A stretch of DNA of 64,000 bases from Streptomyces fagopyri (GTDB lineage: Bacteria; Actinomycetota; Actinomycetes; Streptomycetales; Streptomycetaceae): positions 3,410,001-3,474,000 of the forward strand of contig NZ_CP045643.1 of NCBI RefSeq assembly GCF_009498275.1, written 5' to 3'. Positions 1 through 64,000 of this stretch are shown here, piece by piece. Numbering within the stretch: the first letter of the stretch is position 1; each line of letters begins with the position of its first letter. The notes below the pieces were generated by a model that saw only the letters and a list, made by a program, of their open reading frames with translations, was not told where the DNA came from and ran no database searches. The translations under genes and the position numbers were made by a program.

Positions 1-336
1 GTCCTTGAGGGGCCGGTACCGGAACCGCACCTTCCCGAGGACGAGTTCCTCGGGCACCGTGCCGTAGTCGGTGCTGTCCCCGCCGGCGAAGGCGTTGTCA
101 CCCAGCACCCACCAGCCGGCCTCCCGCCGCTGGGCCACCCGCTTCACCACGAGCAGGTCCTGCTGGAACGGATGACGCAGAACGACCACGTCACCGGGCC
201 CGACCCGGGCCCCGTACTGCACGACGAGCCGATCCCCGTGCTGGAGCGTGGGCACCATCGAGGGTCCCCGCACCTCGGCCGCCCCGAACGGCAGTACGGC
301 CCTTCCACGTTCGCTCTCCTGCGACAGCTCCGGCAT
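1..336 (-). CDS. sodX: Nickel superoxide dismutase maturation protease SodX (C-terminus outside window)
   Basis: The visible 112 residues are the N-terminal part of an S26-type signal-peptidase-like protease. The serine motif GPSM lies at about residues 26-29, a VVKR lysine motif follows, and then comes the downstream box GDN. It faces sodN, which encodes a precursor with a leader that must be cut before His1 of the mature nickel hook, so the role as SodN leader protease follows from family and context. The ATG at 334-336 begins MPELSQ. The coding frame runs off position 1, so length and C-terminus cannot be judged. There is no obvious N-terminal membrane anchor, which fits a cytoplasmic maturation protease. 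Confidence 0.85.
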   Translation of the reverse strand, partial: MPELSQESERGRAVLPFGAAEVRGPSMVPTLQHGDRLVVQYGARVGPGDVVVLRHPFQQDLLVVKRVAQRREAGWWVLGDNAFAGGDSTDYGTVPEELVLGKVRFRYRPLKD

Positions 337-480
337 CACCGGCACCTCCCCGCTCCATCCTCCACCAGTCCCAGTGTCGCCCCGGACTTTTGTCCTAAGC
401 CCATGGGGGCACTCGCGAAAAGACGTCCCCCACGGAGTAATGTCCCACCTGAGAAGACGATCACGAGGAAGGACAGCTCC

Positions 481-876
481 ATGCTCTCCCGCCTGTTTGC
501 CCCCAAGGTGAAGGTCAGCGCGCACTGTGACCTGCCCTGCGGCGTGTACGACCCTGCCCAGGCCCGCATCGAGGCGGAGTCGGTGAAGGCCGTCCAGGAA
601 AAGATGGCCGGTAACGACGACCCGCACTTCCAGGCCCGCGCCACCGTCATCAAGGAGCAGCGCGCCGAACTCGCCAAGCACCACGTCTCGGTGCTCTGGA
701 GCGACTACTTCAAGCCCCCGCACTTCGAGAAGTACCCCGAGCTGCACCAGCTGGTGAACGACGCCCTGAAGGCCCTCTCGGCCGCCAAGGCGTCCACCGA
801 CCCGGCGACGGGCCAGAAGGCGCTGGACTACATCGCCCAGATCGACAAGATCTTCTGGGAGACCAAGAAGGCCTGA
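481..876 (+). CDS. sodN: Nickel-containing superoxide dismutase precursor
   Basis: This 131-residue protein matches the length of NiSOD precursors. A 14-residue leader precedes HCDLPCGVYDPAQAR, the nickel hook with His1, Cys2 and Cys6 of the mature enzyme. The remainder is the alpha-helical bundle that hexamerises. It dismutates superoxide, and nickel binds only after the leader is removed, presumably by the divergent sodX product. ATG 481 is chosen because AGGAAGGA lies about 10 bases upstream and the leader length fits the family; longer in-frame reading upstream has no support. In S. coelicolor the sodN 3' UTR gives a small RNA that targets sodF, so the 3' region here deserves attention. 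Confidence 0.97.
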   Translation: MLSRLFAPKVKVSAHCDLPCGVYDPAQARIEAESVKAVQEKMAGNDDPHFQARATVIKEQRAELAKHHVSVLWSDYFKPPHFEKYPELHQLVNDALKALSAAKASTDPATGQKALDYIAQIDKIFWETKKA

Positions 877-933
877 TCCGGGCCGCGTTCGCCATGACCG
901 GCGGGCGGTGCACCCTCGCAGGTCGACGGGCGT

Positions 934-975
934 CCCGAAGGGGCCCGGCCGGAATTCCGGCCGGGCCCCTTCGGG
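934..975. terminator. 42-nt perfect palindrome, bidirectional terminator
   Basis: CCCGAAGGGGCCCGGCCGG and its exact complement meet at GGAATTCC without any mismatch over 42 bases. It lies 57 bases after the sodN stop and 84 bases beyond the stop of the convergent P450 gene, so it can terminate both. No T-tract follows, as usual in Streptomyces. Confidence 0.8.
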
Positions 976-1059
976 TGTGCGGGTCACGTCGTGCCCAAAC
1001 GCCGGGTCACGCCCGACGGGAATCGCCGGGAACGGACCCGGAGATCCGGTGACGTCGCG

Positions 1060-2292
1060 CTACGGGCGGATGCCGTCGCAGGCGATCGGCAGGTGCCGGG
1101 GGCCACGCAGGACCGCGTTCTGCCGGTAGGGGGGCGGGTCCTCCACCAGCCGGGGGTTCTCCAGCCTGCGGGCCAGTTCGGCGAGCGCGAGCTGTGCCTC
1201 CAGCCGGGCCAGCGGAGCGCCGAAGCAGCTGTGGATGCCGCTGCCGAAGCCCAGGTGCTGGATGTCCCCGCGGTCCGGGTCGAACCGGTCCGGGTCCTCG
1301 AAGCGGTCGGGGTCCCGGTTGCCGGCCGCCAGCACCAGCCACAGCGACGAGCCCTTGGGGATGGTCACGCCGCGCACCTCGATGTCGGCGAGGGTGCTGC
1401 GCTGCGGCAGCAGCTGCACCGGCGGCTCGAACCGGAGCAGTTCCTCGACGACGGGGACGGCCATTTTCGGGTCCTCGCGCAGCCGTTGCAGGATGCCGGG
1501 GTTGCGCAGCAGGGTCAGCATCCCGTTGGTGATGAGGTTGACCGTCGTCTCGTGACCGGCGATCAGCAGCAGCGCCGCGGTGCTCATGACCTCCATGGTC
1601 GTCATGGCGCCGTCCGGCCCCTGCGCGGTGGCCAGTTGCGACAGCATGTCCTCGCCCGGCTTCTTGCGCCGCTCCTCGATCAGCCCGGCCAGGTACATGC
1701 CCAGCTCCGTACGGGCGTTGTTCGAGACCTTGGCGCGCTCGCCCGCGTCGGCGCCCGGGACGGGGTCCAGGCTCGCGGCAAGGATGTCCGCCCAGGTGTG
1801 GAAGCGGGGCTCGTCCTCGCGCGGCACCCCGAGGAGCCGGCAGATCACGGTCACCGGGAAGGGGTACGAGAACTGGTCGACCAGGTCGATCCGCTCCGGG
1901 TCGCCGATGCCGTCGATGAGCCCGGAGACGATGTCCTCCAGCTCGCCGTGCATCTCGTGGACGCGCCGCGGGGAGTGCGGGGGTCCGAAGGGACGGTTCG
2001 TCATGCGCCGCAGCCGGTCGTGCTCCGGGGGGTCGAGCCGCAGGAAGGCCGGCGGCAGCGCCGACTCCTCCTCCGTGTCGCCCAGCGGATCGCCCGCCGT
2101 CGCCTTCAGGTTGCGCGCGTCGGAGCTGACCCGCGGATCGTGCAGCAGGCTCTGGATGTCGTAGTACTTACTGACGACGTAGGGCCCGTCCGCGTCGTGG
2201 TACACGGGGGTCTCGCGGAGTTCCTCGTACAGCGGGTAGGGGTTCGCGCGGTGGGAGTAGTCGATGATCTGCCGCAGGATGGCTTGCGTCAT
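1060..2292 (-). CDS. Cytochrome P450
   Basis: The 410-residue soluble P450 has the I-helix motif AGHETT (oxygen activation), PERF-region sequence DPDRFDPDR, and heme-thiolate loop FGSGIHSCFGAPLARLEAQ. This is a mono-oxygenase that takes electrons from a ferredoxin. The ATG at 2290-2292 has GAGG nine bases upstream. It sits 23 bases after the ferredoxin reductase gene and follows a ferredoxin gene in the same direction, so the whole electron chain is likely one operon. The substrate cannot be told from sequence; no biosynthetic genes are adjacent, so catabolic or detoxifying roles are as likely as natural-product tailoring. Confidence 0.93.
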   Translation of the reverse strand: MTQAILRQIIDYSHRANPYPLYEELRETPVYHDADGPYVVSKYYDIQSLLHDPRVSSDARNLKATAGDPLGDTEEESALPPAFLRLDPPEHDRLRRMTNRPFGPPHSPRRVHEMHGELEDIVSGLIDGIGDPERIDLVDQFSYPFPVTVICRLLGVPREDEPRFHTWADILAASLDPVPGADAGERAKVSNNARTELGMYLAGLIEERRKKPGEDMLSQLATAQGPDGAMTTMEVMSTAALLLIAGHETTVNLITNGMLTLLRNPGILQRLREDPKMAVPVVEELLRFEPPVQLLPQRSTLADIEVRGVTIPKGSSLWLVLAAGNRDPDRFEDPDRFDPDRGDIQHLGFGSGIHSCFGAPLARLEAQLALAELARRLENPRLVEDPPPYRQNAVLRGPRHLPIACDGIRP

Positions 2293-2315
2293 GGTGCGTC
2301 CTCGGGAGCGTCGGA

Positions 2316-3710
2316 TCAGTGCCCGGCGGGGGTGAACGTCATCCGCCGGTCGGCCGGCGAATATCCGGTGAGGGTGACGGTCGGGCCGCTCGTGGGCACT
2401 GACGGGTCGGGGAAGTCCGCGTCCACCGGGCGCTGGCCCTCGGGGCGGCGGTCCACGGTCGGGAAGGACGGCGGGAAGGGCGCTGTGGTCTCGATCAGCT
2501 GCTGGTAGAACTGCAGCCACTTCGTCTGGTCGAAGGTGACGGCGCCGATGACGCGCCCCTGGTACCCGTACACGCCGGTGAATCTGCGCTCGCCCAGGGC
2601 GCCCTGCGCGATGAGGATCTCCGTCCCCATCGACGGCACCCCCACGGACTTGATGTTCACGCCGAACTGCGAGGACCAGAAGGCGGGCACCCAGATGTGG
2701 GGACGGCGGTCCACGCTGTCGCTCATCATGTTGTGCGCCGCGGTCTCGGCCTGCGCGACGGCGTTGCCCCAGTGCTCCAGGGACAGGAACTGGTAGCCGA
2801 ACAGCGGATGGGGGGAACGCGCCACGTCGCCGGCCACGTAGACGTCGTCGGTGACGATGCCGCGGATGTCGAAGGCCCGGCAGCCGGCGTCGCAGGCGAT
2901 GCCGCGGGGGCCCGCGCCCAGTCCGGATCCCGCGAGCCACTCGGTGTTGCGCATGGCGCCGAGGCACACGACCACCACATCGGCCTCGACGGTGTTCCCG
3001 TCGGAGAGATGGGCGGCGCGGACCCGGTTCGCGGAGTCGCCCTCCAGGCTGGTCACCATGATCCCGCAGCGCAGGTCGACGCCGTGCTCACGCTGCAGTT
3101 CGGCCGCGACCTGGCCGACGACCCCGCCGAGCGCGCCGACCAGGGGCGCGGCGGCCCGTTCGGCGACCGTGACGGCGATCCCGCGTTCCCGGCAGGCGGA
3201 GGCGATCTCCGAGCCGGTGAACCCGGCACCGATGACGAGCACACGGCGCGGGTTCTGCCCGAGCGCGCGTGCCAGGCCGGTCGCGTCGTCGCGGGTGCGC
3301 AGGACGAAGACGCCGTCGAGCTCCGCCTCGCTCTCCCTCGGCCAGGGCCTGGCCCGGACGCCGGTGGCGATCAGCAGCCGGTCGTACTCCACCTCGTCGC
3401 CGTCGGCCAGTCGTACCCGCCGGGCCGCCATGTCGAGGCCGGTGGCGGGGACCCCCAGACGCCACCGCGCGTCGATCGCGCGGCGCCGGGGCAGGGAGGT
3501 ACGGTCCGGCGCCGCCCGGCCCAGCAGGACCTGCTTGGACAGCGGGGGCCGGTCGTAGGGCTCGTAGGGCTCGTCCCCGACCATCGTCAGGGAACCGGTG
3601 AACCCCTTCTCGCGCAGGGTCTCCGCGGCCCGCAGCCCGGCGAGCGAGGCGCCCACGACGACGACACGTCCGTCGCGCTTGAGCCGGTCGAGGGATCCGT
3701 CACCGCTCAC
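2316..3710 (-). CDS. FAD-dependent ferredoxin reductase
   Basis: The 464-residue pyridine-nucleotide-disulphide-type reductase has an FAD-binding segment VVVVGASLAGLRAAE near residue 15. A second Rossmann motif for NAD(P)H, VLVIGAGFTGSEIA, lies mid-protein, followed by a C-terminal reductase domain. It resembles putidaredoxin-reductase-like enzymes that serve P450 systems. The GTG at 3708-3710 overlaps the ferredoxin stop (3700-3702), implying translational coupling; no long upstream extension is needed because the FAD motif begins soon after this start. It passes electrons from NAD(P)H to the ferredoxin encoded just upstream. Confidence 0.9.
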   Translation of the reverse strand: MSGDGSLDRLKRDGRVVVVGASLAGLRAAETLREKGFTGSLTMVGDEPYEPYDRPPLSKQVLLGRAAPDRTSLPRRRAIDARWRLGVPATGLDMAARRVRLADGDEVEYDRLLIATGVRARPWPRESEAELDGVFVLRTRDDATGLARALGQNPRRVLVIGAGFTGSEIASACRERGIAVTVAERAAAPLVGALGGVVGQVAAELQREHGVDLRCGIMVTSLEGDSANRVRAAHLSDGNTVEADVVVVCLGAMRNTEWLAGSGLGAGPRGIACDAGCRAFDIRGIVTDDVYVAGDVARSPHPLFGYQFLSLEHWGNAVAQAETAAHNMMSDSVDRRPHIWVPAFWSSQFGVNIKSVGVPSMGTEILIAQGALGERRFTGVYGYQGRVIGAVTFDQTKWLQFYQQLIETTAPFPPSFPTVDRRPEGQRPVDADFPDPSVPTSGPTVTLTGYSPADRRMTFTPAGH

Positions 3711-3939
3711 CGGTGACCTCCCGGTCCGTTCCCGCGTTCTCGCCCCGGTCGCCCGCGTCCACGGTGATGGCCTGGACGGGACAGGCCGCGACGGCACGCG
3801 CCACGTCGTCGCGCCGTTCCTCCTCGGCCTCCGGGTTGTAGAGCAGGGCTTCGTCGCCGTGCATGGCGAACACGTCGGGAGCGAGGAACGCGCACTGCGC
3901 GTACCCCTGGCAGCGGTTGAGATCGACGACAAGTCTCAC
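3700..3939 (-). CDS. [3Fe-4S]-type ferredoxin
   Basis: This 79-residue protein carries the pattern C-x5-C (RCQGYAQC) and a C-terminal ACPVQAI box. The three cluster cysteines fit a 3Fe-4S ferredoxin of the type paired with actinobacterial P450s. The GTG at 3937-3939 starts MRLVVDLNRC, the usual N-terminus of the family. The 3' end overlaps the reductase start. It links the reductase to the P450, completing a three-component mono-oxygenase. Confidence 0.92.
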   Translation of the reverse strand: MRLVVDLNRCQGYAQCAFLAPDVFAMHGDEALLYNPEAEEERRDDVARAVAACPVQAITVDAGDRGENAGTDREVTGER

Positions 3940-4040
3940 CGAGGAACAGCCTTTCCGTGGCCCCGTCCCGCCCCCTCGCCGTCCAGCATGCGGGAGGGGG
4001 CGCGGACCCGCTCGCCGGAGCGTCCGATGGGGCGACGGGG

Positions 4041-4673
4041 TCACCGCGGGCTCCCGGACCGGCGCGGTTCGCGCAGGCCGACGCGGAGGATGTGGAGGCT
4101 GACGATCAGCGCCCAGGCCGGGAAGACCAGTTCGGACCAGGGCAGGGTGGACCCCGCGGCGAGCAGGACCACGCCCACGAGGTATCCGAGGAAGGCGAGG
4201 GACCGTGGCAGGACCCCGAGGCGGTGTCCGATGGTCGAGGTCGTGAAGACGAACACGGCCGCCACCCGGAGCGCGTACGTCGTCATCATCGTGTAGGCGA
4301 AGTAGCGCCCGAAGTCGGAGGACCGCGTCTCGTCCAGGACCGTGCCCGCGGCGGCGCCGGCCGCGAACATCGTGGCGACGAAGATCAGCCCGCTGCCCAG
4401 GAACACCGTGGCGACGAACCTGTCCTCGGCGTCACCGACCCGCGCGCGCACGGCGCCCATGAACCACAGGAAGAAGATCCCCGCGAAAGGAAGGATCTCC
4501 AGCGCCGTCTGCACCGCCCACCGTTTGCCGGGATCGATCCTCGCACCGGGCGGGTTCCCGGCGGGGACGGAGATCCGCACCAGGACGATCGCCACCGCCA
4601 GCAGCACCGCGAAGACCGCCCCGGCCATGCCGGCGGCCCGCGGTGTCCGCAGCCGCTCGTCGTTCGCCTCCAT
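4041..4673 (-). CDS. Multi-pass membrane protein of unknown function
   Basis: This 210-residue hydrophobic protein has about five to six predicted membrane spans, for example AGAVFAVLLAVAIVLV near the start, then further spans around residues 55-75, 85-110, 130-150 and 160-190. The ATG at 4671-4673 is preceded by AAGGAGG at good spacing. I do not recognise a functional family. It is 101 bases upstream of the ferredoxin gene in the same direction and divergent from an AraC regulator, which may control it. Confidence 0.8.
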   Translation of the reverse strand: MEANDERLRTPRAAGMAGAVFAVLLAVAIVLVRISVPAGNPPGARIDPGKRWAVQTALEILPFAGIFFLWFMGAVRARVGDAEDRFVATVFLGSGLIFVATMFAAGAAAGTVLDETRSSDFGRYFAYTMMTTYALRVAAVFVFTTSTIGHRLGVLPRSLAFLGYLVGVVLLAAGSTLPWSELVFPAWALIVSLHILRVGLREPRRSGSPR

Positions 4674-4803
4674 CGTCGCCCGCCCTCCTTCCCGGATCGC
4701 CTCTCGGTCCAGCAAGCAGGCCCACGTGCCCGCACGCCACCGGGGGCACCCGCGGGGGTGACGGCCTCTCCCCGCTGTCGGTGGCCCGTGCCATCCTGGA
4801 GAG

Positions 4804-5232
4804 GTGACTGTGGAGGACCTGGTCCGGCTGCGCCGGACGCGCGACCGGATGGACCGTGAGTACGCGGAGCCGCTGGACATCGCCGCGCTCGCCCGCACGG
4901 CGCTGATGTCGCCCGGCCACTTCCAGCGCAGCTTCCGCGCCGCGTACGGGGAGACGCCGTACGGCTATCTGATGACCCGCCGGATCGAGCGGGCCAAGGC
5001 CCTGCTGCGGCGCGGCGACCTGACGGTGACGGAGGTCTGCCTCGCGGTGGGCTGCACCTCGCTCGGCTCCTTCAGCTCCCGCTTCACGGAGCTGGTCGGC
5101 GAGACCCCGAGCGCGTACCGGGCGCGCCCGCACGACCACGGCGCCCCCATCCCGCCCTGCGTGACGCGCCGTCTGACCCGCCCCTCCCGCCACCGGAGGC
5201 CGGACGAGGGGGAACCGGGGACGCGCCTGTAG
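4804..5232 (+). CDS. AraC-family transcriptional regulator (DNA-binding domain only)
   Basis: The 142 residues are essentially a single AraC/XylS double helix-turn-helix domain (residues about 10-105, including MSPGHFQRSFRAAYGETPYGYL and the second helix pair LTVTEVCLAVGCTSLGSFSSRF), with a basic tail and no ligand-binding domain. The start is GTG 4804. Small stand-alone AraC regulators beside a VOC-fold gene are common in Streptomyces, and the next gene, 49 bases downstream, is such a gene, so the two probably form a unit. The ligand and targets are unknown. Confidence 0.9.
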   Translation: MTVEDLVRLRRTRDRMDREYAEPLDIAALARTALMSPGHFQRSFRAAYGETPYGYLMTRRIERAKALLRRGDLTVTEVCLAVGCTSLGSFSSRFTELVGETPSAYRARPHDHGAPIPPCVTRRLTRPSRHRRPDEGEPGTRL

Positions 5233-5281
5233 CTCCCGTCCACCCCGCGCGAAGGCCCCGGCACGGCCTAGCCTGGGGGTC

Positions 5282-5698
5282 ATGGACCTGAAACTTTCCC
5301 AGTGCTTCGTCGCCGTGGACGACCACGACAAGGCACTCGCCTTCTACCGGGACGTCCTGGGCCTGGAGGTACGCAACGACGTCGGGTTCGAGGGGATGCG
5401 CTGGGTGACCCTCGGCTCGCCGCTCCAGCCGGACGTGGAGATCGTCCTGGAGCCCCCGGACGCGAGCCCGGACGCCTCCCCCGCCGACAAGCGGGCCATG
5501 GTCGAGCTGCTCGCCAAGGGCATCCTGCGCGGGGTCATCTTCACGACGACCGACTGCGACGCCCTCTACGAACGGGTCCGCACGTCCGGCGCCGAGGTCC
5601 TCCAGGAGCCGACGGACCAGCCGTGGGGCGCCCGCGACTGCGCGTTCCGCGACCCGGCCGGCAACCTCCTCCGCTTCAAGGAGCGCCCCGCGGTCTGA
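5282..5698 (+). CDS. VOC-family (glyoxalase/bleomycin-resistance fold) protein
   Basis: This 138-residue single-module VOC protein begins CFVAVDDHDKALAFYRDVLGL and ends with WGARDCAFRDPAGNLLRF, the classic beta-alpha-beta-beta-beta ends of the fold. Metal ligands of the superfamily (H or Q near the N-terminus, E in the last strand) are not all evident, so the catalytic class is uncertain. It follows a small AraC regulator. ATG 5282 matches the family N-terminus. Confidence 0.9.
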   Translation: MDLKLSQCFVAVDDHDKALAFYRDVLGLEVRNDVGFEGMRWVTLGSPLQPDVEIVLEPPDASPDASPADKRAMVELLAKGILRGVIFTTTDCDALYERVRTSGAEVLQEPTDQPWGARDCAFRDPAGNLLRFKERPAV

Positions 5699-5714
5699 CC
5701 ACGGCCGCCTCCCT

Positions 5715-5780
5715 CCGGGGGCGGGTCCCGGGGTCCCGGGGTCTCGGGGTCCCGGGGCGGGTCCCGAGTCCCGCCCCCGG
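5715..5780 (+). terminator. Long GC hairpin after VOC gene
   Basis: CCGGGGGCGGG (5715-5725) pairs perfectly with CCCGCCCCCGG (5770-5780). The loop is made of three or four copies of a GGGGTCCC-like octamer that can itself fold. It lies 17 bases after the VOC stop. Confidence 0.6.
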
Positions 5781-5841
5781 CTGCCCGTCCCCGGTTACCG
5801 TTGCGTCGGCCCCGCCGCACCGCTCACCACCGGAGACACCC

Positions 5842-6699
5842 ATGCCGTCCGCGCGCTCCAGCCTCCTCTACGTCAGTGACCTGGCCTATCCGGCCAAGGG
5901 CCGGCGGTACGGCGACGAGGACGTGTTCCTCACCTCCCGGCTGCGCGAGGACTTCGACGTCGCCGTGTGCCATCCGCTGGACGCGGTCGCGCTGATGGCC
6001 GGCTTCGACGCCGTGGTCGTCCGCAACAGCGGGCCGGTGCTGGGCTACCGGGCGGAGTACGACGCCTTCCGGCAGCGGGCGCTCGCGGACCGCGTCCGCG
6101 TGTACAACCAGCTCTCCGGCAAGGGGGACATGGCCGGCAAGCAGTACCTGCTCGACCTCACCGCGGCCGGGTTCCCGGTCATCCCCACCGTCGACCGCGC
6201 CCGGGACCTGCACCGGCTGCCGGACGTCGACACGTACGTGGTCAAGCCGAAGCTGGGAGCGGACTCGATAGGCCTGGAGTTCGTGCCGCGCGACCGGCTC
6301 GCCGGGCTGTCGTACGACGACCGTCTCGTCCAGCCGCGTGTCGACTTCCGCTACGAGGTGTCCTTCTACTTCGTCGACCGGGCCTTCCAGTACGCCCTGT
6401 ACGCACCCCGCCCGGACCGGCGATGGGATCTGGAACCGTACGAAGCGACCGAGCGGGACCGGGAGTTCGCGCAGCGGTTCGTCGACTGGAACGACATCGC
6501 GTACGGCGTCCAGCGCGTCGACGCCTGCCGGGCACCGGACGGCGAGCTGCTCCTGGTGGAGCTGGAGGACCTCAACCCGTATCTGTCGCTGGACGTGCTC
6601 TCCCCCGCCGCGCGGGACTCCTTCGTCGCGCGGATGAAGGAGTCGTTGCGCGGTCTGCTGGGACAGGAGACGGTACGAGGTGCCGCGGGAACCGTCTGA
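5842..6699 (+). CDS. ATP-grasp-like protein
   Basis: The 285-residue protein looks like a compact RimK/GshB-type ATP-grasp enzyme. It has an N-terminal pre-grasp region, then YNQLSGKGDMAGKQYLLDLT, VDTYVVKPKLGADSIGLEF (nucleotide-binding lysine), a strand with VDFRYEVSFYFVD, and a C-terminal metal site LLLVELEDLNPYLSL (E-x-E/N pattern). Such enzymes join a carboxylate to an amine using ATP. No peptide substrate gene, macrocyclase partner or glutathione gene is adjacent, so the substrate is unknown. ATG 5842 is chosen from the conserved-looking start; the ribosome site is weak. Confidence 0.75.
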   Translation: MPSARSSLLYVSDLAYPAKGRRYGDEDVFLTSRLREDFDVAVCHPLDAVALMAGFDAVVVRNSGPVLGYRAEYDAFRQRALADRVRVYNQLSGKGDMAGKQYLLDLTAAGFPVIPTVDRARDLHRLPDVDTYVVKPKLGADSIGLEFVPRDRLAGLSYDDRLVQPRVDFRYEVSFYFVDRAFQYALYAPRPDRRWDLEPYEATERDREFAQRFVDWNDIAYGVQRVDACRAPDGELLLVELEDLNPYLSLDVLSPAARDSFVARMKESLRGLLGQETVRGAAGTV

Positions 6700-6721
6700 A
6701 CGGTCCGCACCTTCCGAACAG

Positions 6722-6775
6722 CCCGCGCAGCCCGCGCAGCCCGCGCAGTCCGAAAAGCCCGCGCAGTCCGAACAG
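6722..6775 (+). repeat. 9-bp tandem repeat (CCCGCGCAG and TCCGAACAG variants)
   Basis: Six 9-base units run head to tail: three identical CCCGCGCAG, then TCCGAAAAG, CCCGCGCAG and TCCGAACAG. Read in the frame of the following VOC gene they encode PAQ/SEQ-type tripeptides. They lie between the ATP-grasp stop and the preferred ATG of the VOC gene. Confidence 0.85.
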
Positions 6776-6787
6776 GGGAACCGCACG

Positions 6788-7570
6788 ATGCCCGAACCGA
6801 TCCGCGGCACCGAACCGATCCGGTGGACCCACGCCTTCGTCGACCGCGCCAGGAAGGACTTCGGGCCGGCCCTCGCCTTCTGGACCTCCGTCACGGGGAC
6901 CGAGCCGTCCTCGCCGCGCGGCGAACAGGGCGAGTTCGTGACGCTGCTGCCGGACGGATCCGACGCCTGTCTGAAGGCGCAGGGCGTCGAGGAGGGCGAG
7001 GGCGGCGCGCACCTCGATCTGGCCGTCGAGGACGTGGCGGCGCTGGTGGAGTCGGCGCTGCGGCTCGGAGCCCGGACCGTGGCCGACAACGGGATCGACG
7101 ACGACGGGGGCTGGGCCGTACTGCGCTCCCCCGGCGGCCTGCTGTTCTGCGCGGTCCCGTGGCAGGGGGAATCGGTACGGCCGCCGGTGGTCGAGGGACC
7201 CCCCGGCGTCACCAGCCGCCTCGACCAGGTGTGCGTCGACGTGGCACCCGTCCGCTACGAGGCGGAGGTCGCGTTCTGGAGCGGGCTCACCGGATGGGAG
7301 TCCCACCCCGGCTCACTGCCGGAGTTCCATGTGATCAGGCCGCCCGCCGCCCTGCCCGTCCGCGTCCTCGTGCAGCGCCTCGGCGCCGATCGCCCCACCT
7401 CGGCCCACCTCGACCTCGCCTGCTCGGACATCGAGGCCGTCCGTGCCCACCACGAAGACCTCGGTGCCACCCTCGCCGGCCGCGGCACGCACTGGGCCGT
7501 GATGCGCGACCCGGCCGGCGGCACGTACTGCCTGACGGGCCGCGACCCGGGCACCGGCCTCCCGGTGTAG
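6788..7570 (+). CDS. Two-module VOC-family protein
   Basis: This 260-residue protein has two VOC modules, roughly residues 10-125 and 140-258, each ending in the typical AVLRSPGGLLFC or AVMRDPAGGTYCL strand. ATG 6788 has AGGGGAA close upstream. An alternative in-frame GTG at 6680, overlapping the previous gene, would add 36 residues of Pro-Ala-Gln repeat. I prefer the ATG because the VOC fold starts right after it. The function is unknown; tandem VOC proteins include dioxygenases and drug-binding proteins. Confidence 0.88.
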   Translation: MPEPIRGTEPIRWTHAFVDRARKDFGPALAFWTSVTGTEPSSPRGEQGEFVTLLPDGSDACLKAQGVEEGEGGAHLDLAVEDVAALVESALRLGARTVADNGIDDDGGWAVLRSPGGLLFCAVPWQGESVRPPVVEGPPGVTSRLDQVCVDVAPVRYEAEVAFWSGLTGWESHPGSLPEFHVIRPPAALPVRVLVQRLGADRPTSAHLDLACSDIEAVRAHHEDLGATLAGRGTHWAVMRDPAGGTYCLTGRDPGTGLPV

Positions 7571-7598
7571 ACGGGCGGCCGGGCACCCGGGGCCCGTC
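7570..7598. terminator. Hairpin between convergent genes
   Basis: GACGGGC (7570-7576) pairs with GCCCGTC (7592-7598), with an inner CCGGG/CCCGG helix. It sits between the convergent two-module VOC and DUF952 genes. Confidence 0.6.
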
Positions 7599-7634
7599 GG
7601 CACAGGCGGGCGCCCCGCCCACGAGAGCGAGGGC

Positions 7635-7967
7635 CTACGCCGGGTCCCACACCTCCACGTCCACCACCGCCGAGACCGGGATCGGCCCGTAGACGTGCGG
7701 GAACTCCTCACCGCCGGGTTTCACGGCCTCGTACCGCACCGGCACCTCCAGCCGTCCGGCGTCGACGACCAGGACCACCAGGTCGTCGGGCCCCTCGTAG
7801 GTCCCGTACAGGAAGGCGGCGATCCGCGGGAGTTGGGCCCGCGTCGAGCAGTGGATGAAGCCCTCCTCCCCGAGGGTGCGGCCACGCGTGGACATCTCGT
7901 ACGCGCCGGACGCGCGGGCCGCGTCCCACAGCGAGCGCTCGGTGATGTGCAACAGGGGTTCGGACAT
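7635..7967 (-). CDS. DUF952-family protein
   Basis: The 110-residue protein matches the DUF952 pattern: LLHITERSLWDAA at the start, the invariant EGFIHCST box at about residues 36-43, and a C-terminal FPHVYGPIP segment. The family has a fold related to nucleotide-binding PARP/KptA-like proteins, but no activity is established. It is monocistronic and convergent with the VOC gene. Confidence 0.9.
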   Translation of the reverse strand: MSEPLLHITERSLWDAARASGAYEMSTRGRTLGEEGFIHCSTRAQLPRIAAFLYGTYEGPDDLVVLVVDAGRLEVPVRYEAVKPGGEEFPHVYGPIPVSAVVDVEVWDPA

Positions 7968-8014
7968 GCCCCCACGCTACGGCGCTGGGCGCACGGTCAC
8001 GGTTTCCCCTCCCA

Positions 8015-8057
8015 CTTCCCCTCCCGGCCGTCCACCCGCTTCCCCTCCCGGCCGTCC
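8015..8057 (+). repeat. 24-bp-period direct repeat, pyrimidine-rich
   Basis: CTTCCCCTCCCGGCCGTCC occurs at 8015-8033 and again at 8039-8057, inside a C/T-rich run (8003-8105) between the DUF952 gene start and the end of the epimerase gene. No coding function is apparent. Confidence 0.8.
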
Positions 8058-8186
8058 TCCCGCTTCCGCTCCTTTCTCCTGCCTGCCGTTCCCTTCCGTT
8101 CCCCGGCCTGCGCACCGGGCGCGGGGCGCGCTCCCCGCGCGGCACTGCTCGCGTACCGCGCGGGAGCACCGTCACGACCGGTCGGG

Positions 8187-9116
8187 TCAGGCGGGGATCT
8201 CGCCGGCGGGGGTGGCGAAGTAGTGGCCCTTGTCGAGGTCCTCGAGGAGCCCGGGACCGGTCGGCTCCCAGCCCACCAGTTCGCGCGTGAGGGTGTTCGA
8301 CGCCGGGGAGTCGAGGCCGAGGAAGGGACCCAGCCAGGCGAAGTGCCCGGCCGCGTCCTCGGGCGCCACGGCGGTCACCGGCACATCGAGGTGACGGCCG
8401 ATCACCTCCGCGACGGCACGGATCTCGACGCCCTGCTCCGCGACACCGTGCAGCACCGATCCGGCGGGGGCCTTCTCGACCGCCAGGCGGAACAGGCGTG
8501 CCGCGTCCAGGCGGTGGACGGCCGGCCAGCGGTTGGCTCCGTCGCCGAGGTAGCCGGAGACGCCCTTGGCACGGGCGATGTCGACCAGGGCCGCCATGAA
8601 ACCGTTGTCCCCGTCGCCGTGGCAGGTCGGAGAGACCCGGACCACGGACGAGCGCACCCCGCGCGAGGCCAGTGCGAGCACCGCCCGGGCGGTGGCCATC
8701 CGGATCGAGATCGGCGAGCCGTCGACGGCTGGCATGTCCCGCTCGGTGGCCTGCCGGCCGGGGGCGAGGCCGACCACGCCGGACGCGAGGACGAAGGGGC
8801 GGTCGGTGCCCGCGAGCGCGTCACCGAGGACATCGACGGCGCGGCGGTCGGCCTCCGCGGCGTCCTTGAAACCGCCGGCGAAGGCGATGTCGTGCTTGAA
8901 GGCCAGGTGGATCACCCCGTCCGACGCGGCGGCCGCGTCCCGGAGCACGTCGAGATCGTCGACCGTGCCGCGTACCACCTCCGCTCCGGCCGCGGTGAGC
9001 GCGTCGGCGGAGGCCTCGGAGCGGGCGAGTCCGACGACCTGGTGCCCCGCACCGGTCAGTTCGGGAACGACGGCGGAACCGATCCAGCCGGAGGCGCCGG
9101 TCACGAAGATGCGCAT
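8187..9116 (-). CDS. NAD-dependent epimerase/SDR-family oxidoreductase
   Basis: The 309-residue extended SDR begins MRIFVTGASGWIGSAVV (TGxxGxxG dinucleotide motif), with VIHLAFKH following the fourth strand. The classic YxxxK pair is not obvious, as in many atypical SDRs of the YwnB/NmrA-like kind. It is divergent from a TetR regulator across an 86-base gap with two operator copies, so it is almost certainly the repressed target. The substrate is unknown. Confidence 0.9.
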   Translation of the reverse strand: MRIFVTGASGWIGSAVVPELTGAGHQVVGLARSEASADALTAAGAEVVRGTVDDLDVLRDAAAASDGVIHLAFKHDIAFAGGFKDAAEADRRAVDVLGDALAGTDRPFVLASGVVGLAPGRQATERDMPAVDGSPISIRMATARAVLALASRGVRSSVVRVSPTCHGDGDNGFMAALVDIARAKGVSGYLGDGANRWPAVHRLDAARLFRLAVEKAPAGSVLHGVAEQGVEIRAVAEVIGRHLDVPVTAVAPEDAAGHFAWLGPFLGLDSPASNTLTRELVGWEPTGPGLLEDLDKGHYFATPAGEIPA

Positions 9117-9134
9117 GGAGAAACCCCAAACCCA

Positions 9135-9157
9135 TTGATGTCAGTTACTGTCATCAA
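9135..9157. promoter_or_regulatory. TetR operator, copy 1
   Basis: The 23-base dyad TTGATGTCAGT-T-ACTGTCATCAA has one mismatch. It lies 18 bases upstream of the epimerase start and shares the core GATGTCAGTnACTGTCATC with the second copy. Confidence 0.75.
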
Positions 9158-9168
9158 CGCTAACACCC

Positions 9169-9187
9169 GATGTCAGTAACTGTCATC
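9169..9187. promoter_or_regulatory. TetR operator, copy 2
   Basis: GATGTCAGTAACTGTCATC repeats the core of the first operator 32 bases away, centre to centre, about three helical turns. It lies immediately upstream of a TAGGAT -10-like hexamer (9191-9196) and the TetR start codon, suggesting autorepression. Confidence 0.75.
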
Positions 9188-9202
9188 ACGTAGGATCTGC
9201 CC

Positions 9203-9769
9203 ATGGGTAGATGGGAGCCGAACGCGCGCGGGCGCCTGGCGAAGGCCGCGCTGGAGCTCTACAGCGAGCGTGGCTTCGAACAGACCACCGTGGCGGAGAT
9301 CGCCCGACGGGCCGGGCTCACGGAGCGCACCTTCTTCCGGCACTACGCCGACAAGCGCGAGGTACTGTTCGCCGGTTCCGGCGAGTTGCAGGAGCTCTTC
9401 GTGCGGGCGGTCGCCGACGCCCCGAAGGCCGCCGCGCCGATCGACGCGATGGCGGTGGGGCTCGACGCCGTCTCCCAGCTGTTCGCCGACCGCCGCGACT
9501 TCGCGCGCGCACGGCACGCCGTGATCATGGCGAACGCGGAGCTCCAGGAACGCGAGCTGATCAAGCTCGCCTCGATGGCGGCCGCGCTCGCCGACGCCCT
9601 GCGTGGGCGCGGTGTCACGGAGCCCGCGGCGAGCCTGACCGCCGAGGCCGGGGTCGCCGTCTTCAAGGTCGGTTTCGAGCGCTGGATCATGGCGGCCGAG
9701 GAACGTGGGATGGAGCGGCTGATGCGGGAATCGCTGGCCGAGCTCAAGGCCGTGACCGCGGGCCGGTAG
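9203..9769 (+). CDS. TetR-family repressor
   Basis: The 188-residue protein has an N-terminal TetR helix-turn-helix, residues about 8-55 (LELYSERGFEQTTVAEIARRAGLTERTFFRHYADKREVL), and an all-alpha ligand-binding remainder. It is divergent from the epimerase-like gene with paired operators between them. The TAGGAT hexamer ends six bases before ATG 9203 and no ribosome site is visible, so the mRNA is probably leaderless. The ligand is unknown. Confidence 0.93.
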   Translation: MGRWEPNARGRLAKAALELYSERGFEQTTVAEIARRAGLTERTFFRHYADKREVLFAGSGELQELFVRAVADAPKAAAPIDAMAVGLDAVSQLFADRRDFARARHAVIMANAELQERELIKLASMAAALADALRGRGVTEPAASLTAEAGVAVFKVGFERWIMAAEERGMERLMRESLAELKAVTAGR

Positions 9770-9780
9770 GCCTTCCCGTC

Positions 9781-9824
9781 CGGATCAGGTGAACCCCGGC
9801 CACCGGATCAGGTGAACGCCGGCC
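9781..9824 (+). repeat. 23-bp-period direct repeat after TetR gene
   Basis: CGGATCAGGTGAACCCCGGCC (9781) recurs as CGGATCAGGTGAACGCCGGCC (9804), 20 of 21 bases identical. A run of GGCTGC hexamers follows near 9890-9915. The stretch 9770-9984 holds no gene. Confidence 0.8.
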
Positions 9825-9984
9825 GGGCGCCGGAGAGCGGATCGCGGAGACGCGCGCGCCCCTCGTCGGCCCGGCATCGGCCCACGGCTGCGGCTGCGGC
9901 TGCGGCTGCGGCAGACGGCGGTACTCCCCCTGCGTGTCGCCTCGGGGCCGGCCGCTCGGGCCCGCAATCTGCTGACACTGGCCC

Positions 9985-10746
9985 ATGTCCGAAAGTTCCA
10001 CCGCCTCCGCACCCGCCCCCGTCGACCGCACCCAGCTCCGCACGACCGTGATCATGACGGTGCTCACCGTGGTCGCGGGGGCGATCGACGCGATCACCTT
10101 CCTGACCATGGGCCGGGTGTTCGCCGCGCTCGAGACGGGCAACGTGCTGTTCCTGACCTTCGCGGTGGCCGGATCCGGCCACGTCTCCGCGGTCCGGCCG
10201 ACCGTCGCGCTCGTGACCTTCGCCGCCGGAGTGGCCACGGCCTCCTTCGTCATCCGCGCGCTCGGCGCGCGGCGACGCCGCTGGTTCCGGACGGCGCTGG
10301 CCGCCGAAGGCGCCCTTCTCGCGGTCGCGGGGTCACTGGCCCTGGCACTGCGCGGCACGGGTTCCCTCGCTCACGGCCCCGACCTGGTCGTCCTCGCGGT
10401 CGTCGCCCTCGCCATGGGGGTGAGGTCCGCCGTCGTACTGCGCGTGGCGGTGCCGGGCATGCCGACGCTCCTCCTCCAGATGTCCCTGGTGCAGTTGGTG
10501 GCGGACGTGGCCACCGCGCCACGGGTGCCGGACGGCGAGCAGGGGGCGCTGCGACGGCTCGCGCGCACCCGTCTCACCGCGACCATCTGCGGCATGTTCG
10601 TGGGCGGGACCCTGGGCACGCTCATGGCGCCGTGGGGCACGGGCCGCGCGCTCCTCGTCGTCGCGACGATCGTCGTCGTGCTGGCGCTGTCGGGAGTCCA
10701 TCCCGACCTGCCCCGCCACGGGCCTCCCGCACCCCGGACCTCCTGA
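9985..10746 (+). CDS. YoaK/DUF1275-family membrane protein
   Basis: The 253-residue protein has six to seven hydrophobic spans and the family-typical first segment TVVAGAIDAITFLTMGRVFAALETGNVLFL, which matches the DUF1275 signature (D-x-I-x-F, then TGN). Later spans include LVVLAVVALAMGVRSAVV. The family is of unknown function and integral to the membrane. ATG 9985 precedes a Ser/Ala/Pro-rich cytosolic tail. Confidence 0.88.
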   Translation: MSESSTASAPAPVDRTQLRTTVIMTVLTVVAGAIDAITFLTMGRVFAALETGNVLFLTFAVAGSGHVSAVRPTVALVTFAAGVATASFVIRALGARRRRWFRTALAAEGALLAVAGSLALALRGTGSLAHGPDLVVLAVVALAMGVRSAVVLRVAVPGMPTLLLQMSLVQLVADVATAPRVPDGEQGALRRLARTRLTATICGMFVGGTLGTLMAPWGTGRALLVVATIVVVLALSGVHPDLPRHGPPAPRTS

Positions 10747-10857
10747 CGGACCCCCGCACCCCGGCGGGCCGGGCACCCTACGGAACCCGGAGACCCCGCA
10801 GACTCCGGACGCCTCGCGGAACCAGCCCCTCGCCGAAGCCGCGCGTGTCCGCACGGA

Positions 10858-11139
10858 TCAGGATCTCTCCGTGGCCCGCTTGTCCGCCGTCCACCGGCCT
10901 CCGGCGGTCCTCCCCGGATCGCCGGGATCACGGGGATCACGGGGCCACCGGGAGGAGCCGGCCTCCCCGAGATCACGCGACGCCGGGAAGGCCCCGGACT
11001 CCGCACATGCCTCGCACCGTGGGTTGTGGCAGGGGCCAGGACCCCAGACGGGAACGAACGCGCCCAGTGTCTTGCGGCGCCGCACGACCGTGGCGACCGG
11101 CTGCTCACAGGCGGGGCAGACAAACTCATCGGTGCCCAT
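10858..11139 (-). CDS. Small zinc-ribbon protein
   Basis: This 93-residue protein starts MGTDEFVCPACEQPVATVVRR and continues with PCHNPRCEAC. The four cysteine pairs C-x2-C and C-x4-C with His form a zinc ribbon, and the C-terminal half is a low-complexity Arg/Asp/Pro tail. ATG 11137-11139 has GAGG just upstream. Similar short zinc ribbons of unknown role are common in Streptomyces. Confidence 0.72.
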   Translation of the reverse strand: MGTDEFVCPACEQPVATVVRRRKTLGAFVPVWGPGPCHNPRCEACAESGAFPASRDLGEAGSSRWPRDPRDPGDPGRTAGGRWTADKRATERS

Positions 11140-11215
11140 GCCCTCAGGGTAGGCCCGGCCCCGGACCGGCGCCCCTCCGTGCGACCGGGGTGAGAGCGGG
11201 CGGGCCCCGCACCCG

Positions 11216-11842
11216 CTACACCCCCGTCGCCGATCCCGCCCGCGGCTCGCGCCACATCGGCCACATCCGCGGGCCGTCCGGCAGATCGAGGGGGTGGCCG
11301 GTGTCGGCGAACCCGAGCCGTTCGTAGAGCGCGCGGCTGCGCTCGTTGCTCGCCTCCAGATACGCGGGAACGCCCTCCTGGTCACAGCGGTCGAGGACCG
11401 AGCGGACGAGCGCGCCGCCGAGGCCCTCGCCCTGGCGTTCCGGTGCCACGGCGATCATCCACAGGTACTCGTGGGCGCGGTCGGCGGGGTGGATCGCGGC
11501 GGTGAGCCGGCCGATCAGTTCGACCCGTACGTTGTCGGGGTCCACGGCCTCACGCAGCTGGACCGGGCCGTCGTCGTCCGCGGGGCCGGCGTCAGCGTGG
11601 GTGTCGTCGGCGGGCACCGACAGCCACAGAGCGCACGCCGCGCCGTCCTGCGTGATGTCGATCCGGCCCTCGGCGAACACGATGTCGGCGAACACCTCCA
11701 TCAGCCGGGGATGCCGGCCGCGGCGGTGCGCCGCGTCCGGAAAGACCCAGCCGCTCACCGGGTCGTCCTGGAACGCCTCGTCCAGCAACTGGACGACCCG
11801 TTCACGATCGCCCTCGCCCGCCGCCCGAATCGCCACTCCCAT
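11216..11842 (-). CDS. GNAT-family N-acetyltransferase
   Basis: The 208-residue protein carries the acetyl-CoA loop VAPERQGEGLGGALVRSVLDRC (Q/RxxGxG/A) and the C-terminal ASNERSRALYERLGF motif of GNAT enzymes. ATG 11840-11842 with AAGGGG upstream is preferred over a GTG eight codons earlier. The acceptor is unknown. Confidence 0.92.
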   Translation of the reverse strand: MGVAIRAAGEGDRERVVQLLDEAFQDDPVSGWVFPDAAHRRGRHPRLMEVFADIVFAEGRIDITQDGAACALWLSVPADDTHADAGPADDDGPVQLREAVDPDNVRVELIGRLTAAIHPADRAHEYLWMIAVAPERQGEGLGGALVRSVLDRCDQEGVPAYLEASNERSRALYERLGFADTGHPLDLPDGPRMWPMWREPRAGSATGV

Positions 11843-11966
11843 GTCCCGCCCCTTCGCCTCAACCACCCCTGGCCGTACGGCCGTCGCAGCCTAGCGGGAG
11901 CCGCGCGCGACAGAGGGGCGGGCCCCGCGCACCGTGGGGATGCGCGGGATCCGCCCCGACCGGAGC

Positions 11967-12004
11967 CCGGGACCGTACGGAGGTCAGGTGCCGTACGGTC
12001 CCGG
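11967..12004. terminator. Terminator of the encapsulin/prenyl synthase operon
   Basis: The perfect 14-base arms CCGGGACCGTACGG (11967-11980) and CCGTACGGTCCCGG (11991-12004) enclose a 10-base loop, 34 bases past the prenyl synthase stop. Confidence 0.75.
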
Positions 12005-12038
12005 CGGCCCCGGGGTCTTCAACCGCCCTTCGGCGACT

Positions 12039-13229
12039 TCAGTTACTGCGTCGCGTGACAAACTCCGCGAGTGCCAGGAGACCGCCCGCGGCCTCCGGGT
12101 CGGGGATCGCCCGGGACAGCTCGTGCATCGCCCGGGACATCCGGTCGGCCGCCTGGAGCTGCGCCCAGTCGCGGCCCCCCGCCCGCTCCACGGCGAGCAC
12201 CGTGCGCTCCAACCCCCCTTCCTCGTAGGGAACTCCGTACAGTTCGGCGAGTTCCGTCGCCGCCGGGGTGCCGGAGCCGAGCGCGGCCACCACGGGCAGG
12301 GACTTCTTGCGGGCGACGAGGTCCGCCCCGGCCGGCTTGCCGGTGCGGCTCGGGTCCCCCCAGATCCCGATCACGTCGTCGATCAGCTGGAAGGCGAGCC
12401 CGGCCTCCCGGCCGAACGCGTCCAGTGCCTCGACGTCCTCGTCGTCCGCTCCCGCGTAGAGCCCCCCGAGCGCGCAGGCGCAGCCGAGCAACGCGCCCGT
12501 CTTCGCCTCGGCCATGGCGAGGCACTCGTCGAGGGTGACCTCGCCCGGGCCGCGTTTCTCCATGGCCGTGTCGGCGTGCTGTCCCTCGCACAGCTCGACG
12601 ACGCAGGACGCGAGCCGGGCGGCGGCGGCCGGGGACGCCGGGTGCGGGTCCTCGGCCAGCAGCCGCTGGGCGAGCGCCTGCAGGGCGTCCCCCGCGAGGA
12701 TCGCGGCGGCGTCGCCGAACACGGTCCACGCGGTGGGCCGGTGTCTGCGGGTGGTGTCCCGGTCCATGACGTCGTCGTGCAGCAGCGTGAAGTTGTGGAT
12801 CAACTCCACCGCGGCGGCGGCCCGTACGGCCGACGCGTGCTGCCCGCCGAGCGCTCCCGCGGCGGTGAGCACGAGGGCGGGGCGGATCGCCTTGCCCGCG
12901 TTGCCCGCCGCCGGGGTGCCGTCCGCGTGCTCCCAGCCGAAGTGGTAGAGCGCGACCCGGCGCATCGAGCCCGGCAGCGAGTCGATGGCCCTGCGCAGCT
13001 CGGGGTCGACGGACGCCCGCGCGCGCTCCAGGATGGCCGCCGCTTCCTGCCCGTCGGGCGGGGCAGGAGGAACCTGTTGATGCATGGGCCTCCCGTCCAT
13101 GGGCCTCCCGGCAGAGCCCCGTCCGGCCAGGGACTCCTCCGCGCTCTGCCGGGGCTTCGGTCCCCCCGGCCCACCCGGCCTGCCCGTCCGGTCCGGCGGG
13201 AACACCGTGGCCGGTGTCGGGGAGGTCAC
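12039..13229 (-). CDS. Polyprenyl diphosphate synthase, probable encapsulin cargo
   Basis: This trans-isoprenyl diphosphate synthase has the first Asp-rich motif HDDVMDRD and the second motif DDVIGIWGD typical of Streptomyces short-chain synthases; an aromatic residue (F) five positions before the first motif suggests a C15-C20 product. The catalytic domain begins near [10 protein letters not shown] (ATG 13085, 348 residues). An in-frame GTG at 13229 overlaps the shell stop codon as GTGA and would add 48 Pro/Gly/Arg-rich residues ([20 protein letters not shown] onward). I annotate the long form because family 2 encapsulin cargo carries such disordered N-terminal domains. The ATGs at 13100 and 13085 each have a good GGGAGG site and remain possible. 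It supplies allylic diphosphates, possibly inside the shell. Confidence 0.88.
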
Positions 13230-14632
13230 CGCCAGCGGCCGATCTCGACGTTCTCCAGAATGCCGAGGGCGTCCGGGACCAGGACCGCGGCCGAGTAGTA
13301 CGCCGTCACCAGGTAGGAGATGATCGCCTGTTCGTTGATGCCCATGAAGCGCACCGAGACGCTCGGCTCGATCTCGTCCGGGATGCCCGCCTGCTGGAGC
13401 CCGATGACGCCCTGTTCCGCCTCGCCGGTGCGCAGGGCGATGATCGAGGTCGTACGGGCGTCGCTGACCGGGATCTTGTTGCACGGGAAGATCGGGACAC
13501 CGCGCCAGGTCGGGATGCGGTTGCCCGCGATCTCGACGCTCTCCGGGACGAGCCCGCGCTTGTTGCACTCGCGGCCGATCGCGGAGATCGCGCGCGGGTG
13601 GGCGAGCAGCAGCTTGGTCCCGCGCCTGCGGCTGAGCAGTTCGTCGAGGTCGTCGGGGCTCGGAACGCCGTCGTGCGGTTGCAGCCGCTGGTCGTACTCG
13701 CAGTTGTTGAGCAGTCCGAACTCCCGGTTGTTGATGAGCTCGTGCTCCTGGCGTTCCTTCAGTGCCTCGACGGTGAGGCGGAGCTGCTGCTCGGTCTGGT
13801 TCATCGGCTGGTTGTAGAGATCGGCCACGCGCGTGTGCAGGCGCAGCACCGTCTGGGCGATGCTCAGTTCGTACTCGCGCGGCGCGCCCTCGTAGTCCAC
13901 GAAGGTGCCGGGGATGTCCTCCTCTCCGGTGTGGCCGGCCGCGAGGTCGATCTCCTTCTCGCCGTACTTGTTGGTGCGCTGCTCAGGAATCGCCCGCAGC
14001 TGCTGGAGGTGAGTGCGCAGGGACTCGGCGCGCTCCGCGACCTGCTCCAGGTCCTGGCGGGGCAGCGTGAGCACGGTGACCGCGGTGACGGCGCGGGCCG
14101 TGTACTCCCAGATGGCGTCCGGGTCGATGAGCGCCTGCTCGCCGAAGTACGCGCCGTCGGCGAGAACGCCGAGGACCGCGTCGTCGCCGTAGGGGCCCGT
14201 ACCGATCTTCTCGACCTTGCCGTGCGCGAGCAGGAACACCTCGTCGGACGGACTGCCGAACGAGGCGAGCACCTCGCCCGGCGCGAACTCCCGCTGCTGG
14301 CAGCGCTGGGCCAGCTCGCCGAGCACCTCGTGATCCTCGTAGGACCGCAGGACGGTCAGTTCGCCGAGCTCGGCGGGGATGACCTGGACGCGGTCACCGG
14401 TCTTGACGAACGTCACCCTGCCGTCGCCCACGGAGTAGCTGAGCCGCCGGTTCACGCGGTACGTGCCACCCTGCACGTTCACCCACGGGAGCATGCGCAG
14501 CAGCCATCGTGAACTGATCTCCTGCATCTGGGGTGCGGACTTGGTGGTGGTGGCCAGGTTCCGCGCGGCCGATGTGCCGAGACTCTGCTGCGGCCTGCCC
14601 TGACCCGAACGGACCTCTTCGCCTACCGACAT
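13226..14632 (-). CDS. Family 2B encapsulin shell protein (cyclic-nucleotide-binding domain inserted)
   Basis: The 468-residue protein is of the EshA/MMPI type. Residues 1-90 form an N-arm and the first part of an HK97-like shell domain. Residues about 95-205 are a Crp-type cyclic-nucleotide-binding beta-roll ([31 protein letters not shown]). Residues 215-468 complete the shell fold ([55 protein letters not shown]). Such proteins assemble into icosahedral compartments; ligand binding may gate pores or cargo. It is followed, with a 4-base overlap, by a polyprenyl synthase. ATG 14632 has GGGAGG 10-15 bases upstream. S. coelicolor has two such proteins, EshA being one, from memory. Confidence 0.93.
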
Positions 14633-14920
14633 GAAAATTGCCCTCCCGGTCATGCACTGATCTGCGTCGCCCAGCCTTCCATCACGGAGCGTGCCGGTGC
14701 TATTACACGAATGAGGGGGAATGGATCACGCCGGATTGGGCAGAGACGCGCACTTTGTCGACCGGTCGAGCCGCGCGGAACTCCGACGTCCGGAATCGCT
14801 CCGCCGCGATATCGAACAAGCGGGGCCCGCGTCGTCGAACAGCCTCATGTCGTCGCGCTCGGGAACTCCAAGATCCGGCCAACCGTTTGACGCTTCGACG
14901 GACGATGACAGGAGACGGCG

Positions 14921-15154
14921 ATGGCAGGCTTCCTGGACCGCGCCAAGGAACAGGCGCAGCGCGGGCTCACGCAGGGCAAGCAGAAGCTGGACGAGGTGCA
15001 GGCCCAGCGCGCGGGCACCGACCTCCTGAAGAGACTCGGCGCGGCGTACTACGCGGAGCGGCGCGGCAGCGGGTCCCCCGAGGCCACCCAGCAGGCCCTC
15101 CAGGCCCTGGAAAGCCATATCGCGGCGAACGGGGACGGCTTCCTGCGCTCCTGA
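14921..15154 (+). CDS. Small conserved hypothetical protein, helical
   Basis: This 77-residue, charged, Gln-rich helical protein begins MAGFLDRAKEQAQRGLTQGK; the sequence suggests an amphipathic helix followed by AAYYAERRGSGSPE. AGGAGA lies eight bases before the ATG. I know similar uncharacterised small proteins from Streptomyces but no function. The upstream region (14633-14920) holds the encapsulin promoter on the other strand. Confidence 0.75.
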   Translation: MAGFLDRAKEQAQRGLTQGKQKLDEVQAQRAGTDLLKRLGAAYYAERRGSGSPEATQQALQALESHIAANGDGFLRS

Positions 15155-15302
15155 GCGGCGCCTCCCCGACGCGCGCCCGGCCCTGACCGGATCGGCTCGC
15201 ACGCCGTACGAACGGCCAACCCGGAGCATCCGGTCCCGGGTAGAAGCGGCGGTACGAGACGGCCGCGCCCGGTGGCCGCCGTACAGCGCGAAGGAGGCGG
15301 TC

Positions 15303-15893
15303 ATGGCTCCACCCATGTCCGCGGCCGGTTTCCTCGACCGGCTCAGGCGGGAAGGCGTCACCGTCGTCGAGGTCGGCGAATGGGAGCATCACAACCGCAA
15401 CCACAAGGGCCCGTGGGGCCCGGTGTACGGGGTGATGATCCACCACACGGCGTCCTCGGGGGACGATCGGACCATCGGCCTCTGCCGCACGGGGCGCGCC
15501 GACCTGCCGGGGCCTCTGTGCCACGGCGTCATCACCAAGGACGGCGTCGTGCATCTCGTGGGCTACGGCAGGGTCAACCACGCGGGCCTGGGCGACGACG
15601 ACGTGCTGCGCGCCGTGATCGCGGAGAAGGCGCTCCCCGCGGACAACGAGGCGAACACCGACGGCAACCGCCACTTCTACGGCTTCGAGTGCGAGAACCT
15701 CGGCAACGGCAAGGACCCCTGGCCCGAGGTCCAGCTGGAGGCGATCGAGAGGGTCGCGGCCGCGATCTGCCGCCATCACGGCTGGACGGAGCGCTCGGTC
15801 ATCGGCCACCTGGAGTGGCAGCCCGGCAAGGTCGACCCGCGCGGCTTCACGATGGCCTCGATGAGAGGGCGTGTCCGCGACCGCCTCAAGTGA
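15303..15893 (+). CDS. N-acetylmuramoyl-L-alanine amidase (amidase_2 type)
   Basis: The 196-residue amidase_2/PGRP-fold protein has zinc ligands visible in VYGVMIHHTAS, in HFYGFECENLG and in RSVIGHLEWQPGKVDPRG. It would cleave the amide between muramic acid and L-Ala. No signal peptide is present at ATG 15303, and GAAGGAGG precedes it. Such leaderless amidases often derive from phage endolysins, but there are no phage neighbours here. Confidence 0.88.
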   Translation: MAPPMSAAGFLDRLRREGVTVVEVGEWEHHNRNHKGPWGPVYGVMIHHTASSGDDRTIGLCRTGRADLPGPLCHGVITKDGVVHLVGYGRVNHAGLGDDDVLRAVIAEKALPADNEANTDGNRHFYGFECENLGNGKDPWPEVQLEAIERVAAAICRHHGWTERSVIGHLEWQPGKVDPRGFTMASMRGRVRDRLK

Positions 15894-15949
15894 CGCACAG
15901 GCGTTCGCCGGTCGCCCGGATTCCCGGACGCCTGTCCGACAATGGTGGG

Positions 15950-16912
15950 GTGACCAGCCCCGACGGCCCCGGCATCCCGGGCACGCCCGCCCTGTCCGAC
16001 GCCCCGGACGGCCCCGAAGCGCTCGACCCGACCGGTCTGCGGCCCCGACTGCCCTCGCCGCTGCACCCGGTCGCGGACGGGCGCTTCGCGCGCCACGGCG
16101 TCCGGCTGCTGCTCAAGCGGGACGATCTCATCCACCCGGAGCTGATCGGCAACAAGTGGCGCAAGCTGGCTCCGAACCTGCGCGCCGCGGCCGGCCGCAC
16201 GCTCCTCACCTTCGGCGGCGCGTACTCGAACCATCTGCGGGCCACCGCCGCCGCCGGCCGCCTCCTCGGACTGCCGACCATCGGTGTGGTCCGGGGCGAC
16301 GAGCTGGCCCACCGCCCCCTCAACCCCTCCCTGACCCGGTGCGCGGCCGACGGCATGCGGCTGCATTTCGTCGACAGGTCGACGTATCGCCGCAAGACGG
16401 ATCCGCGGACGCTGGCCGCGATCCTGTGCGCGGCGGACGCCCGGGACGCGTACGTCGTCCCCGAGGGCGGCAGCAACGCCCTCGCCGTACGCGGCTGCCG
16501 GGAACTCGGCGCGGAGCTGCGCGGCCACGCCGACGTCGTCGCCGTCGCCTGCGGGACCGGCGGCACCCTCGCGGGCCTGGCCGCCGGCCTCGCCCCCGCC
16601 CAGCGCGCGCTGGGCGTCCCCGTCCTCAAGGGCGGCTTCCTGGAGGCCGACGTCCGGGCCCTCCAGGACACCGCCTTCGGTGGCCGCCGCGGCACCTGGT
16701 CCCTGGACGACCGTTTCCACTTCGGCGGCTACGCGCGCGCCACGCCCGAACTCGGCCTCTTCGCCGAGGACTTCGAGCGGCGCCACGGCCTGCCCGTCGA
16801 ACGTCTCTATGTCGCCAAGATGCTGTACGGACTTGTCGCCCTGGCCGAGGAAGGGGCGTTCGCACCGGGCACGACCGTGGCGGCGGTGATCACCGGAGCG
16901 CCACCCGGGTGA
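15950..16912 (+). CDS. PLP-dependent D-cysteine desulfhydrase/ACC-deaminase-like enzyme
   Basis: The 320-residue fold-type II PLP enzyme has the lysine segment IGNKWRKLAPNL (PLP lysine in NKxRK), TFGGAYSNHLRATAAAG, and the phosphate loop VACGTGGTLAGLAAG. Members are often annotated as 1-aminocyclopropane-1-carboxylate deaminases, but many are D-cysteine desulfhydrases, so the substrate is open. GTG 15950 is preferred; a 20-residue Pro-rich lead precedes the domain. Confidence 0.85.
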   Translation: MTSPDGPGIPGTPALSDAPDGPEALDPTGLRPRLPSPLHPVADGRFARHGVRLLLKRDDLIHPELIGNKWRKLAPNLRAAAGRTLLTFGGAYSNHLRATAAAGRLLGLPTIGVVRGDELAHRPLNPSLTRCAADGMRLHFVDRSTYRRKTDPRTLAAILCAADARDAYVVPEGGSNALAVRGCRELGAELRGHADVVAVACGTGGTLAGLAAGLAPAQRALGVPVLKGGFLEADVRALQDTAFGGRRGTWSLDDRFHFGGYARATPELGLFAEDFERRHGLPVERLYVAKMLYGLVALAEEGAFAPGTTVAAVITGAPPG

Positions 16913-16937
16913 ACCGGGTGCCGGCGGCGCCCGACGC

Positions 16938-18533
16938 TCACGCCGCTTCCCGGTAGGCCGCCGCCTCCTCCAGGTCCAGCCGTCTCAGCAGCGTGCGCAG
17001 CATCTCGTCGTCGATGTAGCGGTGGTCGCGGAGCCGCACGAACACCTCACGCTCGGCGCTGATCATCTTGCGGGACAGCCTGCGGTAGGTGTCGTCGGCG
17101 TTCTCCCCGGTCACCGGGTTGACGGCGCCGAGCCGCTCCCAGACCGCGTTGCGGCGGCGCTCCAGGACCGAGCGCAGCCGGTCGGCGAGTGGCGGGGGCA
17201 GGACATTGCGCTCGTCGGCCAGCAGTTCGTCGAGGCGCTGTTCGGCGGCCCGGGACGCCTGGGCCTGGGCGTTGGCCTCGGCGAGCGTCTCGGCCTGGGT
17301 GTCCCGGCCGGGCAGCTTCAGGAGGCGGATCAGCGGAGGCAGGGTCAGTCCCTGGACGACCAGGGTGGCGATGACGGTGGTGAAGGTGAGGAAGAGCAGG
17401 AGATTGCGCTCGGGGAAGGCGTCGCCGCCGTCCACGGTGAGCGGGATCGAGAAGGCAATGGCGAGCGACACCACGCCCCGCATCCCGGCCCAGCCGATGA
17501 CGAACGGGGCTTTCCAGGTGGGGTTCTCCTCCCGCTTCCTGATCCGCGGGGACACGATCCGCGGCAGGAACGTGGCGGGGTACACCCACACGAACCGCGC
17601 GGCGACCACCGCCAGGAAGACGACCACCGCGTACCAGGCGGCGCTGACACCCTCGTACGGGCCGAGGCCCTTGAGGACGACGGGCAGTTGCAGGCCGATC
17701 AGCGCGAACACGGCCGATTCCAGGACGAACGCGACCATCTTCCAGACGGCCTCCTCCTGGAGCCGCGTCGCGAAGTCCACCTCCCAGGCACGGTGTCCGA
17801 GGTACAGCGCGACGACGACCACCGCCAGCACCCCGGAGGCGTGCACCTGTTCGGCGATCCCGTACGCCACGAAGGGGATCAGCAGGGAGAGGGTGTTCTG
17901 CAGGAGCGCCTCGTTCAGGCGGGTGCGCAGCCAGTGGATCGGCATCATCAGGACGAGGCCGACGACCACGCCGCCGACCGCCGCGAGCAGGAACTCACGG
18001 ATGCCGCCCGACCAGGTCGCGCCCTCGCCGACCGCGGCGGCGAGGGCCACCTTGTAGGCGGTGATCGCGGTCGCGTCGTTCACCAGGGACTCGCCCTGCA
18101 GAATCGTGGTGATCTTCGACGGCAGCCCCACCCGGCGTGCCACCGCGGTGGCCGCGACCGCGTCCGGCGGCGCCACGACCGCCCCGAACACCAGCGCCGC
18201 GGGCAGCGGCAGGCCCGGCACGATCAGATAGGTGACCCAGCCGACGGCGAGCGTCGCGAAGAGCACGTACCCGACCGACAGCAGCGCGATCGGCCGCAGA
18301 TGCGCCCGCAGATCGAGGTACGAGCTGTCGGTGGCGGCCGTGTACAGCAGCGGGGGCAGCAGCAGCGGGAGGACGACCTCGGGGTCGAGTTCGTACCCGG
18401 GCACCCCGGGGACGTACGCGATCACCAGGCCCGCGGCGACGAGCAGCAGCGGCGCCGGCACCGGAGTACGGCGGGCCGCTCCGGCGACGGCGGCGCTTCC
18501 CGCGACCAGCAACAGCAGTGGCAATACGTGCAT
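16938..18533 (-). CDS. Na+/H+ antiporter (NhaP/CPA1 family)
   Basis: The 531-residue CPA1 exchanger has about twelve membrane spans. It contains the functional pair FGAVVAPPDAVAATAVARRVGLP and ILQGESLVNDATAI (ESLxNDA motif) and the GWAGMRGVVSLAIA segment. A cytosolic helical C-terminus of about 110 residues follows. It exchanges sodium or potassium for protons. ATG 18531-18533 is 61 bases from a divergent UBP-type zinc-finger gene, a pairing that hints at a shared role. Confidence 0.93.
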   Translation of the reverse strand: MHVLPLLLLVAGSAAVAGAARRTPVPAPLLLVAAGLVIAYVPGVPGYELDPEVVLPLLLPPLLYTAATDSSYLDLRAHLRPIALLSVGYVLFATLAVGWVTYLIVPGLPLPAALVFGAVVAPPDAVAATAVARRVGLPSKITTILQGESLVNDATAITAYKVALAAAVGEGATWSGGIREFLLAAVGGVVVGLVLMMPIHWLRTRLNEALLQNTLSLLIPFVAYGIAEQVHASGVLAVVVVALYLGHRAWEVDFATRLQEEAVWKMVAFVLESAVFALIGLQLPVVLKGLGPYEGVSAAWYAVVVFLAVVAARFVWVYPATFLPRIVSPRIRKREENPTWKAPFVIGWAGMRGVVSLAIAFSIPLTVDGGDAFPERNLLLFLTFTTVIATLVVQGLTLPPLIRLLKLPGRDTQAETLAEANAQAQASRAAEQRLDELLADERNVLPPPLADRLRSVLERRRNAVWERLGAVNPVTGENADDTYRRLSRKMISAEREVFVRLRDHRYIDDEMLRTLLRRLDLEEAAAYREAA

Positions 18534-18594
18534 CCTCGTCCGCCCGCCCTCGTTTTCGCGCGGCATCCCGCACGCCCGACGTAACCTGGCAATC

Positions 18595-18855
18595 ATGAAA
18601 CAGTGCACGCATGCCGACGCGCTGCCGCACCCCGCACCAGAGCCCACGAGCGAGACGTGCCTGGAGTGTCTCGCCGCCGGCACACATCCGGTACAGCTGC
18701 GGCTGTGCCTGGAATGCGGGCACCTCAGCTGCTGCGACTCCTCGCCGCTGCGGCACGCGACAGAGCATTTCAAGGAGACGGGACATCCCGTGATGCGAAC
18801 CTTCGAGCCCGGTGAGAGCTGGCGCTGGTGCTTCGTCGACCACGTACTGGCGTGA
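18595..18855 (+). CDS. UBP-type zinc-finger protein
   Basis: This 86-residue stand-alone ZnF-UBP module has C4, CLEC (22-25), LCLECGHLSCCDSS and the HATEHFKETGHPVMRTFEPGESWRWCFVD block that shapes the ubiquitin-C-terminus pocket in eukaryotic relatives. In bacteria the role is unknown. It diverges from the Na+/H+ antiporter. In other actinobacteria such fingers are sometimes fused to antiporters (from memory), so a regulatory link is possible. Confidence 0.88.
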   Translation: MKQCTHADALPHPAPEPTSETCLECLAAGTHPVQLRLCLECGHLSCCDSSPLRHATEHFKETGHPVMRTFEPGESWRWCFVDHVLA

Positions 18856-18869
18856 CCCGCCGTCGGGAC

Positions 18870-18895
18870 GGTTCGACCGTCTGACGCCTGGGTAC
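18870..18895 (+). promoter_or_regulatory. SigH/SigB-type promoter upstream of the sigH operon
   Basis: GGTT (18870-18873), 16 bases, then GGGTAC (18890-18895) fits the Streptomyces SigB/SigH consensus GNNT-N14-16-GGGTAC. It lies about 220 bases before the anti-sigma gene, consistent with autoregulation of sigH. Confidence 0.6.
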
Positions 18896-18953
18896 GTCAA
18901 CCCGGCGCGCGCTCTTCCTATTTGGGCCCGCAGACCCCTAGCCACTGTCCGTA

Positions 18954-18972
18954 CTCATAGGCTTACTATGAG
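18954..18972. promoter_or_regulatory. Inverted repeat over a TACTAT -10 box
   Basis: CTCATAG and CTATGAG are perfect 7-base arms five bases apart, overlapping a TACTAT hexamer at 18964-18969. The arrangement suggests a repressor site on a second promoter of the sigH operon; BldD is known to act on the S. coelicolor sigH promoter region, but I cannot assign this site. Confidence 0.45.
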
Positions 18973-19114
18973 TGACAGCGGGGGAGCGGGGTCCCCGGGA
19001 CAGGAAAGTCGGGAGCGCGGTAGCGTCACCGCTGAACACCTGGCGCGTTACCCCGGGGGGCGACCCTCGGCCCCGAAAGAGCTCGAATGAGCTTGTACCA
19101 CCTTGGAGGTGAGG

Positions 19115-19528
19115 GTGTCCCAGATCGCAGGCGAGCCCGCGACTAAGGACTTCGTGGAAGTCCGGCTGCCGGCCGCGGGTGCCTACCTGTCGGTGCTGCG
19201 CACGGCCACGGCCGGCCTCGCGGCCCGTTTGGACTTCACCCTCGACGAGATCGAGGACCTGCGCATCGCGGTGGACGAGGCCTGCGCGATCCTGCTGCAG
19301 CAGGCCGTCCCCGGCTCGGTGCTCAGTTGCGTCTTCCGGCTCATCGACGACTCGCTCGAGGTGACGGTGTCCGCTCCGACCACGGACGGTCACGCTCCGT
19401 CACGGGACACGTTCGCGTGGACCGTTCTCTCGGCGCTCGCGGGCAAGGTCGACTCCACCGTCGCCGAGGACAAGACCGTTTCGATCAGCCTCTACAAACA
19501 GCGCGGCGCGGGACCCGGGCCGGCGTGA
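19115..19528 (+). CDS. ushX: Anti-sigma factor for SigH (RsbW-like kinase)
   Basis: The 137-residue GHKL-fold protein of the RsbW/SpoIIAB type contains LDEIEDLRIAVDEACAILLQQA, which holds the N-box region (E-x-x-x-A-V-D-E-A), and a C-terminal FAWTVLSALAG helix. It would bind and inhibit SigH. GTG 19115 is chosen because GGAGGTGAGG lies just upstream. It corresponds to UshX/PrsH of S. coelicolor, encoded directly before sigH. The stop TGA overlaps a GTG in the sigH frame, so translation may be coupled. Confidence 0.9.
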   Translation: MSQIAGEPATKDFVEVRLPAAGAYLSVLRTATAGLAARLDFTLDEIEDLRIAVDEACAILLQQAVPGSVLSCVFRLIDDSLEVTVSAPTTDGHAPSRDTFAWTVLSALAGKVDSTVAEDKTVSISLYKQRGAGPGPA

Positions 19529-19545
19529 GGGAGGGGGACGGGCCG

Positions 19546-20715
19546 GTGCGGGACGAAGAGCGCGGCACACGGGAGCTTCCCGCCGGGCCCGTCGACGGCC
19601 TCGACGCGCCGCGGCGCGTGGCGGAGGGCGTCGACGGCATCCCCGAGCAGGCCCGGCCGCACCCGGACGACGGCACAGCCTCCCGGGCCGGGGATCCCCC
19701 CAGCCCGAACGAAGCCGAGAACGCGGGGGTCGCACCGGTCGACGAGGACGGACAGGAGAAGCTCCCCGGCCGTGACGACGGACAACGGGATCCGGAGGGT
19801 GCCGCGCGGAGCACGTCCTCGGAAGGGCGGCGGCTGGTGACGGGCGGGACTATGAGCGAGCAAGAACAACACGACAAGACGGCTGCGCAGAACGTGCAGA
19901 GCGTGCAGGCCACGCAGCACGGGCCCAGCGTCCAGCACATCCATCACGACCCGAAGGACCCGCAGGACCGCAGCGGAGCGCGGGCGATGTTCATCGAGCT
20001 GCGCAAGCTGCCGGACGGCAGCGCCGAGTACGCGGAGCTGCGCAACCAGCTGGTCCGCATGCACCTCCCGCTCGTCGAGCACCTCGCGCGCCGCTTCCGC
20101 AACCGCGGGGAGCCGCTGGACGACCTGACCCAGGTCGCCACCATCGGCCTGATCAAGTCGGTCGACCGGTTCGACCCGGAGCGCGGCGTCGAGTTCTCGA
20201 CGTACGCGACCCCCACGGTCGTCGGCGAGATCAAGCGCCACTTCCGCGACAAGGGCTGGGCGGTCCGCGTGCCGCGCCGCCTCCAGGAACTGCGTCTCGC
20301 GCTCACCACGGCGACCGCGGAACTCTCCCAGCAGCACGGACGTTCCCCCACGGTCCACGAACTCGCCGAGAAGCTGGCCATCTCGGAGGAAGAGGTCCTG
20401 GAGGGCCTGGAGTCCGCCAACGCCTACTCCACGCTGTCCCTGGACGTTCCCGACACGGACGACGAGTCCCCGGCCGTCGCCGACACACTCGGCGCCGAGG
20501 ACGAGGCCCTGGAAGGGGTCGAGTACCGGGAGTCACTGAAGCCGCTGCTGGAGGATCTTCCGCCGCGAGAGAAGCGGATCCTTCTCCTTCGCTTCTTCGG
20601 CAACATGACCCAGTCGCAGATCGCCCAGGAGGTCGGCATCTCCCAGATGCACGTCTCCCGTCTTCTCGCCCGCACCCTCGCCCAGCTCCGCGAGAAGCTG
20701 CTGGTCGAGGAGTAG
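19546..20715 (+). CDS. sigH: Stress/developmental sigma factor SigH
   Basis: This is a SigB-family (group 3) sigma factor. Region 2 runs from MHLPLVEHLARRFRNRGEPLDDLTQVATIGL through DRFDPERGVEFSTYATPTVVGEIKRHFRD, region 3 includes VPRRLQELRL, and region 4 ends NMTQSQIAQEVGISQMHVSRLLARTL. The N-terminus is a long acidic, Pro/Glu-rich extension. Several in-frame starts exist: GTG 19525 (GTGA overlap with ushX), GTG 19546 (G-rich site upstream), ATG 19852 (MSEQEQ) and ATG 19987. S. coelicolor SigH is likewise made as several isoforms. It controls osmotic stress and septation genes. Confidence 0.93.
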   Translation: MRDEERGTRELPAGPVDGLDAPRRVAEGVDGIPEQARPHPDDGTASRAGDPPSPNEAENAGVAPVDEDGQEKLPGRDDGQRDPEGAARSTSSEGRRLVTGGTMSEQEQHDKTAAQNVQSVQATQHGPSVQHIHHDPKDPQDRSGARAMFIELRKLPDGSAEYAELRNQLVRMHLPLVEHLARRFRNRGEPLDDLTQVATIGLIKSVDRFDPERGVEFSTYATPTVVGEIKRHFRDKGWAVRVPRRLQELRLALTTATAELSQQHGRSPTVHELAEKLAISEEEVLEGLESANAYSTLSLDVPDTDDESPAVADTLGAEDEALEGVEYRESLKPLLEDLPPREKRILLLRFFGNMTQSQIAQEVGISQMHVSRLLARTLAQLREKLLVEE

Positions 20716-20739
20716 CCCGCTCCGTGGACCGGAGCGGGC
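20715..20739 (+). terminator. sigH terminator
   Basis: GCCCGCTCCG, loop TGGAC, CGGAGCGGGC: ten perfect pairs starting at the last base of the sigH stop codon. Confidence 0.8.
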
Positions 20740-20961
20740 GGCCGCCGCCGAGGGCACCGGCTCCACGGGGACGCCGGACCCATCGGCAGCACTCGTCGCC
20801 GGAGGGACCGCGGTGCGCCACCACCGGCAGCACCGCCACCCCCGTCAGCAGAGGCGGCACCGGCGCGGAACCCTCCCGGCGACGAGACGTACCGGCGGGA
20901 CAGGACGGACCACGCTCCAGGGGCCGGTCGTACGTCGGGAACCGAGGGCTACCCTTCAGGG

Positions 20962-21417
20962 GTGAGCGCTGAGCAGACCCCCGCCCCCGGCACGTCGACC
21001 GCGGAGCCCCGCCCCGGGCGGCTGACCGCCGCGGCGGCGCTGGCCGCGCTGGAGGGGCTCGCCCTGGCCGCGGGCGGTGTCTACCTGTTCGTGGAAGGTC
21101 TCACCGGATCCCCGGACGACCGGCGGGGGGCCGTCACGGGTGGCGTGACGCTGGTCGTTCTCGCGTTGCTGCCCCTGCTGGCCGCGCGCGGGCTGGTGCT
21201 CCGCCGCAGATGGAGCCGGGGCCCCGCGGTCATCACCCAGATCCTGGCCCTGCCCGTCGCCTATAACCTGCTGCGGGCCGACAGCATGGCCATCCCCGCG
21301 GGCATCGTGCTGGCCGTCGTCGCGGTCGCCGCGCTGGTCCTGCTCGTGAACCCGGCGACGACGGCGGCCCTGGGCATCCGTGGCCCGGGTGGCGCCGAGG
21401 AGTCCCGGCGGCCCTGA
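20962..21417 (+). CDS. Small integral membrane protein
   Basis: The 151 residues include four hydrophobic spans (about 22-45, 58-78, 88-105 and 112-132) after a Pro-rich N-terminus. The family is unknown. A TACCCT hexamer (20950-20955) ends six bases before GTG 20962 and there is no ribosome site, so a leaderless mRNA is likely. Confidence 0.8.
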   Translation: MSAEQTPAPGTSTAEPRPGRLTAAAALAALEGLALAAGGVYLFVEGLTGSPDDRRGAVTGGVTLVVLALLPLLAARGLVLRRRWSRGPAVITQILALPVAYNLLRADSMAIPAGIVLAVVAVAALVLLVNPATTAALGIRGPGGAEESRRP

Positions 21418-21629
21418 CGCGCCACGGCCGGCGCCCCTTGTCCGGCCCGCGCCGGTGACCCGTCCCGCCGCCCCCTGCGACATGCGCCGCCGGCCCGCCC
21501 AGCGCCCACGGCCCGGCGCCGTACCCCGTTCCCGCCGTCCCTCCCCGTGTCGAGACTCACGCCCTCATCTCTTACCCGATCCCTACCTCGGTCTGGGACG
21601 AGTACCGCACGGTAGGTACGCTGCATCGC

Positions 21630-22598
21630 ATGCGTGCACTTCTCGTGGTCAATCCGGCAGCAACCACCACAAGTGCGCGCACGCGCGACGTGTTGATCCA
21701 CGCGTTGGCGAGCGAGATGAAGCTCGAAGTGGTCACCACCGAGTACCGCGGGCACGCCCGGGACCTGGGCCGGCAGGCCGCGGAGGGTGAGGACATAGAA
21801 CTGGTCGTCGCCCTCGGCGGCGACGGCACCGTGAACGAGGTCGTGAACGGCCTGCTGCACAACGGCCCCGAGCTGGACCGCCTGCCCCGCCTCGCCGTGG
21901 TCCCCGGCGGCTCCACCAATGTCTTCGCCCGCGCCCTCGGCCTGCCCAACGACGCGGTGGAGGCCACCGGCGCCCTGCTGGACGCGCTGAGAGAGAACCG
22001 CGAGCGCACGGTCGGCCTCGGTCTCGCCGCGGGCACCCCCGGCACCGAGGACGAATCGGTCCCCTCCCGCTGGTTCACGTTCTGTGCCGGACTCGGCTTC
22101 GACGCCGGGGTGATCGGCCGGGTCGAGCAGCAGCGGGAGCGCGGCAAGCGCTCCACGCACGCTCTGTATTTGCGCCAAGTGGTACGTCAGTTTCTGGACG
22201 AACCTCACCGCAGGCACGGAACGATCACCCTGGACCGCCCCGGCGAGGACCCGGTCACCGATCTCGTCCTGTCCATAATCTGCAACACCTCGCCCTGGAC
22301 GTTTCTCGGCAATCGTCCGGTGTACGCCTCGCCTAAGGCTTCGTTCGATACCGGGCTCGACGTACTCGGCCTCAGCCGTATGTCGACGACCGCGGTCGCC
22401 CGGTATGCCACCCAGTTGCTCACTTCGTCCCCCGAACGCGGTCCGCACGGAAAGCACGCCCTGTCCCTGCACGACCTGACCGACTTCACCTTGCATTCGA
22501 AGGTGCCACTCCCCCTCCAGATGGACGGCGACCACCTGGGACTGCGCAGAAGCGTGACGTTCACAGGCGTACGCCGTGCACTGCGTGTGATTGTGTGA
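21630..22598 (+). CDS. Diacylglycerol/lipid kinase (DagK-like)
   Basis: The 322-residue diacylglycerol-kinase-catalytic-domain protein starts MRALLVVNPAATTTSARTRD and has the nucleotide-binding ALGGDGTVNEVVNGL (GGDGT) and VVPGGSTNVFARALGLP loops. It would phosphorylate diacylglycerol or a sphingosine-like lipid at the membrane face. ATG 21630 fits the family start. Confidence 0.93.
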   Translation: MRALLVVNPAATTTSARTRDVLIHALASEMKLEVVTTEYRGHARDLGRQAAEGEDIELVVALGGDGTVNEVVNGLLHNGPELDRLPRLAVVPGGSTNVFARALGLPNDAVEATGALLDALRENRERTVGLGLAAGTPGTEDESVPSRWFTFCAGLGFDAGVIGRVEQQRERGKRSTHALYLRQVVRQFLDEPHRRHGTITLDRPGEDPVTDLVLSIICNTSPWTFLGNRPVYASPKASFDTGLDVLGLSRMSTTAVARYATQLLTSSPERGPHGKHALSLHDLTDFTLHSKVPLPLQMDGDHLGLRRSVTFTGVRRALRVIV

Positions 22599-22625
22599 GT
22601 GGAAGGCCGCAAAGTCCTTTCACTC
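22597..22625 (+). terminator. Hairpin at end of lipid kinase gene
   Basis: GAGTGGAAGG and CCTTTCACTC form a stem with one mismatch, overlapping the stop codon. Confidence 0.5.
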
Positions 22626-22916
22626 GAACGTTTAGACCAGGGTCCACCCCATGGAAGTACGGCTGTGACCTAGTCGACACCGAGGAATCAAAAAAAACTT
22701 TCCAGAAGGGGTTGTATCCGCCGCCGAGGTTTGCGAGTCTCTACGTGGCGCTCGGGACGGCCCGCAACATCGGCCCCACAGAGCGCCAGAACCCCTCCTC
22801 AAATCACAGGACCACACCAGTCCGTCTGGTAGTCGGCCCTTCACTTGTTGAGGGATTCGTGAAAGCGTTCACATTCACAAGCAACGTGCATGTAATACCA
22901 AGGAGAGGTAGCAGCC
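22626..22916 (+). promoter_or_regulatory. Long leader/promoter region of wblE
   Basis: Nearly 300 bases without a gene precede wblE. The stretch is less GC-rich than its surroundings, with an A8 run near 22690-22697. A GGAAT at 22684 and GTT at 22711 recall the SigR consensus but the spacing is 22, not 18-19. AAGGAGAGG at about 22900 is the ribosome site. Confidence 0.5.
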
Positions 22917-23174
22917 ATGGACTGGCGTCACAACGCCGTTTGCCGCGAGGAAGACCCCGAGCTCTTCTTCCCCATCGGCAACACCGGTCCTGCGCTGCTG
23001 CAGATCGAGGAAGCCAAGGCCGTCTGCCGCCGCTGCCCCGTCATGGAGCAGTGCCTGCAGTGGGCGCTCGAGTCCGGCCAGGACTCCGGCGTCTGGGGTG
23101 GCCTCAGCGAGGACGAGCGTCGCGCAATGAAGCGCCGCGCCGCCCGCAACCGGGCTCGTCAGGCCACCGCCTGA
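22917..23174 (+). CDS. wblE: WhiB-like protein WblE
   Basis: The 85-residue Wbl protein has four cluster cysteines: C9, C37-x2-C40 (CRRCPVMEQC) and C46. GVWGG turn residues follow, then a basic tail KRRAARNRARQ. It coordinates a redox-sensitive [4Fe-4S] cluster and binds the principal sigma factor. Strong AAGGAGAG precedes ATG 22917. The short length and sequence match WblE, the near-universal actinobacterial member. Confidence 0.95.
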   Translation: MDWRHNAVCREEDPELFFPIGNTGPALLQIEEAKAVCRRCPVMEQCLQWALESGQDSGVWGGLSEDERRAMKRRAARNRARQATA

Positions 23175-23321
23175 CACCCCACCCCGCGACGAGCCTGAGC
23201 TTGGCGGCGCGTACAGCGTGTACGCATCTCCCGCCCCCGAGCCGCAGCGCGCAGTACCCCCGATGCTCCCCCCGGACCCTCGACCACGTTCGAGCAGGGG
23301 GTACCCCCATCGCAACGTAAG

Positions 23322-23355
23322 CAGAGGCCCCGGACCGAACGGTCCGGGGCCTCTG
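23322..23355. terminator. Bidirectional terminator between wblE and histidine kinase
   Basis: CAGAGGCCCCGGACC, loop GAAC, GGTCCGGGGCCTCTG: fifteen perfect pairs between convergent genes. Confidence 0.85.
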
Positions 23356-23404
23356 TCCTGCGTCGAGCGTCATCCGCCCCGCGCCATCGGGGCGCGGTCG
23401 CGTC

Positions 23405-24880
23405 CTACTTGGCCGCCCGTACCGGAATGTCCAGGATGACCTGCGTGCCGCGCTCCGGTGCCGCCACCATGTCGAACGTGCCGCCCAACTCGCCCTCCAC
23501 CAGGGTCCGTACGATCTGGAGGCCGAGGTTGCCCGAGCGGTGCGGGTCGAAGCCCTCCGGGAGACCGACACCGTCGTCCTGCACGGTGACCAGCAGGCGG
23601 GTCTCCTTGGTGGTGCCGCCCCGGACCGCCGAGACCTCGACCGTGCCCCGGTCGCCCTCGCGGAATCCGTGCTCCAGCGCGTTCTGCAGAATCTCGGTGA
23701 GGACCATGGAGAGCGGGGTCGCGACCTCCGCGTCCAGCACCCCGAAGCGGCCGGTGCGACGACCGGTGACCTTGCCGGGCGAGATCTCGGCGACCATCGC
23801 GAGCACCCGGTCGGCGATCTCGTCGAACTCCACCCGCTCGTCCAGGTTCTGAGACAGCGTCTCATGCACGATCGCGATCGACCCGACCCGTCGTACGGCT
23901 TCCTCCAGTGCCTCCCGGCCGCGCTCCGACTCGATGCGCCGGGCTTGCAGCCGCAGCAGTGCCGCCACCGTCTGGAGGTTGTTCTTGACCCGGTGGTGGA
24001 TCTCCCGGATGGTCGCGTCCTTGGTGATCAACTCGCGCTCGCGGCGGCGCAGTTCGGTGACGTCACGGAGCAGGACCAGGGAACCGACCCGGGTGCCCTT
24101 GGGCTTCAGCGGGATCGCCCGCAGCTGGATCACCCCTTCGGCGCTCTCGATCTCGAACTCGCGGGGCGCCCAGCCGCTCGCGACCTTGGCCAGCGCCTCG
24201 TCCACCGGTCCGCGGGACGGAGCGAGTTCGGCGGTGGTCACGCCCAGGTTGTGGCCCACCAGGTCGGACGCGAGACCCAGCCGGTGGTACGCGGACAGCG
24301 CGTTCGGTGAGGCGTACTGCACGATGCCTTCCGCGTCCAGGCGGATGAGTCCGTCGCCCACGCGCGGCGAGGCGTCCATGTCGACCTGCTGGTCGGGGAA
24401 CGGGAAGGAGCCGGCCGCGATCATCTGGGCGAGGTCGGAGGCGCTCTGGAGATACGTCAGCTCCAGCCGGCTCGGGGTGCGCACGGTGAGGAGATTGGTG
24501 TTGCGCGCGATGACACCCAGGACGCGCCCCTCCCGCCGTACCGGGATGGACTCGACCCGCACCGGCACCTCCTCCCGCCATTCGGGGTCGCCCTCGCGCA
24601 CGATGCGGCCCTCGTCGAGCGCCGCGTCCAGCAGCGGACGGCGGCCTCGCGGGACCAGATGACCCACCATGTCGTCCTGGTACGAGGTCGGACCGGTGTT
24701 GGGACGCATCTGCGCCACCGAGACATAGCGGGTGCCGTCCCGGGTGGGGACCCACAGGACGAGGTCGGCGAAGGAGAGGTCGGAGAGCAGCTGCCACTCC
24801 GAGACCAGCAGATGCAGCCACTCGAGATCGGAGGGACCGAGAGCGGTGTGCTGGCGTACGAGGTCGTTCATGGAGGGCAC
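23405..24880 (-). CDS. Sensor histidine kinase (GAF/PAS, HisKA_2)
   Basis: The 491-residue soluble kinase has an N-terminal GAF-like domain (about 20-160), a PAS domain (about 175-285, ending VLLRDVTELRRRERELITKD), and a HisKA_2 helix with the phospho-acceptor in IREIHHRVKNNLQTVAALL. The ATPase follows: N-box LTEILQNALEHGF, then DDGVGLPEG and RSGNLGLQIV. No response regulator gene is adjacent. GTG 24880 is seven bases after TAGGCT on the minus strand, suggesting a leaderless start; ATG 24871 is the alternative. Confidence 0.92.
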   Translation of the reverse strand: MPSMNDLVRQHTALGPSDLEWLHLLVSEWQLLSDLSFADLVLWVPTRDGTRYVSVAQMRPNTGPTSYQDDMVGHLVPRGRRPLLDAALDEGRIVREGDPEWREEVPVRVESIPVRREGRVLGVIARNTNLLTVRTPSRLELTYLQSASDLAQMIAAGSFPFPDQQVDMDASPRVGDGLIRLDAEGIVQYASPNALSAYHRLGLASDLVGHNLGVTTAELAPSRGPVDEALAKVASGWAPREFEIESAEGVIQLRAIPLKPKGTRVGSLVLLRDVTELRRRERELITKDATIREIHHRVKNNLQTVAALLRLQARRIESERGREALEEAVRRVGSIAIVHETLSQNLDERVEFDEIADRVLAMVAEISPGKVTGRRTGRFGVLDAEVATPLSMVLTEILQNALEHGFREGDRGTVEVSAVRGGTTKETRLLVTVQDDGVGLPEGFDPHRSGNLGLQIVRTLVEGELGGTFDMVAAPERGTQVILDIPVRAAK

Positions 24881-25146
24881 AGGTGCGAGCCTACCCGGGG
24901 GTCCGGTCGCGGTCCGAAAACACCCGCGGGCCGCGGCGCCTGGGAGGGACCCTCAACCCTCCCGGCACCGCAGCCCGGAGCAGCAACGGCCGCGGGCTGT
25001 GCGGTCCCGGTCGGCCGATGGAGAGGAGCCGGAGCAGTCAGGGCAGAGAGCGCCGGTTCCTCGGTCCGTCTTCCTGTGCGGGGAAGACGGAGGCTTGTTC
25101 AGTTGACGTGGTGACACTGTGGGCCACGGACGCCTTACCCGAACAT

Positions 25147-25162
25147 TGTGGACTAGACCATG
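25147..25162. promoter_or_regulatory. dre-like site in gene-free region
   Basis: TGTGGACTAGACCATG contains TGGACTAGACCA, one base away from the TGGTCTAGACCA core of the DasR operator. The same variant core occurs upstream of dasR at 31871. Confidence 0.5.
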
Positions 25163-25543
25163 TTCTCGCGTCCATGAGCCGACGGATGTTTGTTCTTGTC
25201 ACTTCATCGAATTTCCCACAGCTTCCACCACGCAGACTAGCCCGCTCGGCCCCCGGCGGGGGCCTGTTCCGCTCATATGGGGGGCCGGACGGGGGGCATG
25301 CGCGTCGCCCGCCGGGATGGGCGGCGGGGTCGGGTGGTCCGGGGCGGCCTCGACGCCGTCGCCGCCACGCGGCGGGTGACGCGGCGTGACGCGGGCTGGT
25401 GCCGGGCGCGGGCCGGGCGACGCGGTACCGGGCGTGCGCTGATGTCCGTGCGGCGCCTGTGTGTGCGGTGATGTCACCAGGGGTGGGGGCGCGACCATGG
25501 TTCGGTGTCAGCATCTCGTCGCGGGCGGAAGCGGATCGGCCGG

Positions 25544-25664
25544 GCGCGCCAGGCATGTCGGGTACGCCGGTGCGCCGGGCAAGTCGGGTACGCCGGTGCG
25601 CCGGGCAAGTCGGGTACGCCGGTGCGCCAGGCATGTCCGGTACGCCGATACGCCGGGCGTGCGC
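25544..25664. repeat. 26-bp tandem repeat, about 4.6 copies
   Basis: Units start at 25544, 25570, 25596, 25622 and 25648 (partial). Units two and three are identical; one and four differ at a few bases, for example GGCATGTC for GGCAAGTC. Each contains GGTACGCCG. No coding role is evident. Confidence 0.9.
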
Positions 25665-25852
25665 GTCGAGGGTGGCCACGCGATCGCGACGTCGTTTCCC
25701 CAGGGGACACCCTGGGTTCCCGCCTCCTTCCCCGTCTCTTCGCCAGGCTCAACCCGCCCCTTCCCCACCCTCTCCCCGCTCTCCCCTCGCCCTTCCGGAT
25801 CCCTCCCGGCGCGCGAGTTCACCCACGACCACGGGCGGGCCATCTTTGCTAG

Positions 25853-25868
25853 ATTGGTCTACACCACA
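25853..25868. promoter_or_regulatory. DasR operator (dre) of nagB
   Basis: ATTGGTCTACACCACA matches the dre consensus A(C/G)TGGTCTAGACCA(C/G)T at all but a few outer and central bases. It overlaps a TAGATT -10-like hexamer 50-70 bases before nagB, the position expected for DasR repression relieved by glucosamine-6-phosphate. Confidence 0.85.
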
Positions 25869-25919
25869 CGTGTTCCCTTTGGTTCCCGGCGAGTCCCTCC
25901 CCAGATCGGCAGGCCCAGC

Positions 25920-26705
25920 GTGGAAGTTGTCATCGTTCCGGACGCCAAGGCGGGCGGCGAGCTGATCGCCGAGGCCATGGCGCAACTGCTGCGGCGCAAG
26001 CCCGACGCCCTGCTCGGCGTGGCCACCGGCTCGACGCCGCTGCCCATCTACGAGGCACTGGCGGCGCGGGTCGGCTCCGGCGCCGTGGACGCCTCGCGGG
26101 CACGGGTCGCCCAGCTCGACGAATATGTGGGGCTCCCCGCCGACCACCCCGAGTCCTATCGGTCGGTGCTGCGGCGCGAGGTGCTCGAACCGCTCGGGCT
26201 GGACATGGCCGCGTTCATGGGACCGGACGGCGCGGCGCCGGACGTCCAGGCCGCCTGCCTGGCGTACGACCGGGCCCTGGCCTCGGCCGGCGGGGTCGAC
26301 CTGCAGATCCTCGGCATCGGGACGGACGGGCACATCGGCTTCAACGAACCGTGCTCCTCGCTCGCCTCGCGGACCCGGATCAAGACACTGACCGAGCAGA
26401 CCCGGGTCGACAACGCGCGGTTCTTCGAGGGCGACATCGAGCAGGTGCCGCACCACGTGATCACCCAGGGCATCGGCACGATCCTGGAGGCCCGGCACCT
26501 GGTGCTGCTCGCCACCGGTGAGGGCAAGGCCGACGCGGTCGCCGCGACGGTGGAGGGTCCGGTCGCCGCGGTGTGCCCCGCCTCGGCGCTCCAGCTCCAC
26601 CCGCACGCGACGGTCGTCGTGGACGAGGCGGCGGCGTCCGAGCTGAAGCTCGCGGACTACTTCCGGCACACCTTCGTGAACAAGCCGGACTGGCAGGGGA
26701 TCTAG
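25920..26705 (+). CDS. nagB: Glucosamine-6-phosphate deaminase
   Basis: The 261-residue NagB converts glucosamine-6-phosphate to fructose-6-phosphate and ammonia. Motifs are LLGVATGSTPLPIYEAL (phosphate loop), AQLDEYVGLP (catalytic Asp) and GIGTDGHIGFNEP (Asp-Gly-His-Ile-Gly-Phe-Asn-Glu). GTG 25920 begins VEVVIVPDA, the family start. It is a key DasR-regulon gene: the enzyme consumes the DasR ligand. It is convergent with dasD across a strong terminator. Confidence 0.96.
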   Translation: MEVVIVPDAKAGGELIAEAMAQLLRRKPDALLGVATGSTPLPIYEALAARVGSGAVDASRARVAQLDEYVGLPADHPESYRSVLRREVLEPLGLDMAAFMGPDGAAPDVQAACLAYDRALASAGGVDLQILGIGTDGHIGFNEPCSSLASRTRIKTLTEQTRVDNARFFEGDIEQVPHHVITQGIGTILEARHLVLLATGEGKADAVAATVEGPVAAVCPASALQLHPHATVVVDEAAASELKLADYFRHTFVNKPDWQGI

Positions 26706-26775
26706 GGCGCGCCGCGAGGCGGGCGGGACCTCTCCCGGCACGCCCCGGGCCGCCGGCCCCCGTACGCGCGCGACG

Positions 26776-26824
26776 AATGAAGGCGCCGGACCCCCTGTCG
26801 AACAGGGGGTCCGGCGCCTTCATT
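26776..26824. terminator. 22-bp perfect bidirectional terminator
   Basis: The arm AATGAAGGCGCCGGACCCCC plus TG pairs fully with its complement across loop TCGAA, between convergent nagB and dasD. Confidence 0.92.
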
Positions 26825-26843
26825 TACGCGGGCCGGGGGTCCG

Positions 26844-28388
26844 CTACTCCCCCGCGATGGCCTCCGCCGCCGCCCGGCCGCAGACCCGGGCCGCGCCGTA
26901 GGTCGCGATGTGCGGGGCGCCCCGGGGCGGAGCCTGCGGGACGCCCATCTCCACCACGATCGTGTCGGGGCGGGCGGCCAGCAGGGTGTCGAGGGTGGTC
27001 GCCATCCAGGCGTGCCGGTGTTCGTCGCGGACGACGGCGACGATCCGCCGGGAGCCCGCCGCGGCCAGGACCTCGGCGGCCGCGTCGTCGCCCGAGAAAC
27101 CGCCGGTCTCCGTGCCGGGCACGAGCCGGGCCAGCTCGGCGGCGACACCCCAGGGGGTCTCGTCACCGACGGCGATGTTCGCGACCGGCGTGAGCGCGGC
27201 CACGTAGGGAGCACCGGTGAGCGGGGTGTACGGCCCGGAGGAGGTGACCCGCAGCGCGCGTCGTGCGGCGATCAGCCCGATCTCTTCGCCGTCCCCCGGA
27301 CCGCCGCCGTCCGCGCCGCTCCCCGAACCCGTGTTCTCCGCGCGCCGCGCCGCCGCGGCGGTCGTCCACCGGGCCAGCGCCCGGACCCGCGCCGCCGCGT
27401 CCGCGAGCCGCTCCTCGGCCAGTTCACCGGTGCGGACCGCCGAGACCAGGGCGTCGCGCAGCCGTCGTACCGTCTCGTCGTCCGCGAGGCCGCCGCCCAC
27501 ACAGATCGCGTCCGCGCCGGCTCCGATGGCGAGGACGCTGCCCCGCTCGATGCCGTACGTCGCGGTGATGGCCTGCATCTCCATGCCGTCGGTGACGATG
27601 AGTCCCTCGTAGCCGAGTTCCTCGCGCAGCAGACCGGTCAGGATGCGGCGGGAGAGCGTGGCCGGGCGGTCCGGGTCCAGGGCCGGGACCAGGATGTGCG
27701 CGCTCATCACCGCACGGGTGCCCGCGGCGATCGCGGCCCGGAACGGGGCGAGTTCACGTGCCTGGAGGACCGGCAGGCCGGCGTCGATGCGCGGCAGGGC
27801 GTGGTGGGAGTCGACCGCCGTGTCGCCGTGCCCGGGGAAGTGCTTGGTGCAGGCCGCGACGCCGGCGGACTGCAGGCCGGTGACGTAGGCGGCGGTGTGC
27901 CGGGCCACCAGATCGGTGTCGGCGCCGAAGGAGCGTACGCCGATGACCGGGTTCCCGGGGTTGGAGTTCACGTCCGCGGACGGGGCCCAGTTGAGGTTCA
28001 CCCCGCAGTCCGCCAGGCGCCGGCCGAGCGCCGAGGCCACCTCCCTGGTCAGTTCCACGTCGTCCACCGCGCCCAGCGCGTGGTTGCCGGGATAGGAGGA
28101 GCCGGACCGGACCTCCAGACGGGTGACGTCGCCGCCCTCCTCGTCGATGGCCACGAGGACGTCGTCGCGCTCCGCGCGCAACTGGGCCGTCAGGGCGGAG
28201 AGCTGTTCGGGCGAGGCGATGTTCCGGCCGAAGAGGCCGACCGAGGCCAGGCCCTCACCGAGCCGGCGCAGCACCCAGTCGGGGGCCGTGGTCCCCGTGA
28301 AGCCGGGCTGCAGGACGGTCAGCGCGTCGCGTGTCAGGTCATCCTTGTCCGCGTTGGACGCGGCTGTTCCGCTGGCGAGTGTCGTCAT
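26844..28388 (-). CDS. dasD: Beta-N-acetylglucosaminidase, GH3 family (DasD-like)
   Basis: The 514-residue GH3 protein has the (beta/alpha)8 domain with ACTKHFPGHGDTAVDSHHALP, the KH-D-x-H catalytic loop of NagZ-type N-acetylglucosaminidases, and VTDGMEMQAI, which carries the nucleophile Asp. A second alpha/beta domain ends the protein. There is no signal peptide, so it acts on imported chitobiose in the cytosol, releasing GlcNAc. It lies eight bases after dasC, so it is co-transcribed with the transporter. It is split from dasC by its own ATG 28386-28388 with AAGGGA upstream. Confidence 0.92.
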   Translation of the reverse strand: MTTLASGTAASNADKDDLTRDALTVLQPGFTGTTAPDWVLRRLGEGLASVGLFGRNIASPEQLSALTAQLRAERDDVLVAIDEEGGDVTRLEVRSGSSYPGNHALGAVDDVELTREVASALGRRLADCGVNLNWAPSADVNSNPGNPVIGVRSFGADTDLVARHTAAYVTGLQSAGVAACTKHFPGHGDTAVDSHHALPRIDAGLPVLQARELAPFRAAIAAGTRAVMSAHILVPALDPDRPATLSRRILTGLLREELGYEGLIVTDGMEMQAITATYGIERGSVLAIGAGADAICVGGGLADDETVRRLRDALVSAVRTGELAEERLADAAARVRALARWTTAAAARRAENTGSGSGADGGGPGDGEEIGLIAARRALRVTSSGPYTPLTGAPYVAALTPVANIAVGDETPWGVAAELARLVPGTETGGFSGDDAAAEVLAAAGSRRIVAVVRDEHRHAWMATTLDTLLAARPDTIVVEMGVPQAPPRGAPHIATYGAARVCGRAAAEAIAGE

Positions 28389-28396
28389 CGGGGGCG

Positions 28397-29254
28397 TTAT
28401 CCCTTCACGGCGCCCGCGGTCAGCCCCGCGGCCATCTTGCGCTGGACGATGAGGAAGAGGACGACGATCGGCACGGCCATCATGGTGGCGCCGGCCATCA
28501 TCGGGGCGTACTCGGTGCCGTGCTTGGTGGTGAAGTTGCCGAGCCAGACGGTGGCGGTCTGGTTCTTCTGGCTCATCAGCATCAGGGCGTAGAGGTACTC
28601 GTTCCACGCCTGGATGAACGCGTACACCGAGGTCGCGACCATGCCGGGGGCGAGGAGCGGGAAGACCACCCGCAGGAAGGCGCCGGTGCGTGAGCAGCCG
28701 TCGACCATGGCCGCCTCCTCCAGTTCCTTCGGGATGTTGACGATGAAGCCGCGCAGTGTCCACACCGTGAAGGGCAGGACGAAGGTCAGGTAGGTGATGA
28801 CCAGGCCGGAGAGCCGGTCGTACTGATCGAGGTCGTTGAGGAGCAGGAAGACCGGGATGATCATGGCGACGAGCGGGACCATCTGGACCGCCAGGATGCC
28901 GACGATCACGATCTTGCGGCCGCGGAAGGCGAAGCGGGAGATGGCGAGCGCGGCGAGCATGCCCACCACGATGCCGATCACGACGACGGACAGGGACACG
29001 ATCAGGCTGCGGCCGACCGGGCCCCAGAAGTCCGCGATGTCCAGCGCGCGGCGGAAGTTGTCGAGCGTCACCCCGGTGGGGAACAGGCTCGGATCCGGGT
29101 CGATGGCGTCCTTCGCGGGCTTGAACGCCGTGTTCAGCATCCAGTAGACCGGGAAGCCGGCGGTGACGAAGACGAGCAGGCCGAGGACGTTCCAGCCGAG
29201 CTTGGACCTGCGGGGTCCGGAGGGCGTACGCCTCGGTGTGGCGACGGCGCTCAT
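28397..29254 (-). CDS. dasC: Chitobiose ABC transporter permease DasC
   Basis: The 285-residue MalG-type permease has six spans and the EAA loop ELEEAAMVDGCSRTGAFLRVVFPLLAPG, which docks the ATPase. ATG 29252-29254 overlaps the dasB stop as ATGA. No ATPase gene is present; in S. coelicolor the shared ATPase MsiK drives this system. Confidence 0.95.
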   Translation of the reverse strand: MSAVATPRRTPSGPRRSKLGWNVLGLLVFVTAGFPVYWMLNTAFKPAKDAIDPDPSLFPTGVTLDNFRRALDIADFWGPVGRSLIVSLSVVVIGIVVGMLAALAISRFAFRGRKIVIVGILAVQMVPLVAMIIPVFLLLNDLDQYDRLSGLVITYLTFVLPFTVWTLRGFIVNIPKELEEAAMVDGCSRTGAFLRVVFPLLAPGMVATSVYAFIQAWNEYLYALMLMSQKNQTATVWLGNFTTKHGTEYAPMMAGATMMAVPIVVLFLIVQRKMAAGLTAGAVKG

Positions 29255-30237
29255 TCGACCTCTCCGATCTTGAGCATCTGACGCATGTAGACGGCGACCA
29301 CGCCGAGCAGGAGCAGCACGGTCAGCAGGGCGATCGCCGATCCCTGGGCATAGTCGTTGACCACGAAGGCGCGGTCGTAGGAGTAGGTGGTGAGCAGCTG
29401 GAACTCGGCCTCGGGGTGGCCGCCGCGCATCACGAAGACCTGCGGGAAGACTCCCATGTCCCAGATGACGGAGAGCGTCGTCAGCATCACGACGATCGGC
29501 TTGAGGATGGGGAGCGTGACGTAGCGGAAGACCCCCCACGAGCCGGCGCCGTCCAGGCGGGCCGCCTCCTCCAGTTCCTGGGGTACCTGCGTCAGCCCCG
29601 CGCTGAGCGTGATGACGACGAAGGGCACCGCGCCCCACACCACCAGCAGCATGATCACGGCCAGGCCCTGCGGTCCGCTGGCGAACCAGTTGTGGCCGAC
29701 CATGTCGACGCCGGGCAGCTTGCTCAGCACCGCGTTGAAGACGCCGTAGTCCGAGTCGAAGAGCCACTTGAACACGGTGGTGGCCACGATGATCGGCATG
29801 CCCCAGCCGGCCACGAGCGCGATGTTGACGAGCGTCTTGACCCAGCCGGAGACGCGCTGGAGGAGCAGCGCGATCAGCATGCCGGCGACCATCGTGAAGA
29901 CGACGGATCCGCCGGCGAAGATGATCGTGCGAAGGACGACGGACCAGAACTCGCTGTCGCCGAGCACCTTGGTGAAGTTGTCGAGGCCGACCGACTCGGC
30001 GGGCTGGAAGCCCCAGAGCTGGGACTGGCCGAACTTCTGGAAGGACAGGGTGACGAGCCGGACCAGGGGGTAGCCCATGACCAGCGCGAGGATCAGCAGA
30101 CAGGGGGCGAGCAGGGCCCAGGGGACGGCGCTCCCGCCGGGGGCCCGCCTTCTGCGGGGCGCCCTGGGGACCGCCGGTGGCGATGCCTGCCGCGCGGGTG
30201 GCGCCTTGGTCGGGGTGGTCGTGTCTGCGGCACTCAT
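29251..30237 (-). CDS. dasB: Chitobiose ABC transporter permease DasB
   Basis: The 328-residue MalF-type permease has a basic Pro-rich N-terminus, then six spans, and the EAA motif QELEEAARLDGAGSWGVFRYVTLPILKP. It is coupled to dasC by a 4-base overlap and separated from dasA by a hairpin, so it is probably expressed at a lower level than dasA. Confidence 0.95.
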   Translation of the reverse strand: MSAADTTTPTKAPPARQASPPAVPRAPRRRRAPGGSAVPWALLAPCLLILALVMGYPLVRLVTLSFQKFGQSQLWGFQPAESVGLDNFTKVLGDSEFWSVVLRTIIFAGGSVVFTMVAGMLIALLLQRVSGWVKTLVNIALVAGWGMPIIVATTVFKWLFDSDYGVFNAVLSKLPGVDMVGHNWFASGPQGLAVIMLLVVWGAVPFVVITLSAGLTQVPQELEEAARLDGAGSWGVFRYVTLPILKPIVVMLTTLSVIWDMGVFPQVFVMRGGHPEAEFQLLTTYSYDRAFVVNDYAQGSAIALLTVLLLLGVVAVYMRQMLKIGEVE

Positions 30238-30274
30238 CGCGCGCTCCTCAGCGGTCCCTCAGGTCGTACGAGAA

Positions 30275-30321
30275 GCAGGGCCCCGTCCCCGGAAGTGTTC
30301 CCGGGGTCCGACGGGCCCTGC
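30275..30321 (-). terminator. Attenuating hairpin between dasA and dasB
   Basis: GCAGGGCCC and GGGCCCTGC arms with an inner CCCCGG/CCGGGG helix form a long imperfect stem. It would lower read-through from dasA into dasBC, a common device for binding-protein operons. Confidence 0.7.
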
Positions 30322-30328
30322 GCTCAGG

Positions 30329-31615
30329 TCACTTGGTGTTGATGACCTTGTCGATCGCGGCGTCCGCTTCCTTCGCGGCGGCCTCGACCGACTTCTTGCC
30401 GGTGCCGATGTTCTGCAGCATGGTCTGCAGGACCTGGGCCTTCTCGACCTGGCCCCAGCCCGGCGCCATCGGCACGAACCAGCTGCTCTCGGCCGCGGTG
30501 GCCGGGACGACCGTCGCCGGGTCGTTCTTCAGGGTCGCGAGGTCGGTCTTGTTGTTGGGCAGGTTGCCCTTGCCCATCAGACCCTTCTGGCCCGTGGAGC
30601 CGGTGAAGGCGTTGATCCACTCGCCGGCGAGGGCCTGTGCCTTGGACTTCACCGGGATGGCGAGGTCGGAGCCGCCGAGGAAGACGGGCAGGTTCTTGCC
30701 GGACGGGCCGGGCATCACGAAGTTCTCGAGGTTGCCCTTGAGCTTGCCGGTCTTGTCGTTCTTCGGGTCCTCGGAGGTCGCGCCCTCCCAGGCGGCGCCG
30801 AAGATCATGGCGGACTTGCCCTGGCCGTAGACGATGTAACGGTCGGACTCGTCCTTGGTCTTGTCGCCGTGCATGTACTTGTCGACGACGTTCTTGAACT
30901 CGTTGAGGCCCTTGACCGACTCGGGCGAGGAGAGGCCGGCCTTCCACTGGCCGCCCTCGTCCTTGGCGATGGCGCCGCCGGCGTCGTAGACGAAGGACAT
31001 CGCGGCGTACCAGTCGCGGGTGGGCTGGTACCAGGCGTTGAACTTGCTCCCCTCCTTCTTCTGGATCTTGTCCAGGTCGGAGGTGAGCTCCTGGTACGTC
31101 TTGGGGGTCGCCTTGACGCCGGCCGAAGCCGCCACGTCCTTGCGCCAGTTGCCGACGCGGCCACCGGCGTAGTACGGCACGCCGTAGGTCTTGTCCTGGT
31201 AGGTGACCGACGCCTTCAGGCCGTCCAGCCATCCGGCCGAGTTGTCGAACTTCGTGGCGTCGACGGGGGCGAAGGCTCCCTTGACCATGTAGCCGAGCAT
31301 CTCGGTGTTGCCCATCTCGACCACGTCGGGGGCCTTGTCGGTGGCGAGAACGGCGTCGAGCTTGGCGTTCTTGTCCGGCCAGCCGTAGTACTCGTGGTTG
31401 ATCTTGACGCCCGGGTGCTTCGCCTTCACCGCCGCGTCCGCGGCCTTGACCAGCTCGGGCCAGTTGTTCTGGGCGTCCACGGTGAGCCAGACGGTCAGTT
31501 CCTTGGCGTCCGCGCCCTTGTCCGACCCCCCGGACTTGTTGTCACTGTCCCCGCACGCCGCGATGGAGACCATCATGCCCGCGATACCGATCGCAGCTGC
31601 CAGCTTCCGCTTCAC
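30329..31615 (-). CDS. dasA: Chitobiose-binding lipoprotein DasA
   Basis: The 428-residue ABC solute-binding lipoprotein has the N-terminal signal KRKLAAAIGIAGMMVSIAAC (lipobox with Cys21), a Ser/Gly linker, then a SBP family 1 domain (TVWLTVDAQNNWPELV, VPYYAGGRVGNWRKD). The GTG at 31613-31615 follows GAGGAGGGT at ideal spacing. It binds N,N'-diacetylchitobiose at the cell surface and feeds DasBC. DasR represses it through the dre at 31713. Confidence 0.96.
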   Translation of the reverse strand: MKRKLAAAIGIAGMMVSIAACGDSDNKSGGSDKGADAKELTVWLTVDAQNNWPELVKAADAAVKAKHPGVKINHEYYGWPDKNAKLDAVLATDKAPDVVEMGNTEMLGYMVKGAFAPVDATKFDNSAGWLDGLKASVTYQDKTYGVPYYAGGRVGNWRKDVAASAGVKATPKTYQELTSDLDKIQKKEGSKFNAWYQPTRDWYAAMSFVYDAGGAIAKDEGGQWKAGLSSPESVKGLNEFKNVVDKYMHGDKTKDESDRYIVYGQGKSAMIFGAAWEGATSEDPKNDKTGKLKGNLENFVMPGPSGKNLPVFLGGSDLAIPVKSKAQALAGEWINAFTGSTGQKGLMGKGNLPNNKTDLATLKNDPATVVPATAAESSWFVPMAPGWGQVEKAQVLQTMLQNIGTGKKSVEAAAKEADAAIDKVINTK

Positions 31616-31712
31616 GTCACCCTCCTCAGGGATGCCATAAACCCCCCTGCCCACCGCGGTGACACACGCCGAATCGCTGCCGATTACTGCCCGTGGGGCT
31701 GGGACCTGGACC

Positions 31713-31728
31713 AATGGTGTAGACCAGT
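31713..31728. promoter_or_regulatory. DasR operator (dre) of dasA
   Basis: AATGGTGTAGACCAGT matches 14 of 16 positions of ACTGGTCTAGACCAGT. It lies about 100 bases upstream of dasA in the 403-base dasA/dasR divergent region, which holds no gene. A second half-like sequence, GCCTAGACCTAGA, follows at 31741. Confidence 0.85.
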
Positions 31729-31870
31729 ACGGGGAGCTTGGCCTAGACCTAGAGGGGTGTCAAGGGTGTGTAAGCCCGGCCGACCGTCCGTTATCGGACC
31801 TACATATGCAAGGACCTTTAAGTAGGTAAGTGGCATAAACGGCAGGGCTGTTCAGGAACCTCGCGCGCAC

Positions 31871-31886
31871 GATGGACTAGACCAGC
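31871..31886. promoter_or_regulatory. dre-like site upstream of dasR
   Basis: GATGGACTAGACCAGC shares 12 of 16 positions with the dre consensus. It stands on the dasR side of the divergent region, 15 bases before a TATATAGA sequence (31901) that may serve as -10 for dasR, suggesting autoregulation. Confidence 0.6.
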
Positions 31887-31970
31887 AGGTACCCCGACGG
31901 TATATAGAGGGGATCACGGAGCGTGCGGGAGACACTCACACACGAAGCCGTGCCACGATGTGAGCCGTGA

Positions 31971-32783
<813 letters not shown>

Positions 32784-32796
32784 CCGCGGCCGGACA

Positions 32797-32819
32797 CCGG
32801 CGCGTGAACCGGGCGCCGG
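32797..32819 (+). terminator. Hairpin after dasR
   Basis: CCGGCGC and GCGCCGG arms with a nine-base loop lie 14 bases after the stop. Confidence 0.55.
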
Positions 32820-32999
32820 CCGGCCGGGTCCTGGCACCGGCCGAATCGCGCCGTCCGACGCCCCGCCGACGCCCCGCGGGCCGCGCGCCACCCCTCGTAC
32901 CGACGTGCGAGGAGCGGTCCCGGCGAGGCCTGTCGGGAGCGATGCGCGGGGCTCCCGCGCCACCGGACACCAACCCTCCACATCCCCCACCGGAGATGG

Positions 33000-33018
33000 G
33001 GTTCCATAAAGCGGAACC
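33000..33018. promoter_or_regulatory. Inverted repeat in the symporter promoter
   Basis: GGTTCC-N7-GGAACC sits just upstream of a TAGATT -10-like hexamer (33025-33030), covering the -35 zone. It is a candidate operator for the DUF3311/symporter operon; the regulator is unknown. Confidence 0.5.
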
Positions 33019-33074
33019 GTCGCCTAGATTTCCTGCCCGTTGCACAGGTGACCAGCGAGGGGACGGAGCCGCAC

Positions 33075-33356
33075 ATGTCAGACGTGCCGGAAGCGACACC
33101 ACCGGTGGTGAGACCCGACCGAACGGTGACACCGGTCCGCGTGGTGATCGCCCTCTGCCTGATCGCCCCGTTCGTGGCGATGCTGTGGGTCGGCTCCTAC
33201 GCGAAGACCGACCCGGCCTTCATCGGCATCCCGTTCTTCTACTGGTACCAGATGCTGTGGGTGCTCGTCTCGACCGCGCTCACCGTGACCGCGTACCAGC
33301 TGTGGCAGCGTGACCAGCGCGCCCGCGCCACCACGAAGGGCGGTGCCGACGCATGA
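33075..33356 (+). CDS. DUF3311 small membrane subunit of SSF transporter
   Basis: The 93 residues have two membrane spans (VVIALCLIAPFVAMLWVG and FFYWYQMLWVLVSTALTVTAY). DUF3311 proteins are encoded directly before sodium:solute symporters and are likely accessory subunits. ATG 33075 has GAGGGGAC upstream. The stop overlaps the next gene as ATGA. Confidence 0.9.
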   Translation: MSDVPEATPPVVRPDRTVTPVRVVIALCLIAPFVAMLWVGSYAKTDPAFIGIPFFYWYQMLWVLVSTALTVTAYQLWQRDQRARATTKGGADA

Positions 33357-34963
33357 ACGACGGCGTGAACGGCGTGGCACTCGCCGTCTTCATCTTCTTC
33401 TTCGCGGCCGTCACGGTCCTGGGCTTCCTGGCCGCGCGCTGGCGCAGGGCCGACAACGAGCACAGCCTCGACGAATGGGGCCTGGGCGGACGGTCGTTCG
33501 GCACCTGGGTCACCTGGTTCCTGCTCGGCGGCGACCTCTACACGGCGTACACCTTCGTCGCGGTACCGGCCGCGATCTACGCGGCGGGAGCGGCCGGCTT
33601 CTTCGCCGTGCCGTACACGATCCTGGTCTACCCGCTGGTCTTCACGTTCCTGCCGCGCCTGTGGTCCGTCTCGCACAAGCACGGCTATGTGACGACGTCG
33701 GACTTCGTGCGCGGCCGCTTCGGCTCCAAGGGCCTGTCCCTCGCCGTGGCCGTCACCGGCATCCTCGCGACCATGCCGTACATCGCGCTCCAACTGGTCG
33801 GCATCCAGGCCGTGCTGGACGTGATGGGCGTCGGCGGCGGCGAGAACACCAACTGGTTCGTCAAGGACCTTCCGCTCCTCATCGCCTTCGGCGTGCTGGC
33901 CGCGTACACGTACTCCTCCGGCCTGCGCGCGCCCGCACTGATCGCGTTCGTGAAGGACACCCTGATCTACATCGTGATCGCGGTGGCCATCATCTACATC
34001 CCGATCAAGCTGGGCGGGTTCGACGAGATCTTCCACTCGGCGAGCGAGAAGTACGCCGCGGCCGGCGCGGGCGGGATCGTACCGGCCCAGGCCGGGCAGT
34101 GGACCTACGCCACCCTGGCGCTCGGCTCCGCGCTCGCCCTGTTCATGTACCCGCACTCGATCACCGCGACGCTGTCCAGCCGCAGCCGTGAGGTGATCCG
34201 CCGCAACACCACGATCCTGCCCCTCTACTCCCTGATGCTGGGCCTGCTCGCCCTGCTCGGTTTCATGGCGATCGCCGCCGGGGTGAAGGTCACCAACGGC
34301 CAGCTCGCCATCCCGCAGCTCTTCGAGGACATGTTCCCGGACTGGTTCGCCGGTGTGGCCTTCGCGGCGATCGGCATCGGAGCCCTCGTCCCCGCGGCCA
34401 TCATGTCCATCGCGGCCGCGAACCTCTTCACCCGCAACATCTACAAGGACTTCATCAAGCCGGACGCGACCCCGCAGCAGGAGACGAAGGTCTCCAAGCT
34501 GGTCTCGCTCCTGGTGAAGGTGGGCGCGCTGGTCTTCGTCCTGACGATGGACAAGACGGTCGCCATCAACTTCCAGCTCCTGGGCGGCATCTGGATCCTG
34601 CAGACCTTCCCGGCGCTGGTCGGCGGTCTGTTCACGCGCTGGTTCCACCGCTGGGCGCTGCTCGGGGGCTGGGCGGTCGGCATGCTCTACGGCACGCTCG
34701 CCGCCTACGGGGTCGCCTCGCCGACACAGAAGCACTTCGGCGGCAGCTCGAAGGAGATCCCCGGGATCGGGGAGATCGGCTACCTCGGCCTGACGGCGTT
34801 CGTCATGAACGTGGTGGTCTCCGTCGTCCTCACCTTCGTCCTGCGCGCCTTCAAGGCCCCGGACGGCGTGGACGAGACGTCACCGCAGGACTACACGGCG
34901 GACGCCGGCGACCCGGGAGTCAAGGTCGAACTGCCGCCCGCCACCGCGGAGGCGGGCCACTAG
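33353..34963 (+). CDS. Sodium:solute symporter (monocarboxylate-type)
   Basis: The 536-residue SSF protein has about thirteen spans, the N-terminal EHSLDEWGLGGRSFGTWVTWFL segment typical of MctP-like and acetate/pyruvate permeases, and the core GIGALVPAAIMSIAAANLFTRNIYKDF. With its DUF3311 partner it probably imports short carboxylates or amino acids; the exact solute is not shown by sequence. Confidence 0.92.
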   Translation: MNDGVNGVALAVFIFFFAAVTVLGFLAARWRRADNEHSLDEWGLGGRSFGTWVTWFLLGGDLYTAYTFVAVPAAIYAAGAAGFFAVPYTILVYPLVFTFLPRLWSVSHKHGYVTTSDFVRGRFGSKGLSLAVAVTGILATMPYIALQLVGIQAVLDVMGVGGGENTNWFVKDLPLLIAFGVLAAYTYSSGLRAPALIAFVKDTLIYIVIAVAIIYIPIKLGGFDEIFHSASEKYAAAGAGGIVPAQAGQWTYATLALGSALALFMYPHSITATLSSRSREVIRRNTTILPLYSLMLGLLALLGFMAIAAGVKVTNGQLAIPQLFEDMFPDWFAGVAFAAIGIGALVPAAIMSIAAANLFTRNIYKDFIKPDATPQQETKVSKLVSLLVKVGALVFVLTMDKTVAINFQLLGGIWILQTFPALVGGLFTRWFHRWALLGGWAVGMLYGTLAAYGVASPTQKHFGGSSKEIPGIGEIGYLGLTAFVMNVVVSVVLTFVLRAFKAPDGVDETSPQDYTADAGDPGVKVELPPATAEAGH

Positions 34964-35016
34964 GCCCCGCCCGGCGGGAGCGGCCGGACCGGGCGCACGA
35001 CAGCGGCACACGCGGC

Positions 35017-35044
35017 GGGCCGCCGGAGAGAAATCCGGCGGCCC
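35017..35044 (+). terminator. Symporter operon terminator
   Basis: GGGCCGCCGGA, loop GAGAAA, TCCGGCGGCCC: eleven perfect pairs. Confidence 0.8.
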
Positions 35045-35074
35045 GTCGCCGTACGTCTGCCGCACACTCTCCGC

Positions 35075-35593
35075 ATGGACATCGTCATCAGGCCGGCGCG
35101 GCCGCGGGAGTACCCCGGCGTCGGCGAGATCACCGTGCGGGCCTATCTCGGGGACGGGCTGCTCGACTACGGGGAGAGCGACCCGTATCTCGGAGCGCTG
35201 CGGGACGTCGCGAGGCGGGCCGCCGCGGCCGAGGTGCTCGTCGCGGTCGAGGGCGAACGGATACTCGGCGCCGTGACCTTCGTCCCGCGGGGCGGCCCCA
35301 TGGCCGACGTCGCGGGGCCCGGTGAGGCCGAGATCCGGATGCTCGCCGTCGCGCGCGAGGCCCGCGGCCGGGGTGCGGGCACCGCTCTCGTGGGCGCCTG
35401 CGTCGACCGCGCACGGGCCACCGGGGGCTGTACGCGCGTGGTGCTGTCCACCCAGCGCACCATGCGCACCGCCCACCGGCTCTACGAGCGCCTCGGCTTC
35501 ACCCGCGCTCCGGAGCGCGACTGGAACCCGGTTCCGCACCTCGACGACATCCTCCTCCTCACCTACGAGTTGGCCCTCAGCCACACTCCGTAG
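35075..35593 (+). CDS. GNAT-family N-acetyltransferase
   Basis: The 172-residue protein has the acetyl-CoA loop EIRMLAVAREARGRGAGTALVGACV and the last-strand motif RTAHRLYERLGFTRAPERDW. It is a single gene between the symporter terminator and the riboswitch. The substrate is unknown. Confidence 0.92.
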   Translation: MDIVIRPARPREYPGVGEITVRAYLGDGLLDYGESDPYLGALRDVARRAAAAEVLVAVEGERILGAVTFVPRGGPMADVAGPGEAEIRMLAVAREARGRGAGTALVGACVDRARATGGCTRVVLSTQRTMRTAHRLYERLGFTRAPERDWNPVPHLDDILLLTYELALSHTP

Positions 35594-35649
35594 CGCGCTC
35601 CCAAGCCGACACGGCACAACATGTGGTGGTGCTTCCTCAGCCCGGCACT

Positions 35650-35767
35650 AGATGTATGCTCATGCTCGCTGTCGTCGCAGGGGAATCCGGTGCGAATCCG
35701 GAACTGTCCCGCAACGGTGTACTTGTGCGCATTCGCGCACTGGCTTCAGTCCGAGGACCTGCCGACA
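35650..35767 (+). ncRNA. Cobalamin (B12) riboswitch controlling nrdAB
   Basis: The conserved B12 aptamer core is recognisable: GGGAATCCGGTGCGAATCCG, then ACTGTCCCGCAACGGTGTA, a GTGCGCATTCGCGCAC hairpin, and the closing AGTCCGAGGACCTGCC block. Adenosylcobalamin binding is expected to shut down the class Ia ribonucleotide reductase when the B12-dependent class II enzyme can work, as reported for S. coelicolor nrdABS. Confidence 0.9.
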
Positions 35768-35773
35768 GCGTGC

Positions 35774-35793
35774 CCCGGGCCGGCCGGCCCGGG
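35774..35793 (+). terminator. Expression-platform hairpin of the riboswitch
   Basis: CCCGGGCCGGCCGGCCCGGG is a perfect 20-base palindrome seven bases after the aptamer, placed to act as a ligand-dependent terminator before nrdA. Confidence 0.55.
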
Positions 35794-35909
35794 CGCCTAC
35801 GACGTCCGAGCCTCGTGGAATGGGCCGGTGGACGCACGCGTACCCGTCACGGAGTCGCGTGTCCCGCTGCCCTCCGCCAGGCCCCGTGCCGAGCGAGGGA
35901 GTGCCCCAA

Positions 35910-38327
35910 GTGACCATCGCGCCAGCCGACCCGGTTTCAGTTTCCGCCCAGCGGGCCCCGGTGGAAGCGGAGTCCGCGCAGCGGGCCCCGGTGGAGACGG
36001 ACGGTCCCGGTACCACGTTGCTGCGTACCTTGACCGACTTCACCGCCGACCTCCCCGGCGCCGACCCCGGCCGGGTCGCCGCCGCCGCGCTGCGCGGCCG
36101 GTCCACGCACGCGGACGAGGCGGAGCTGCGCGAGCTGGCCACCGAGGCGGCCGCGGGCCTCATCTCCGAGGACCCCGTGTACTCGCGGCTGGCCGCCAGG
36201 CTGCTGACGGTCGGCATCGCCGAGGAGGCCGCCTCGCAGGGCGTCACGACGTTCTCCGAGTCCATCACCACGGGCCGGCGCGAGGGCCTGATCGCCGACC
36301 GCACGGCCGACTTCGTCGACCTGCACGCGGCCCGCCTGGACGCGCTGATCGACACCGCGGGCGACGACCGCTTCGGCTACTTCGGCCTGCGTACCCTGCA
36401 CAGCCGCTACCTGCTCCGGCACCCGATCACCCGCAAGGTCGTCGAGACCCCCCAGCACTTCATGCTCCGGGTGGCGTCCGGCCTCGCGGAGGACGACACG
36501 GCCCGGTCCGTCGACGAAGTGGCCGCGCTCTACGGCCTGATGAGCCGCCTGGACTACCTCCCCTCCTCCCCCACGCTCTTCAACTCCGGTACGCGGCACC
36601 CCCAGATGTCGTCCTGCTACCTCCTCGACTCCCCGCTGGACGAGCTGGACTCCATCTACGACCGCTACCACCAGGTCGCGCGCCTGTCGAAGCACGCGGG
36701 CGGCATCGGCCTGTCCTACTCCCGCATCCGCTCGCGCGGTTCGCTGATCCGGGGCACGAACGGGCACTCCAACGGCATCGTCCCGTTCCTGAAGACCCTC
36801 GACGCGTCGGTCGCCGCGGTGAACCAGGGCGGCCGGCGCAAGGGCGCCGCCGCGGTCTACCTGGAGACCTGGCACTCCGACATCGAGGAGTTCCTGGAGC
36901 TGCGGGACAACACCGGTGAGGACGCCCGCCGTACGCACAACCTGAACCTGGCGCACTGGATCCCGGACGAGTTCATGCGCCGGGTCGACAGCGACGCGCC
37001 GTGGTCCCTCTTCTCGCCCTCCGAGGTGCCCGAGCTGGTCGACCTGTGGGGCGCCGAGTTCGACGCGGCCTACCGCGCGGCGGAGGCGAAGGGCCTGGCG
37101 AAGAAGACCATCCCGGCCCGCGACCTCTACGGGCGCATGATGCGCACCCTGGCGCAGACCGGCAACGGCTGGATGACCTTCAAGGACGCCGCCAACCGCA
37201 CGGCCAACCAGACGGCGGAGCCGGGCCACACCGTGCACTCCTCGAACCTGTGCACCGAGATCCTGGAGGTCACGGACGACGGGGAGACGGCCGTCTGCAA
37301 CCTCGGCTCGGTCAACCTCGGCGCGTTCGTCGACACGGCGGCCGGCGACATCGACTGGGAACGGCTGGACGAGACGGTCCGCACCGCCGTCACCTTCCTC
37401 GACCGCGTCGTCGACATCAACTTCTATCCGACCGAGCAGGCGGGCCGGTCGAACGCGAAGTGGCGCCCGGTCGGCCTCGGCGCGATGGGTCTCCAGGACG
37501 TCTTCTTCAAGCTGCGGCTGCCCTTCGACTCGCCCGCCGCCCGCGCGCTGTCCACCCGTATCGCCGAGCGCGTCATGCTCGCCGCCTACGAGGCCTCCGC
37601 CGACCTGGCCGAGCGGAGCGGCCCGCTGCCGGCCTGGGAGAAGACCCGCACCGCCCGCGGTGTGCTGCACCCCGACCACTTCGACGTCGAGCTGAACTGG
37701 CCGGAGCGCTGGGCGGCGCTGCGCGAGCGCGTCGCCGCGGTCGGCATGCGCAACTCGCTCCTGCTCGCCATCGCGCCCACCGCGACGATCGCGTCCATCG
37801 CGGGCGTGTACGAGTGCATCGAGCCGCAGGTCTCCAACCTCTTCAAGCGCGAGACGCTGTCCGGTGAGTTCCTCCAGGTCAACTCCTACCTGGTGGCCGA
37901 GCTGAAGAAGCTCGGCATGTGGGACGCGCAGACCCGGGAGGCGCTGCGCGAGTCGGGTGGCTCGGTGCAGGGCTTCACCTGGGTCCCGCGGGAGGTCCGC
38001 GACCTGTACCGCACGGCGTGGGAGATCCCGCAGCGCGGTCTCATCGACATGGCCGCGGCCCGCACCCCGTTCCTGGACCAGGCCCAGTCGCTGAACCTGT
38101 TCCTGGAGACGCCGACCATCGGCAAGCTCTCCTCGATGTACGCGTACGCCTGGAAGTCCGGCCTGAAGACGACGTACTACCTGCGCTCGCGTCCGGCGAC
38201 CCGCATCGCTCGCGCCGCCCAGGCGCAGGCGAGGCCCGAGAACACCATCCCCCTCCAGCAGGTCGCCGACCCCGACGCCGTCGCCTGCTCCCTTGAGAAC
38301 CCCGAGTCCTGCGAGGCCTGTCAGTGA
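35910..38327 (+). CDS. nrdA: Class Ia ribonucleotide reductase, large subunit
   Basis: The 805-residue NrdA reduces ribonucleoside diphosphates. The active-site elements are SSCYLLDSPLDEL (first redox Cys), SSNLCTEILEV (thiyl Cys and Glu), CNLGSVNLG (second redox Cys) and the C-terminal CEAC pair that is re-reduced by thioredoxin. GTG 35910 is chosen for GAGGGA ten bases upstream. The first 30 residues contain a small internal duplication of AQRAPVE. Its stop overlaps the nrdB start. Confidence 0.96.
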   Translation: MTIAPADPVSVSAQRAPVEAESAQRAPVETDGPGTTLLRTLTDFTADLPGADPGRVAAAALRGRSTHADEAELRELATEAAAGLISEDPVYSRLAARLLTVGIAEEAASQGVTTFSESITTGRREGLIADRTADFVDLHAARLDALIDTAGDDRFGYFGLRTLHSRYLLRHPITRKVVETPQHFMLRVASGLAEDDTARSVDEVAALYGLMSRLDYLPSSPTLFNSGTRHPQMSSCYLLDSPLDELDSIYDRYHQVARLSKHAGGIGLSYSRIRSRGSLIRGTNGHSNGIVPFLKTLDASVAAVNQGGRRKGAAAVYLETWHSDIEEFLELRDNTGEDARRTHNLNLAHWIPDEFMRRVDSDAPWSLFSPSEVPELVDLWGAEFDAAYRAAEAKGLAKKTIPARDLYGRMMRTLAQTGNGWMTFKDAANRTANQTAEPGHTVHSSNLCTEILEVTDDGETAVCNLGSVNLGAFVDTAAGDIDWERLDETVRTAVTFLDRVVDINFYPTEQAGRSNAKWRPVGLGAMGLQDVFFKLRLPFDSPAARALSTRIAERVMLAAYEASADLAERSGPLPAWEKTRTARGVLHPDHFDVELNWPERWAALRERVAAVGMRNSLLLAIAPTATIASIAGVYECIEPQVSNLFKRETLSGEFLQVNSYLVAELKKLGMWDAQTREALRESGGSVQGFTWVPREVRDLYRTAWEIPQRGLIDMAAARTPFLDQAQSLNLFLETPTIGKLSSMYAYAWKSGLKTTYYLRSRPATRIARAAQAQARPENTIPLQQVADPDAVACSLENPESCEACQ

Positions 38328-39346
38328 TGTCCACCCCGAACAGCGAGAAGAACCTGCTCGACCCGGGCTTCGAACTCACCCTGCGTCCCATGCGCTACCC
38401 GGACTTCTACGAGCGCTACCGGGACGCCATCAAGAACACCTGGACCGTCGAGGAGGTCGACCTCCACTCGGACGTCGCCGACCTGGCGAAGCTGTCCGAG
38501 GGCGAGCAGCACATGATCGGCCGGCTGGTCGCGTTCTTCGCGACGGGCGACTCGATCGTGGCGAACAACCTGGTCCTGACGCTGTACAAGCACATCAACT
38601 CCCCCGAGGCGCGCCTGTACCTCTCGCGCCAGCTGTTCGAGGAGGCCGTGCACGTCCAGTTCTATCTGACCCTCCTGGACACCTATCTGCCCGACCCCGA
38701 GGACAGGACGGCGGCCTTCGCGGCCGTCGAGAACATCCCGTCCATCAGGGAGAAGGCCGAGTTCTGCTTCAAGTGGATGGACTCGGTGGAGAAGCTGGAC
38801 CGCCTGGAGACCAAGGCCGACCGGCGCCGCTTCCTGCTGAACCTCATCTGCTTCGCCGCGTGCATCGAGGGTCTGTTCTTCTACGGTGCCTTCGCCTACG
38901 TCTACTGGTTCCGCAGCCGGGGTCTGCTGCACGGTCTGGCGACGGGCACCAACTGGGTGTTCCGCGACGAGACGATGCACATGTCCTTCGCCTTCGAGGT
39001 GGTCGACACCGTCCGCAAGGAGGAGCCCGAGCTCTTCGACGACCAGCTCCGGCAGCAGGTCACCGACATGCTGCGGGAAGCCGTCGAGGCCGAGCTGCAG
39101 TTCGGGCGCGACCTGTGCGGTGAAGGACTGCCGGGCATGAACACCGAGTCGATGCGCCAGTATCTGGAGTGCGTCGCCGACCAGCGCCTCCAGCGGCTCG
39201 GCTTCGCCCCGGTCTACGGCTCCGAGAACCCCTTCTCCTTCATGGAGCTCCAGGGCGTCCAGGAGCTGACCAACTTCTTCGAGCGCCGTCCCTCGGCGTA
39301 CCAGGTCGCCGTGGAGGGCTCGGTCGGCTTCGACGAGGAGTTCTGA
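38327..39346 (+). CDS. nrdB: Class Ia ribonucleotide reductase, radical subunit
   Basis: The 339-residue NrdB has diiron ligand motifs RQLFEEAVHVQFY (E-x-x-H) and DETMHMSFAFEVV (E-x2-H), with CIEGLFFYGAFAYVYWF between. It makes the tyrosyl or metal radical used by NrdA. ATG 38327 shares one base with the nrdA stop; a GTG three bases earlier is also possible. This is a class Ia type operon rather than NrdEF. Confidence 0.96.
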   Translation: MSTPNSEKNLLDPGFELTLRPMRYPDFYERYRDAIKNTWTVEEVDLHSDVADLAKLSEGEQHMIGRLVAFFATGDSIVANNLVLTLYKHINSPEARLYLSRQLFEEAVHVQFYLTLLDTYLPDPEDRTAAFAAVENIPSIREKAEFCFKWMDSVEKLDRLETKADRRRFLLNLICFAACIEGLFFYGAFAYVYWFRSRGLLHGLATGTNWVFRDETMHMSFAFEVVDTVRKEEPELFDDQLRQQVTDMLREAVEAELQFGRDLCGEGLPGMNTESMRQYLECVADQRLQRLGFAPVYGSENPFSFMELQGVQELTNFFERRPSAYQVAVEGSVGFDEEF

Positions 39347-39371
39347 CCGCTTCCGCAACGGGACCTCTGCC

Positions 39372-39407
39372 GACGGAGCCGGGCCGCGCACGCGGCCCGG
39401 CTTCGTC
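39372..39407 (+). terminator. nrdAB terminator
   Basis: GACGGAGCCGGGCCGCG pairs with CGCGGCCCGGCTTCGTC with one mismatch. The rest of 39347-39719 holds only the protease promoter region; a TAGGTT hexamer at 39505 is a possible -10. Confidence 0.8.
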
Positions 39408-39719
39408 ACGTCCGCCCCCAGCCACGCCAATCCCCTTTCCAATCCCCGCCTATGGAGCGGCAAAGTTCTTCGGGCGTGACTGTTCGTGTGCCGTCCGTGC
39501 CGGTTAGGTTCTGGCCGTCCCGCCGTGTCACGCACCGTGGCATTCCGGAACGATCACTGTGTCATGCCCACGACAAAGCTGTGCGTGCATCACGCTACGC
39601 GCGTCACGGGCCCGCACCTCAGCTCAGCGCCGCGAACCCCACTTCCGGCTGTGGAACCGCGTACGGCCCCACCCGGGCCGGCGCGGCACCGGCCTCAAAC
39701 CGATGGAGGCAGCACTCCC

Positions 39720-41801
39720 ATGAGTGACACACGCTCCAGCAGGCCCGCCCGGCGGTTGCGAAGACTCCTGACCACCGCCGTCCCCGCCCTCGCGCTCACC
39801 GTCGCCGGTCTCATGGCGGCCCCGGCCGCCGGTGCCCAGACCGCGCCCGCCACCGGACACACCTCCCGCGTGACCCAGAACGCGAAGGCACTGACCGCCC
39901 CCGCCGCCCAGGCCGTCCACGCGACGGGCAGGGCGGGCCAGAAGGTGCCGACCACCCGTCTGTGCGGCGCCCCGACGCCCGGTCACGCGGCCTGCTTCGC
40001 CCAGCGCCGCACCGACATCAAGCAGAAACTGGCCGCCGCGGTCACCTCCGACGCCGCCGCCGCGGTGTCCGGTCTCAGCCCGGCCAACCTGCACAGCGCC
40101 TACGGCCTGCCCTCGACGGGCGGTTCGGGCCTGACGGTCGCCGTGGTCGACGCCTACAACGACCCCAACGCCGAGTCGGACCTCGCCACCTACCGCTCGC
40201 AGTTCGGCCTGTCGGCCTGCACCAAGGCCAACGGCTGCTTCAAGCAGGTCAGCCAGACCGGCTCGACCACCTCGCTGCCGACGAACGACAGCGGCTGGGC
40301 CGGCGAGGAAGCGCTCGACATCGACATGGTCAGCGCCGTCTGCCCGAACTGCAACATCATCCTCGTGGAGGCCACGTCACCCACCGACGCCAACCTCGGC
40401 ACCGCCGAGAACGAGGCCGTCGCGCTGGGCGCGAAGTTCGTGTCCAACAGCTGGGGCGGCAGCGAGTCGTCCTCCCAGACCGGCGAGGACACCTCGTACT
40501 TCAAGCACCCCGGCGTCGCGATCACCGTCTCCTCCGGTGACGAGGCCTACGGCGCCGAGTACCCGGCGACCTCCCAGTACGTGACCGCCGTGGGCGGCAC
40601 CGCGCTGTCCACGTCCTCCGGCACCCGCGGCTGGACCGAGTCCGTGTGGAAGACCAGCAGCACCGAGGGCACCGGCTCCGGCTGCTCCGCCTACGACCCC
40701 AAGCCGGCCTGGCAGACCGACACCGGGTGCGCCAAGCGCATGGAGGCCGATGTCTCCGCGGTCGCCGACCCCGCCACCGGCGTGGCCGTCTACGACACCT
40801 ACGGCGGCTCCGGCTGGGCGGTCTACGGCGGTACGAGCGCCTCGGCGCCGATCATCGCGGGTGTGTACGCGCTGGCCGGCACCCCGGGCAGCGCCGACTA
40901 CCCGGCGAAGTACCCCTACTCCCACACGTCGAGCCTGTACGACGTGACCAGCGGCAACAACGGTTCGTGCAGCACCTCGTACTTCTGCACCGCGACCACC
41001 GGCTACGACGGCCCGACCGGCTGGGGCACCCCCCACGGCACCGCCGCCTTCACCTCCGGCACCAGCACCGGCAACACGGTGACGGTCACCGCTCCGGGCA
41101 ACCAGTCCACCGCCACCGGCGGCTCCGTCGGTCTGCAGATCTCGGCGAGCGACAGCGCGGGCGCGACCCTCACCTACAGCGCGAGCGGCCTGCCGACCGG
41201 GCTGTCGATCAACAGCTCCACCGGGCTGATCTCCGGCACCGCGAGCACCGCCGGCACCTACAGCACCACCGTCACCGCGACCGACAGCACCGGCGCCTCC
41301 GGCTCGGCGTCCTTCACCTGGACGGTGTCCTCGGGCGGCGGGGGCACCTGCTCCTCGGCGCAGCTGCTCGGCAACCCGGGCTTCGAGTCGGGCAACACCA
41401 CCTGGACCGCCTCCAGCGGCGTCATCACCAACGACACCGGTGAGGCCGCGCACGCCGGTTCCTACAAGGCCTGGCTCGACGGCTACGGCTCCACCCACAC
41501 CGACACCCTCTCCCAGTCGGTGACGATCCCCGCCGGCTGCAAGGCCTCCTTCACCTTCTACCTGCACATCGACACCGCGGAGACCACCACCACCAGCGCC
41601 TACGACAAGCTGACGGTCACCGCCGGATCGACGACCCTGGCGTCGTACTCCAACCTCAACAAGGCCACCGGGTACGCGCAGAAGACCTTCGACCTGTCCT
41701 CGTTCGCCGGCTCCACCGTCACCCTGAAGTTCAGCGGCGCGGAGGACTCCTCGCTCCAGACCAGCTTCGTCCTCGACGACACCGCCGTCACGACCAGCTG
41801 A
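39720..41801 (+). CDS. Secreted sedolisin-type (S53) protease with Ig-like and C-terminal binding domains
   Basis: The 693-residue precursor has a twin-arginine-rich signal ([20 protein letters not shown], cut after AAPAAGAQ). The S53 catalytic domain has [18 protein letters not shown] (Glu and Asp of the triad) and [12 protein letters not shown] (catalytic Ser), with the oxyanion Asp in the segment between. No long propeptide is visible, as in other bacterial short-form members. A putative-Ig (He_PIG) domain follows (about 450-545), then a beta-sandwich starting [11 protein letters not shown]. It degrades extracellular protein. Codon use is very GC-biased and like that of the neighbours. Confidence 0.9.
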
Positions 41802-41809
41802 GCAGTACG

Positions 41810-41841
41810 GGACCCCGGCCGCCGTCGCGGCCGGGGTCCCG
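41810..41841 (+). terminator. Protease gene terminator
   Basis: GGGACCCCGGCCGC, loop CGTC, GCGGCCGGGGTCCC: fourteen perfect pairs. Confidence 0.85.
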
Positions 41842-41901
41842 CCCGTCCGGTGGGGATCCTGATGCGCGGGTGACACGTCCAAGCGGCAAGGAGGTCACCC
41901 C

Positions 41902-42369
41902 ATGCGCCCTACGAACCCCCACCCTGTCCTCGCCCTCGCCGCCCTCGCCGCCCTGGCCTCGCTGCTCACGGGCTGCGGCACACAGGGCACGGCCGACGCG
42001 GGAGGCGGCGGCACCGTGTCGCCGTCCCCCACCAAGCACCCCCAGGACTGCGGCACGGCGCCCGCGGAGCTCGGCGCCGCCGACGCCGGCCGCACGTACT
42101 GCCTCGCGACGGGCGGGGTGCTGCGCCTCTCCCTGGACGGCACCGCCGCGCGGCCCTGGACGCCCGTCAAGGCCGACGGCGACGGGCTGGAGGCCGCCAA
42201 CAGCGGGATCGTCCTCCAGCCGGGCGACGCCTCCGCGGCCTTCCGGGCGGTCTCGGCGGGGACGGTACGGCTCACCTCGTCGCGCCCGCTGTGCGCCACC
42301 GAGCCGCACCGGATGTCGTGCAAGGGCCTCCAGGAGTGGACGGTCACCGTGCGAGTGACGAAGCCCTGA
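41902..42369 (+). CDS. Putative lipoprotein
   Basis: The 155-residue protein has a short signal ending in lipobox LLTGC (Cys25), a Gly/Ser/Pro linker, and a small beta-rich domain. AAGGAGG precedes the ATG. I do not recognise the family. It follows the sedolisin gene and precedes the nrdS-like regulator. Confidence 0.85.
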   Translation: MRPTNPHPVLALAALAALASLLTGCGTQGTADAGGGGTVSPSPTKHPQDCGTAPAELGAADAGRTYCLATGGVLRLSLDGTAARPWTPVKADGDGLEAANSGIVLQPGDASAAFRAVSAGTVRLTSSRPLCATEPHRMSCKGLQEWTVTVRVTKP

Positions 42370-42484
42370 TCTGACGGTCCACGCGCCGCTCGTGCGCGAG
42401 CCCGACCAGCGACGGGAGCGCCACCACGGCGAGGACGGCGAGGACGAGGAGGATGGCGACGAGGTTGTCCGCGAATGTGTTCAT
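42344..42484 (-). CDS. 46-residue single-span membrane protein
   Basis: Reading the minus strand from ATG 42484 gives MNTFADNLVAILLVLAVLAV, then VALPSLVGLAHERRVDRQIR and ASSLAR. This is a single clean membrane helix followed by a basic cytosolic tail, with strongly G/C third positions in this frame. It overlaps the lipoprotein 3' end by 26 bases. GAAAGG lies about 15 bases upstream, a weak ribosome site. The function is unknown. Confidence 0.5.
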   Translation of the reverse strand: MNTFADNLVAILLVLAVLAVVALPSLVGLAHERRVDRQIRASSLAR

Positions 42485-42578
42485 GAACAGTACTGTCGCG
42501 CCTTTCGCTCCTTACCGTCAGTGGCAGCACTGCCGTACACCCTCGAATTCCTGCCAACTCTGAGGCACACTGGACGGC

Positions 42579-43541
42579 ATGCTGAAGAACGTGGCCGCCG
42601 TTCTCCTCGACGGAGTGCACCCCTTCGAACTCGGCGTGATCTGCGAGGTGTTCGGCATCGACCGCAGCGACGACGGGCTGCCCGTGTACGACTTCGCGGT
42701 CGCCTCCGCCGAGGGCCCGACCCTGAACACGCACGCGGGGTTCTCGCTGCGCACGGAACACGGCCTGGAGCGGCTGGAGTCGGCCGACCTGATCGCCCTG
42801 CCGGCCGGGAACTCCTACGCCTCACGCTCCTACCCGCCCGAACTGCTCGCCGCGCTGCGCCGCGGGGTCGACCGGGGCGCCCGGGTGCTCAGCGTCTGCG
42901 CCGGCGTCTTCGTGCTCGGCGCGGCCGGCCTGCTGGACGGTCGGCGCTGCGCCGTGCACTGGCGCCACGCGGACGAACTCGCCCGGCAGTACCCCCGCAC
43001 GACCGTCGAGCCGGACGTGCTGTACGTGGACGCGGACCCGGTGATCACCTCGGCCGGCACGGCCGCGGGCATCGACGCCTGCCTCCACATCGTCCGCAAG
43101 GAGCAGGGCCCGGAGGTCGCCAACGCCATCGCGCGGCGCATGGTGGTGCCCCCGCACCGGGACGGCGGACAGGCCCAGTACATCGAACGCCCGCTGCCCC
43201 GTTCCACCTGCGACACGGTCGGCGAGGTGCTGGTGTGGATGGAGCGCCACCTCGACGAGGAGGTGACCGTCGAACAGCTCGCCGCCCGTGCCCACATGTC
43301 CCCGCGCACCTTCGCGCGCCGCTTCCAGCAGGAGACCGGCACCACGCCGTACCGCTGGATCCTGCGTCAGCGGGTGCTGCTGGCGCAGGAGTTGCTGGAG
43401 GCGACGGACGAGACGATGGACGCGATCGCGGACCGCACCGGGTTCGGCACCGCGGCCGCGCTGCGCCACCAGTTCGTGCGGAGTCTGGGGACGACCCCGC
43501 AGGCGTACCGGCGCACGTTCAGGGTCCCGGGGGCCGCCTGA
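42579..43541 (+). CDS. nrdS: GlxA-type regulator (DJ-1/PfpI plus AraC), NrdS-like
   Basis: The 320-residue protein has an N-terminal glutamine-amidotransferase-like domain (VAAVLLDGVHPFELGVICEV to about 190, with VLSVCAGVFVLGAAGLL as nucleophile elbow) and a C-terminal AraC domain (VEQLAARAHMSPRTFARRFQQETGTTPYRW, DAIADRTGFGTAAALRHQF). In S. coelicolor an AraC-like gene nrdS follows nrdAB, and this gene is its positional equivalent before the P450/terpene pair. The name is by position and type, so it is tentative. Confidence 0.82.
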   Translation: MLKNVAAVLLDGVHPFELGVICEVFGIDRSDDGLPVYDFAVASAEGPTLNTHAGFSLRTEHGLERLESADLIALPAGNSYASRSYPPELLAALRRGVDRGARVLSVCAGVFVLGAAGLLDGRRCAVHWRHADELARQYPRTTVEPDVLYVDADPVITSAGTAAGIDACLHIVRKEQGPEVANAIARRMVVPPHRDGGQAQYIERPLPRSTCDTVGEVLVWMERHLDEEVTVEQLAARAHMSPRTFARRFQQETGTTPYRWILRQRVLLAQELLEATDETMDAIADRTGFGTAAALRHQFVRSLGTTPQAYRRTFRVPGAA

Positions 43542-43591
43542 CCGCGCACCGGTACGGACGCGTGCCGTCACACACGGTCAGTGCGGCACGG

Positions 43592-44962
43592 TCAGCGCGG
43601 CAGGGTCCTCAGCAGCAGCCGGTGCGGCCGCAGCGTGATGCCGACGCGGGTCGCGTCGTTCGACTCCGACGCCTTCTCCAGGCGCCACCGGGACGCCACC
43701 GTCGCCGTGATCAGGCTGAGCTGCGCCATCGAGAAGTGGTCGCTCGGGCACTTCCGGTTGCCCACACTGAAGGGGCTCATGGCGTACTTCGGAACGTCCT
43801 TGGCGCGTTCCGGAAGCCAGCGGTCGGGGTCGAAATCCAGGTGCCGGTCGTACGACCGCGGGTCACGCTGGATCGCGTACGGGCTGTAGACGATGTCGGC
43901 ACCGGCCGGAATCCGATAGCCGCCGAGCTCCGTCTCGGTCACCGCACGCCGCGTCAGAATCCAAACCGCTGGACGCAGCCTCATCGCTTCGACGACGACA
44001 TTGTTCGTGTGCGACAGCTTCCGGACATCGTCGAATGCGACGGGCCGGTCCCCGGCCACGGATTTGACCTCCGCGGCCACCCGGTCGGCGTGTTCCGGGT
44101 GTTCCACGAGGACTTGCAGCAGCCACATGATCGTGGACGCGACGGTTTCGCTGCCGGGGGTGAGTATCGCTACGACTTGGTCGTGGATCTCCTGTTCCCC
44201 GATCGGCTCACCGTTCTCGTTCTTCGCTTCCAGCAAGGCCGTCAGCAAATCGTCCGGCTTTTGACCAGATGCGCGTCGTTCGGCGACGATCTCGTCGACC
44301 AGGACATGCAAATCGGCCAATGCGCGGTCGAATTTGCGGTTGGCCGGAAGCGGCAGCCGATAGAGCGGGCCCGCCGGGATCACCATGCGCCGGTACATGC
44401 CGCGGAAGACCGTGGCGAGCGCGATGCTGAGACGCTCGGCCCGCTCGTCCATGTACTCCCCGCGCAGCAGGCAGCGGGCCGCGATGCGCACGGCGACCCG
44501 GAACGACTCCGCGGTGCAGTCGACGGGCCGCCCCGACCCCATGCGCTCCGCGAGGGCCCGTGCCTCCTCCTCCATGACCGGGCCGTACTCGGGGATGATG
44601 TCGAGCCGGAACGCCGGCTGTATGGTGCGCCGCTGCCGGCGGTGCCGGGGCCCGTTGGCGGTCGCGACGCCCTCCTTGCCGAGCAGGCCTTCCAGGGACT
44701 CCCAGAGCGGTCCGTCGATCTTGAAGTCGGGGCTCAGCGCCATCGCTCCGGTGAGGGCGGGCGAGGTGAGCGCGTACACCGTCTTCGGGCCCAGCCTGAG
44801 CCGGACGACCTCGCCGTGCTCACGCAGCCTGGCGAAGAGACCCAGCGGGTCGCGGGCCAGCCGCCAGCCGTGGCCGAGGACGGGGACACCGCCGCCGGCG
44901 AGGGGCGGGGCGGGCGGCTCCGGCGCCCCGGGGTGCGCGGGCTTCACTGACTCGACGGTCAT
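43592..44962 (-). CDS. cyp170A1: Cytochrome P450 CYP170A1-like (albaflavenone synthase)
   Basis: The 456-residue P450 has [18 protein letters not shown] (I helix), [14 protein letters not shown] (ExxR), [10 protein letters not shown] and the heme loop [17 protein letters not shown]. The ATG at 44960-44962 overlaps the terpene synthase stop as ATGA. In S. coelicolor the enzyme oxidises epi-isozizaene to albaflavenols and albaflavenone and has a second, terpene-synthase activity making farnesene; [13 protein letters not shown] lies in a plausible position for that site. The heme loop has S and D after the Cys, unlike common P450s, as in CYP170. Confidence 0.93.
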
Positions 44963-46044
44963 GACTCACCTGCCGCTTCGTTGTTGACGTACGGGGGTGT
45001 GGATCGGTCGTCCCAGCTGTCGACGGTGTACCGGCCGGACTCGTGGTGGAACCAGTACACGGAGCTGAACCAGTTCCGCATATTGCCGAGGCAGGACTTC
45101 ACGGCGACGCTCAGTTCCTTTCCGCGCACCGAGCCGTCCGCGAGCGCGTCGGCGAACTCGTCCAGTTCACCTTCCGCGTCGATGAATTCGGTGACGCATT
45201 TCTCGACGCGCTGACGCATTTCGGTGACGGCATTCCCGAGAGTCAGCCCCTCATGATGAATGAGACTGATTCCGAGATTGTGCACCTCGTCGCCCGCCAT
45301 TTCCTTGGGGAGCGAACAGAGGTCGTTGTACCAGGCGGCGAATTCCTGACTGAGCAGGGCCGCCCGCCGGTATACGGAGCTGTTCCGCACGGAGGCGGGG
45401 AGTTCACAGCCCGCGCTCGGCTCCAGCAGATCGGTCCAGATCCAGTGGGCGAAGGTGAGCCGCCGGAGTTCGAGATATTCCTCGACGGTGGGCACGATTC
45501 CGGAGGTACGGTTGCGGAACTCCCGGTCGTACGCCTCGATCACCGCGTGGAAGTGCCGTGCGAAGCGCGCGTTCCACTTCCGGCCCAGGAACGAGTACAA
45601 CCGCAGCACACTGTCCGCGAACCCCGCGACCAGGGGATCCGGGTGGTGCAGGTGTTCCCGGGGGGAGTCGAGCGCCTCATGGAGCTGGAACCTGAGCCTC
45701 CGCCAGGCCGCCGGCCGGCCGTGGACGACGTCCCGGTCGTGCCGGTCGTCCCAGACGAAGAACCACGCGCTGTAGTCCGCTATCGCCTGTATGACCTCGT
45801 CGGGCGCGCCAATGTAGTAGCCCGCCATCAAGTCCGTGTAGCAAAGGCCGTCGGCATATTCCTGGACCGTGTCGGCGGCCATGAGCCGTTTTTCCCGGAG
45901 CCACGAACGTGTGTTCTCCTGGAGCCTGGGCCAATACGGATGCAGTTGACGGGGAAACTCGGCCTCGATCACCGGGAGTGAGAGCGCCGGTGGAACCGCG
46001 ACCACGGTCGGTGTCGATGAAGTGCCGTGTGAGAAAGCATGCAC
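44959..46044 (-). CDS. cyc1: epi-Isozizaene synthase
   Basis: The 361-residue class I sesquiterpene cyclase, the same length as the S. coelicolor enzyme, has the Asp-rich motif [12 protein letters not shown] and the NSE motif [15 protein letters not shown], with [20 protein letters not shown] at the C-terminus. It cyclises farnesyl diphosphate to epi-isozizaene, the precursor of albaflavenone. GTG 46044 is preferred (GAGAGGGG upstream, MHAFSHG start); a TTG two codons earlier is possible. It is coupled to the P450 gene. The upstream stretch 46045-46263 holds only its promoter region. Confidence 0.96.
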
Positions 46045-46263
46045 GAACAAACCCCTCTCAGCCGCCAGTTGACGTCACACCCCTCTCGTCGTGCCGGGCG
46101 TGCGCCGTTGCGTATCCCCGCACTTCCCATTCAGCACCACAACTGACTGTTCTGGGAATGGATTTGCTCCACTCACTACCGGAGAGTGCCGAGAATCCCC
46201 CCTCGCATGACCGAATATGGATCATTAGAGGAGAGGAGGGGATCGAACGTGCGTCGCACATAC

Positions 46264-46305
46264 GAACGGCGCCTGGTCAGAGAGGTCTCTGACCAGGCGC
46301 CGTTC
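46264..46305. terminator. Long perfect hairpin downstream of def
   Basis: GAACGGCGCCTGGTCAGAGA and its full complement are separated by GG. It lies 69 bases past the def stop and upstream of the terpene operon. Confidence 0.8.
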
Positions 46306-46373
46306 ACGCGGAACCCACGGAAGACCGCGGACCCCGCCTGTCGTTTTCTGTCTCAGCCGTTCACGGCCGCGGT

Positions 46374-47024
46374 TCAGTCGTTCGCGACGACCGGGTAGCG
46401 GGGCTCGTTCTCGGACATCTGCCGCAGTGCGTCCTTGCGTTCACGCTTGGAGAGCCGGTCGATGTAGAGGTAGCCGTAGAGGTGGTCGGTCTCGTGCTGG
46501 AGGCAGCGCGCGAAGTAGCCGGTCCCCCGCACCCTGACCGGGTTGCCCTTCTCGTCCTGCCCGGTGACCTCGGCGTAGTCCGGGCGGGCCAGCGGCGCGT
46601 AGGCGGTCGGCACGGACAGGCAGCCCTCGTTGCTCTCGTCCAACTGGCGCCGGTCGGCGGGCAGGTCGACGAGGACCGGGTTGCAGACGACACCGACGTG
46701 CCGCGTGCCCTCGTCGTCCTGGCAGTCGTACACGAAGACCTTCAGGTCGACGCCGATCTGGTTGGCTGCCAGGCCCACGCCCTCGGCGGTGCGCTGGCTC
46801 GCGAACATGTCGGCGACCAGGCGGCCGAGCTCGTCGTCGAACTCCGTGACGTCCACGCACTCCTTGTGGAGCACCGGGTTGCCGACGACCGTGATCGGCC
46901 GCGAGGTGCCGGGCTCGCGGTAGGCCGCCTCACGCTCCTCGCAGTCCTCGGAGTCGATGACGAAACCCTCGTCGTCCACGGGGAGCACGCCCGCGTGCTG
47001 CTGTTCGGTGTCCTGCTGCGCCAT
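46374..47024 (-). CDS. def: Peptide deformylase
   Basis: The 216-residue deformylase has motif 1 [11 protein letters not shown], motif 2 EGCLSVP (metal Cys) and motif 3 [11 protein letters not shown] (two metal His and catalytic Glu). It removes the formyl group from nascent proteins. An N-terminal extension of about 45 acidic residues precedes the domain, typical of this Streptomyces paralogue. ATG 47022-47024 is used. Streptomyces have several def genes. Confidence 0.94.
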
Positions 47025-47125
47025 GACCGACGTATGCCTTCCTGGAATCCATGAGAGTGCTGCGGCATACAGCCTACGGGGCCGCGCGCACCCCTCGGCA
47101 GGCGTGCGCGGCCGGCGGCAGCCGG

Positions 47126-48106
47126 CTAACAGACCTCTTCGAGGTCCCGCCAGTCCCGGGAGTCGGGGCTGTCGGCGACCCAGCCGTCGAGCAGCCCGCG
47201 CACCAGCGAGGCCGGTGCCGCGAGCCCGCACTCCCGCTCGGGCACCCACAGCTGCCCGTCGGTGCGGTGGCCGAGCGGGCCCGGGTGCCCCGGCTCACTG
47301 TGGTCGTGCGGATCGAGGTGCTCGCCGTCGCCCTCGTCGGACGGCATCCGGGACTCCGAGCACATCCGGCACAGCAGCCGCACGGACGACGACCAGTCCT
47401 CGGCGGCGAAGCCCGCGTCGGCCGCGAGCTGCTCCAGGGCGTCCCGGTCCTCCTCGGTGGCCGCCTCCAGCAGGACGACCCAGGTGGGCACCGGGGACGG
47501 AGCCCACAGCTCGATCTCGTCGAAGACGGGGTAGGCGTGCCCGGCGGCGGTGGTCCGCTCGCCGTGCGGCACTCCGTCGTGCAGGACGACCTCGCCCCAG
47601 CGCCGCCCGGAGGACGGCAGCGGAATGGAGAGGACCTCGATCCGGGCCGGATCGAGCCTGCGGCCCCACACGACCTCGGCCTCGCCCTCCGGCGACAGCC
47701 GCACGGCCGCGCTGCCGAGGTCCATGCCCGCCGGCTCCCCCGAGACGGCGGCTCCGCCGGGCACCCGCAGCCCGTACGCCTGCCAGGCGCGGCGGGCCAG
47801 CGGCCAGTCCTGCAGGGCGGTGGCGGCGATGCCGACGTTCCACCAGTCGGGGGCGCCCGCCTCCCGGTCCAGGAGCGCGACCGCCCGCAGACCGGCGGCC
47901 CTGGCCTGCTCCCAGTCGTGCCGGAACTTGTGCAGCAGAGCCAGGTTGAACCAGGACTCGGACAGCCACGGCTCCAGGTCGGCGGCGCGTGTCAGCAGCG
48001 CTCCCGCGTCCTCGTACCGGCCGTCACCGATCAGCGTGAACGCACGGTCGGTGGCCTGCCGCCATGAGGCGGAGGGCCGGTGTCGTCCCTTGCCGAAGAT
48101 CCTCAC
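47126..48106 (-). CDS. Tetratricopeptide-repeat protein
   Basis: The 326-residue cytosolic protein has TPR-like helices in its first 110 residues ([39 protein letters not shown]) and a beta-rich remainder ending CMCSE-like and [15 protein letters not shown] 48106 is preferred: [15 protein letters not shown] begins the ordered protein. An ATG at 48256 would add 50 residues of low complexity containing a duplicated QAGI. The function is unknown. Confidence 0.75.
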
Positions 48107-48259
48107 GATTCCCGCCTGCCAGTTCCTTGCGATTCCCGCCTGCCGGTCGCTCGAAGAGTCTCTTGAGGACGGTGCGGCCACGGGCCGGCCCGTGCCCCCG
48201 AACGCCCTCTTCCTCGCATCCAACCACGTACCGTCGGACGCCCGCTCATTACCCATGGG

Positions 48260-49681
48260 TTACCCAGCCTGGGGCAGGGTAAGGCCGCCCCGCAACAGGA
48301 CCCTGGCCAGCGACTCCACGACTTCGGGCTGATGGTCGCGGGCGGTGGCCAGCCGCAGCTTCTCCAGGGCGGTCAGTGGCCCTCCGGGCCCCGCTTCCCT
48401 GGCCAGCTCCTCGTAGGCGTTCACCGTCCGTACGATCCGCGCGTTCACCGGCTGCTCCCGGTAGGGATCGGCCTGCCGCTCCACCACCACCGCGACCTCG
48501 GCGTCCACCCCGGTCTGGCGTACCACCGCGCCGCCGAGGAGGGCGATGCGGCGCTGCTCCTCGGCGGAGAGCGCGGAGGTGGCACCCGCCGGGACCGGAT
48601 CGACGAGGCTGAGCTGTCCGATGTCGTGCATCAGGGCCGCGTACTCCAGAACGGTCAGATCGGGCTCGGAAAGGCCCAGCTCACGCCCGACGGCGCGGCT
48701 GAGCGCCGCCACTCTGCGGGCGTGCCCCGCGGGGGTGTACCCGGCGATCTCGGTCGCCCGCGCGAGGGAGGCGATGGTCTGCCGGTAGGTGATCCGCACG
48801 GCCGCGTACCGCCGGAAGGACAGCTGGGTCAGGAGCAGCGGCAGCGAGAACACGGGCAGCGCCCACAGCCCCACGACCGCCACGGCGAGCGACATCACGG
48901 CCCCGGTCGCGCAGACCGCGGACCCGATGCCGAGGGTGGCCCGCAGCTCGTCCCGCAGCAGCGGCCCGAAGGGCCAGCGGGTCCGGGCGTGCGCCGTCGC
49001 GGCCGCGAGCACGGCGTCGCACAGCGCGGTCAGCACCAGCAGCGCGACCAGCAGCAGGGCGTACGAGGGGCCGGCCCATCCCATCAACCGCCCCCGGTCG
49101 TAGAGGGGTTGGAAGCAGACGGCGGCGAAGGCGACGGTCAGGACGCGCCGGGTGAGGTGGTCGAGCGTCGGGCCGCCGCCACGGGCGACATGCGGGACAC
49201 AGCCCAGCAGCGCCGCGGCGCTCACGACGGCCACGACCTGGAGGGCGCCGTGCCGGCCGGGGTGGCCCGCCTGCTCGCCGAGCAGCGCGTACGACAGCGC
49301 GCCCGCGGCTCCGAGGGGAGCGGACTCCCGGTCCTCGGTGCCGCTCCAGCGGGTGAGCTCCCCCACGGCGACGAGGATGCCGTAGGCGAGGGCCGTCCCG
49401 CGTTCGTCGATACCGTTCCAGAGGGTGACGGCCAGGGCGGCGGCGCCGAGCAGGGCGGCACCGGTGTGGGCGAGCGTGCCGAGGACGCCGGGGTGCGGAC
49501 CGGTGAGGGCGCGGTCGGCCGGGGGCCGGGCCGACTCCCCGTACTCCTCGCCCCGGCGTTCCCCGTGTTCCCCGTGTTCCCCGTGTTCCCCGTGTTCCCC
49601 GTACTCCCCGTACTCCCCGTGTTCCCCGTGCTCCTCGCCCCGGTGCGAGGGGATGGCGCCGCTTCGCTCCGCCGGGTTCAC
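48260..49681 (-). CDS. Membrane protein with degenerate HD domain
   Basis: The 473-residue protein has a charged N-terminal Glu-His-Gly/Glu-Tyr-Gly repeat (about residues 16-45), six or more membrane spans (about 65-275) and a cytosolic HD-type domain with GHARRVAALSRAVGRELGL and YAALMHDIGQLSL. The GYP half is replaced by VERQADPYREQP, so cyclic-di-GMP hydrolysis is doubtful. GTG 49681 overlaps the stop of the upstream HD-GYP gene as GTGA, so the pair is co-translated. Confidence 0.85.
   Translation of the reverse strand: MNPAERSGAIPSHRGEEHGEHGEYGEYGEHGEHGEHGEHGERRGEEYGESARPPADRALTGPHPGVLGTLAHTGAALLGAAALAVTLWNGIDERGTALAYGILVAVGELTRWSGTEDRESAPLGAAGALSYALLGEQAGHPGRHGALQVVAVVSAAALLGCVPHVARGGGPTLDHLTRRVLTVAFAAVCFQPLYDRGRLMGWAGPSYALLLVALLVLTALCDAVLAAATAHARTRWPFGPLLRDELRATLGIGSAVCATGAVMSLAVAVVGLWALPVFSLPLLLTQLSFRRYAAVRITYRQTIASLARATEIAGYTPAGHARRVAALSRAVGRELGLSEPDLTVLEYAALMHDIGQLSLVDPVPAGATSALSAEEQRRIALLGGAVVRQTGVDAEVAVVVERQADPYREQPVNARIVRTVNAYEELAREAGPGGPLTALEKLRLATARDHQPEVVESLARVLLRGGLTLPQAG
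49561..49632 (-). repeat. 9-bp tandem repeat inside the HD gene N-terminus
   Basis: Eight head-to-tail CCCCGTGTT/CCCCGTACT units encode E-H-G or E-Y-G triplets in the minus-strand gene. Four consecutive units are identical. Confidence 0.9.
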
Positions 49682-51048
49682 GGGCTTCTCCGGCCCGGGC
49701 TGTCGGCGGGCGTGCTGTCCGTCGGACGGGGGACGGAAGGCGTCGTCCGGTCGTCGCCGGCGGTCACCGCGGGGTGCCAGCCGTCCCGGTCCAGGGCCCG
49801 GACCAGGGCGCCCACCATCCCGGGGTCGAACTGCGCCCCGGCGCAGCGCTCCAGCTCCGCCAGCGCCGCGGGCACCGGCCGGGCCCTGCGGTAGGACCGG
49901 GTCGACGTCATCGCGTCGAAGGCGTCGGCCACGGCCACCACCCGGGCGAACTCCGGGATCTGCCCTCCGACGAGTCCGTACGGGTAGCCGCTCCCGTCGA
50001 GTCGCTCGTGGTGGTGCAGGATCGCCGAGCGGGCCTCCCCCAGGAAGCCGATGCCGCGCACCATCTCGTGGCCGTACTCGGGATGCAGCTCGATGATCCG
50101 CCGTTCGTCCGGCGTGAGCGGGCCGTCCTTGCGCAACAGCCGGGTGGGCACCCCGAGTTTGCCCACGTCGTGCAGGATCCCGGCGAATCTCAGCACCTCG
50201 GCCCGCTCGTCGTCCATGCCGAGTTCACGCGCGATCATCATGGACGCCTGCCCGACCCGCTCGCTGTGTCCGCGGGTGTACCCGTCCTTGATGTCGACGG
50301 CCTGCACGAGCGCCCGGATGGTGGCCTGGTGGGCGGCCCGCTCCCGGTGATACTGGGCGAACACCCAGCACGAGACGTACATCGGCAGCAGCACGAGCAG
50401 CGCGGCGACCGGCCCGTACGGGCTGCGCCACAGGACCGCCATCATCAGTCCGGCGAGTCCGTGCACGGCTACCGGGGCGAGGGAGCGGGAGAAGAGACCG
50501 CGCCAGGCGCCGCGCACCGGCACCCGTTCGGCCAGGGCCAGGATCCCGCCGTCGAGGACGGTCAGCACCAGACAGAAGGCGAGCACCGCCGCGCCGGCGG
50601 GCACGAGCGCGTACGGGAAGCGGGGTCCGACGACCGCGTCCCGGCCGTCCAGCGCCCAGTGCACCCCGGAGGCCGCCCGGACGGCGACGGCGAGCTGGGC
50701 CGCGCGCCAGGTCCGGCGCAGTCCGCGCGGGCGCTGCTCCACCCGGGCGAGCAGTGCCCCCGGCAGCGCGACGAGCGCGGCGGCGGGCGGCGGCAGCAGA
50801 AAGGCGCCGGCGAGCAGTACGGGGAGGAAGGTGCCCAGGCCCTGCGGCGCGCGCCGCTCGGCGGCACGGGCGGCGGCGCCCCTGGGGCCGTGCGGCAGGG
50901 TGATCCGCTCGCATCCGGCGTACAGCGCGGCGAGCAGGGCGACGATCCACCAGGGGGTGGGTACGGCCGGCAGCGGAGCGAGGCAGGCGAGGGCGGCGAG
51001 GACGACACAGGCCACGTACACCCGGGCCCCCGCCGGAATCGTCCCCAT
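49678..51048 (-). CDS. Membrane HD-GYP domain phosphodiesterase
   Basis: The 456-residue protein has six to seven N-terminal spans (to about residue 230) and then a complete HD-GYP domain: GYTRGHSERVGQASMMIAREL, FAGILHDVGKLGVP (HD), HPEYGHEMV, ILHHHERLDGSGYPYGL (HHE and GYP), VADAFDAMTSTRSYR. It should hydrolyse cyclic di-GMP, a developmental signal in Streptomyces. It is the first gene of a pair with a degenerate partner. Confidence 0.9.
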   Translation of the reverse strand: MGTIPAGARVYVACVVLAALACLAPLPAVPTPWWIVALLAALYAGCERITLPHGPRGAAARAAERRAPQGLGTFLPVLLAGAFLLPPPAAALVALPGALLARVEQRPRGLRRTWRAAQLAVAVRAASGVHWALDGRDAVVGPRFPYALVPAGAAVLAFCLVLTVLDGGILALAERVPVRGAWRGLFSRSLAPVAVHGLAGLMMAVLWRSPYGPVAALLVLLPMYVSCWVFAQYHRERAAHQATIRALVQAVDIKDGYTRGHSERVGQASMMIARELGMDDERAEVLRFAGILHDVGKLGVPTRLLRKDGPLTPDERRIIELHPEYGHEMVRGIGFLGEARSAILHHHERLDGSGYPYGLVGGQIPEFARVVAVADAFDAMTSTRSYRRARPVPAALAELERCAGAQFDPGMVGALVRALDRDGWHPAVTAGDDRTTPSVPRPTDSTPADSPGRRSP

Positions 51049-51120
51049 CTCCTCGTCCCCTCCCCCCGCTCAGGTTCCGGAGCCTAGGGGGGTGGCGCGG
51101 GGGTGGGGGCGGCAACAGCG

Positions 51121-51149
51121 GAATCCGCGGGCTCGAAGCCCGCGGATTC
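51121..51149. terminator. Terminator beyond rsrA
   Basis: GAATCCGCGGGCT, loop CGA, AGCCCGCGGATTC: thirteen perfect pairs. It lies 57 bases after rsrA and before the HD-GYP gene. Confidence 0.85.
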
Positions 51150-51205
51150 GCACGTTCGGGTGATAACCGGACGATCTCGCCGAGGTGTCCGACGCGTCCC
51201 CCGGG

Positions 51206-51508
51206 TCAGGATTCCTGCGGGGTCGCGCCGACCTCGTGCTCCGGCACGGTCTGTCCGGAGCGGATCAGGTCGATGCGGCCCATCACCTTCGCCCGCAGGT
51301 CGGTCGGCACGTCGTCCTGTCCGCAGCACCGCTTGACCAGCTTCTTCACGGCCTGCTCCAGGCCGTACTTCTCGAGACACGGAGAGCACTCCTCGAAATG
51401 CACCTCGAACTTGGTGCAGTCCGCGTCCGGCATCTCATGGTCGAGGAACTCGTAAAGATGATCGAGTACCTCACTGCAATCTGTCTCGTGCGGCTCTCCG
51501 CAGCTCAT
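51206..51508 (-). CDS. rsrA: Redox-sensing zinc anti-sigma factor RsrA
   Basis: The 100-residue ZAS protein has all the residues of S. coelicolor RsrA in register: C3, C11, C31, H37, C41, C44, C61 and C62. The H-x3-C-x2-C core (HFEECSPC) binds zinc and SigR; oxidation of C11 with C44 releases both. ATG 51508 overlaps the sigR stop as ATGA, so the partners are made together. Confidence 0.97.
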
Positions 51509-52188
51509 GAGCCCGAGCCTTTCGCTTCGTTCGACTCTCCGGCGCCGGCCGGGACCAGGCCACGGTCACGGGCGTAGTCCTCGAGCATGCCGCGCAGTTG
51601 ACGACGGCCCCGGTGCAGCCGGGACATCACCGTGCCGATGGGTGTCCCCATGATGTCCGCGATCTCCTTGTACGCAAAGCCCTCGACGTCCGCGAGATAG
51701 ACGGCGATGCGGAATTCCTCGGGAATCGCCTGCAGCGCTTCCTTGACGTCCGAGTCGGGCAGGTGGTCCAGCGCCTGCGACTCGGCCGAGCGCAGACCGG
51801 TCGACATGTGCGACTCGGCACGCGCGAGCTGCCAGTCCTCGATCTCCTCGGCCGCGCTGCGCTGGGGTTCGCGCTGCTTCTTGCGGTACGAGTTGATGAA
51901 GGTGTTGGTGAGGATGCGGTACAGCCACGCCTTCAGGTTGGTGCCCTCACGGAACTGGTGGAAGGAGGCGTACGCCTTCGCGTACGTCTCCTGCACCAGG
52001 TCCTCGGCGTCGGCCGGGTTCCGCGTCATGCGCAGGGCGGCCGAGTACATCTGGTCGAGGAATTCGAGCGCGTCCCGCTCGAAGCGCGCCGTGCGCTCCG
52101 CGGTCGATTCCGCGCCCGTGCCCTGGCCCTCGGGCTGCTCCGCCTGGCCGTGTTCGGTCCCTGCGTCGGTCCCAGTGACCGGACCCAC
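51505..52188 (-). CDS. sigR: Thiol-oxidative-stress sigma factor SigR
   Basis: From GTG 52188 ([12 protein letters not shown]) the ECF sigma factor is 227 residues, the length known in S. coelicolor. Region 2 is [41 protein letters not shown] and region 4 is [38 protein letters not shown] second in-frame start, ATG 52350 ([10 protein letters not shown]) with GAGGAAG upstream, would give a 54-residue longer SigR-prime isoform, as described for S. coelicolor. It drives thioredoxin, mycothiol and protease genes. Confidence 0.96.
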
Positions 52189-52406
52189 CTCCTCCAGCGA
52201 TGTGGTGGAACCGAAACCGGTCCCACTCGAATCGGAGGATAGACGAACATCCACACCCGCCGCCGCCCGAACGGGGGCGCCCTTCGACGCGCGCAGCACC
52301 GTCCAGTCCAGCTCAGCGCTGCTGCGACTCGGGCAGATGGTCGAACCCATGCGGCGGACTTCCTCTCGTTCGAACGGTTCAGCACGGTGTGCTTCCTGTC
52401 CGCGAC

Positions 52407-52432
52407 AACAGCCGACCGCCGCGCCACATTCC
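52407..52432 (-). promoter_or_regulatory. SigR autoregulatory promoter
   Basis: On the minus strand GGAAT (52432-52428), exactly 18 bases, then GTT (52409-52407) matches the SigR consensus. It lies 57 bases upstream of the SigR-prime start codon, so the induced transcript would encode the long isoform. Confidence 0.85.
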
Positions 52433-52484
52433 CGGCGACCGGGTGAGTGACGCGCTCCATCCACGGGGCGTCGGCGGGCTCCGG

Positions 52485-53228
52485 CTACGCCAGTGACGCG
52501 CTCCATCGCACGACCTCGTCAGTGACGATCCTCACGGCCTCGTCCTGGTCGAGCGGCGCCCGCCGGGGGACCGCGAAGCCGTGATCGCCGTACGGCACCT
52601 CGACCAGTTCGTACGAGCCCGCCGGGAACTCCGCCGGCTTCCCGAAGGGGTCGTTGCCGCCCTGCACCACGAGGGTGGGCACGCCGGAACCGAGGAGTTC
52701 CCCGGCCCGGGACTTCTCGGGCCGGCCCGGCGGGTGCAGCGGGAAGCTGAGCGCGAGGACGGCGGCGGCGCCGAGTTCCGTCGCCGTGCGGCAGGCGACG
52801 CGGGCTCCGGCGCTGCGCCCGCCCGCGATCACGGGAAGCCCGGACTCCGCGACGGCGGGCCACAGACCCCGCCATCCCGCGTCCAGCGTCTTCGGCGCGG
52901 GCGCCAGCTTCTTCCCGGCCACCCGCCAGGGCTGCTCGACGAGCGCGACGCTCACCCCGTGGGCGGGCAGCACCCGCGCCAGCGCCCGCAGGTCCCGGGC
53001 CTCGATGCCGCCGCCCGCTCCGTGGCTCACGGCGAGCACGAGGCGTGCGCGCTCCGCGCGGTGCCAGGTGAGGCGGGCGGTACCGGCGTCCGTCTCGACG
53101 ACCTGTGGCGCCTCGCCCGCCGGGTCCGGATCCGCGGGATCGGGCTCCGCCGGGCCGGAGCCCGTCCTGCCCGGGTCCGCCGGGTTCGAGTTCGTCACGT
53201 TCGAGTCGGTCACGTTCGAGTCGGTCAC
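52485..53228 (-). CDS. Alpha/beta-hydrolase (dienelactone-hydrolase-like)
   Basis: The 247-residue protein has a serine elbow [27 protein letters not shown], then VQGGNDPFG (Asp) and [11 protein letters not shown] (His), completing the triad seen in the KANL3/Tex30-type family. The first 40 residues are Asp/Asn/Pro low-complexity, starting with a duplicated SNVTD; GTG 53228 lies one base after the SRAP stop. The ordered fold starts near residue 40, so a later start is possible. Confidence 0.85.
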
Positions 53229-53229
53229 G
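53185..53229. repeat. 15-bp tandem repeat at the hydrolase start
   Basis: TTCGAGTTCGTCACG followed by two copies of TTCGAGTCGGTCACG; the last copy contains the GTG start codon of the minus-strand hydrolase. Confidence 0.9.
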
Positions 53230-54045
53230 TCAGAAGAGTGTGCCCTCTTCGGGTCCCTCCAGCTCCTTGAGGAGCTCCGGGCCGTTGTTGCGGACGCTGC
53301 TGACCGCGGTGGAGACCGGATAGGCGCGCATCAGGCCGGTGGGCGGCGGGGTGAGCAGCGTGCGCAGTTCGTCGACCTCTGTGCGGGCCGGGTCGAGCCA
53401 GGCGTCCCAGCGGTCCGGGGTGAGCATCAGGGGCATCCGGGGATGGATGTCGGCCAGGGTCCGCGGGCCCTCGGCCGGAGCCGCCGCGAGCGGGGCCGTC
53501 TCGGCCTCGGTGGTGATGACGGAGCAGGTCGCCCACCAGGCCAGCGGATGCTCGTCGGGGAGCGTCCGGTCCCGCCAGAACTCGTACAGGCCGGCCATCG
53601 CGAAGACCGAGCCGTCGGCGGGGAGCACGAAGTACGGCTGCTTGCGCGGCCGCTTCTTCCTGCCCTCGACCTCCAGGTCGCGTTCGGCGGCCCCGGTGAC
53701 CCACTCGTAGTAGCCGTCGGCGGGCACGATGCAGCGCCGGGTGGCGAAGGCGCGGCGGTACGAGGGCTTCTCGTGCACGGTCTCCGCCCGCGCGTTGATC
53801 ATCCGGGCGCCGCCCTCGGGCGTCTTGGCCCAGGACGGGACGAGTCCCCACTTCAGTCTGCGCAGCTGGCGAACCGGCCTCGGGCTGTCCGCGTCCTTCA
53901 GAGGGCGGTCCAGGACGGCGTAGACCTCCTTCGTCGGAGCCACGTTGTAGTCGGGCGCCAGGGTCTCCTGCGTCTCCCACTTCTCGACTTCAAAGACTCC
54001 TGCGAGATCCTCGGGCCCACGACTCGCTGCATACCGTCCGCACAT
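53230..54045 (-). CDS. SRAP-domain abasic-site protein (YedK/HMCES)
   Basis: The 271-residue SRAP protein begins MCGRY (catalytic Cys2 exposed after Met removal). It has LAPDYNVAPT, WGLVPSWA, MINARAETV, RCIVPADGYYEW (Glu) and DIHPRMPLML (His). It crosslinks to abasic sites in single-stranded DNA. It is probably co-transcribed with the downstream hydrolase. Confidence 0.95.
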   Translation of the reverse strand: MCGRYAASRGPEDLAGVFEVEKWETQETLAPDYNVAPTKEVYAVLDRPLKDADSPRPVRQLRRLKWGLVPSWAKTPEGGARMINARAETVHEKPSYRRAFATRRCIVPADGYYEWVTGAAERDLEVEGRKKRPRKQPYFVLPADGSVFAMAGLYEFWRDRTLPDEHPLAWWATCSVITTEAETAPLAAAPAEGPRTLADIHPRMPLMLTPDRWDAWLDPARTEVDELRTLLTPPPTGLMRAYPVSTAVSSVRNNGPELLKELEGPEEGTLF

Positions 54046-54095
54046 ACGTGCAACACTGCCAGATTCCGCGACACCTCAGGGAGCCACCGCAGACA

Positions 54096-54818
54096 ATGGA
54101 CAGCATCGCATCCACCTCGCTGGCCTCGCTCTGGGACCAGGTCTCCGGCACCCAGCCGGACCCCGATCTGTGGGTGGTGATAGCCACCCTGGTCGCGGCT
54201 CTCGCCGTGATCGTCCCGCACGGCGTATGGCGCGTCTCCCGCAACACCATCACCATCGCGCACGAGGGGGGCCACGGGCTGGTCGCCCTGCTCACCGGGC
54301 GCAGCCTCAGCGGCATCAGGCTGCACTCCGACACCAGCGGTCTCACCGTCAGCCGCGGCAGGCCGACCGGTCTCGGCATGATCCTCACGGCCGCCGCGGG
54401 CTACACCGCCCCTCCGCTGCTCGGTCTCGGCGGCGCCGCGCTGCTCGGCGCGGGCCGCATCACGCTGCTGCTGTGGCTGGCCACGGCCCTGCTGGTGGCG
54501 ATGCTGGTGATGATCCGCAACGCGTACGGCGTGCTCACCGTGGTCCTCACCGGCGGCCTGTTCCTGATGGTGTCCTGGCTCGCCGGGCCCCAGGTGCAGG
54601 CGGCGTTCGCGTACGCCGTGGTGTGGTTCCTGCTGCTCGGCGGTGTGCGGCCGGGCTTCGAGCTCCAGGCCAAGCGCCGCCGCGGCGGTGCCCGCGACTC
54701 GGACGCCGACCAGCTCTCCCGTCTCACCCACGTCCCCGCCGGCGTCTGGCTCTTCCTCTTCCACGCGGTGTCCCTGTGCTCCCTGCTGGCCGGCGCCCAC
54801 TGGCTCCTCCCCCTCTGA
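54096..54818 (+). CDS. M50B-type membrane protein (peptidase-like)
   Basis: The 240-residue protein has about six spans. The second hydrophobic region carries AHEGGHGLVALLTG, an HExxH-like HEGGH zinc motif of M50B site-2-protease relatives. The second metal-site motif is not obvious. It sits divergently beside SRAP, with ATG 54096 preceded by CAGGGAG. Confidence 0.85.
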   Translation: MDSIASTSLASLWDQVSGTQPDPDLWVVIATLVAALAVIVPHGVWRVSRNTITIAHEGGHGLVALLTGRSLSGIRLHSDTSGLTVSRGRPTGLGMILTAAAGYTAPPLLGLGGAALLGAGRITLLLWLATALLVAMLVMIRNAYGVLTVVLTGGLFLMVSWLAGPQVQAAFAYAVVWFLLLGGVRPGFELQAKRRRGGARDSDADQLSRLTHVPAGVWLFLFHAVSLCSLLAGAHWLLPL

Positions 54819-55158
54819 CCCCACAAGACCGCACCCCGCGCGTCACAGGGGGTGACCTCGCAGGGGGGCCTTGCAGGGGTGACCTTGCAGAGGGTTGGCC
54901 CTGAAGGGGGTGACCTTGACGGGTTGCCCCTGAAGGGAGGCGCCCCCGAAAGGGGCGCCGGGAACTGCGCGCCCAGCCCCCACCGACCCGCACGTGCACC
55001 CGACCGCCCACCACCCCACCCCGACACACACCAACCCGCACCCACTCCCGCCGCTCCCCTCCCCCACCCCCCTCCCCCACCCAGCGGAGCGTTTCCGTTC
55101 AGGTTCCGCCACTTTTGATCAAGATCTCCGGCCGCCCCCAGCCACTAAAGTGGGGCCC
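54819..55158. other. Gene-free stretch before aroA with G-rich imperfect repeats
   Basis: Bases 54846-54945 contain several imperfect copies of a unit like GGGGTGACCTTGCAGG/CCTGAAGGG. Bases 54975-55085 are an extreme C-rich run (C-tracts with few G) whose other strand is G-tract rich. At the end, TAAAGT (55146-55151) stands seven bases before the aroA ATG, suggesting a leaderless aroA transcript. Confidence 0.6.
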
Positions 55159-56517
55159 ATGACCGCGAACCCCGTCCACACCGCCCTCTGGCCCGCCCCG
55201 TACGCGAGCGGGGCCGTCGACGCGACGGTCCACGTGCCCGGGTCGAAGTCGGTCACCAACCGCGCCCTCGTCCTCGCCGCACTCGCCTCGGAGCCGGGCT
55301 GGCTGCGCCGCCCGCTGCGCTCCCGCGACACGCTGCTGATGGCGGGCGCGCTGCGCGCGATGGGGGTCGGTGTCGAGGAGACGGTGGCGTCCAGTTCCAC
55401 GGTCGCGGCGGGCCCGGACGCCTCCGGCGAGGCCTGGCGGGTCATCCCCTCGGGCCTGCACGGCCCGGTAACGGTGGACGTCGGCAACGCCGGCACCGTG
55501 ATGCGCTTCCTGCCGCCGGTGGCCGCGCTCGCCCACGGCCCCATCCGTTTCGACGGCGACCCGCGGTCCTACGAACGCCCGCTGAACGGCGTGATCGACG
55601 CCCTGCGCCTGCTCGGCGCCCGGATCGACGACGAGGGCCGCGGCGCGCTCCCGCTGACGGTGCACGGCGGAGGCGCCCTGGACGGCGGCCCGGTGGAGAT
55701 CGACGCGTCCTCCTCCTCGCAGTTCGTCTCGGCCCTGCTGCTCTCCGGCCCCCGTTTCAACCAGGGTGTCGAGATCCGTCACACCGGCTCGACGCTGCCC
55801 TCCATGCCCCACATCCGGATGACGGTCGACATGCTGCGCGCGGTCGGCGCCCAGGTGGACACCCCGGAGTCGGGCGGCGAGCCCAACGTCTGGCGCGTCA
55901 CCCCGGGCGCGCTGCTCGGCCGGGACCTGATCATCGAGCCGGATCTGTCGAACGCCCAGCCGTTCCTCGCGGCGGCCCTGGTGACGGGCGGCACGGTCGT
56001 CGTGCCCGACTGGCCGGCGCGCACCACCCAGCCCGGTGACCGGCTGCGGGAGATCTTCACCGAGATGGGTGGCTCCTGCGAACTGACTGACAGGGGACTG
56101 GAGTTCACCGGTTCGGGTGCGATCCACGGGATCGATGTGGACCTGGGCGAGGTCGGCGAGCTGACCCCGGGCATCGCGGCCGTCGCCGCGCTCGCGGACT
56201 CCCCCTCCACCCTGCGCGGCGTGTCCCACCTGCGGCTGCACGAGACGGACCGGCTGGCCGCGCTCACCAAGGAGATCAACGAACTCGGCGGCGACGTCAC
56301 CGAGACCGCCGACGGGCTGCACATCCGCCCGCGCGCACTGCACGGCGGCATCTTCCACACCTACGACGACCACCGCATGGCCACCGCCGGCACGATCATC
56401 GGTCTCGCGGTGAAGGGCGTACAGATCGAGAACGTCGCGACCACGGCGAAGACCCTGCCGGACTTCCCCGACCTGTGGACCGGAATGCTCGGGAACCCCG
56501 GAACGCTCGGGAACTGA
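55159..56517 (+). CDS. aroA: 3-Phosphoshikimate 1-carboxyvinyltransferase (EPSP synthase)
   Basis: The 452-residue AroA joins PEP and shikimate-3-phosphate in the shikimate pathway. Motifs are VPGSKSVTNRALVLAAL, VGNAGTVMRFLPPVAAL, the substrate loop DASSSSQFVSALLLSGP, LHETDRLAALTKEI and TYDDHRMATAG. It is followed 16 bases later by rsgA, with which it is likely co-transcribed. Confidence 0.96.
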   Translation: MTANPVHTALWPAPYASGAVDATVHVPGSKSVTNRALVLAALASEPGWLRRPLRSRDTLLMAGALRAMGVGVEETVASSSTVAAGPDASGEAWRVIPSGLHGPVTVDVGNAGTVMRFLPPVAALAHGPIRFDGDPRSYERPLNGVIDALRLLGARIDDEGRGALPLTVHGGGALDGGPVEIDASSSSQFVSALLLSGPRFNQGVEIRHTGSTLPSMPHIRMTVDMLRAVGAQVDTPESGGEPNVWRVTPGALLGRDLIIEPDLSNAQPFLAAALVTGGTVVVPDWPARTTQPGDRLREIFTEMGGSCELTDRGLEFTGSGAIHGIDVDLGEVGELTPGIAAVAALADSPSTLRGVSHLRLHETDRLAALTKEINELGGDVTETADGLHIRPRALHGGIFHTYDDHRMATAGTIIGLAVKGVQIENVATTAKTLPDFPDLWTGMLGNPGTLGN

Positions 56518-56533
56518 CGGGCGGACCGGGATC

Positions 56534-57544
56534 ATGCGCCGCTACGGCAAGCACACCGACGAGGACGACATCCGCAGCCGCCCCAACCGCAAGGGCAACC
56601 GGCCTCGTACGAACATCCGCCCCAAGCACGAGGACGCGGCGGAGGGCATGGTCCTCACCGTCGACCGGGGCCGCCTGACCTGCCTCGTCGAGGACCGTAC
56701 GGTCATGGCCATGAAGGCCCGCGAACTGGGCCGCAAGGCCGCGATCGTCGGCGACCACGTCGCCCTCGTCGGCGACCTGTCCGGCGCGAAGGACACCCTC
56801 GCCCGGATCGTCCGGATCGAGCCGCGCAGCTCGGTGCTGCGCCGCACCGCGGACGACGACGATCCCTACGAGCGCGTGGTGGTCGCCAACGCCGACCAGC
56901 TCGCCATCGTCACCGCCCTCTCCGACCCGGAGCCGCGCCCGCGGCTGATCGACCGCTGCCTGGTCGCGGCGTACGACGCCGGCCTGGAGCCGCTGCTGGT
57001 GCTGACCAAGTCCGACCTCGCGCCGCCCGACGAACTCCTGGAGATGTACGGGGCGTTGGGCGTGCCCTACGTCGTGACCAGCCGCGAGGAGCTGGAGACC
57101 GGCACGGCGGTGGAGCGGGTGCGCAAGCAACTCGACGGCAAGATCACGGCGTTCGTCGGACACTCCGGCGTCGGCAAGACGACCCTCGTCAACGCGCTGG
57201 TCTCGCTGGAACGTCGGCGCAGCACCGGTCACGTCAACGCGGTGACGGGGCGCGGCCGGCACACCACGACCTCGGCGCGCGCGATCCCGCTGCCGGGCAG
57301 CGAGGGCTGGGTCATCGACACCCCCGGCGTCCGCTCCTTCGGCCTGCACCACGTGGACCCGTCCCGGGTCATCCACGCCTTCCCCGACCTCGAACCCGGT
57401 ACCGAGGGCTGTCCGCGCGCGTGCAGTCACGACGAACCGGACTGCGCCCTGGACCAGTGGGTGGCCGACGGGCACGCGGACCCGGCCCGGCTCTACTCGC
57501 TGCGCCGGCTGCTGGCGACGCGCGAACGCCGGGACGGCGACTGA
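56534..57544 (+). CDS. rsgA: Ribosome small-subunit GTPase RsgA
   Basis: The 336-residue circularly permuted GTPase has an OB-fold N-domain, then G4 LVLTKSDL, G1 AFVGHSGVGKTTLVNAL, G3 IDTPGVRSFGL, and a C-terminal zinc knuckle CPRACSHDEPDC. It helps mature the 30S subunit. A basic 30-residue N-terminal extension precedes the OB fold. Confidence 0.95.
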   Translation: MRRYGKHTDEDDIRSRPNRKGNRPRTNIRPKHEDAAEGMVLTVDRGRLTCLVEDRTVMAMKARELGRKAAIVGDHVALVGDLSGAKDTLARIVRIEPRSSVLRRTADDDDPYERVVVANADQLAIVTALSDPEPRPRLIDRCLVAAYDAGLEPLLVLTKSDLAPPDELLEMYGALGVPYVVTSREELETGTAVERVRKQLDGKITAFVGHSGVGKTTLVNALVSLERRRSTGHVNAVTGRGRHTTTSARAIPLPGSEGWVIDTPGVRSFGLHHVDPSRVIHAFPDLEPGTEGCPRACSHDEPDCALDQWVADGHADPARLYSLRRLLATRERRDGD

Positions 57545-57649
57545 TCCCGGTACGCCCACGCGTGTCCCCCCGTGCGCGGCGATCGAGGTTCCCTTCGTGA
57601 CCTCCGCGTTGTTTGCGTCCGTGGCAGCCCGGTAAATGCATAATCGCAC

Positions 57650-57722
57650 CCAGCGCCCTCGGGGACCGCTGGCCTGATCCGAGCCAGACGGAGCAGTCGA
57701 CGTGCGGACCCGGGAGGACAAG
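57650..57722 (+). ncRNA. Candidate guanidine riboswitch (ykkC type) before the SMR gene
   Basis: The leader contains CTGATCCGAGCC, AGACGGAG and ACCCGGGAGGACAAGAC directly before an SMR/Gdx gene. These resemble conserved guanidine-sensing elements: GGTCCGAGAG, ACACGG and CCCGGGAG of class I, and AGGACAAGAC of class III. CCAGCG/CGCTGG forms an upstream stem. Which class it belongs to is unresolved, and I cannot fold it here. Confidence 0.45.
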
Positions 57723-57724
57723 AC

Positions 57725-58048
57725 ATGGCGTGGCTGCTGGTCGTTGTGGCAGGAGTGCTCGAAACGGGCTTCGCCGTCTGCCTGAAGCTCTCGCACGGCT
57801 TCACCAGGTTCTGGCCGACGGTGGCCTTCTGCGTCTTCGCGCTGGGCAGCTTCGGCCTGCTGACGCTCTCCCTCAAGAAACTCGACGTCGGCCCGGCGTA
57901 CGCGGTGTGGACGGGCATCGGCGCGGCGGGCACGGCGATCTACGGAATGATCTTCCTCGGCGACCTGGTGTCGACCCTGAAGATCGTCTCGATCAGCTTC
58001 GTCATCTTCGGCGTCATCGGCCTCCAACTCTCGGGCTCGGCCCACTGA
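57725..58048 (+). CDS. sugE: SMR-family exporter (SugE/Gdx, guanidinium-type)
   Basis: The 107-residue four-span SMR protein starts MAWLLVVVAGVLETGFAVCLKLS (essential Glu13 in VLETG) and has KKLDVGPAYAVWTGIGAAGTAIYG, the Gly/Trp signature of the Gdx subclass (YAVWTGIG). Gdx proteins export guanidinium in exchange for protons. The riboswitch-like leader supports this over general drug export. Confidence 0.9.
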   Translation: MAWLLVVVAGVLETGFAVCLKLSHGFTRFWPTVAFCVFALGSFGLLTLSLKKLDVGPAYAVWTGIGAAGTAIYGMIFLGDLVSTLKIVSISFVIFGVIGLQLSGSAH

Positions 58049-58126
58049 GCCGCCCGGCGGCGCCGGACGGGGGCCGGACGTGAGGGGCGAGAGCCACGGC
58101 CGTGCGGCACGGTCTTCACCGACCCA

Positions 58127-58297
58127 GGTGGCCTTCGCCGGCCCCCCGGACTTCGTCGGCCCTGGTGGCGTCCGCCGGCCCCGGCAGTCTTTCGCCGGTC
58201 CCGGTGGTCTTCGCCGGCCCCGGTGCTCTTCGCCGGTCCGGCGGACTTCGCCGGCCCCGGCGCACTTCGTCGGCCTGGCGGACTTCGCCGGCCCCAC
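58127..58297. repeat. Degenerate repeats of about 18-21 bp
   Basis: About nine imperfect copies of a unit like GGACTTCGCCGGCCCCGGT fill the gene-free stretch between sugE and the TetR gene (58049-58402). Copies differ by substitutions and small length changes, as in an old decaying tandem array. Confidence 0.75.
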
Positions 58298-58402
58298 GGC
58301 CTCTGGGCGTCTTCCGGCCCGGGACATCACCGGCCTCTGTCCCCAGCCGACGTTCCCGGGCCCCCTGTGTCCGATGGGCCGCCCGGCGCCCATGACGACG
58401 TG

Positions 58403-59011
58403 TCACCTCCACTGCCGGGGCAGCGCGCCGCGCACCAGGTCCGTCACCCCGCCCTCCCCCGGCGGAGCCGCCACGCACGACAGCGCCAGCCGCGTCACCA
58501 GTTCGCAGGACCCGGCCAGCTCGACGGCGTCGGCCCGGGTGGTGCCGGGACCGGCGAGCGCCGCGACGGCCCGGTCCCTCACGAGGGCCACGAAGTCGGC
58601 CGGCGAGGGCAGCGGTCCGTCCGCCCGGCGTTGCGCGGGCACCGCGGACGAGGACGGTACGGCCGACAGCGTCGGCGAGGGCAGCCGCTCACTCCAGCAG
58701 CCGGTGAGCATGGCCCGGACCAGCGCGTTGCCGCGCGCCACCGACGTGGTCCACTCCGCGGTCGCTACCAGCCGCTCGCGCGCGTCCGCGTGCGCGGCCA
58801 GCGCGCGTTCGACGCCGGCGAGATAACCGTCGGCCTCCCGCCGCACGAGCGCTCGTGCGAGCCCTTCCTTGCTGCCGAACTCGTTGTAGAGCGTCTGCCG
58901 GGACACTCCGGCCACGGCCGCGACGTCGACCATCCGCACCGTGGACCACGGCCGACGGGCGAGCGCCGTGTGAGCGGCGTCCAGAAGGGATTCCCGCGCT
59001 GCAGGCATCAT
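58403..59011 (-). CDS. TetR-family regulator
   Basis: The 202-residue protein has the TetR helix-turn-helix at residues about 10-55 (WSTVRMVDVAAVAGVSRQTLYNEFGSKEGLARALV) and a helical effector domain. ATG 59011 is preceded by GGAGGCGA. It is convergent with the sugE region and divergent from hisN; the target is unknown. Confidence 0.92.
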   Translation of the reverse strand: MMPAARESLLDAAHTALARRPWSTVRMVDVAAVAGVSRQTLYNEFGSKEGLARALVRREADGYLAGVERALAAHADARERLVATAEWTTSVARGNALVRAMLTGCWSERLPSPTLSAVPSSSAVPAQRRADGPLPSPADFVALVRDRAVAALAGPGTTRADAVELAGSCELVTRLALSCVAAPPGEGGVTDLVRGALPRQWR

Positions 59012-59475
59012 TCGCCTCCCTGGGGCGAGCGGGCGGCACTGCAGCTCAGATTTGACGCGTGCACGAGCACTGTCAAGGGTTCGCGGCGGCGCCGGGGAGC
59101 GTACGCGAGCCGTCGCGCGCCGCGACGATCACCTCGCCGTACGGCGACACCGGTCACCGGGTCCGCGACGGCCGCGCGCCCGCGATCACCGGCCACCACG
59201 ATCGATCGGTACGACGATCACCGGGGACCGAGATCACCGGCACGACGCCCGGCCCTCACCACGATCATCCCCACGACGATCACCCCGTGCGGCGGCGACC
59301 GTCCGACCAGCAGGGCGTCCGACGGGCACGGCGCCCGACGGGCATCGCACCACCTCACGCCCGGTGCTCCCCCGCCGCGAGAGGCGGAACACGTGCCGCG
59401 CGGCGTGTCCCGCCCGGCCCGTTTGTTCCACGGGCCGTATGGCTGTGGCCCGAGGGACCCATATACGGTGCAGTC
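59012..59475. other. Gene-free stretch upstream of hisN with GATCACC repeats
   Basis: GATCACC occurs five times and GATCATC once between 59127 and 59284. No convincing gene is seen. TACGGT (59464-59469) six bases before the hisN ATG is a plausible -10 for a leaderless hisN mRNA. Confidence 0.5.
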
Positions 59476-60276
59476 ATGCCCGACTACCGCGATGACCTGC
59501 GCCTGGCCCATGTCCTGGCGGACGCCGCCGACGCCGCGACGATGGACCGGTTCAAGGCGCTCGACCTGAAGGTCGAGACCAAGCCGGACATGACGCCGGT
59601 GAGCGAGGCGGACAAGGCCGCGGAGGAACTCATCCGCGGCCATCTGCAGCGGGCACGGCCGCGCGACGCGGTCCTCGGCGAGGAGTACGGCATCGAGGGC
59701 ACGGGTCCCCGCCGCTGGGTGATCGACCCGATCGACGGCACCAAGAACTACGTCCGGGGCGTCCCCGTCTGGGCCACGCTGATCTCCCTGATGGAGGCGG
59801 TCGAGGGCGGCTACCAGCCGGTCGTCGGCGTCGTCTCCGCGCCCGCCCTCGGCCGCCGCTGGTGGGCGGCGAAGAGCCACGGGGCGTTCACCGGCCGCAG
59901 CCTCTCGTCGGCCTCGCGACTGCGCGTCTCCCAGGTCTCCCGGATGGCCGACGCCTCCTTCGCGTACTCCTCCTTGTCCGGCTGGGAGGACCAGGGCCGC
60001 CTGGACGGTTTCCTGGACCTGACGAAGGCCGTCTGGCGCACCCGTGGATACGGCGACTTCTGGCCGTACATGATGGTCGCGGAGGGCTCGGTGGACATCT
60101 GCGCCGAGCCGGAGCTGTCGCTCTGGGACATGGCGGCGACCGCGATCGTGGTGACCGAGGCGGGCGGCTCCTTCACCGGCCTCGACGGCCGCCCGGGCCC
60201 CCACAGCGGCAACGCGGCCGCCTCGAACGGCATCCTCCACGACGAGATGCTGGGGTACTTGAACCAGCGCTACTGA
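59476..60276 (+). CDS. hisN: Histidinol-phosphatase, inositol-monophosphatase family
   Basis: The 266-residue enzyme has the metal motifs LGEEYG (Glu69/70), [15 protein letters not shown] (84-94) and [18 protein letters not shown] (distal Asp). It is the actinobacterial HisN that removes phosphate from histidinol phosphate; in S. coelicolor the gene in this position is hisN, from memory. An earlier in-frame start would add a spurious repeat-rich tail. Confidence 0.92.
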
Positions 60277-60464
60277 GGGCGTTTAGGCCCTGAGCTGCAC
60301 GTTTCCCTTGTCCTCGCCTTTCCTGGGCCGTCATGGGCCGTCGTGGGGCCGTCACCGGTCTCCGGGCCGCCCTCGAACGCGCGGTTCACCGCCTCCCGCG
60401 TCCGCTTCTCGCTGCTCGGCATCAGGTGCGTGTACGTCCGCGGCGTGAAGCCGGGATCGTGGTG
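60270..60464 (-). pseudogene. C-terminal remnant of a tyrosine recombinase (integrase)
   Basis: The minus strand from 60464 reads HHDPGFTPRTYTHLMPSSEK, then RTREAVNRAF. This is the conserved end of Streptomyces phage/ICE integrases with the catalytic Tyr in RTYTHLMPSS. Upstream of this the frame loses all integrase similarity, lacking the R-H-x-x-R boxes, so only the last 60 or so codons remain. It is the scar of an integrated element. Confidence 0.8.
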
Positions 60465-60549
60465 CCGAGCGCGGCCGCGGCGAGGAGAGGCACCGTCCCT
60501 TCTCTGCTGGGGCCGACGCTCACGGGAGCAGCTGACTCCACGCAAGACC

Positions 60550-60585
60550 ACGAGGTCGACCCGATGCGCACCGGGTCGACCTCGT
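60550..60585 (-). terminator. Terminator of the small membrane protein operon
   Basis: ACGAGGTCGACCCG, eight-base loop, CGGGTCGACCTCGT: fourteen perfect pairs 31 bases after the stop at 60616. Confidence 0.8.
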
Positions 60586-60615
60586 CGAGTGTGATCGCAC
60601 CAAGATCTTGCGCGC

Positions 60616-60780
60616 TTACCTCTGGGTACGCCGGTGGTATCGCACGGCGAAGACAAGGGATGCCGCCAGGGCGATCAGCCACACCACGATTTCGAGTCCA
60701 CCGAATCCAGATCCCAGCACGAAGAGAATCAGCAGGAAAAGGGCCACGATCGCAATTATGGATCCAATGAGCGACTTCAC
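60616..60780 (-). CDS. 54-residue two-span membrane protein
   Basis: From GTG 60780 the product begins VKSLIGSIIAIVALFLLILF, followed by VLGSGFGGLEIVVWLIALAA and the basic tail VRYHRRTQR. There are two hydrophobic spans. AAAAGGAG lies eight bases upstream, overlapping the stop of the secreted-protein gene, so the two are one operon. The base composition is less GC-rich than its neighbours. The family is not recognised. Confidence 0.75.
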   Translation of the reverse strand: MKSLIGSIIAIVALFLLILFVLGSGFGGLEIVVWLIALAASLVFAVRYHRRTQR

Positions 60781-60792
60781 TTCGAGCTCCTT

Positions 60793-61575
60793 TTAGACGC
60801 CGCTGCCACCGATTGCAGTGCGGCCCGTACCGTAAACCTTGACCTTAGCCCACGGGTGCAGGGTTGCATAGCATCCATACTTGAAGACGCACAGGTCCGC
60901 TTCCCGCTTCATCTGCGAGGATCCGGAGTTCGCCGGAATGGCGGACTTCGTGTCCACGATGCGCTTCGGGGCGACTTTCACGTCCACGGAATTCGTGTTG
61001 GTGAAGTCGTCGTACCGCTCGCGCCAGGCACGGACCTTGCCACCGCCGTAGTTGAACTCGGCATACGTGTGGTACTTGAAGATGATGGAGCCCGAGTAGC
61101 TGCGGTGGGTGTGGGTGATGTGTGTCATCTTCCACGTGCCACCCGTGATCATGGGTGAGAAGCCGCTGCCGCCGGGGTCGACGTCGTCCTCTGCGGGCGT
61201 GATCACGGTTTCGCCGGCGATGCTGGGTTCGGCGTCGGCAGGCGGCATGACCTGCGAGGTCTGGGTGCCGTCCATCGGTGCCCCGTTTTGCCCCATGGGC
61301 TGACCAGCCGCGTTCAGCGGTGCCGAGACGGTGGTGACCTCTTCTGGCCGCGTGACGTCTTCCACGACAGCAGCCAGCTCCGGTATGGAGCGAATCAGGT
61401 TCACGTCCGCCTGGGTCCAGGTGCCGTCGCCGTGTCGCTTCAAGGCAGCGGTGATCTCCGCGTCAGACGGAGTGGCAGCGTGACCGGCGGGCGCAAGAGT
61501 CATCACCAACGCCGCGGACGCCACAAAGGTGGCGGCGACTGAAGCGGCCTTCGAACGTCGCGTACTTCCGAACAT
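60793..61575 (-). CDS. Secreted protein of unknown function
   Basis: The 260-residue precursor has a signal peptide, RRSKAASVAATFVASAALVM and cut near GHAA. A Pro/Ala/Asp-rich linker follows, then a beta-rich C-terminal domain with many Tyr/Thr/His (THITHTHRSYSGSIIFKYH) and two Cys in CVFKYGC. AGGGGGA precedes ATG 61575. Relatively AT-rich codons and the integrase remnant next door suggest acquisition by transfer. No family is recognised. Confidence 0.82.
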   Translation of the reverse strand: MFGSTRRSKAASVAATFVASAALVMTLAPAGHAATPSDAEITAALKRHGDGTWTQADVNLIRSIPELAAVVEDVTRPEEVTTVSAPLNAAGQPMGQNGAPMDGTQTSQVMPPADAEPSIAGETVITPAEDDVDPGGSGFSPMITGGTWKMTHITHTHRSYSGSIIFKYHTYAEFNYGGGKVRAWRERYDDFTNTNSVDVKVAPKRIVDTKSAIPANSGSSQMKREADLCVFKYGCYATLHPWAKVKVYGTGRTAIGGSGV

Positions 61576-62263
61576 CAAAAATCCCCCTGACGGCAAACCA
61601 ATGCCGTGAAAATAATCTGAGTACCGGAGTGCGATCGGACTGGGGAGCAACCCCCGAGTACGTCCCCCTGCGTTATCCGACAGTCACAGACGCTACCCCA
61701 AGAGATTCCCAAATGGATCACCAGATTGTTTCCCTGAGCAAGATTTGAGGTTTCAGCAAAGGGGGCCCTTCGCCGCGCCAGAAAGTGGCGGTTCGGGACA
61801 CTTGCACTGACACTCAAGAATGCCGACAGGGCAAGAAGCCGGGCCGTCCCCTGCAACGGAGTCATCAATTCCGCTTTGGCCGGGAAGTCGTCGCGAGCCA
61901 CCGGACGGCCCACCGACCCGCGCACATGGTGGGACGCAACCCAGGGGTATCCCTGGGCCGTCCGCGGGCCGCCCGAGGGGGCCGACGACGACAGATGGCG
62001 GCAGGCGACGACGGCGACCGTGTAGCCCTCCGGCCAGCTCGGCACAACGCCGCCGGAGGCCGCCAATACCAGCGCTACCGAAGACGGTTCCCGGATACCC
62101 CAGGGCGACCTGGGGCTTCTGAGTAACCCCCGGGCGCCCCCGATCTCACGGCACGCGCCCCCTTGTTGACCGTCCCTTTAACTGCAACTCTGAGAGTCCC
62201 CCCACTTGTGAACTTGTGAATCCGCTCGCAAGCTCGACGGATTCGTAGGAGGTGGCTCCTTCC
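61576..62263. other. Gene-free stretch of 688 bases with paired hairpins
   Basis: The left part (61576-61760) is comparatively AT-rich and holds the secreted-gene promoter, with TAGCGT on the minus strand near 61690. Two similar hairpins lie at 61940-61957 (CCCAGGG-GTAT-CCCTGGG) and 62098-62115 (CCCCAGG-GCGA-CCTGGGG). GAATCCG/CGGATTC arms at 62218-62244 form a stem just before the CBS gene ribosome site. No convincing gene. Confidence 0.5.
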
Positions 62264-62656
62264 ATGCTCGTCCGCGACGCCATGAGCACGGTGGTCCTCA
62301 CCATCGGCCCGGCACACACCCTCCGCCAGGCGGCCCGTCTGATGTCCGCACGCCGCGTCGGCGCGGCCGTCGTCCTCGACGAGGACGCCGGCGGTCTCGG
62401 CATCCTCACGGAACGTGACATCCTCAACTCGCTCGCCCTCGGCCAGGACCCCGACGCCGAGACCGCCGACACCCACACCACCACCGAGGTCGTCTTCGCC
62501 GCCCCCGTCTGGACCCTGGAGGAGGCCGCGACGGCGATGTCGCACGGTGGTTTCCGCCATCTGATCGTGCTCGACGGCAGCGGTCCCGTCGGCATCGTCT
62601 CGGTGCGCGACATCATCCGCTGCTGGGCACCGGCCAGGCAGCGCGTACCGGCCTGA
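62264..62656 (+). CDS. CBS-domain-pair protein
   Basis: The 130 residues form one Bateman module: CBS1 residues about 1-58 (MSTVVLTIGPAHTLRQAARLMSARRVGAAVVLDE, ILTERDIL) and CBS2 about 70-125 (WTLEEAATAMSHGGFRHLIVLD, VSVRDII). It likely binds adenosine nucleotides. AGGAGG precedes ATG 62264 at slightly long spacing. It is convergent with the catalase gene. Confidence 0.92.
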   Translation: MLVRDAMSTVVLTIGPAHTLRQAARLMSARRVGAAVVLDEDAGGLGILTERDILNSLALGQDPDAETADTHTTTEVVFAAPVWTLEEAATAMSHGGFRHLIVLDGSGPVGIVSVRDIIRCWAPARQRVPA

Positions 62657-62680
62657 GCGGGTCCCCCAACGCCCACGCCG

Positions 62681-62724
62681 ACGGGCCGGACCCCCTCGTC
62701 GTCCGAGGAGATCCGGCCCGCCGT
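62681..62724. terminator. Terminator between CBS and catalase genes
   Basis: ACGGGCCGGA and TCCGGCCCGCCGT arms with an inner CCTCG/CGAGG helix and TCGT loop form a long stem between convergent genes. Confidence 0.75.
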
Positions 62725-62751
62725 CGACGACAAGCGGTCCAGTGCTGGTGA

Positions 62752-64000
62752 TCAGCCGCGCAGGGCCTGGACCGCGGCCTCCAGCCGCTTGCCGAAGTCT
62801 CCGTCGGCCCGACGGAAGTTGTCGATCGCGCGCTCGGCGATCTCGTCACGGGAGACCTTGGCGATGAAGCCGGCAAGGTTCTCGATCAGACGGCCCCGCT
62901 CGTCCTCGGACATCAGCCGGTAGAGGTCACCGGCCTGCACGAAGTCGTTGTCCTCGGAGTGGGCCGGGGCCTCGTGGTTGCCGGTTCCCGCCGTGAAACC
63001 GGCGGTCGCCTGCCACAGCGGCCGGTCCGTCTGGAACGGGCCGCCGAAGCTGTTCGGCTCGTAGTTCTTGGCGCCCCCGTGCCGGCCGTCGTACAGGGAG
63101 CCGTCACGGGCGTTGGTACGCGCCTCGGTGGCGCGCGGGCGGTTCACCGGCAGGTGGTCGGCGTTGATGCCGACGCGGTAGCGGTGCGCGTCACCGTAGG
63201 CGAACAGGCGCCCCTGGAGCATCTTGTCGGGCGAGGGACCGATGCCCGGCACGAAGTGCGCGGGCGAGAAGATCGACTGCTCCACCTCGGCGAAGACGTT
63301 CTCCGGGTTGCGGTTGAGCTCCAGCCGGCCGATCTCGATCGGCGGGTAGTCCTCGTGCGGCCACACCTTGGTGAGGTCGAACGGGTTGAAGCGGTACTTC
63401 GCCGCGTCGTCCGCCGGCATGACCTGGATCTGCACGGTCCAGGACGGGAACTCGCCGCGCTCGATGGCCTCGCGCAGGTCGCGCTGGTGGGAGTCGGGGT
63501 CGACGCCGGAGAGCCGGACGGCCTCCTCGGTGGTCAGGTTCTTGATGCCCTGGTCGGTCTTGAAGTGGTACTTGACCCAGAAGACCTCGCCGGCCTCGTT
63601 GTTCCACTGGTACGTGTGCGAGCCGTACCCGTTGAGGTGGCGGTAGGAGGCCGGGATGCCGCGGTCGCCGAAGAGCCAGGTGACCTGGTGGGTGGACTCG
63701 GGGGACAGCCCCCAGAAGTCCCACACGTTGTCGGCTTCCTGTGAACCGGTGTACGGGTCGCGCTTCTGCGTGTGGATGAAGTCGGGGAACTTGATGGCGT
63801 CCTTGATGAAGAACACCGGAGTGTTGTTGCCGACCAGGTCGTAGTTGCCCTCTTCGGTGTAGAACTTCAGCGCGAAGCCGCGGGGGTCACGGACCGCGTC
63901 CGCGGAACCGAGGTTTCCGGCCACGGTCGAGAACCGCAGGAAGGTCTCGGTCTGCTTGCCGACCTCGGACAGGAACTTCGCGCGCGTCCACCGCGACACG
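62752..64000 (-). CDS. Heme catalase (N-terminus beyond window)
   Basis: The visible 416 residues are the bulk of a small-subunit (clade 3-like) monofunctional catalase. They include [37 protein letters not shown] (distal Asn in NNTPVFF), a [11 protein letters not shown] segment and the proximal heme ligand Tyr in [15 protein letters not shown]. The usual length is about 485, so about 70 residues including the distal His lie past position 64000. It decomposes hydrogen peroxide; its regulator is not in the window. Confidence 0.96.

Follow-up and report, generated by a model that had tools for sequence, protein, structure and literature searches.

The polyprenyl synthase (PT) of a two-gene Family 2B encapsulin operon in Streptomyces fagopyri is probably translated by termination-reinitiation from a GTG that overlaps the stop codon of the shell gene, or from a second GTG eight codons on, and not from the ATG at position 13100; as judged by comparison with related sequences, the enzyme would then begin with a disordered N-terminus derived from a tag. 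Positions are those of the window, i.e. the whole stretch of 64,000 nucleotides that was analysed. The features discussed are the following:

13226..14632, minus strand: Family 2B encapsulin shell gene, 468 aa, start MSVGEEV (NF041163, PF19307, PF00027, 9bhu)
14030..14293, minus strand: cNMP-binding-fold insertion of the shell, residues 114-201 (PF00027, 65.4 bits)
13235..13987, minus strand: HK97-type shell domain, residues 216-466 (PF19307, 450.7 bits)
12039..13229, minus strand: cargo gene for the polyprenyl synthase, 396 aa if taken from the GTGA overlap (NF041169)
13226..13229, minus strand: GTGA stop-start overlap, most likely PT start (phase kept in 22 of 22 overlap loci)
13203..13205, minus strand: alternative in-frame GTG start (direct reading; eight codons past the first GTG)
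13177..13205, minus strand: decayed copy of the hairpin that relatives have between the two genes (alignment; fold z = -0.32)
13152..13229, minus strand: residues 1-26, Pro/Gly-rich, aligned to the non-coding spacer of relatives (L008, L087, L024)
13101..13151, minus strand: residues 27-43 (17 residues), degenerate remnant of the N-terminal motif (alignment; p=0.22)
13098..13100, minus strand: ATG start of the 353-aa database form (P0003 starts here; homologous to an internal Met of relatives)
13083..13085, minus strand: second ATG, 348-aa form (348 aa in 10 among 120 listed homologues)
12234..12902, minus strand: polyprenyl synthase catalytic domain (PF00348, 198.9 bits)
12762..12776, minus strand: first Asp-rich motif DDVMD, residues 152-156 (sequence comparison)

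Shell gene and cargo-type enzyme

Read directly, the shell ORF (14632-13226, minus strand) stops at the TGA 13228-13226, and the PT stop codon is the TGA 12041-12039. Profile searching gives the shell 770.4 bits against NF041163 (encap_f2b), over the curated cut-off of 400, and the adjoining, overlapping enzyme 497 bits against NF041169 (f2_encap_cargo4, cut-off 450) with residues 63-395 matched, the full name of the latter being “family 2 encapsulin nanocompartment cargo protein polyprenyl transferase”. The preliminary description of the operon as a Family 2B shell with a cargo-type polyprenyl synthase is supported by both scores, and the shell-PT system is already known and named by these two NCBIfam entries. 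The cNMP-binding-fold insertion precedes the HK97-type domain, which is the Family 2B layout, and the MSVGEE start is present in those shell genes of relatives that were displayed for comparison. In the 8.88-Mb single-contig genome, one Family 2B shell match lies over the cut-off in the profile search. Among solved structures the shell comes closest to 9bhu (E 1e-198, aligned over 15-467 of 468 aa), which we take to be the S. griseus EshA/Sg_Enc Family 2B shell with 2-methylisoborneol synthase as cargo; from this homology we infer assembly as a T=1 shell. The cargo of the 9bhu system is thus presumably a terpene cyclase and not a PT. Such cyclases carry a GPTGLGT region (PMC8346489).

Near its N-terminus the shell carries LGTSAAR (residues 18-24, window 14561-14581, minus strand), and LGTxAAR occurs in 91 of the 93 shells with a located N-arm (103 looked at). 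The terpene-cyclase cargo regions described in PMC8346489, the sole paper found to contain the string GPTGLGT, have the consensus GPTGLGTSAAR and share LGTSAAR with the shell arm, and geosmin-synthase-like proteins of three other genomes have GPTGLGTSAAR (two) or GPTGLGTSAAQ (one) near their C-termini. Shell arm and cargo tag may share one docking site. On the plus strand, antisense to the shell gene, Rfam RF02735 (Sernc350, Saccharopolyspora sRNA 350, antisense) matches window 14094-14590 with 155 bits, as it also matches L021, L031 and L070; the match may simply reflect conserved coding sequence.

D152, D153, M155 and D156 of the first Asp-rich motif of the enzyme are invariant across 44 aligned sequences, and the second Asp-rich position reads DDVIG here and DDLLG in 3nf2, a putative polyprenyl synthetase and the solved structure closest to the enzyme in sequence (residues 63-394, E 4.4e-74). 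This alignment begins at query residue 63, so that the extension is without counterpart in it. Residues before the first Asp-rich motif of such enzymes indicate product length, and those before DDVMD suggest that the product is probably C20. In a structure model of the 396-aa form, 254 of the 396 residues have a pLDDT of at least 90, and residues 1-57 fall below 50 with the exception of residue 26; 57-62 residues of low pLDDT precede the core if the protein is read from the GTG, and 14-19 residues if it is read from ATG 13100.

The genome has five PF00348 matches, PT included (four at 174-210 bits, one at 33). Its four PF19086 matches, in three genes, were weighed as further cargo, and a geosmin-synthase-like protein (L145, C1 about 2529322-2531028) was rejected as such since it is without the C-terminal GPTGLGTSAAR tag, which fits a single, PT-linked shell. 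About 30 kb from the encapsulin operon, at window 43592-46050 on the minus strand, lie an epi-isozizaene synthase (NF045483, 730 bits) and a bifunctional albaflavenone monooxygenase P450 (NF051859, 846 bits), a pair with a gene overlap of its own at 44959-44962.

Start arrangements among relatives

The GTG 13229-13227 is in frame with the PT, and from 13229 to 13085 there are 48 codons without a stop, as the preliminary description had correctly located and counted. On their own, an open frame, a GTGA and Pro/Gly/Arg content were not accepted as evidence for translation, open frames being common and GTGA/ATGA near-universal. The PT frame stays open upstream to 13568, and the opposite strand carries a 454-aa ORF here too. 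The GC content of the extension is 80% in the window and 71-75% across the window clade, and proteins encoded by such DNA tend to be rich in Pro, Gly and Arg. The shell gene ends in GTGA in 108 of 121 loci (duplicates included), ATGA in 9, CTGA in 3 and GTAG in 1, and with 117 loci having GTGA or ATGA the overlap is near-automatic and proves little alone. A good Shine-Dalgarno (SD) sequence was sought 5-10 nt upstream of GTG 13229 and none was found; GGGAGG stands 3 nt ahead of ATG 13100 and likewise ahead of ATG 13085.

From 553 confirmed relatives the 80 best were selected, giving 78 loci plus the window with both shell and PT on the fetched DNA (L011 and L064, with no shell there, were left out), and of 60 loci added 42 had both genes (the other 18, L127-L144, had no shell), for a total of 121. 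Removal of 15 duplicates left 106 distinct loci, from which L126 (PT 48% identical) and then L115 and L120 were dropped (105 to 103). The last two have CTGA, with GTG/ATG codons at +83 to +95 in L115 and an ATG at +2 in L120.

This comparison reveals two arrangements. In 81 of the 103 distinct operons there is a separate downstream PT start, often an SD followed by ATGGGTGAGTTCATGACGGAG around +105 to +130, which codes for MGEFMTETKQ. The phase of this start relative to the shell stop (0/1/2) is 24/43/14, so the PT coding sequence of the spaced loci does not take in the spacer as a whole. The remaining 22 operons are without a downstream start by a pattern that, like the motif described below, was picked by eye after inspecting the alignment, and all 22 are in phase 2 (15 GTGA, 7 ATGA). 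With L115 and L120 included, there are 24 such loci, again all in phase 2. Under a pattern-free rule that accepts every in-frame ATG accompanied by an SD-like match, 78 of 105 loci count as having a downstream start (phases 21/38/19) and 27 as lacking one (3/5/19), so that the phase-2 excess remains among the start-less loci and is incomplete (19 of 27). This rule places L006, L007, L009, L090 and the window among loci with a downstream start, the window because GGGAGG precedes ATG 13100. Seven of the 22 overlap loci have no ATG, GTG or TTG before the core apart from the overlap codon, and among the 103 loci none in another phase was without any start.

On a FastTree phylogeny of the 103 concatenated shell and PT rows, the arrangement label needs at least 10 changes, at least nine of them forced by starred branches, a count that is blind to gain versus loss. 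The chance of nine random events all keeping phase is (1/3)^9, about 5e-5. A start-less locus might not survive as a gene, and with such survival bias phase preservation bears on use of the overlap start, not on function of the extension. The 22 overlap extensions resemble coding DNA, with a mean GC by codon position of.73/.68/.84 versus.79/.74/.76 for 74 spacers. Codon-position differences within the window clade have no clear third-position excess (window vs L005, 8/10/12; L005 vs L006, 1/5/3), and codon-position substitutions there give no signal of purifying selection on the extension. Overall, comparison with relatives supports translation of the overlap extensions.

The N-terminal motif and the spacer hairpin

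Shell-linked PTs frequently carry, past MTETKQ, a stretch approximating SPAETLERRSPIG, which is followed by a hypervariable linker and the catalytic domain, and 44 proteins give the consensus xGExxTETxQSPxExxxRRxP. A strict pattern, which matched just 29 of 105 loci (17 of the 81 spaced ones and 12 of the remaining 24), was replaced by a test of alignment score against shuffles at p<=0.05. By this test the motif is seen in frame in 20 of the 22 overlap loci and in none of 44 off-frame control translations; it is found in only 39 of the 81 spaced loci, and in none of 14 polyprenyl synthases whose surrounding 4-5 kb, as fetched, contain no shell gene (lowest p 0.22). The motif is not universal, for one clade of spaced loci (e.g. 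L030, L047, L050, L070) is poor in it and has short tails (14-21 residues). The window's copy is degenerate and scores no better than shuffles (p=0.22) by this criterion, which is our own and unpublished, and L017 likewise scores no better (p=0.86). P0001 and P0002, the two best-scoring relatives, retain QSGAETLDGRSPLG in the GTG frame, and their database entries (393 aa) start at the GTG position.

Aligned with L008, L087 and L024, the window and L005, L006, L007 and L009 are seen to lack most of the stretch with SD and ATG, and the flanks align on both sides. Residues 1-26 or so of the extension correspond to the spacer of the relatives, hairpin included, and residues 27-43 to the old tag. 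ATG 13100 aligns with the internal Met of GRPMD in L024, and GGGAGG is part of those codons; since the alignment with sister loci indicates that the old start was deleted, the annotated ATG appears to be the old internal Met. Stops or frameshifts in close relatives, which had been named beforehand as evidence against the extension, do occur, for example in L008, L024 and L022, but these loci have a start of their own about 115-130 nt past the shell stop and so represent a different arrangement and not a broken extension.

Many spaced loci carry a hairpin, GTGTYCCCGCCC-loop-GGGCGGGTACAC, shortly past the shell stop. In an alignment of 51 of 64 eligible spacers, hand-picked and trimmed to about 70-96 nt, 86.9% of the cells of this 12-pair hairpin are paired, and covariation is 0.158 against 0.120 in shuffles (0 of 500 reaching it) and 0.120 in the best slid version. 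Pairs changed on both sides number 3 against 2.9 in shuffles (328/500), slid versions having up to 5, and RNAalifold on the 51 spacers predicts just 3 pairs, so that the hairpin is moderately supported. The fold z over the first 96-101 nt or so is -4.6 in L031, -1.9 in L021, -1.75 in L070, -2.25 in L005, -1.1 in L006 and -0.32 in the window, where shuffled sequence folds equally well. A search of 13 genomes for the exact hairpin pattern gave no match, not even at the operon copies, so that it is at most no common exact repeat. The hairpin may limit translation or processing between the shell and PT genes. After it, about 55-100 nt past the shell stop, L050, L070, L021 and others have a conserved stretch like GTACGCGCCCAGCGGCAGCGGAAACGCCACCGTCCGC.

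Origin of the extension, alternatives and relation to known systems

The ancestor probably had a separate PT start about 110-130 nt downstream, behind the hairpin-bearing spacer. In the lineage of the window a deletion would have taken out this start and joined the spacer, in frame, with the earlier N-terminal tag, leaving a protein in which residues 1-26 or so are newly coding former spacer and residues 27-43 or so the worn tag, followed by linker and catalytic domain. Ribosomes finishing the shell frame would most likely reinitiate at the GTGA to make the 396-residue enzyme, whose disordered N-terminus presumably docks it in the shell, by analogy with the Family 2A cysteine desulfurase. We infer the direction of this change, as we do the use of the GTG in this strain. 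A broader reading, which we put forward tentatively and rate somewhat short of probable, is that polyprenyl-synthase encapsulins have an undescribed linear loading tag (about MTETKQSPAETLERRSPIG), and that Streptomyces has about ten times rewired the amount of tagged cargo made per shell by replacing a separate start behind a hairpin-bearing spacer with GTGA/ATGA translational coupling, nearly always with the tag in frame; the window clade would then be an intermediate, with the old hairpin now within the protein.

Were translation to start at ATG 13100 (or 13085) as annotated, the 48 upstream codons would be spacer left open by chance in high-GC DNA. P0003 (353 aa) and 10 among 120 listed homologues (348 aa) begin at these ATGs, each preceded by GGGAGG; the window's degenerate motif, the lack of purifying signal in codon-position differences, the commonness of open frames locally and the pattern-free rule, which gives the window a downstream start, all agree with such a start. 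However, GGGAGGCCCATGGA is internal coding sequence in the spaced locus L024, which has its own upstream start, and the SD-like match is therefore inherited from the GRPMD codons. A start at the annotated ATG also leaves the phase preservation in 22 of 22 loci and the third-position GC unexplained, and P0001 and P0002 begin at the GTG position with the motif kept in that frame, and we consider it unlikely. The earlier suggestion that annotation from an internal ATG hides part of the protein is supported by phase, motif and alignment, by which the ATG forms would lack a translated segment homologous to the motif of many shell-linked relatives.

If the extension is translated from the overlap, it could be carry-over only, read-through spacer plus decayed tag, with loading achieved otherwise or absent. 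The worn motif of the window, the hypervariable length and sequence of extensions and the short tails of the motif-poor spaced clade fit this, whereas the in-frame motif in 20 of 22 overlap loci of several lineages, undetected in the 14 shell-less paralogues, argues against it, as does the loading of the Family 2A cysteine desulfurase by a disordered N-terminus (PMC8049743); we regard carry-over as rather less probable than not. Regulation of the compartment by cyclic nucleotides through the CBD insertion is far less credible. It was part of the preliminary description, is in keeping with the PF00027 match and is raised as possible in PMC8346489, but it conflicts with PMC12407261, which states, with reference to another work, that the insertion of a Family 2B shell that was tested binds no cyclic nucleotide, and that the binding residues are divergent, and the CBD of the window aligns best with three solved Family 2B shell sequences.

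Family 2B operons of the PT type have been on record since 2021 (PMC8346489, which reports 900 operons, a disordered cargo N-terminal domain of 50-100 residues and no conserved targeting motif). The window operon is like these systems in its CBD-bearing shell, its adjacent polyprenyl synthase and, if the enzyme is read from the GTG, its disordered cargo N-terminus. The present comparison differs from the account in the available text of PMC8346489, where start sites are not discussed, by the motif in part of the Streptomyces set, the spacer hairpin and the repeated switches to an overlap start. The Family 2A SrpI-cysteine desulfurase system is similar in that its cargo owes loading to a disordered N-terminal domain that evolves fast and contains short motifs (PMC8049743), but has no CBD, another enzyme and other motifs. 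A search of open-licence literature, covering titles and the beginnings of abstracts, returned no experimental PT-encapsulin and no such start switch.

The 2021 survey found no loading signal among the PTs. Should the tag be real, a reporter could be used to test it, and constructs built on the truncated 348- and 353-aa annotations would not load. Repeated switching of the start would be a natural experiment in shell-to-cargo stoichiometry, and start sites would be corrected for some of the roughly 900 operons reported in this family.
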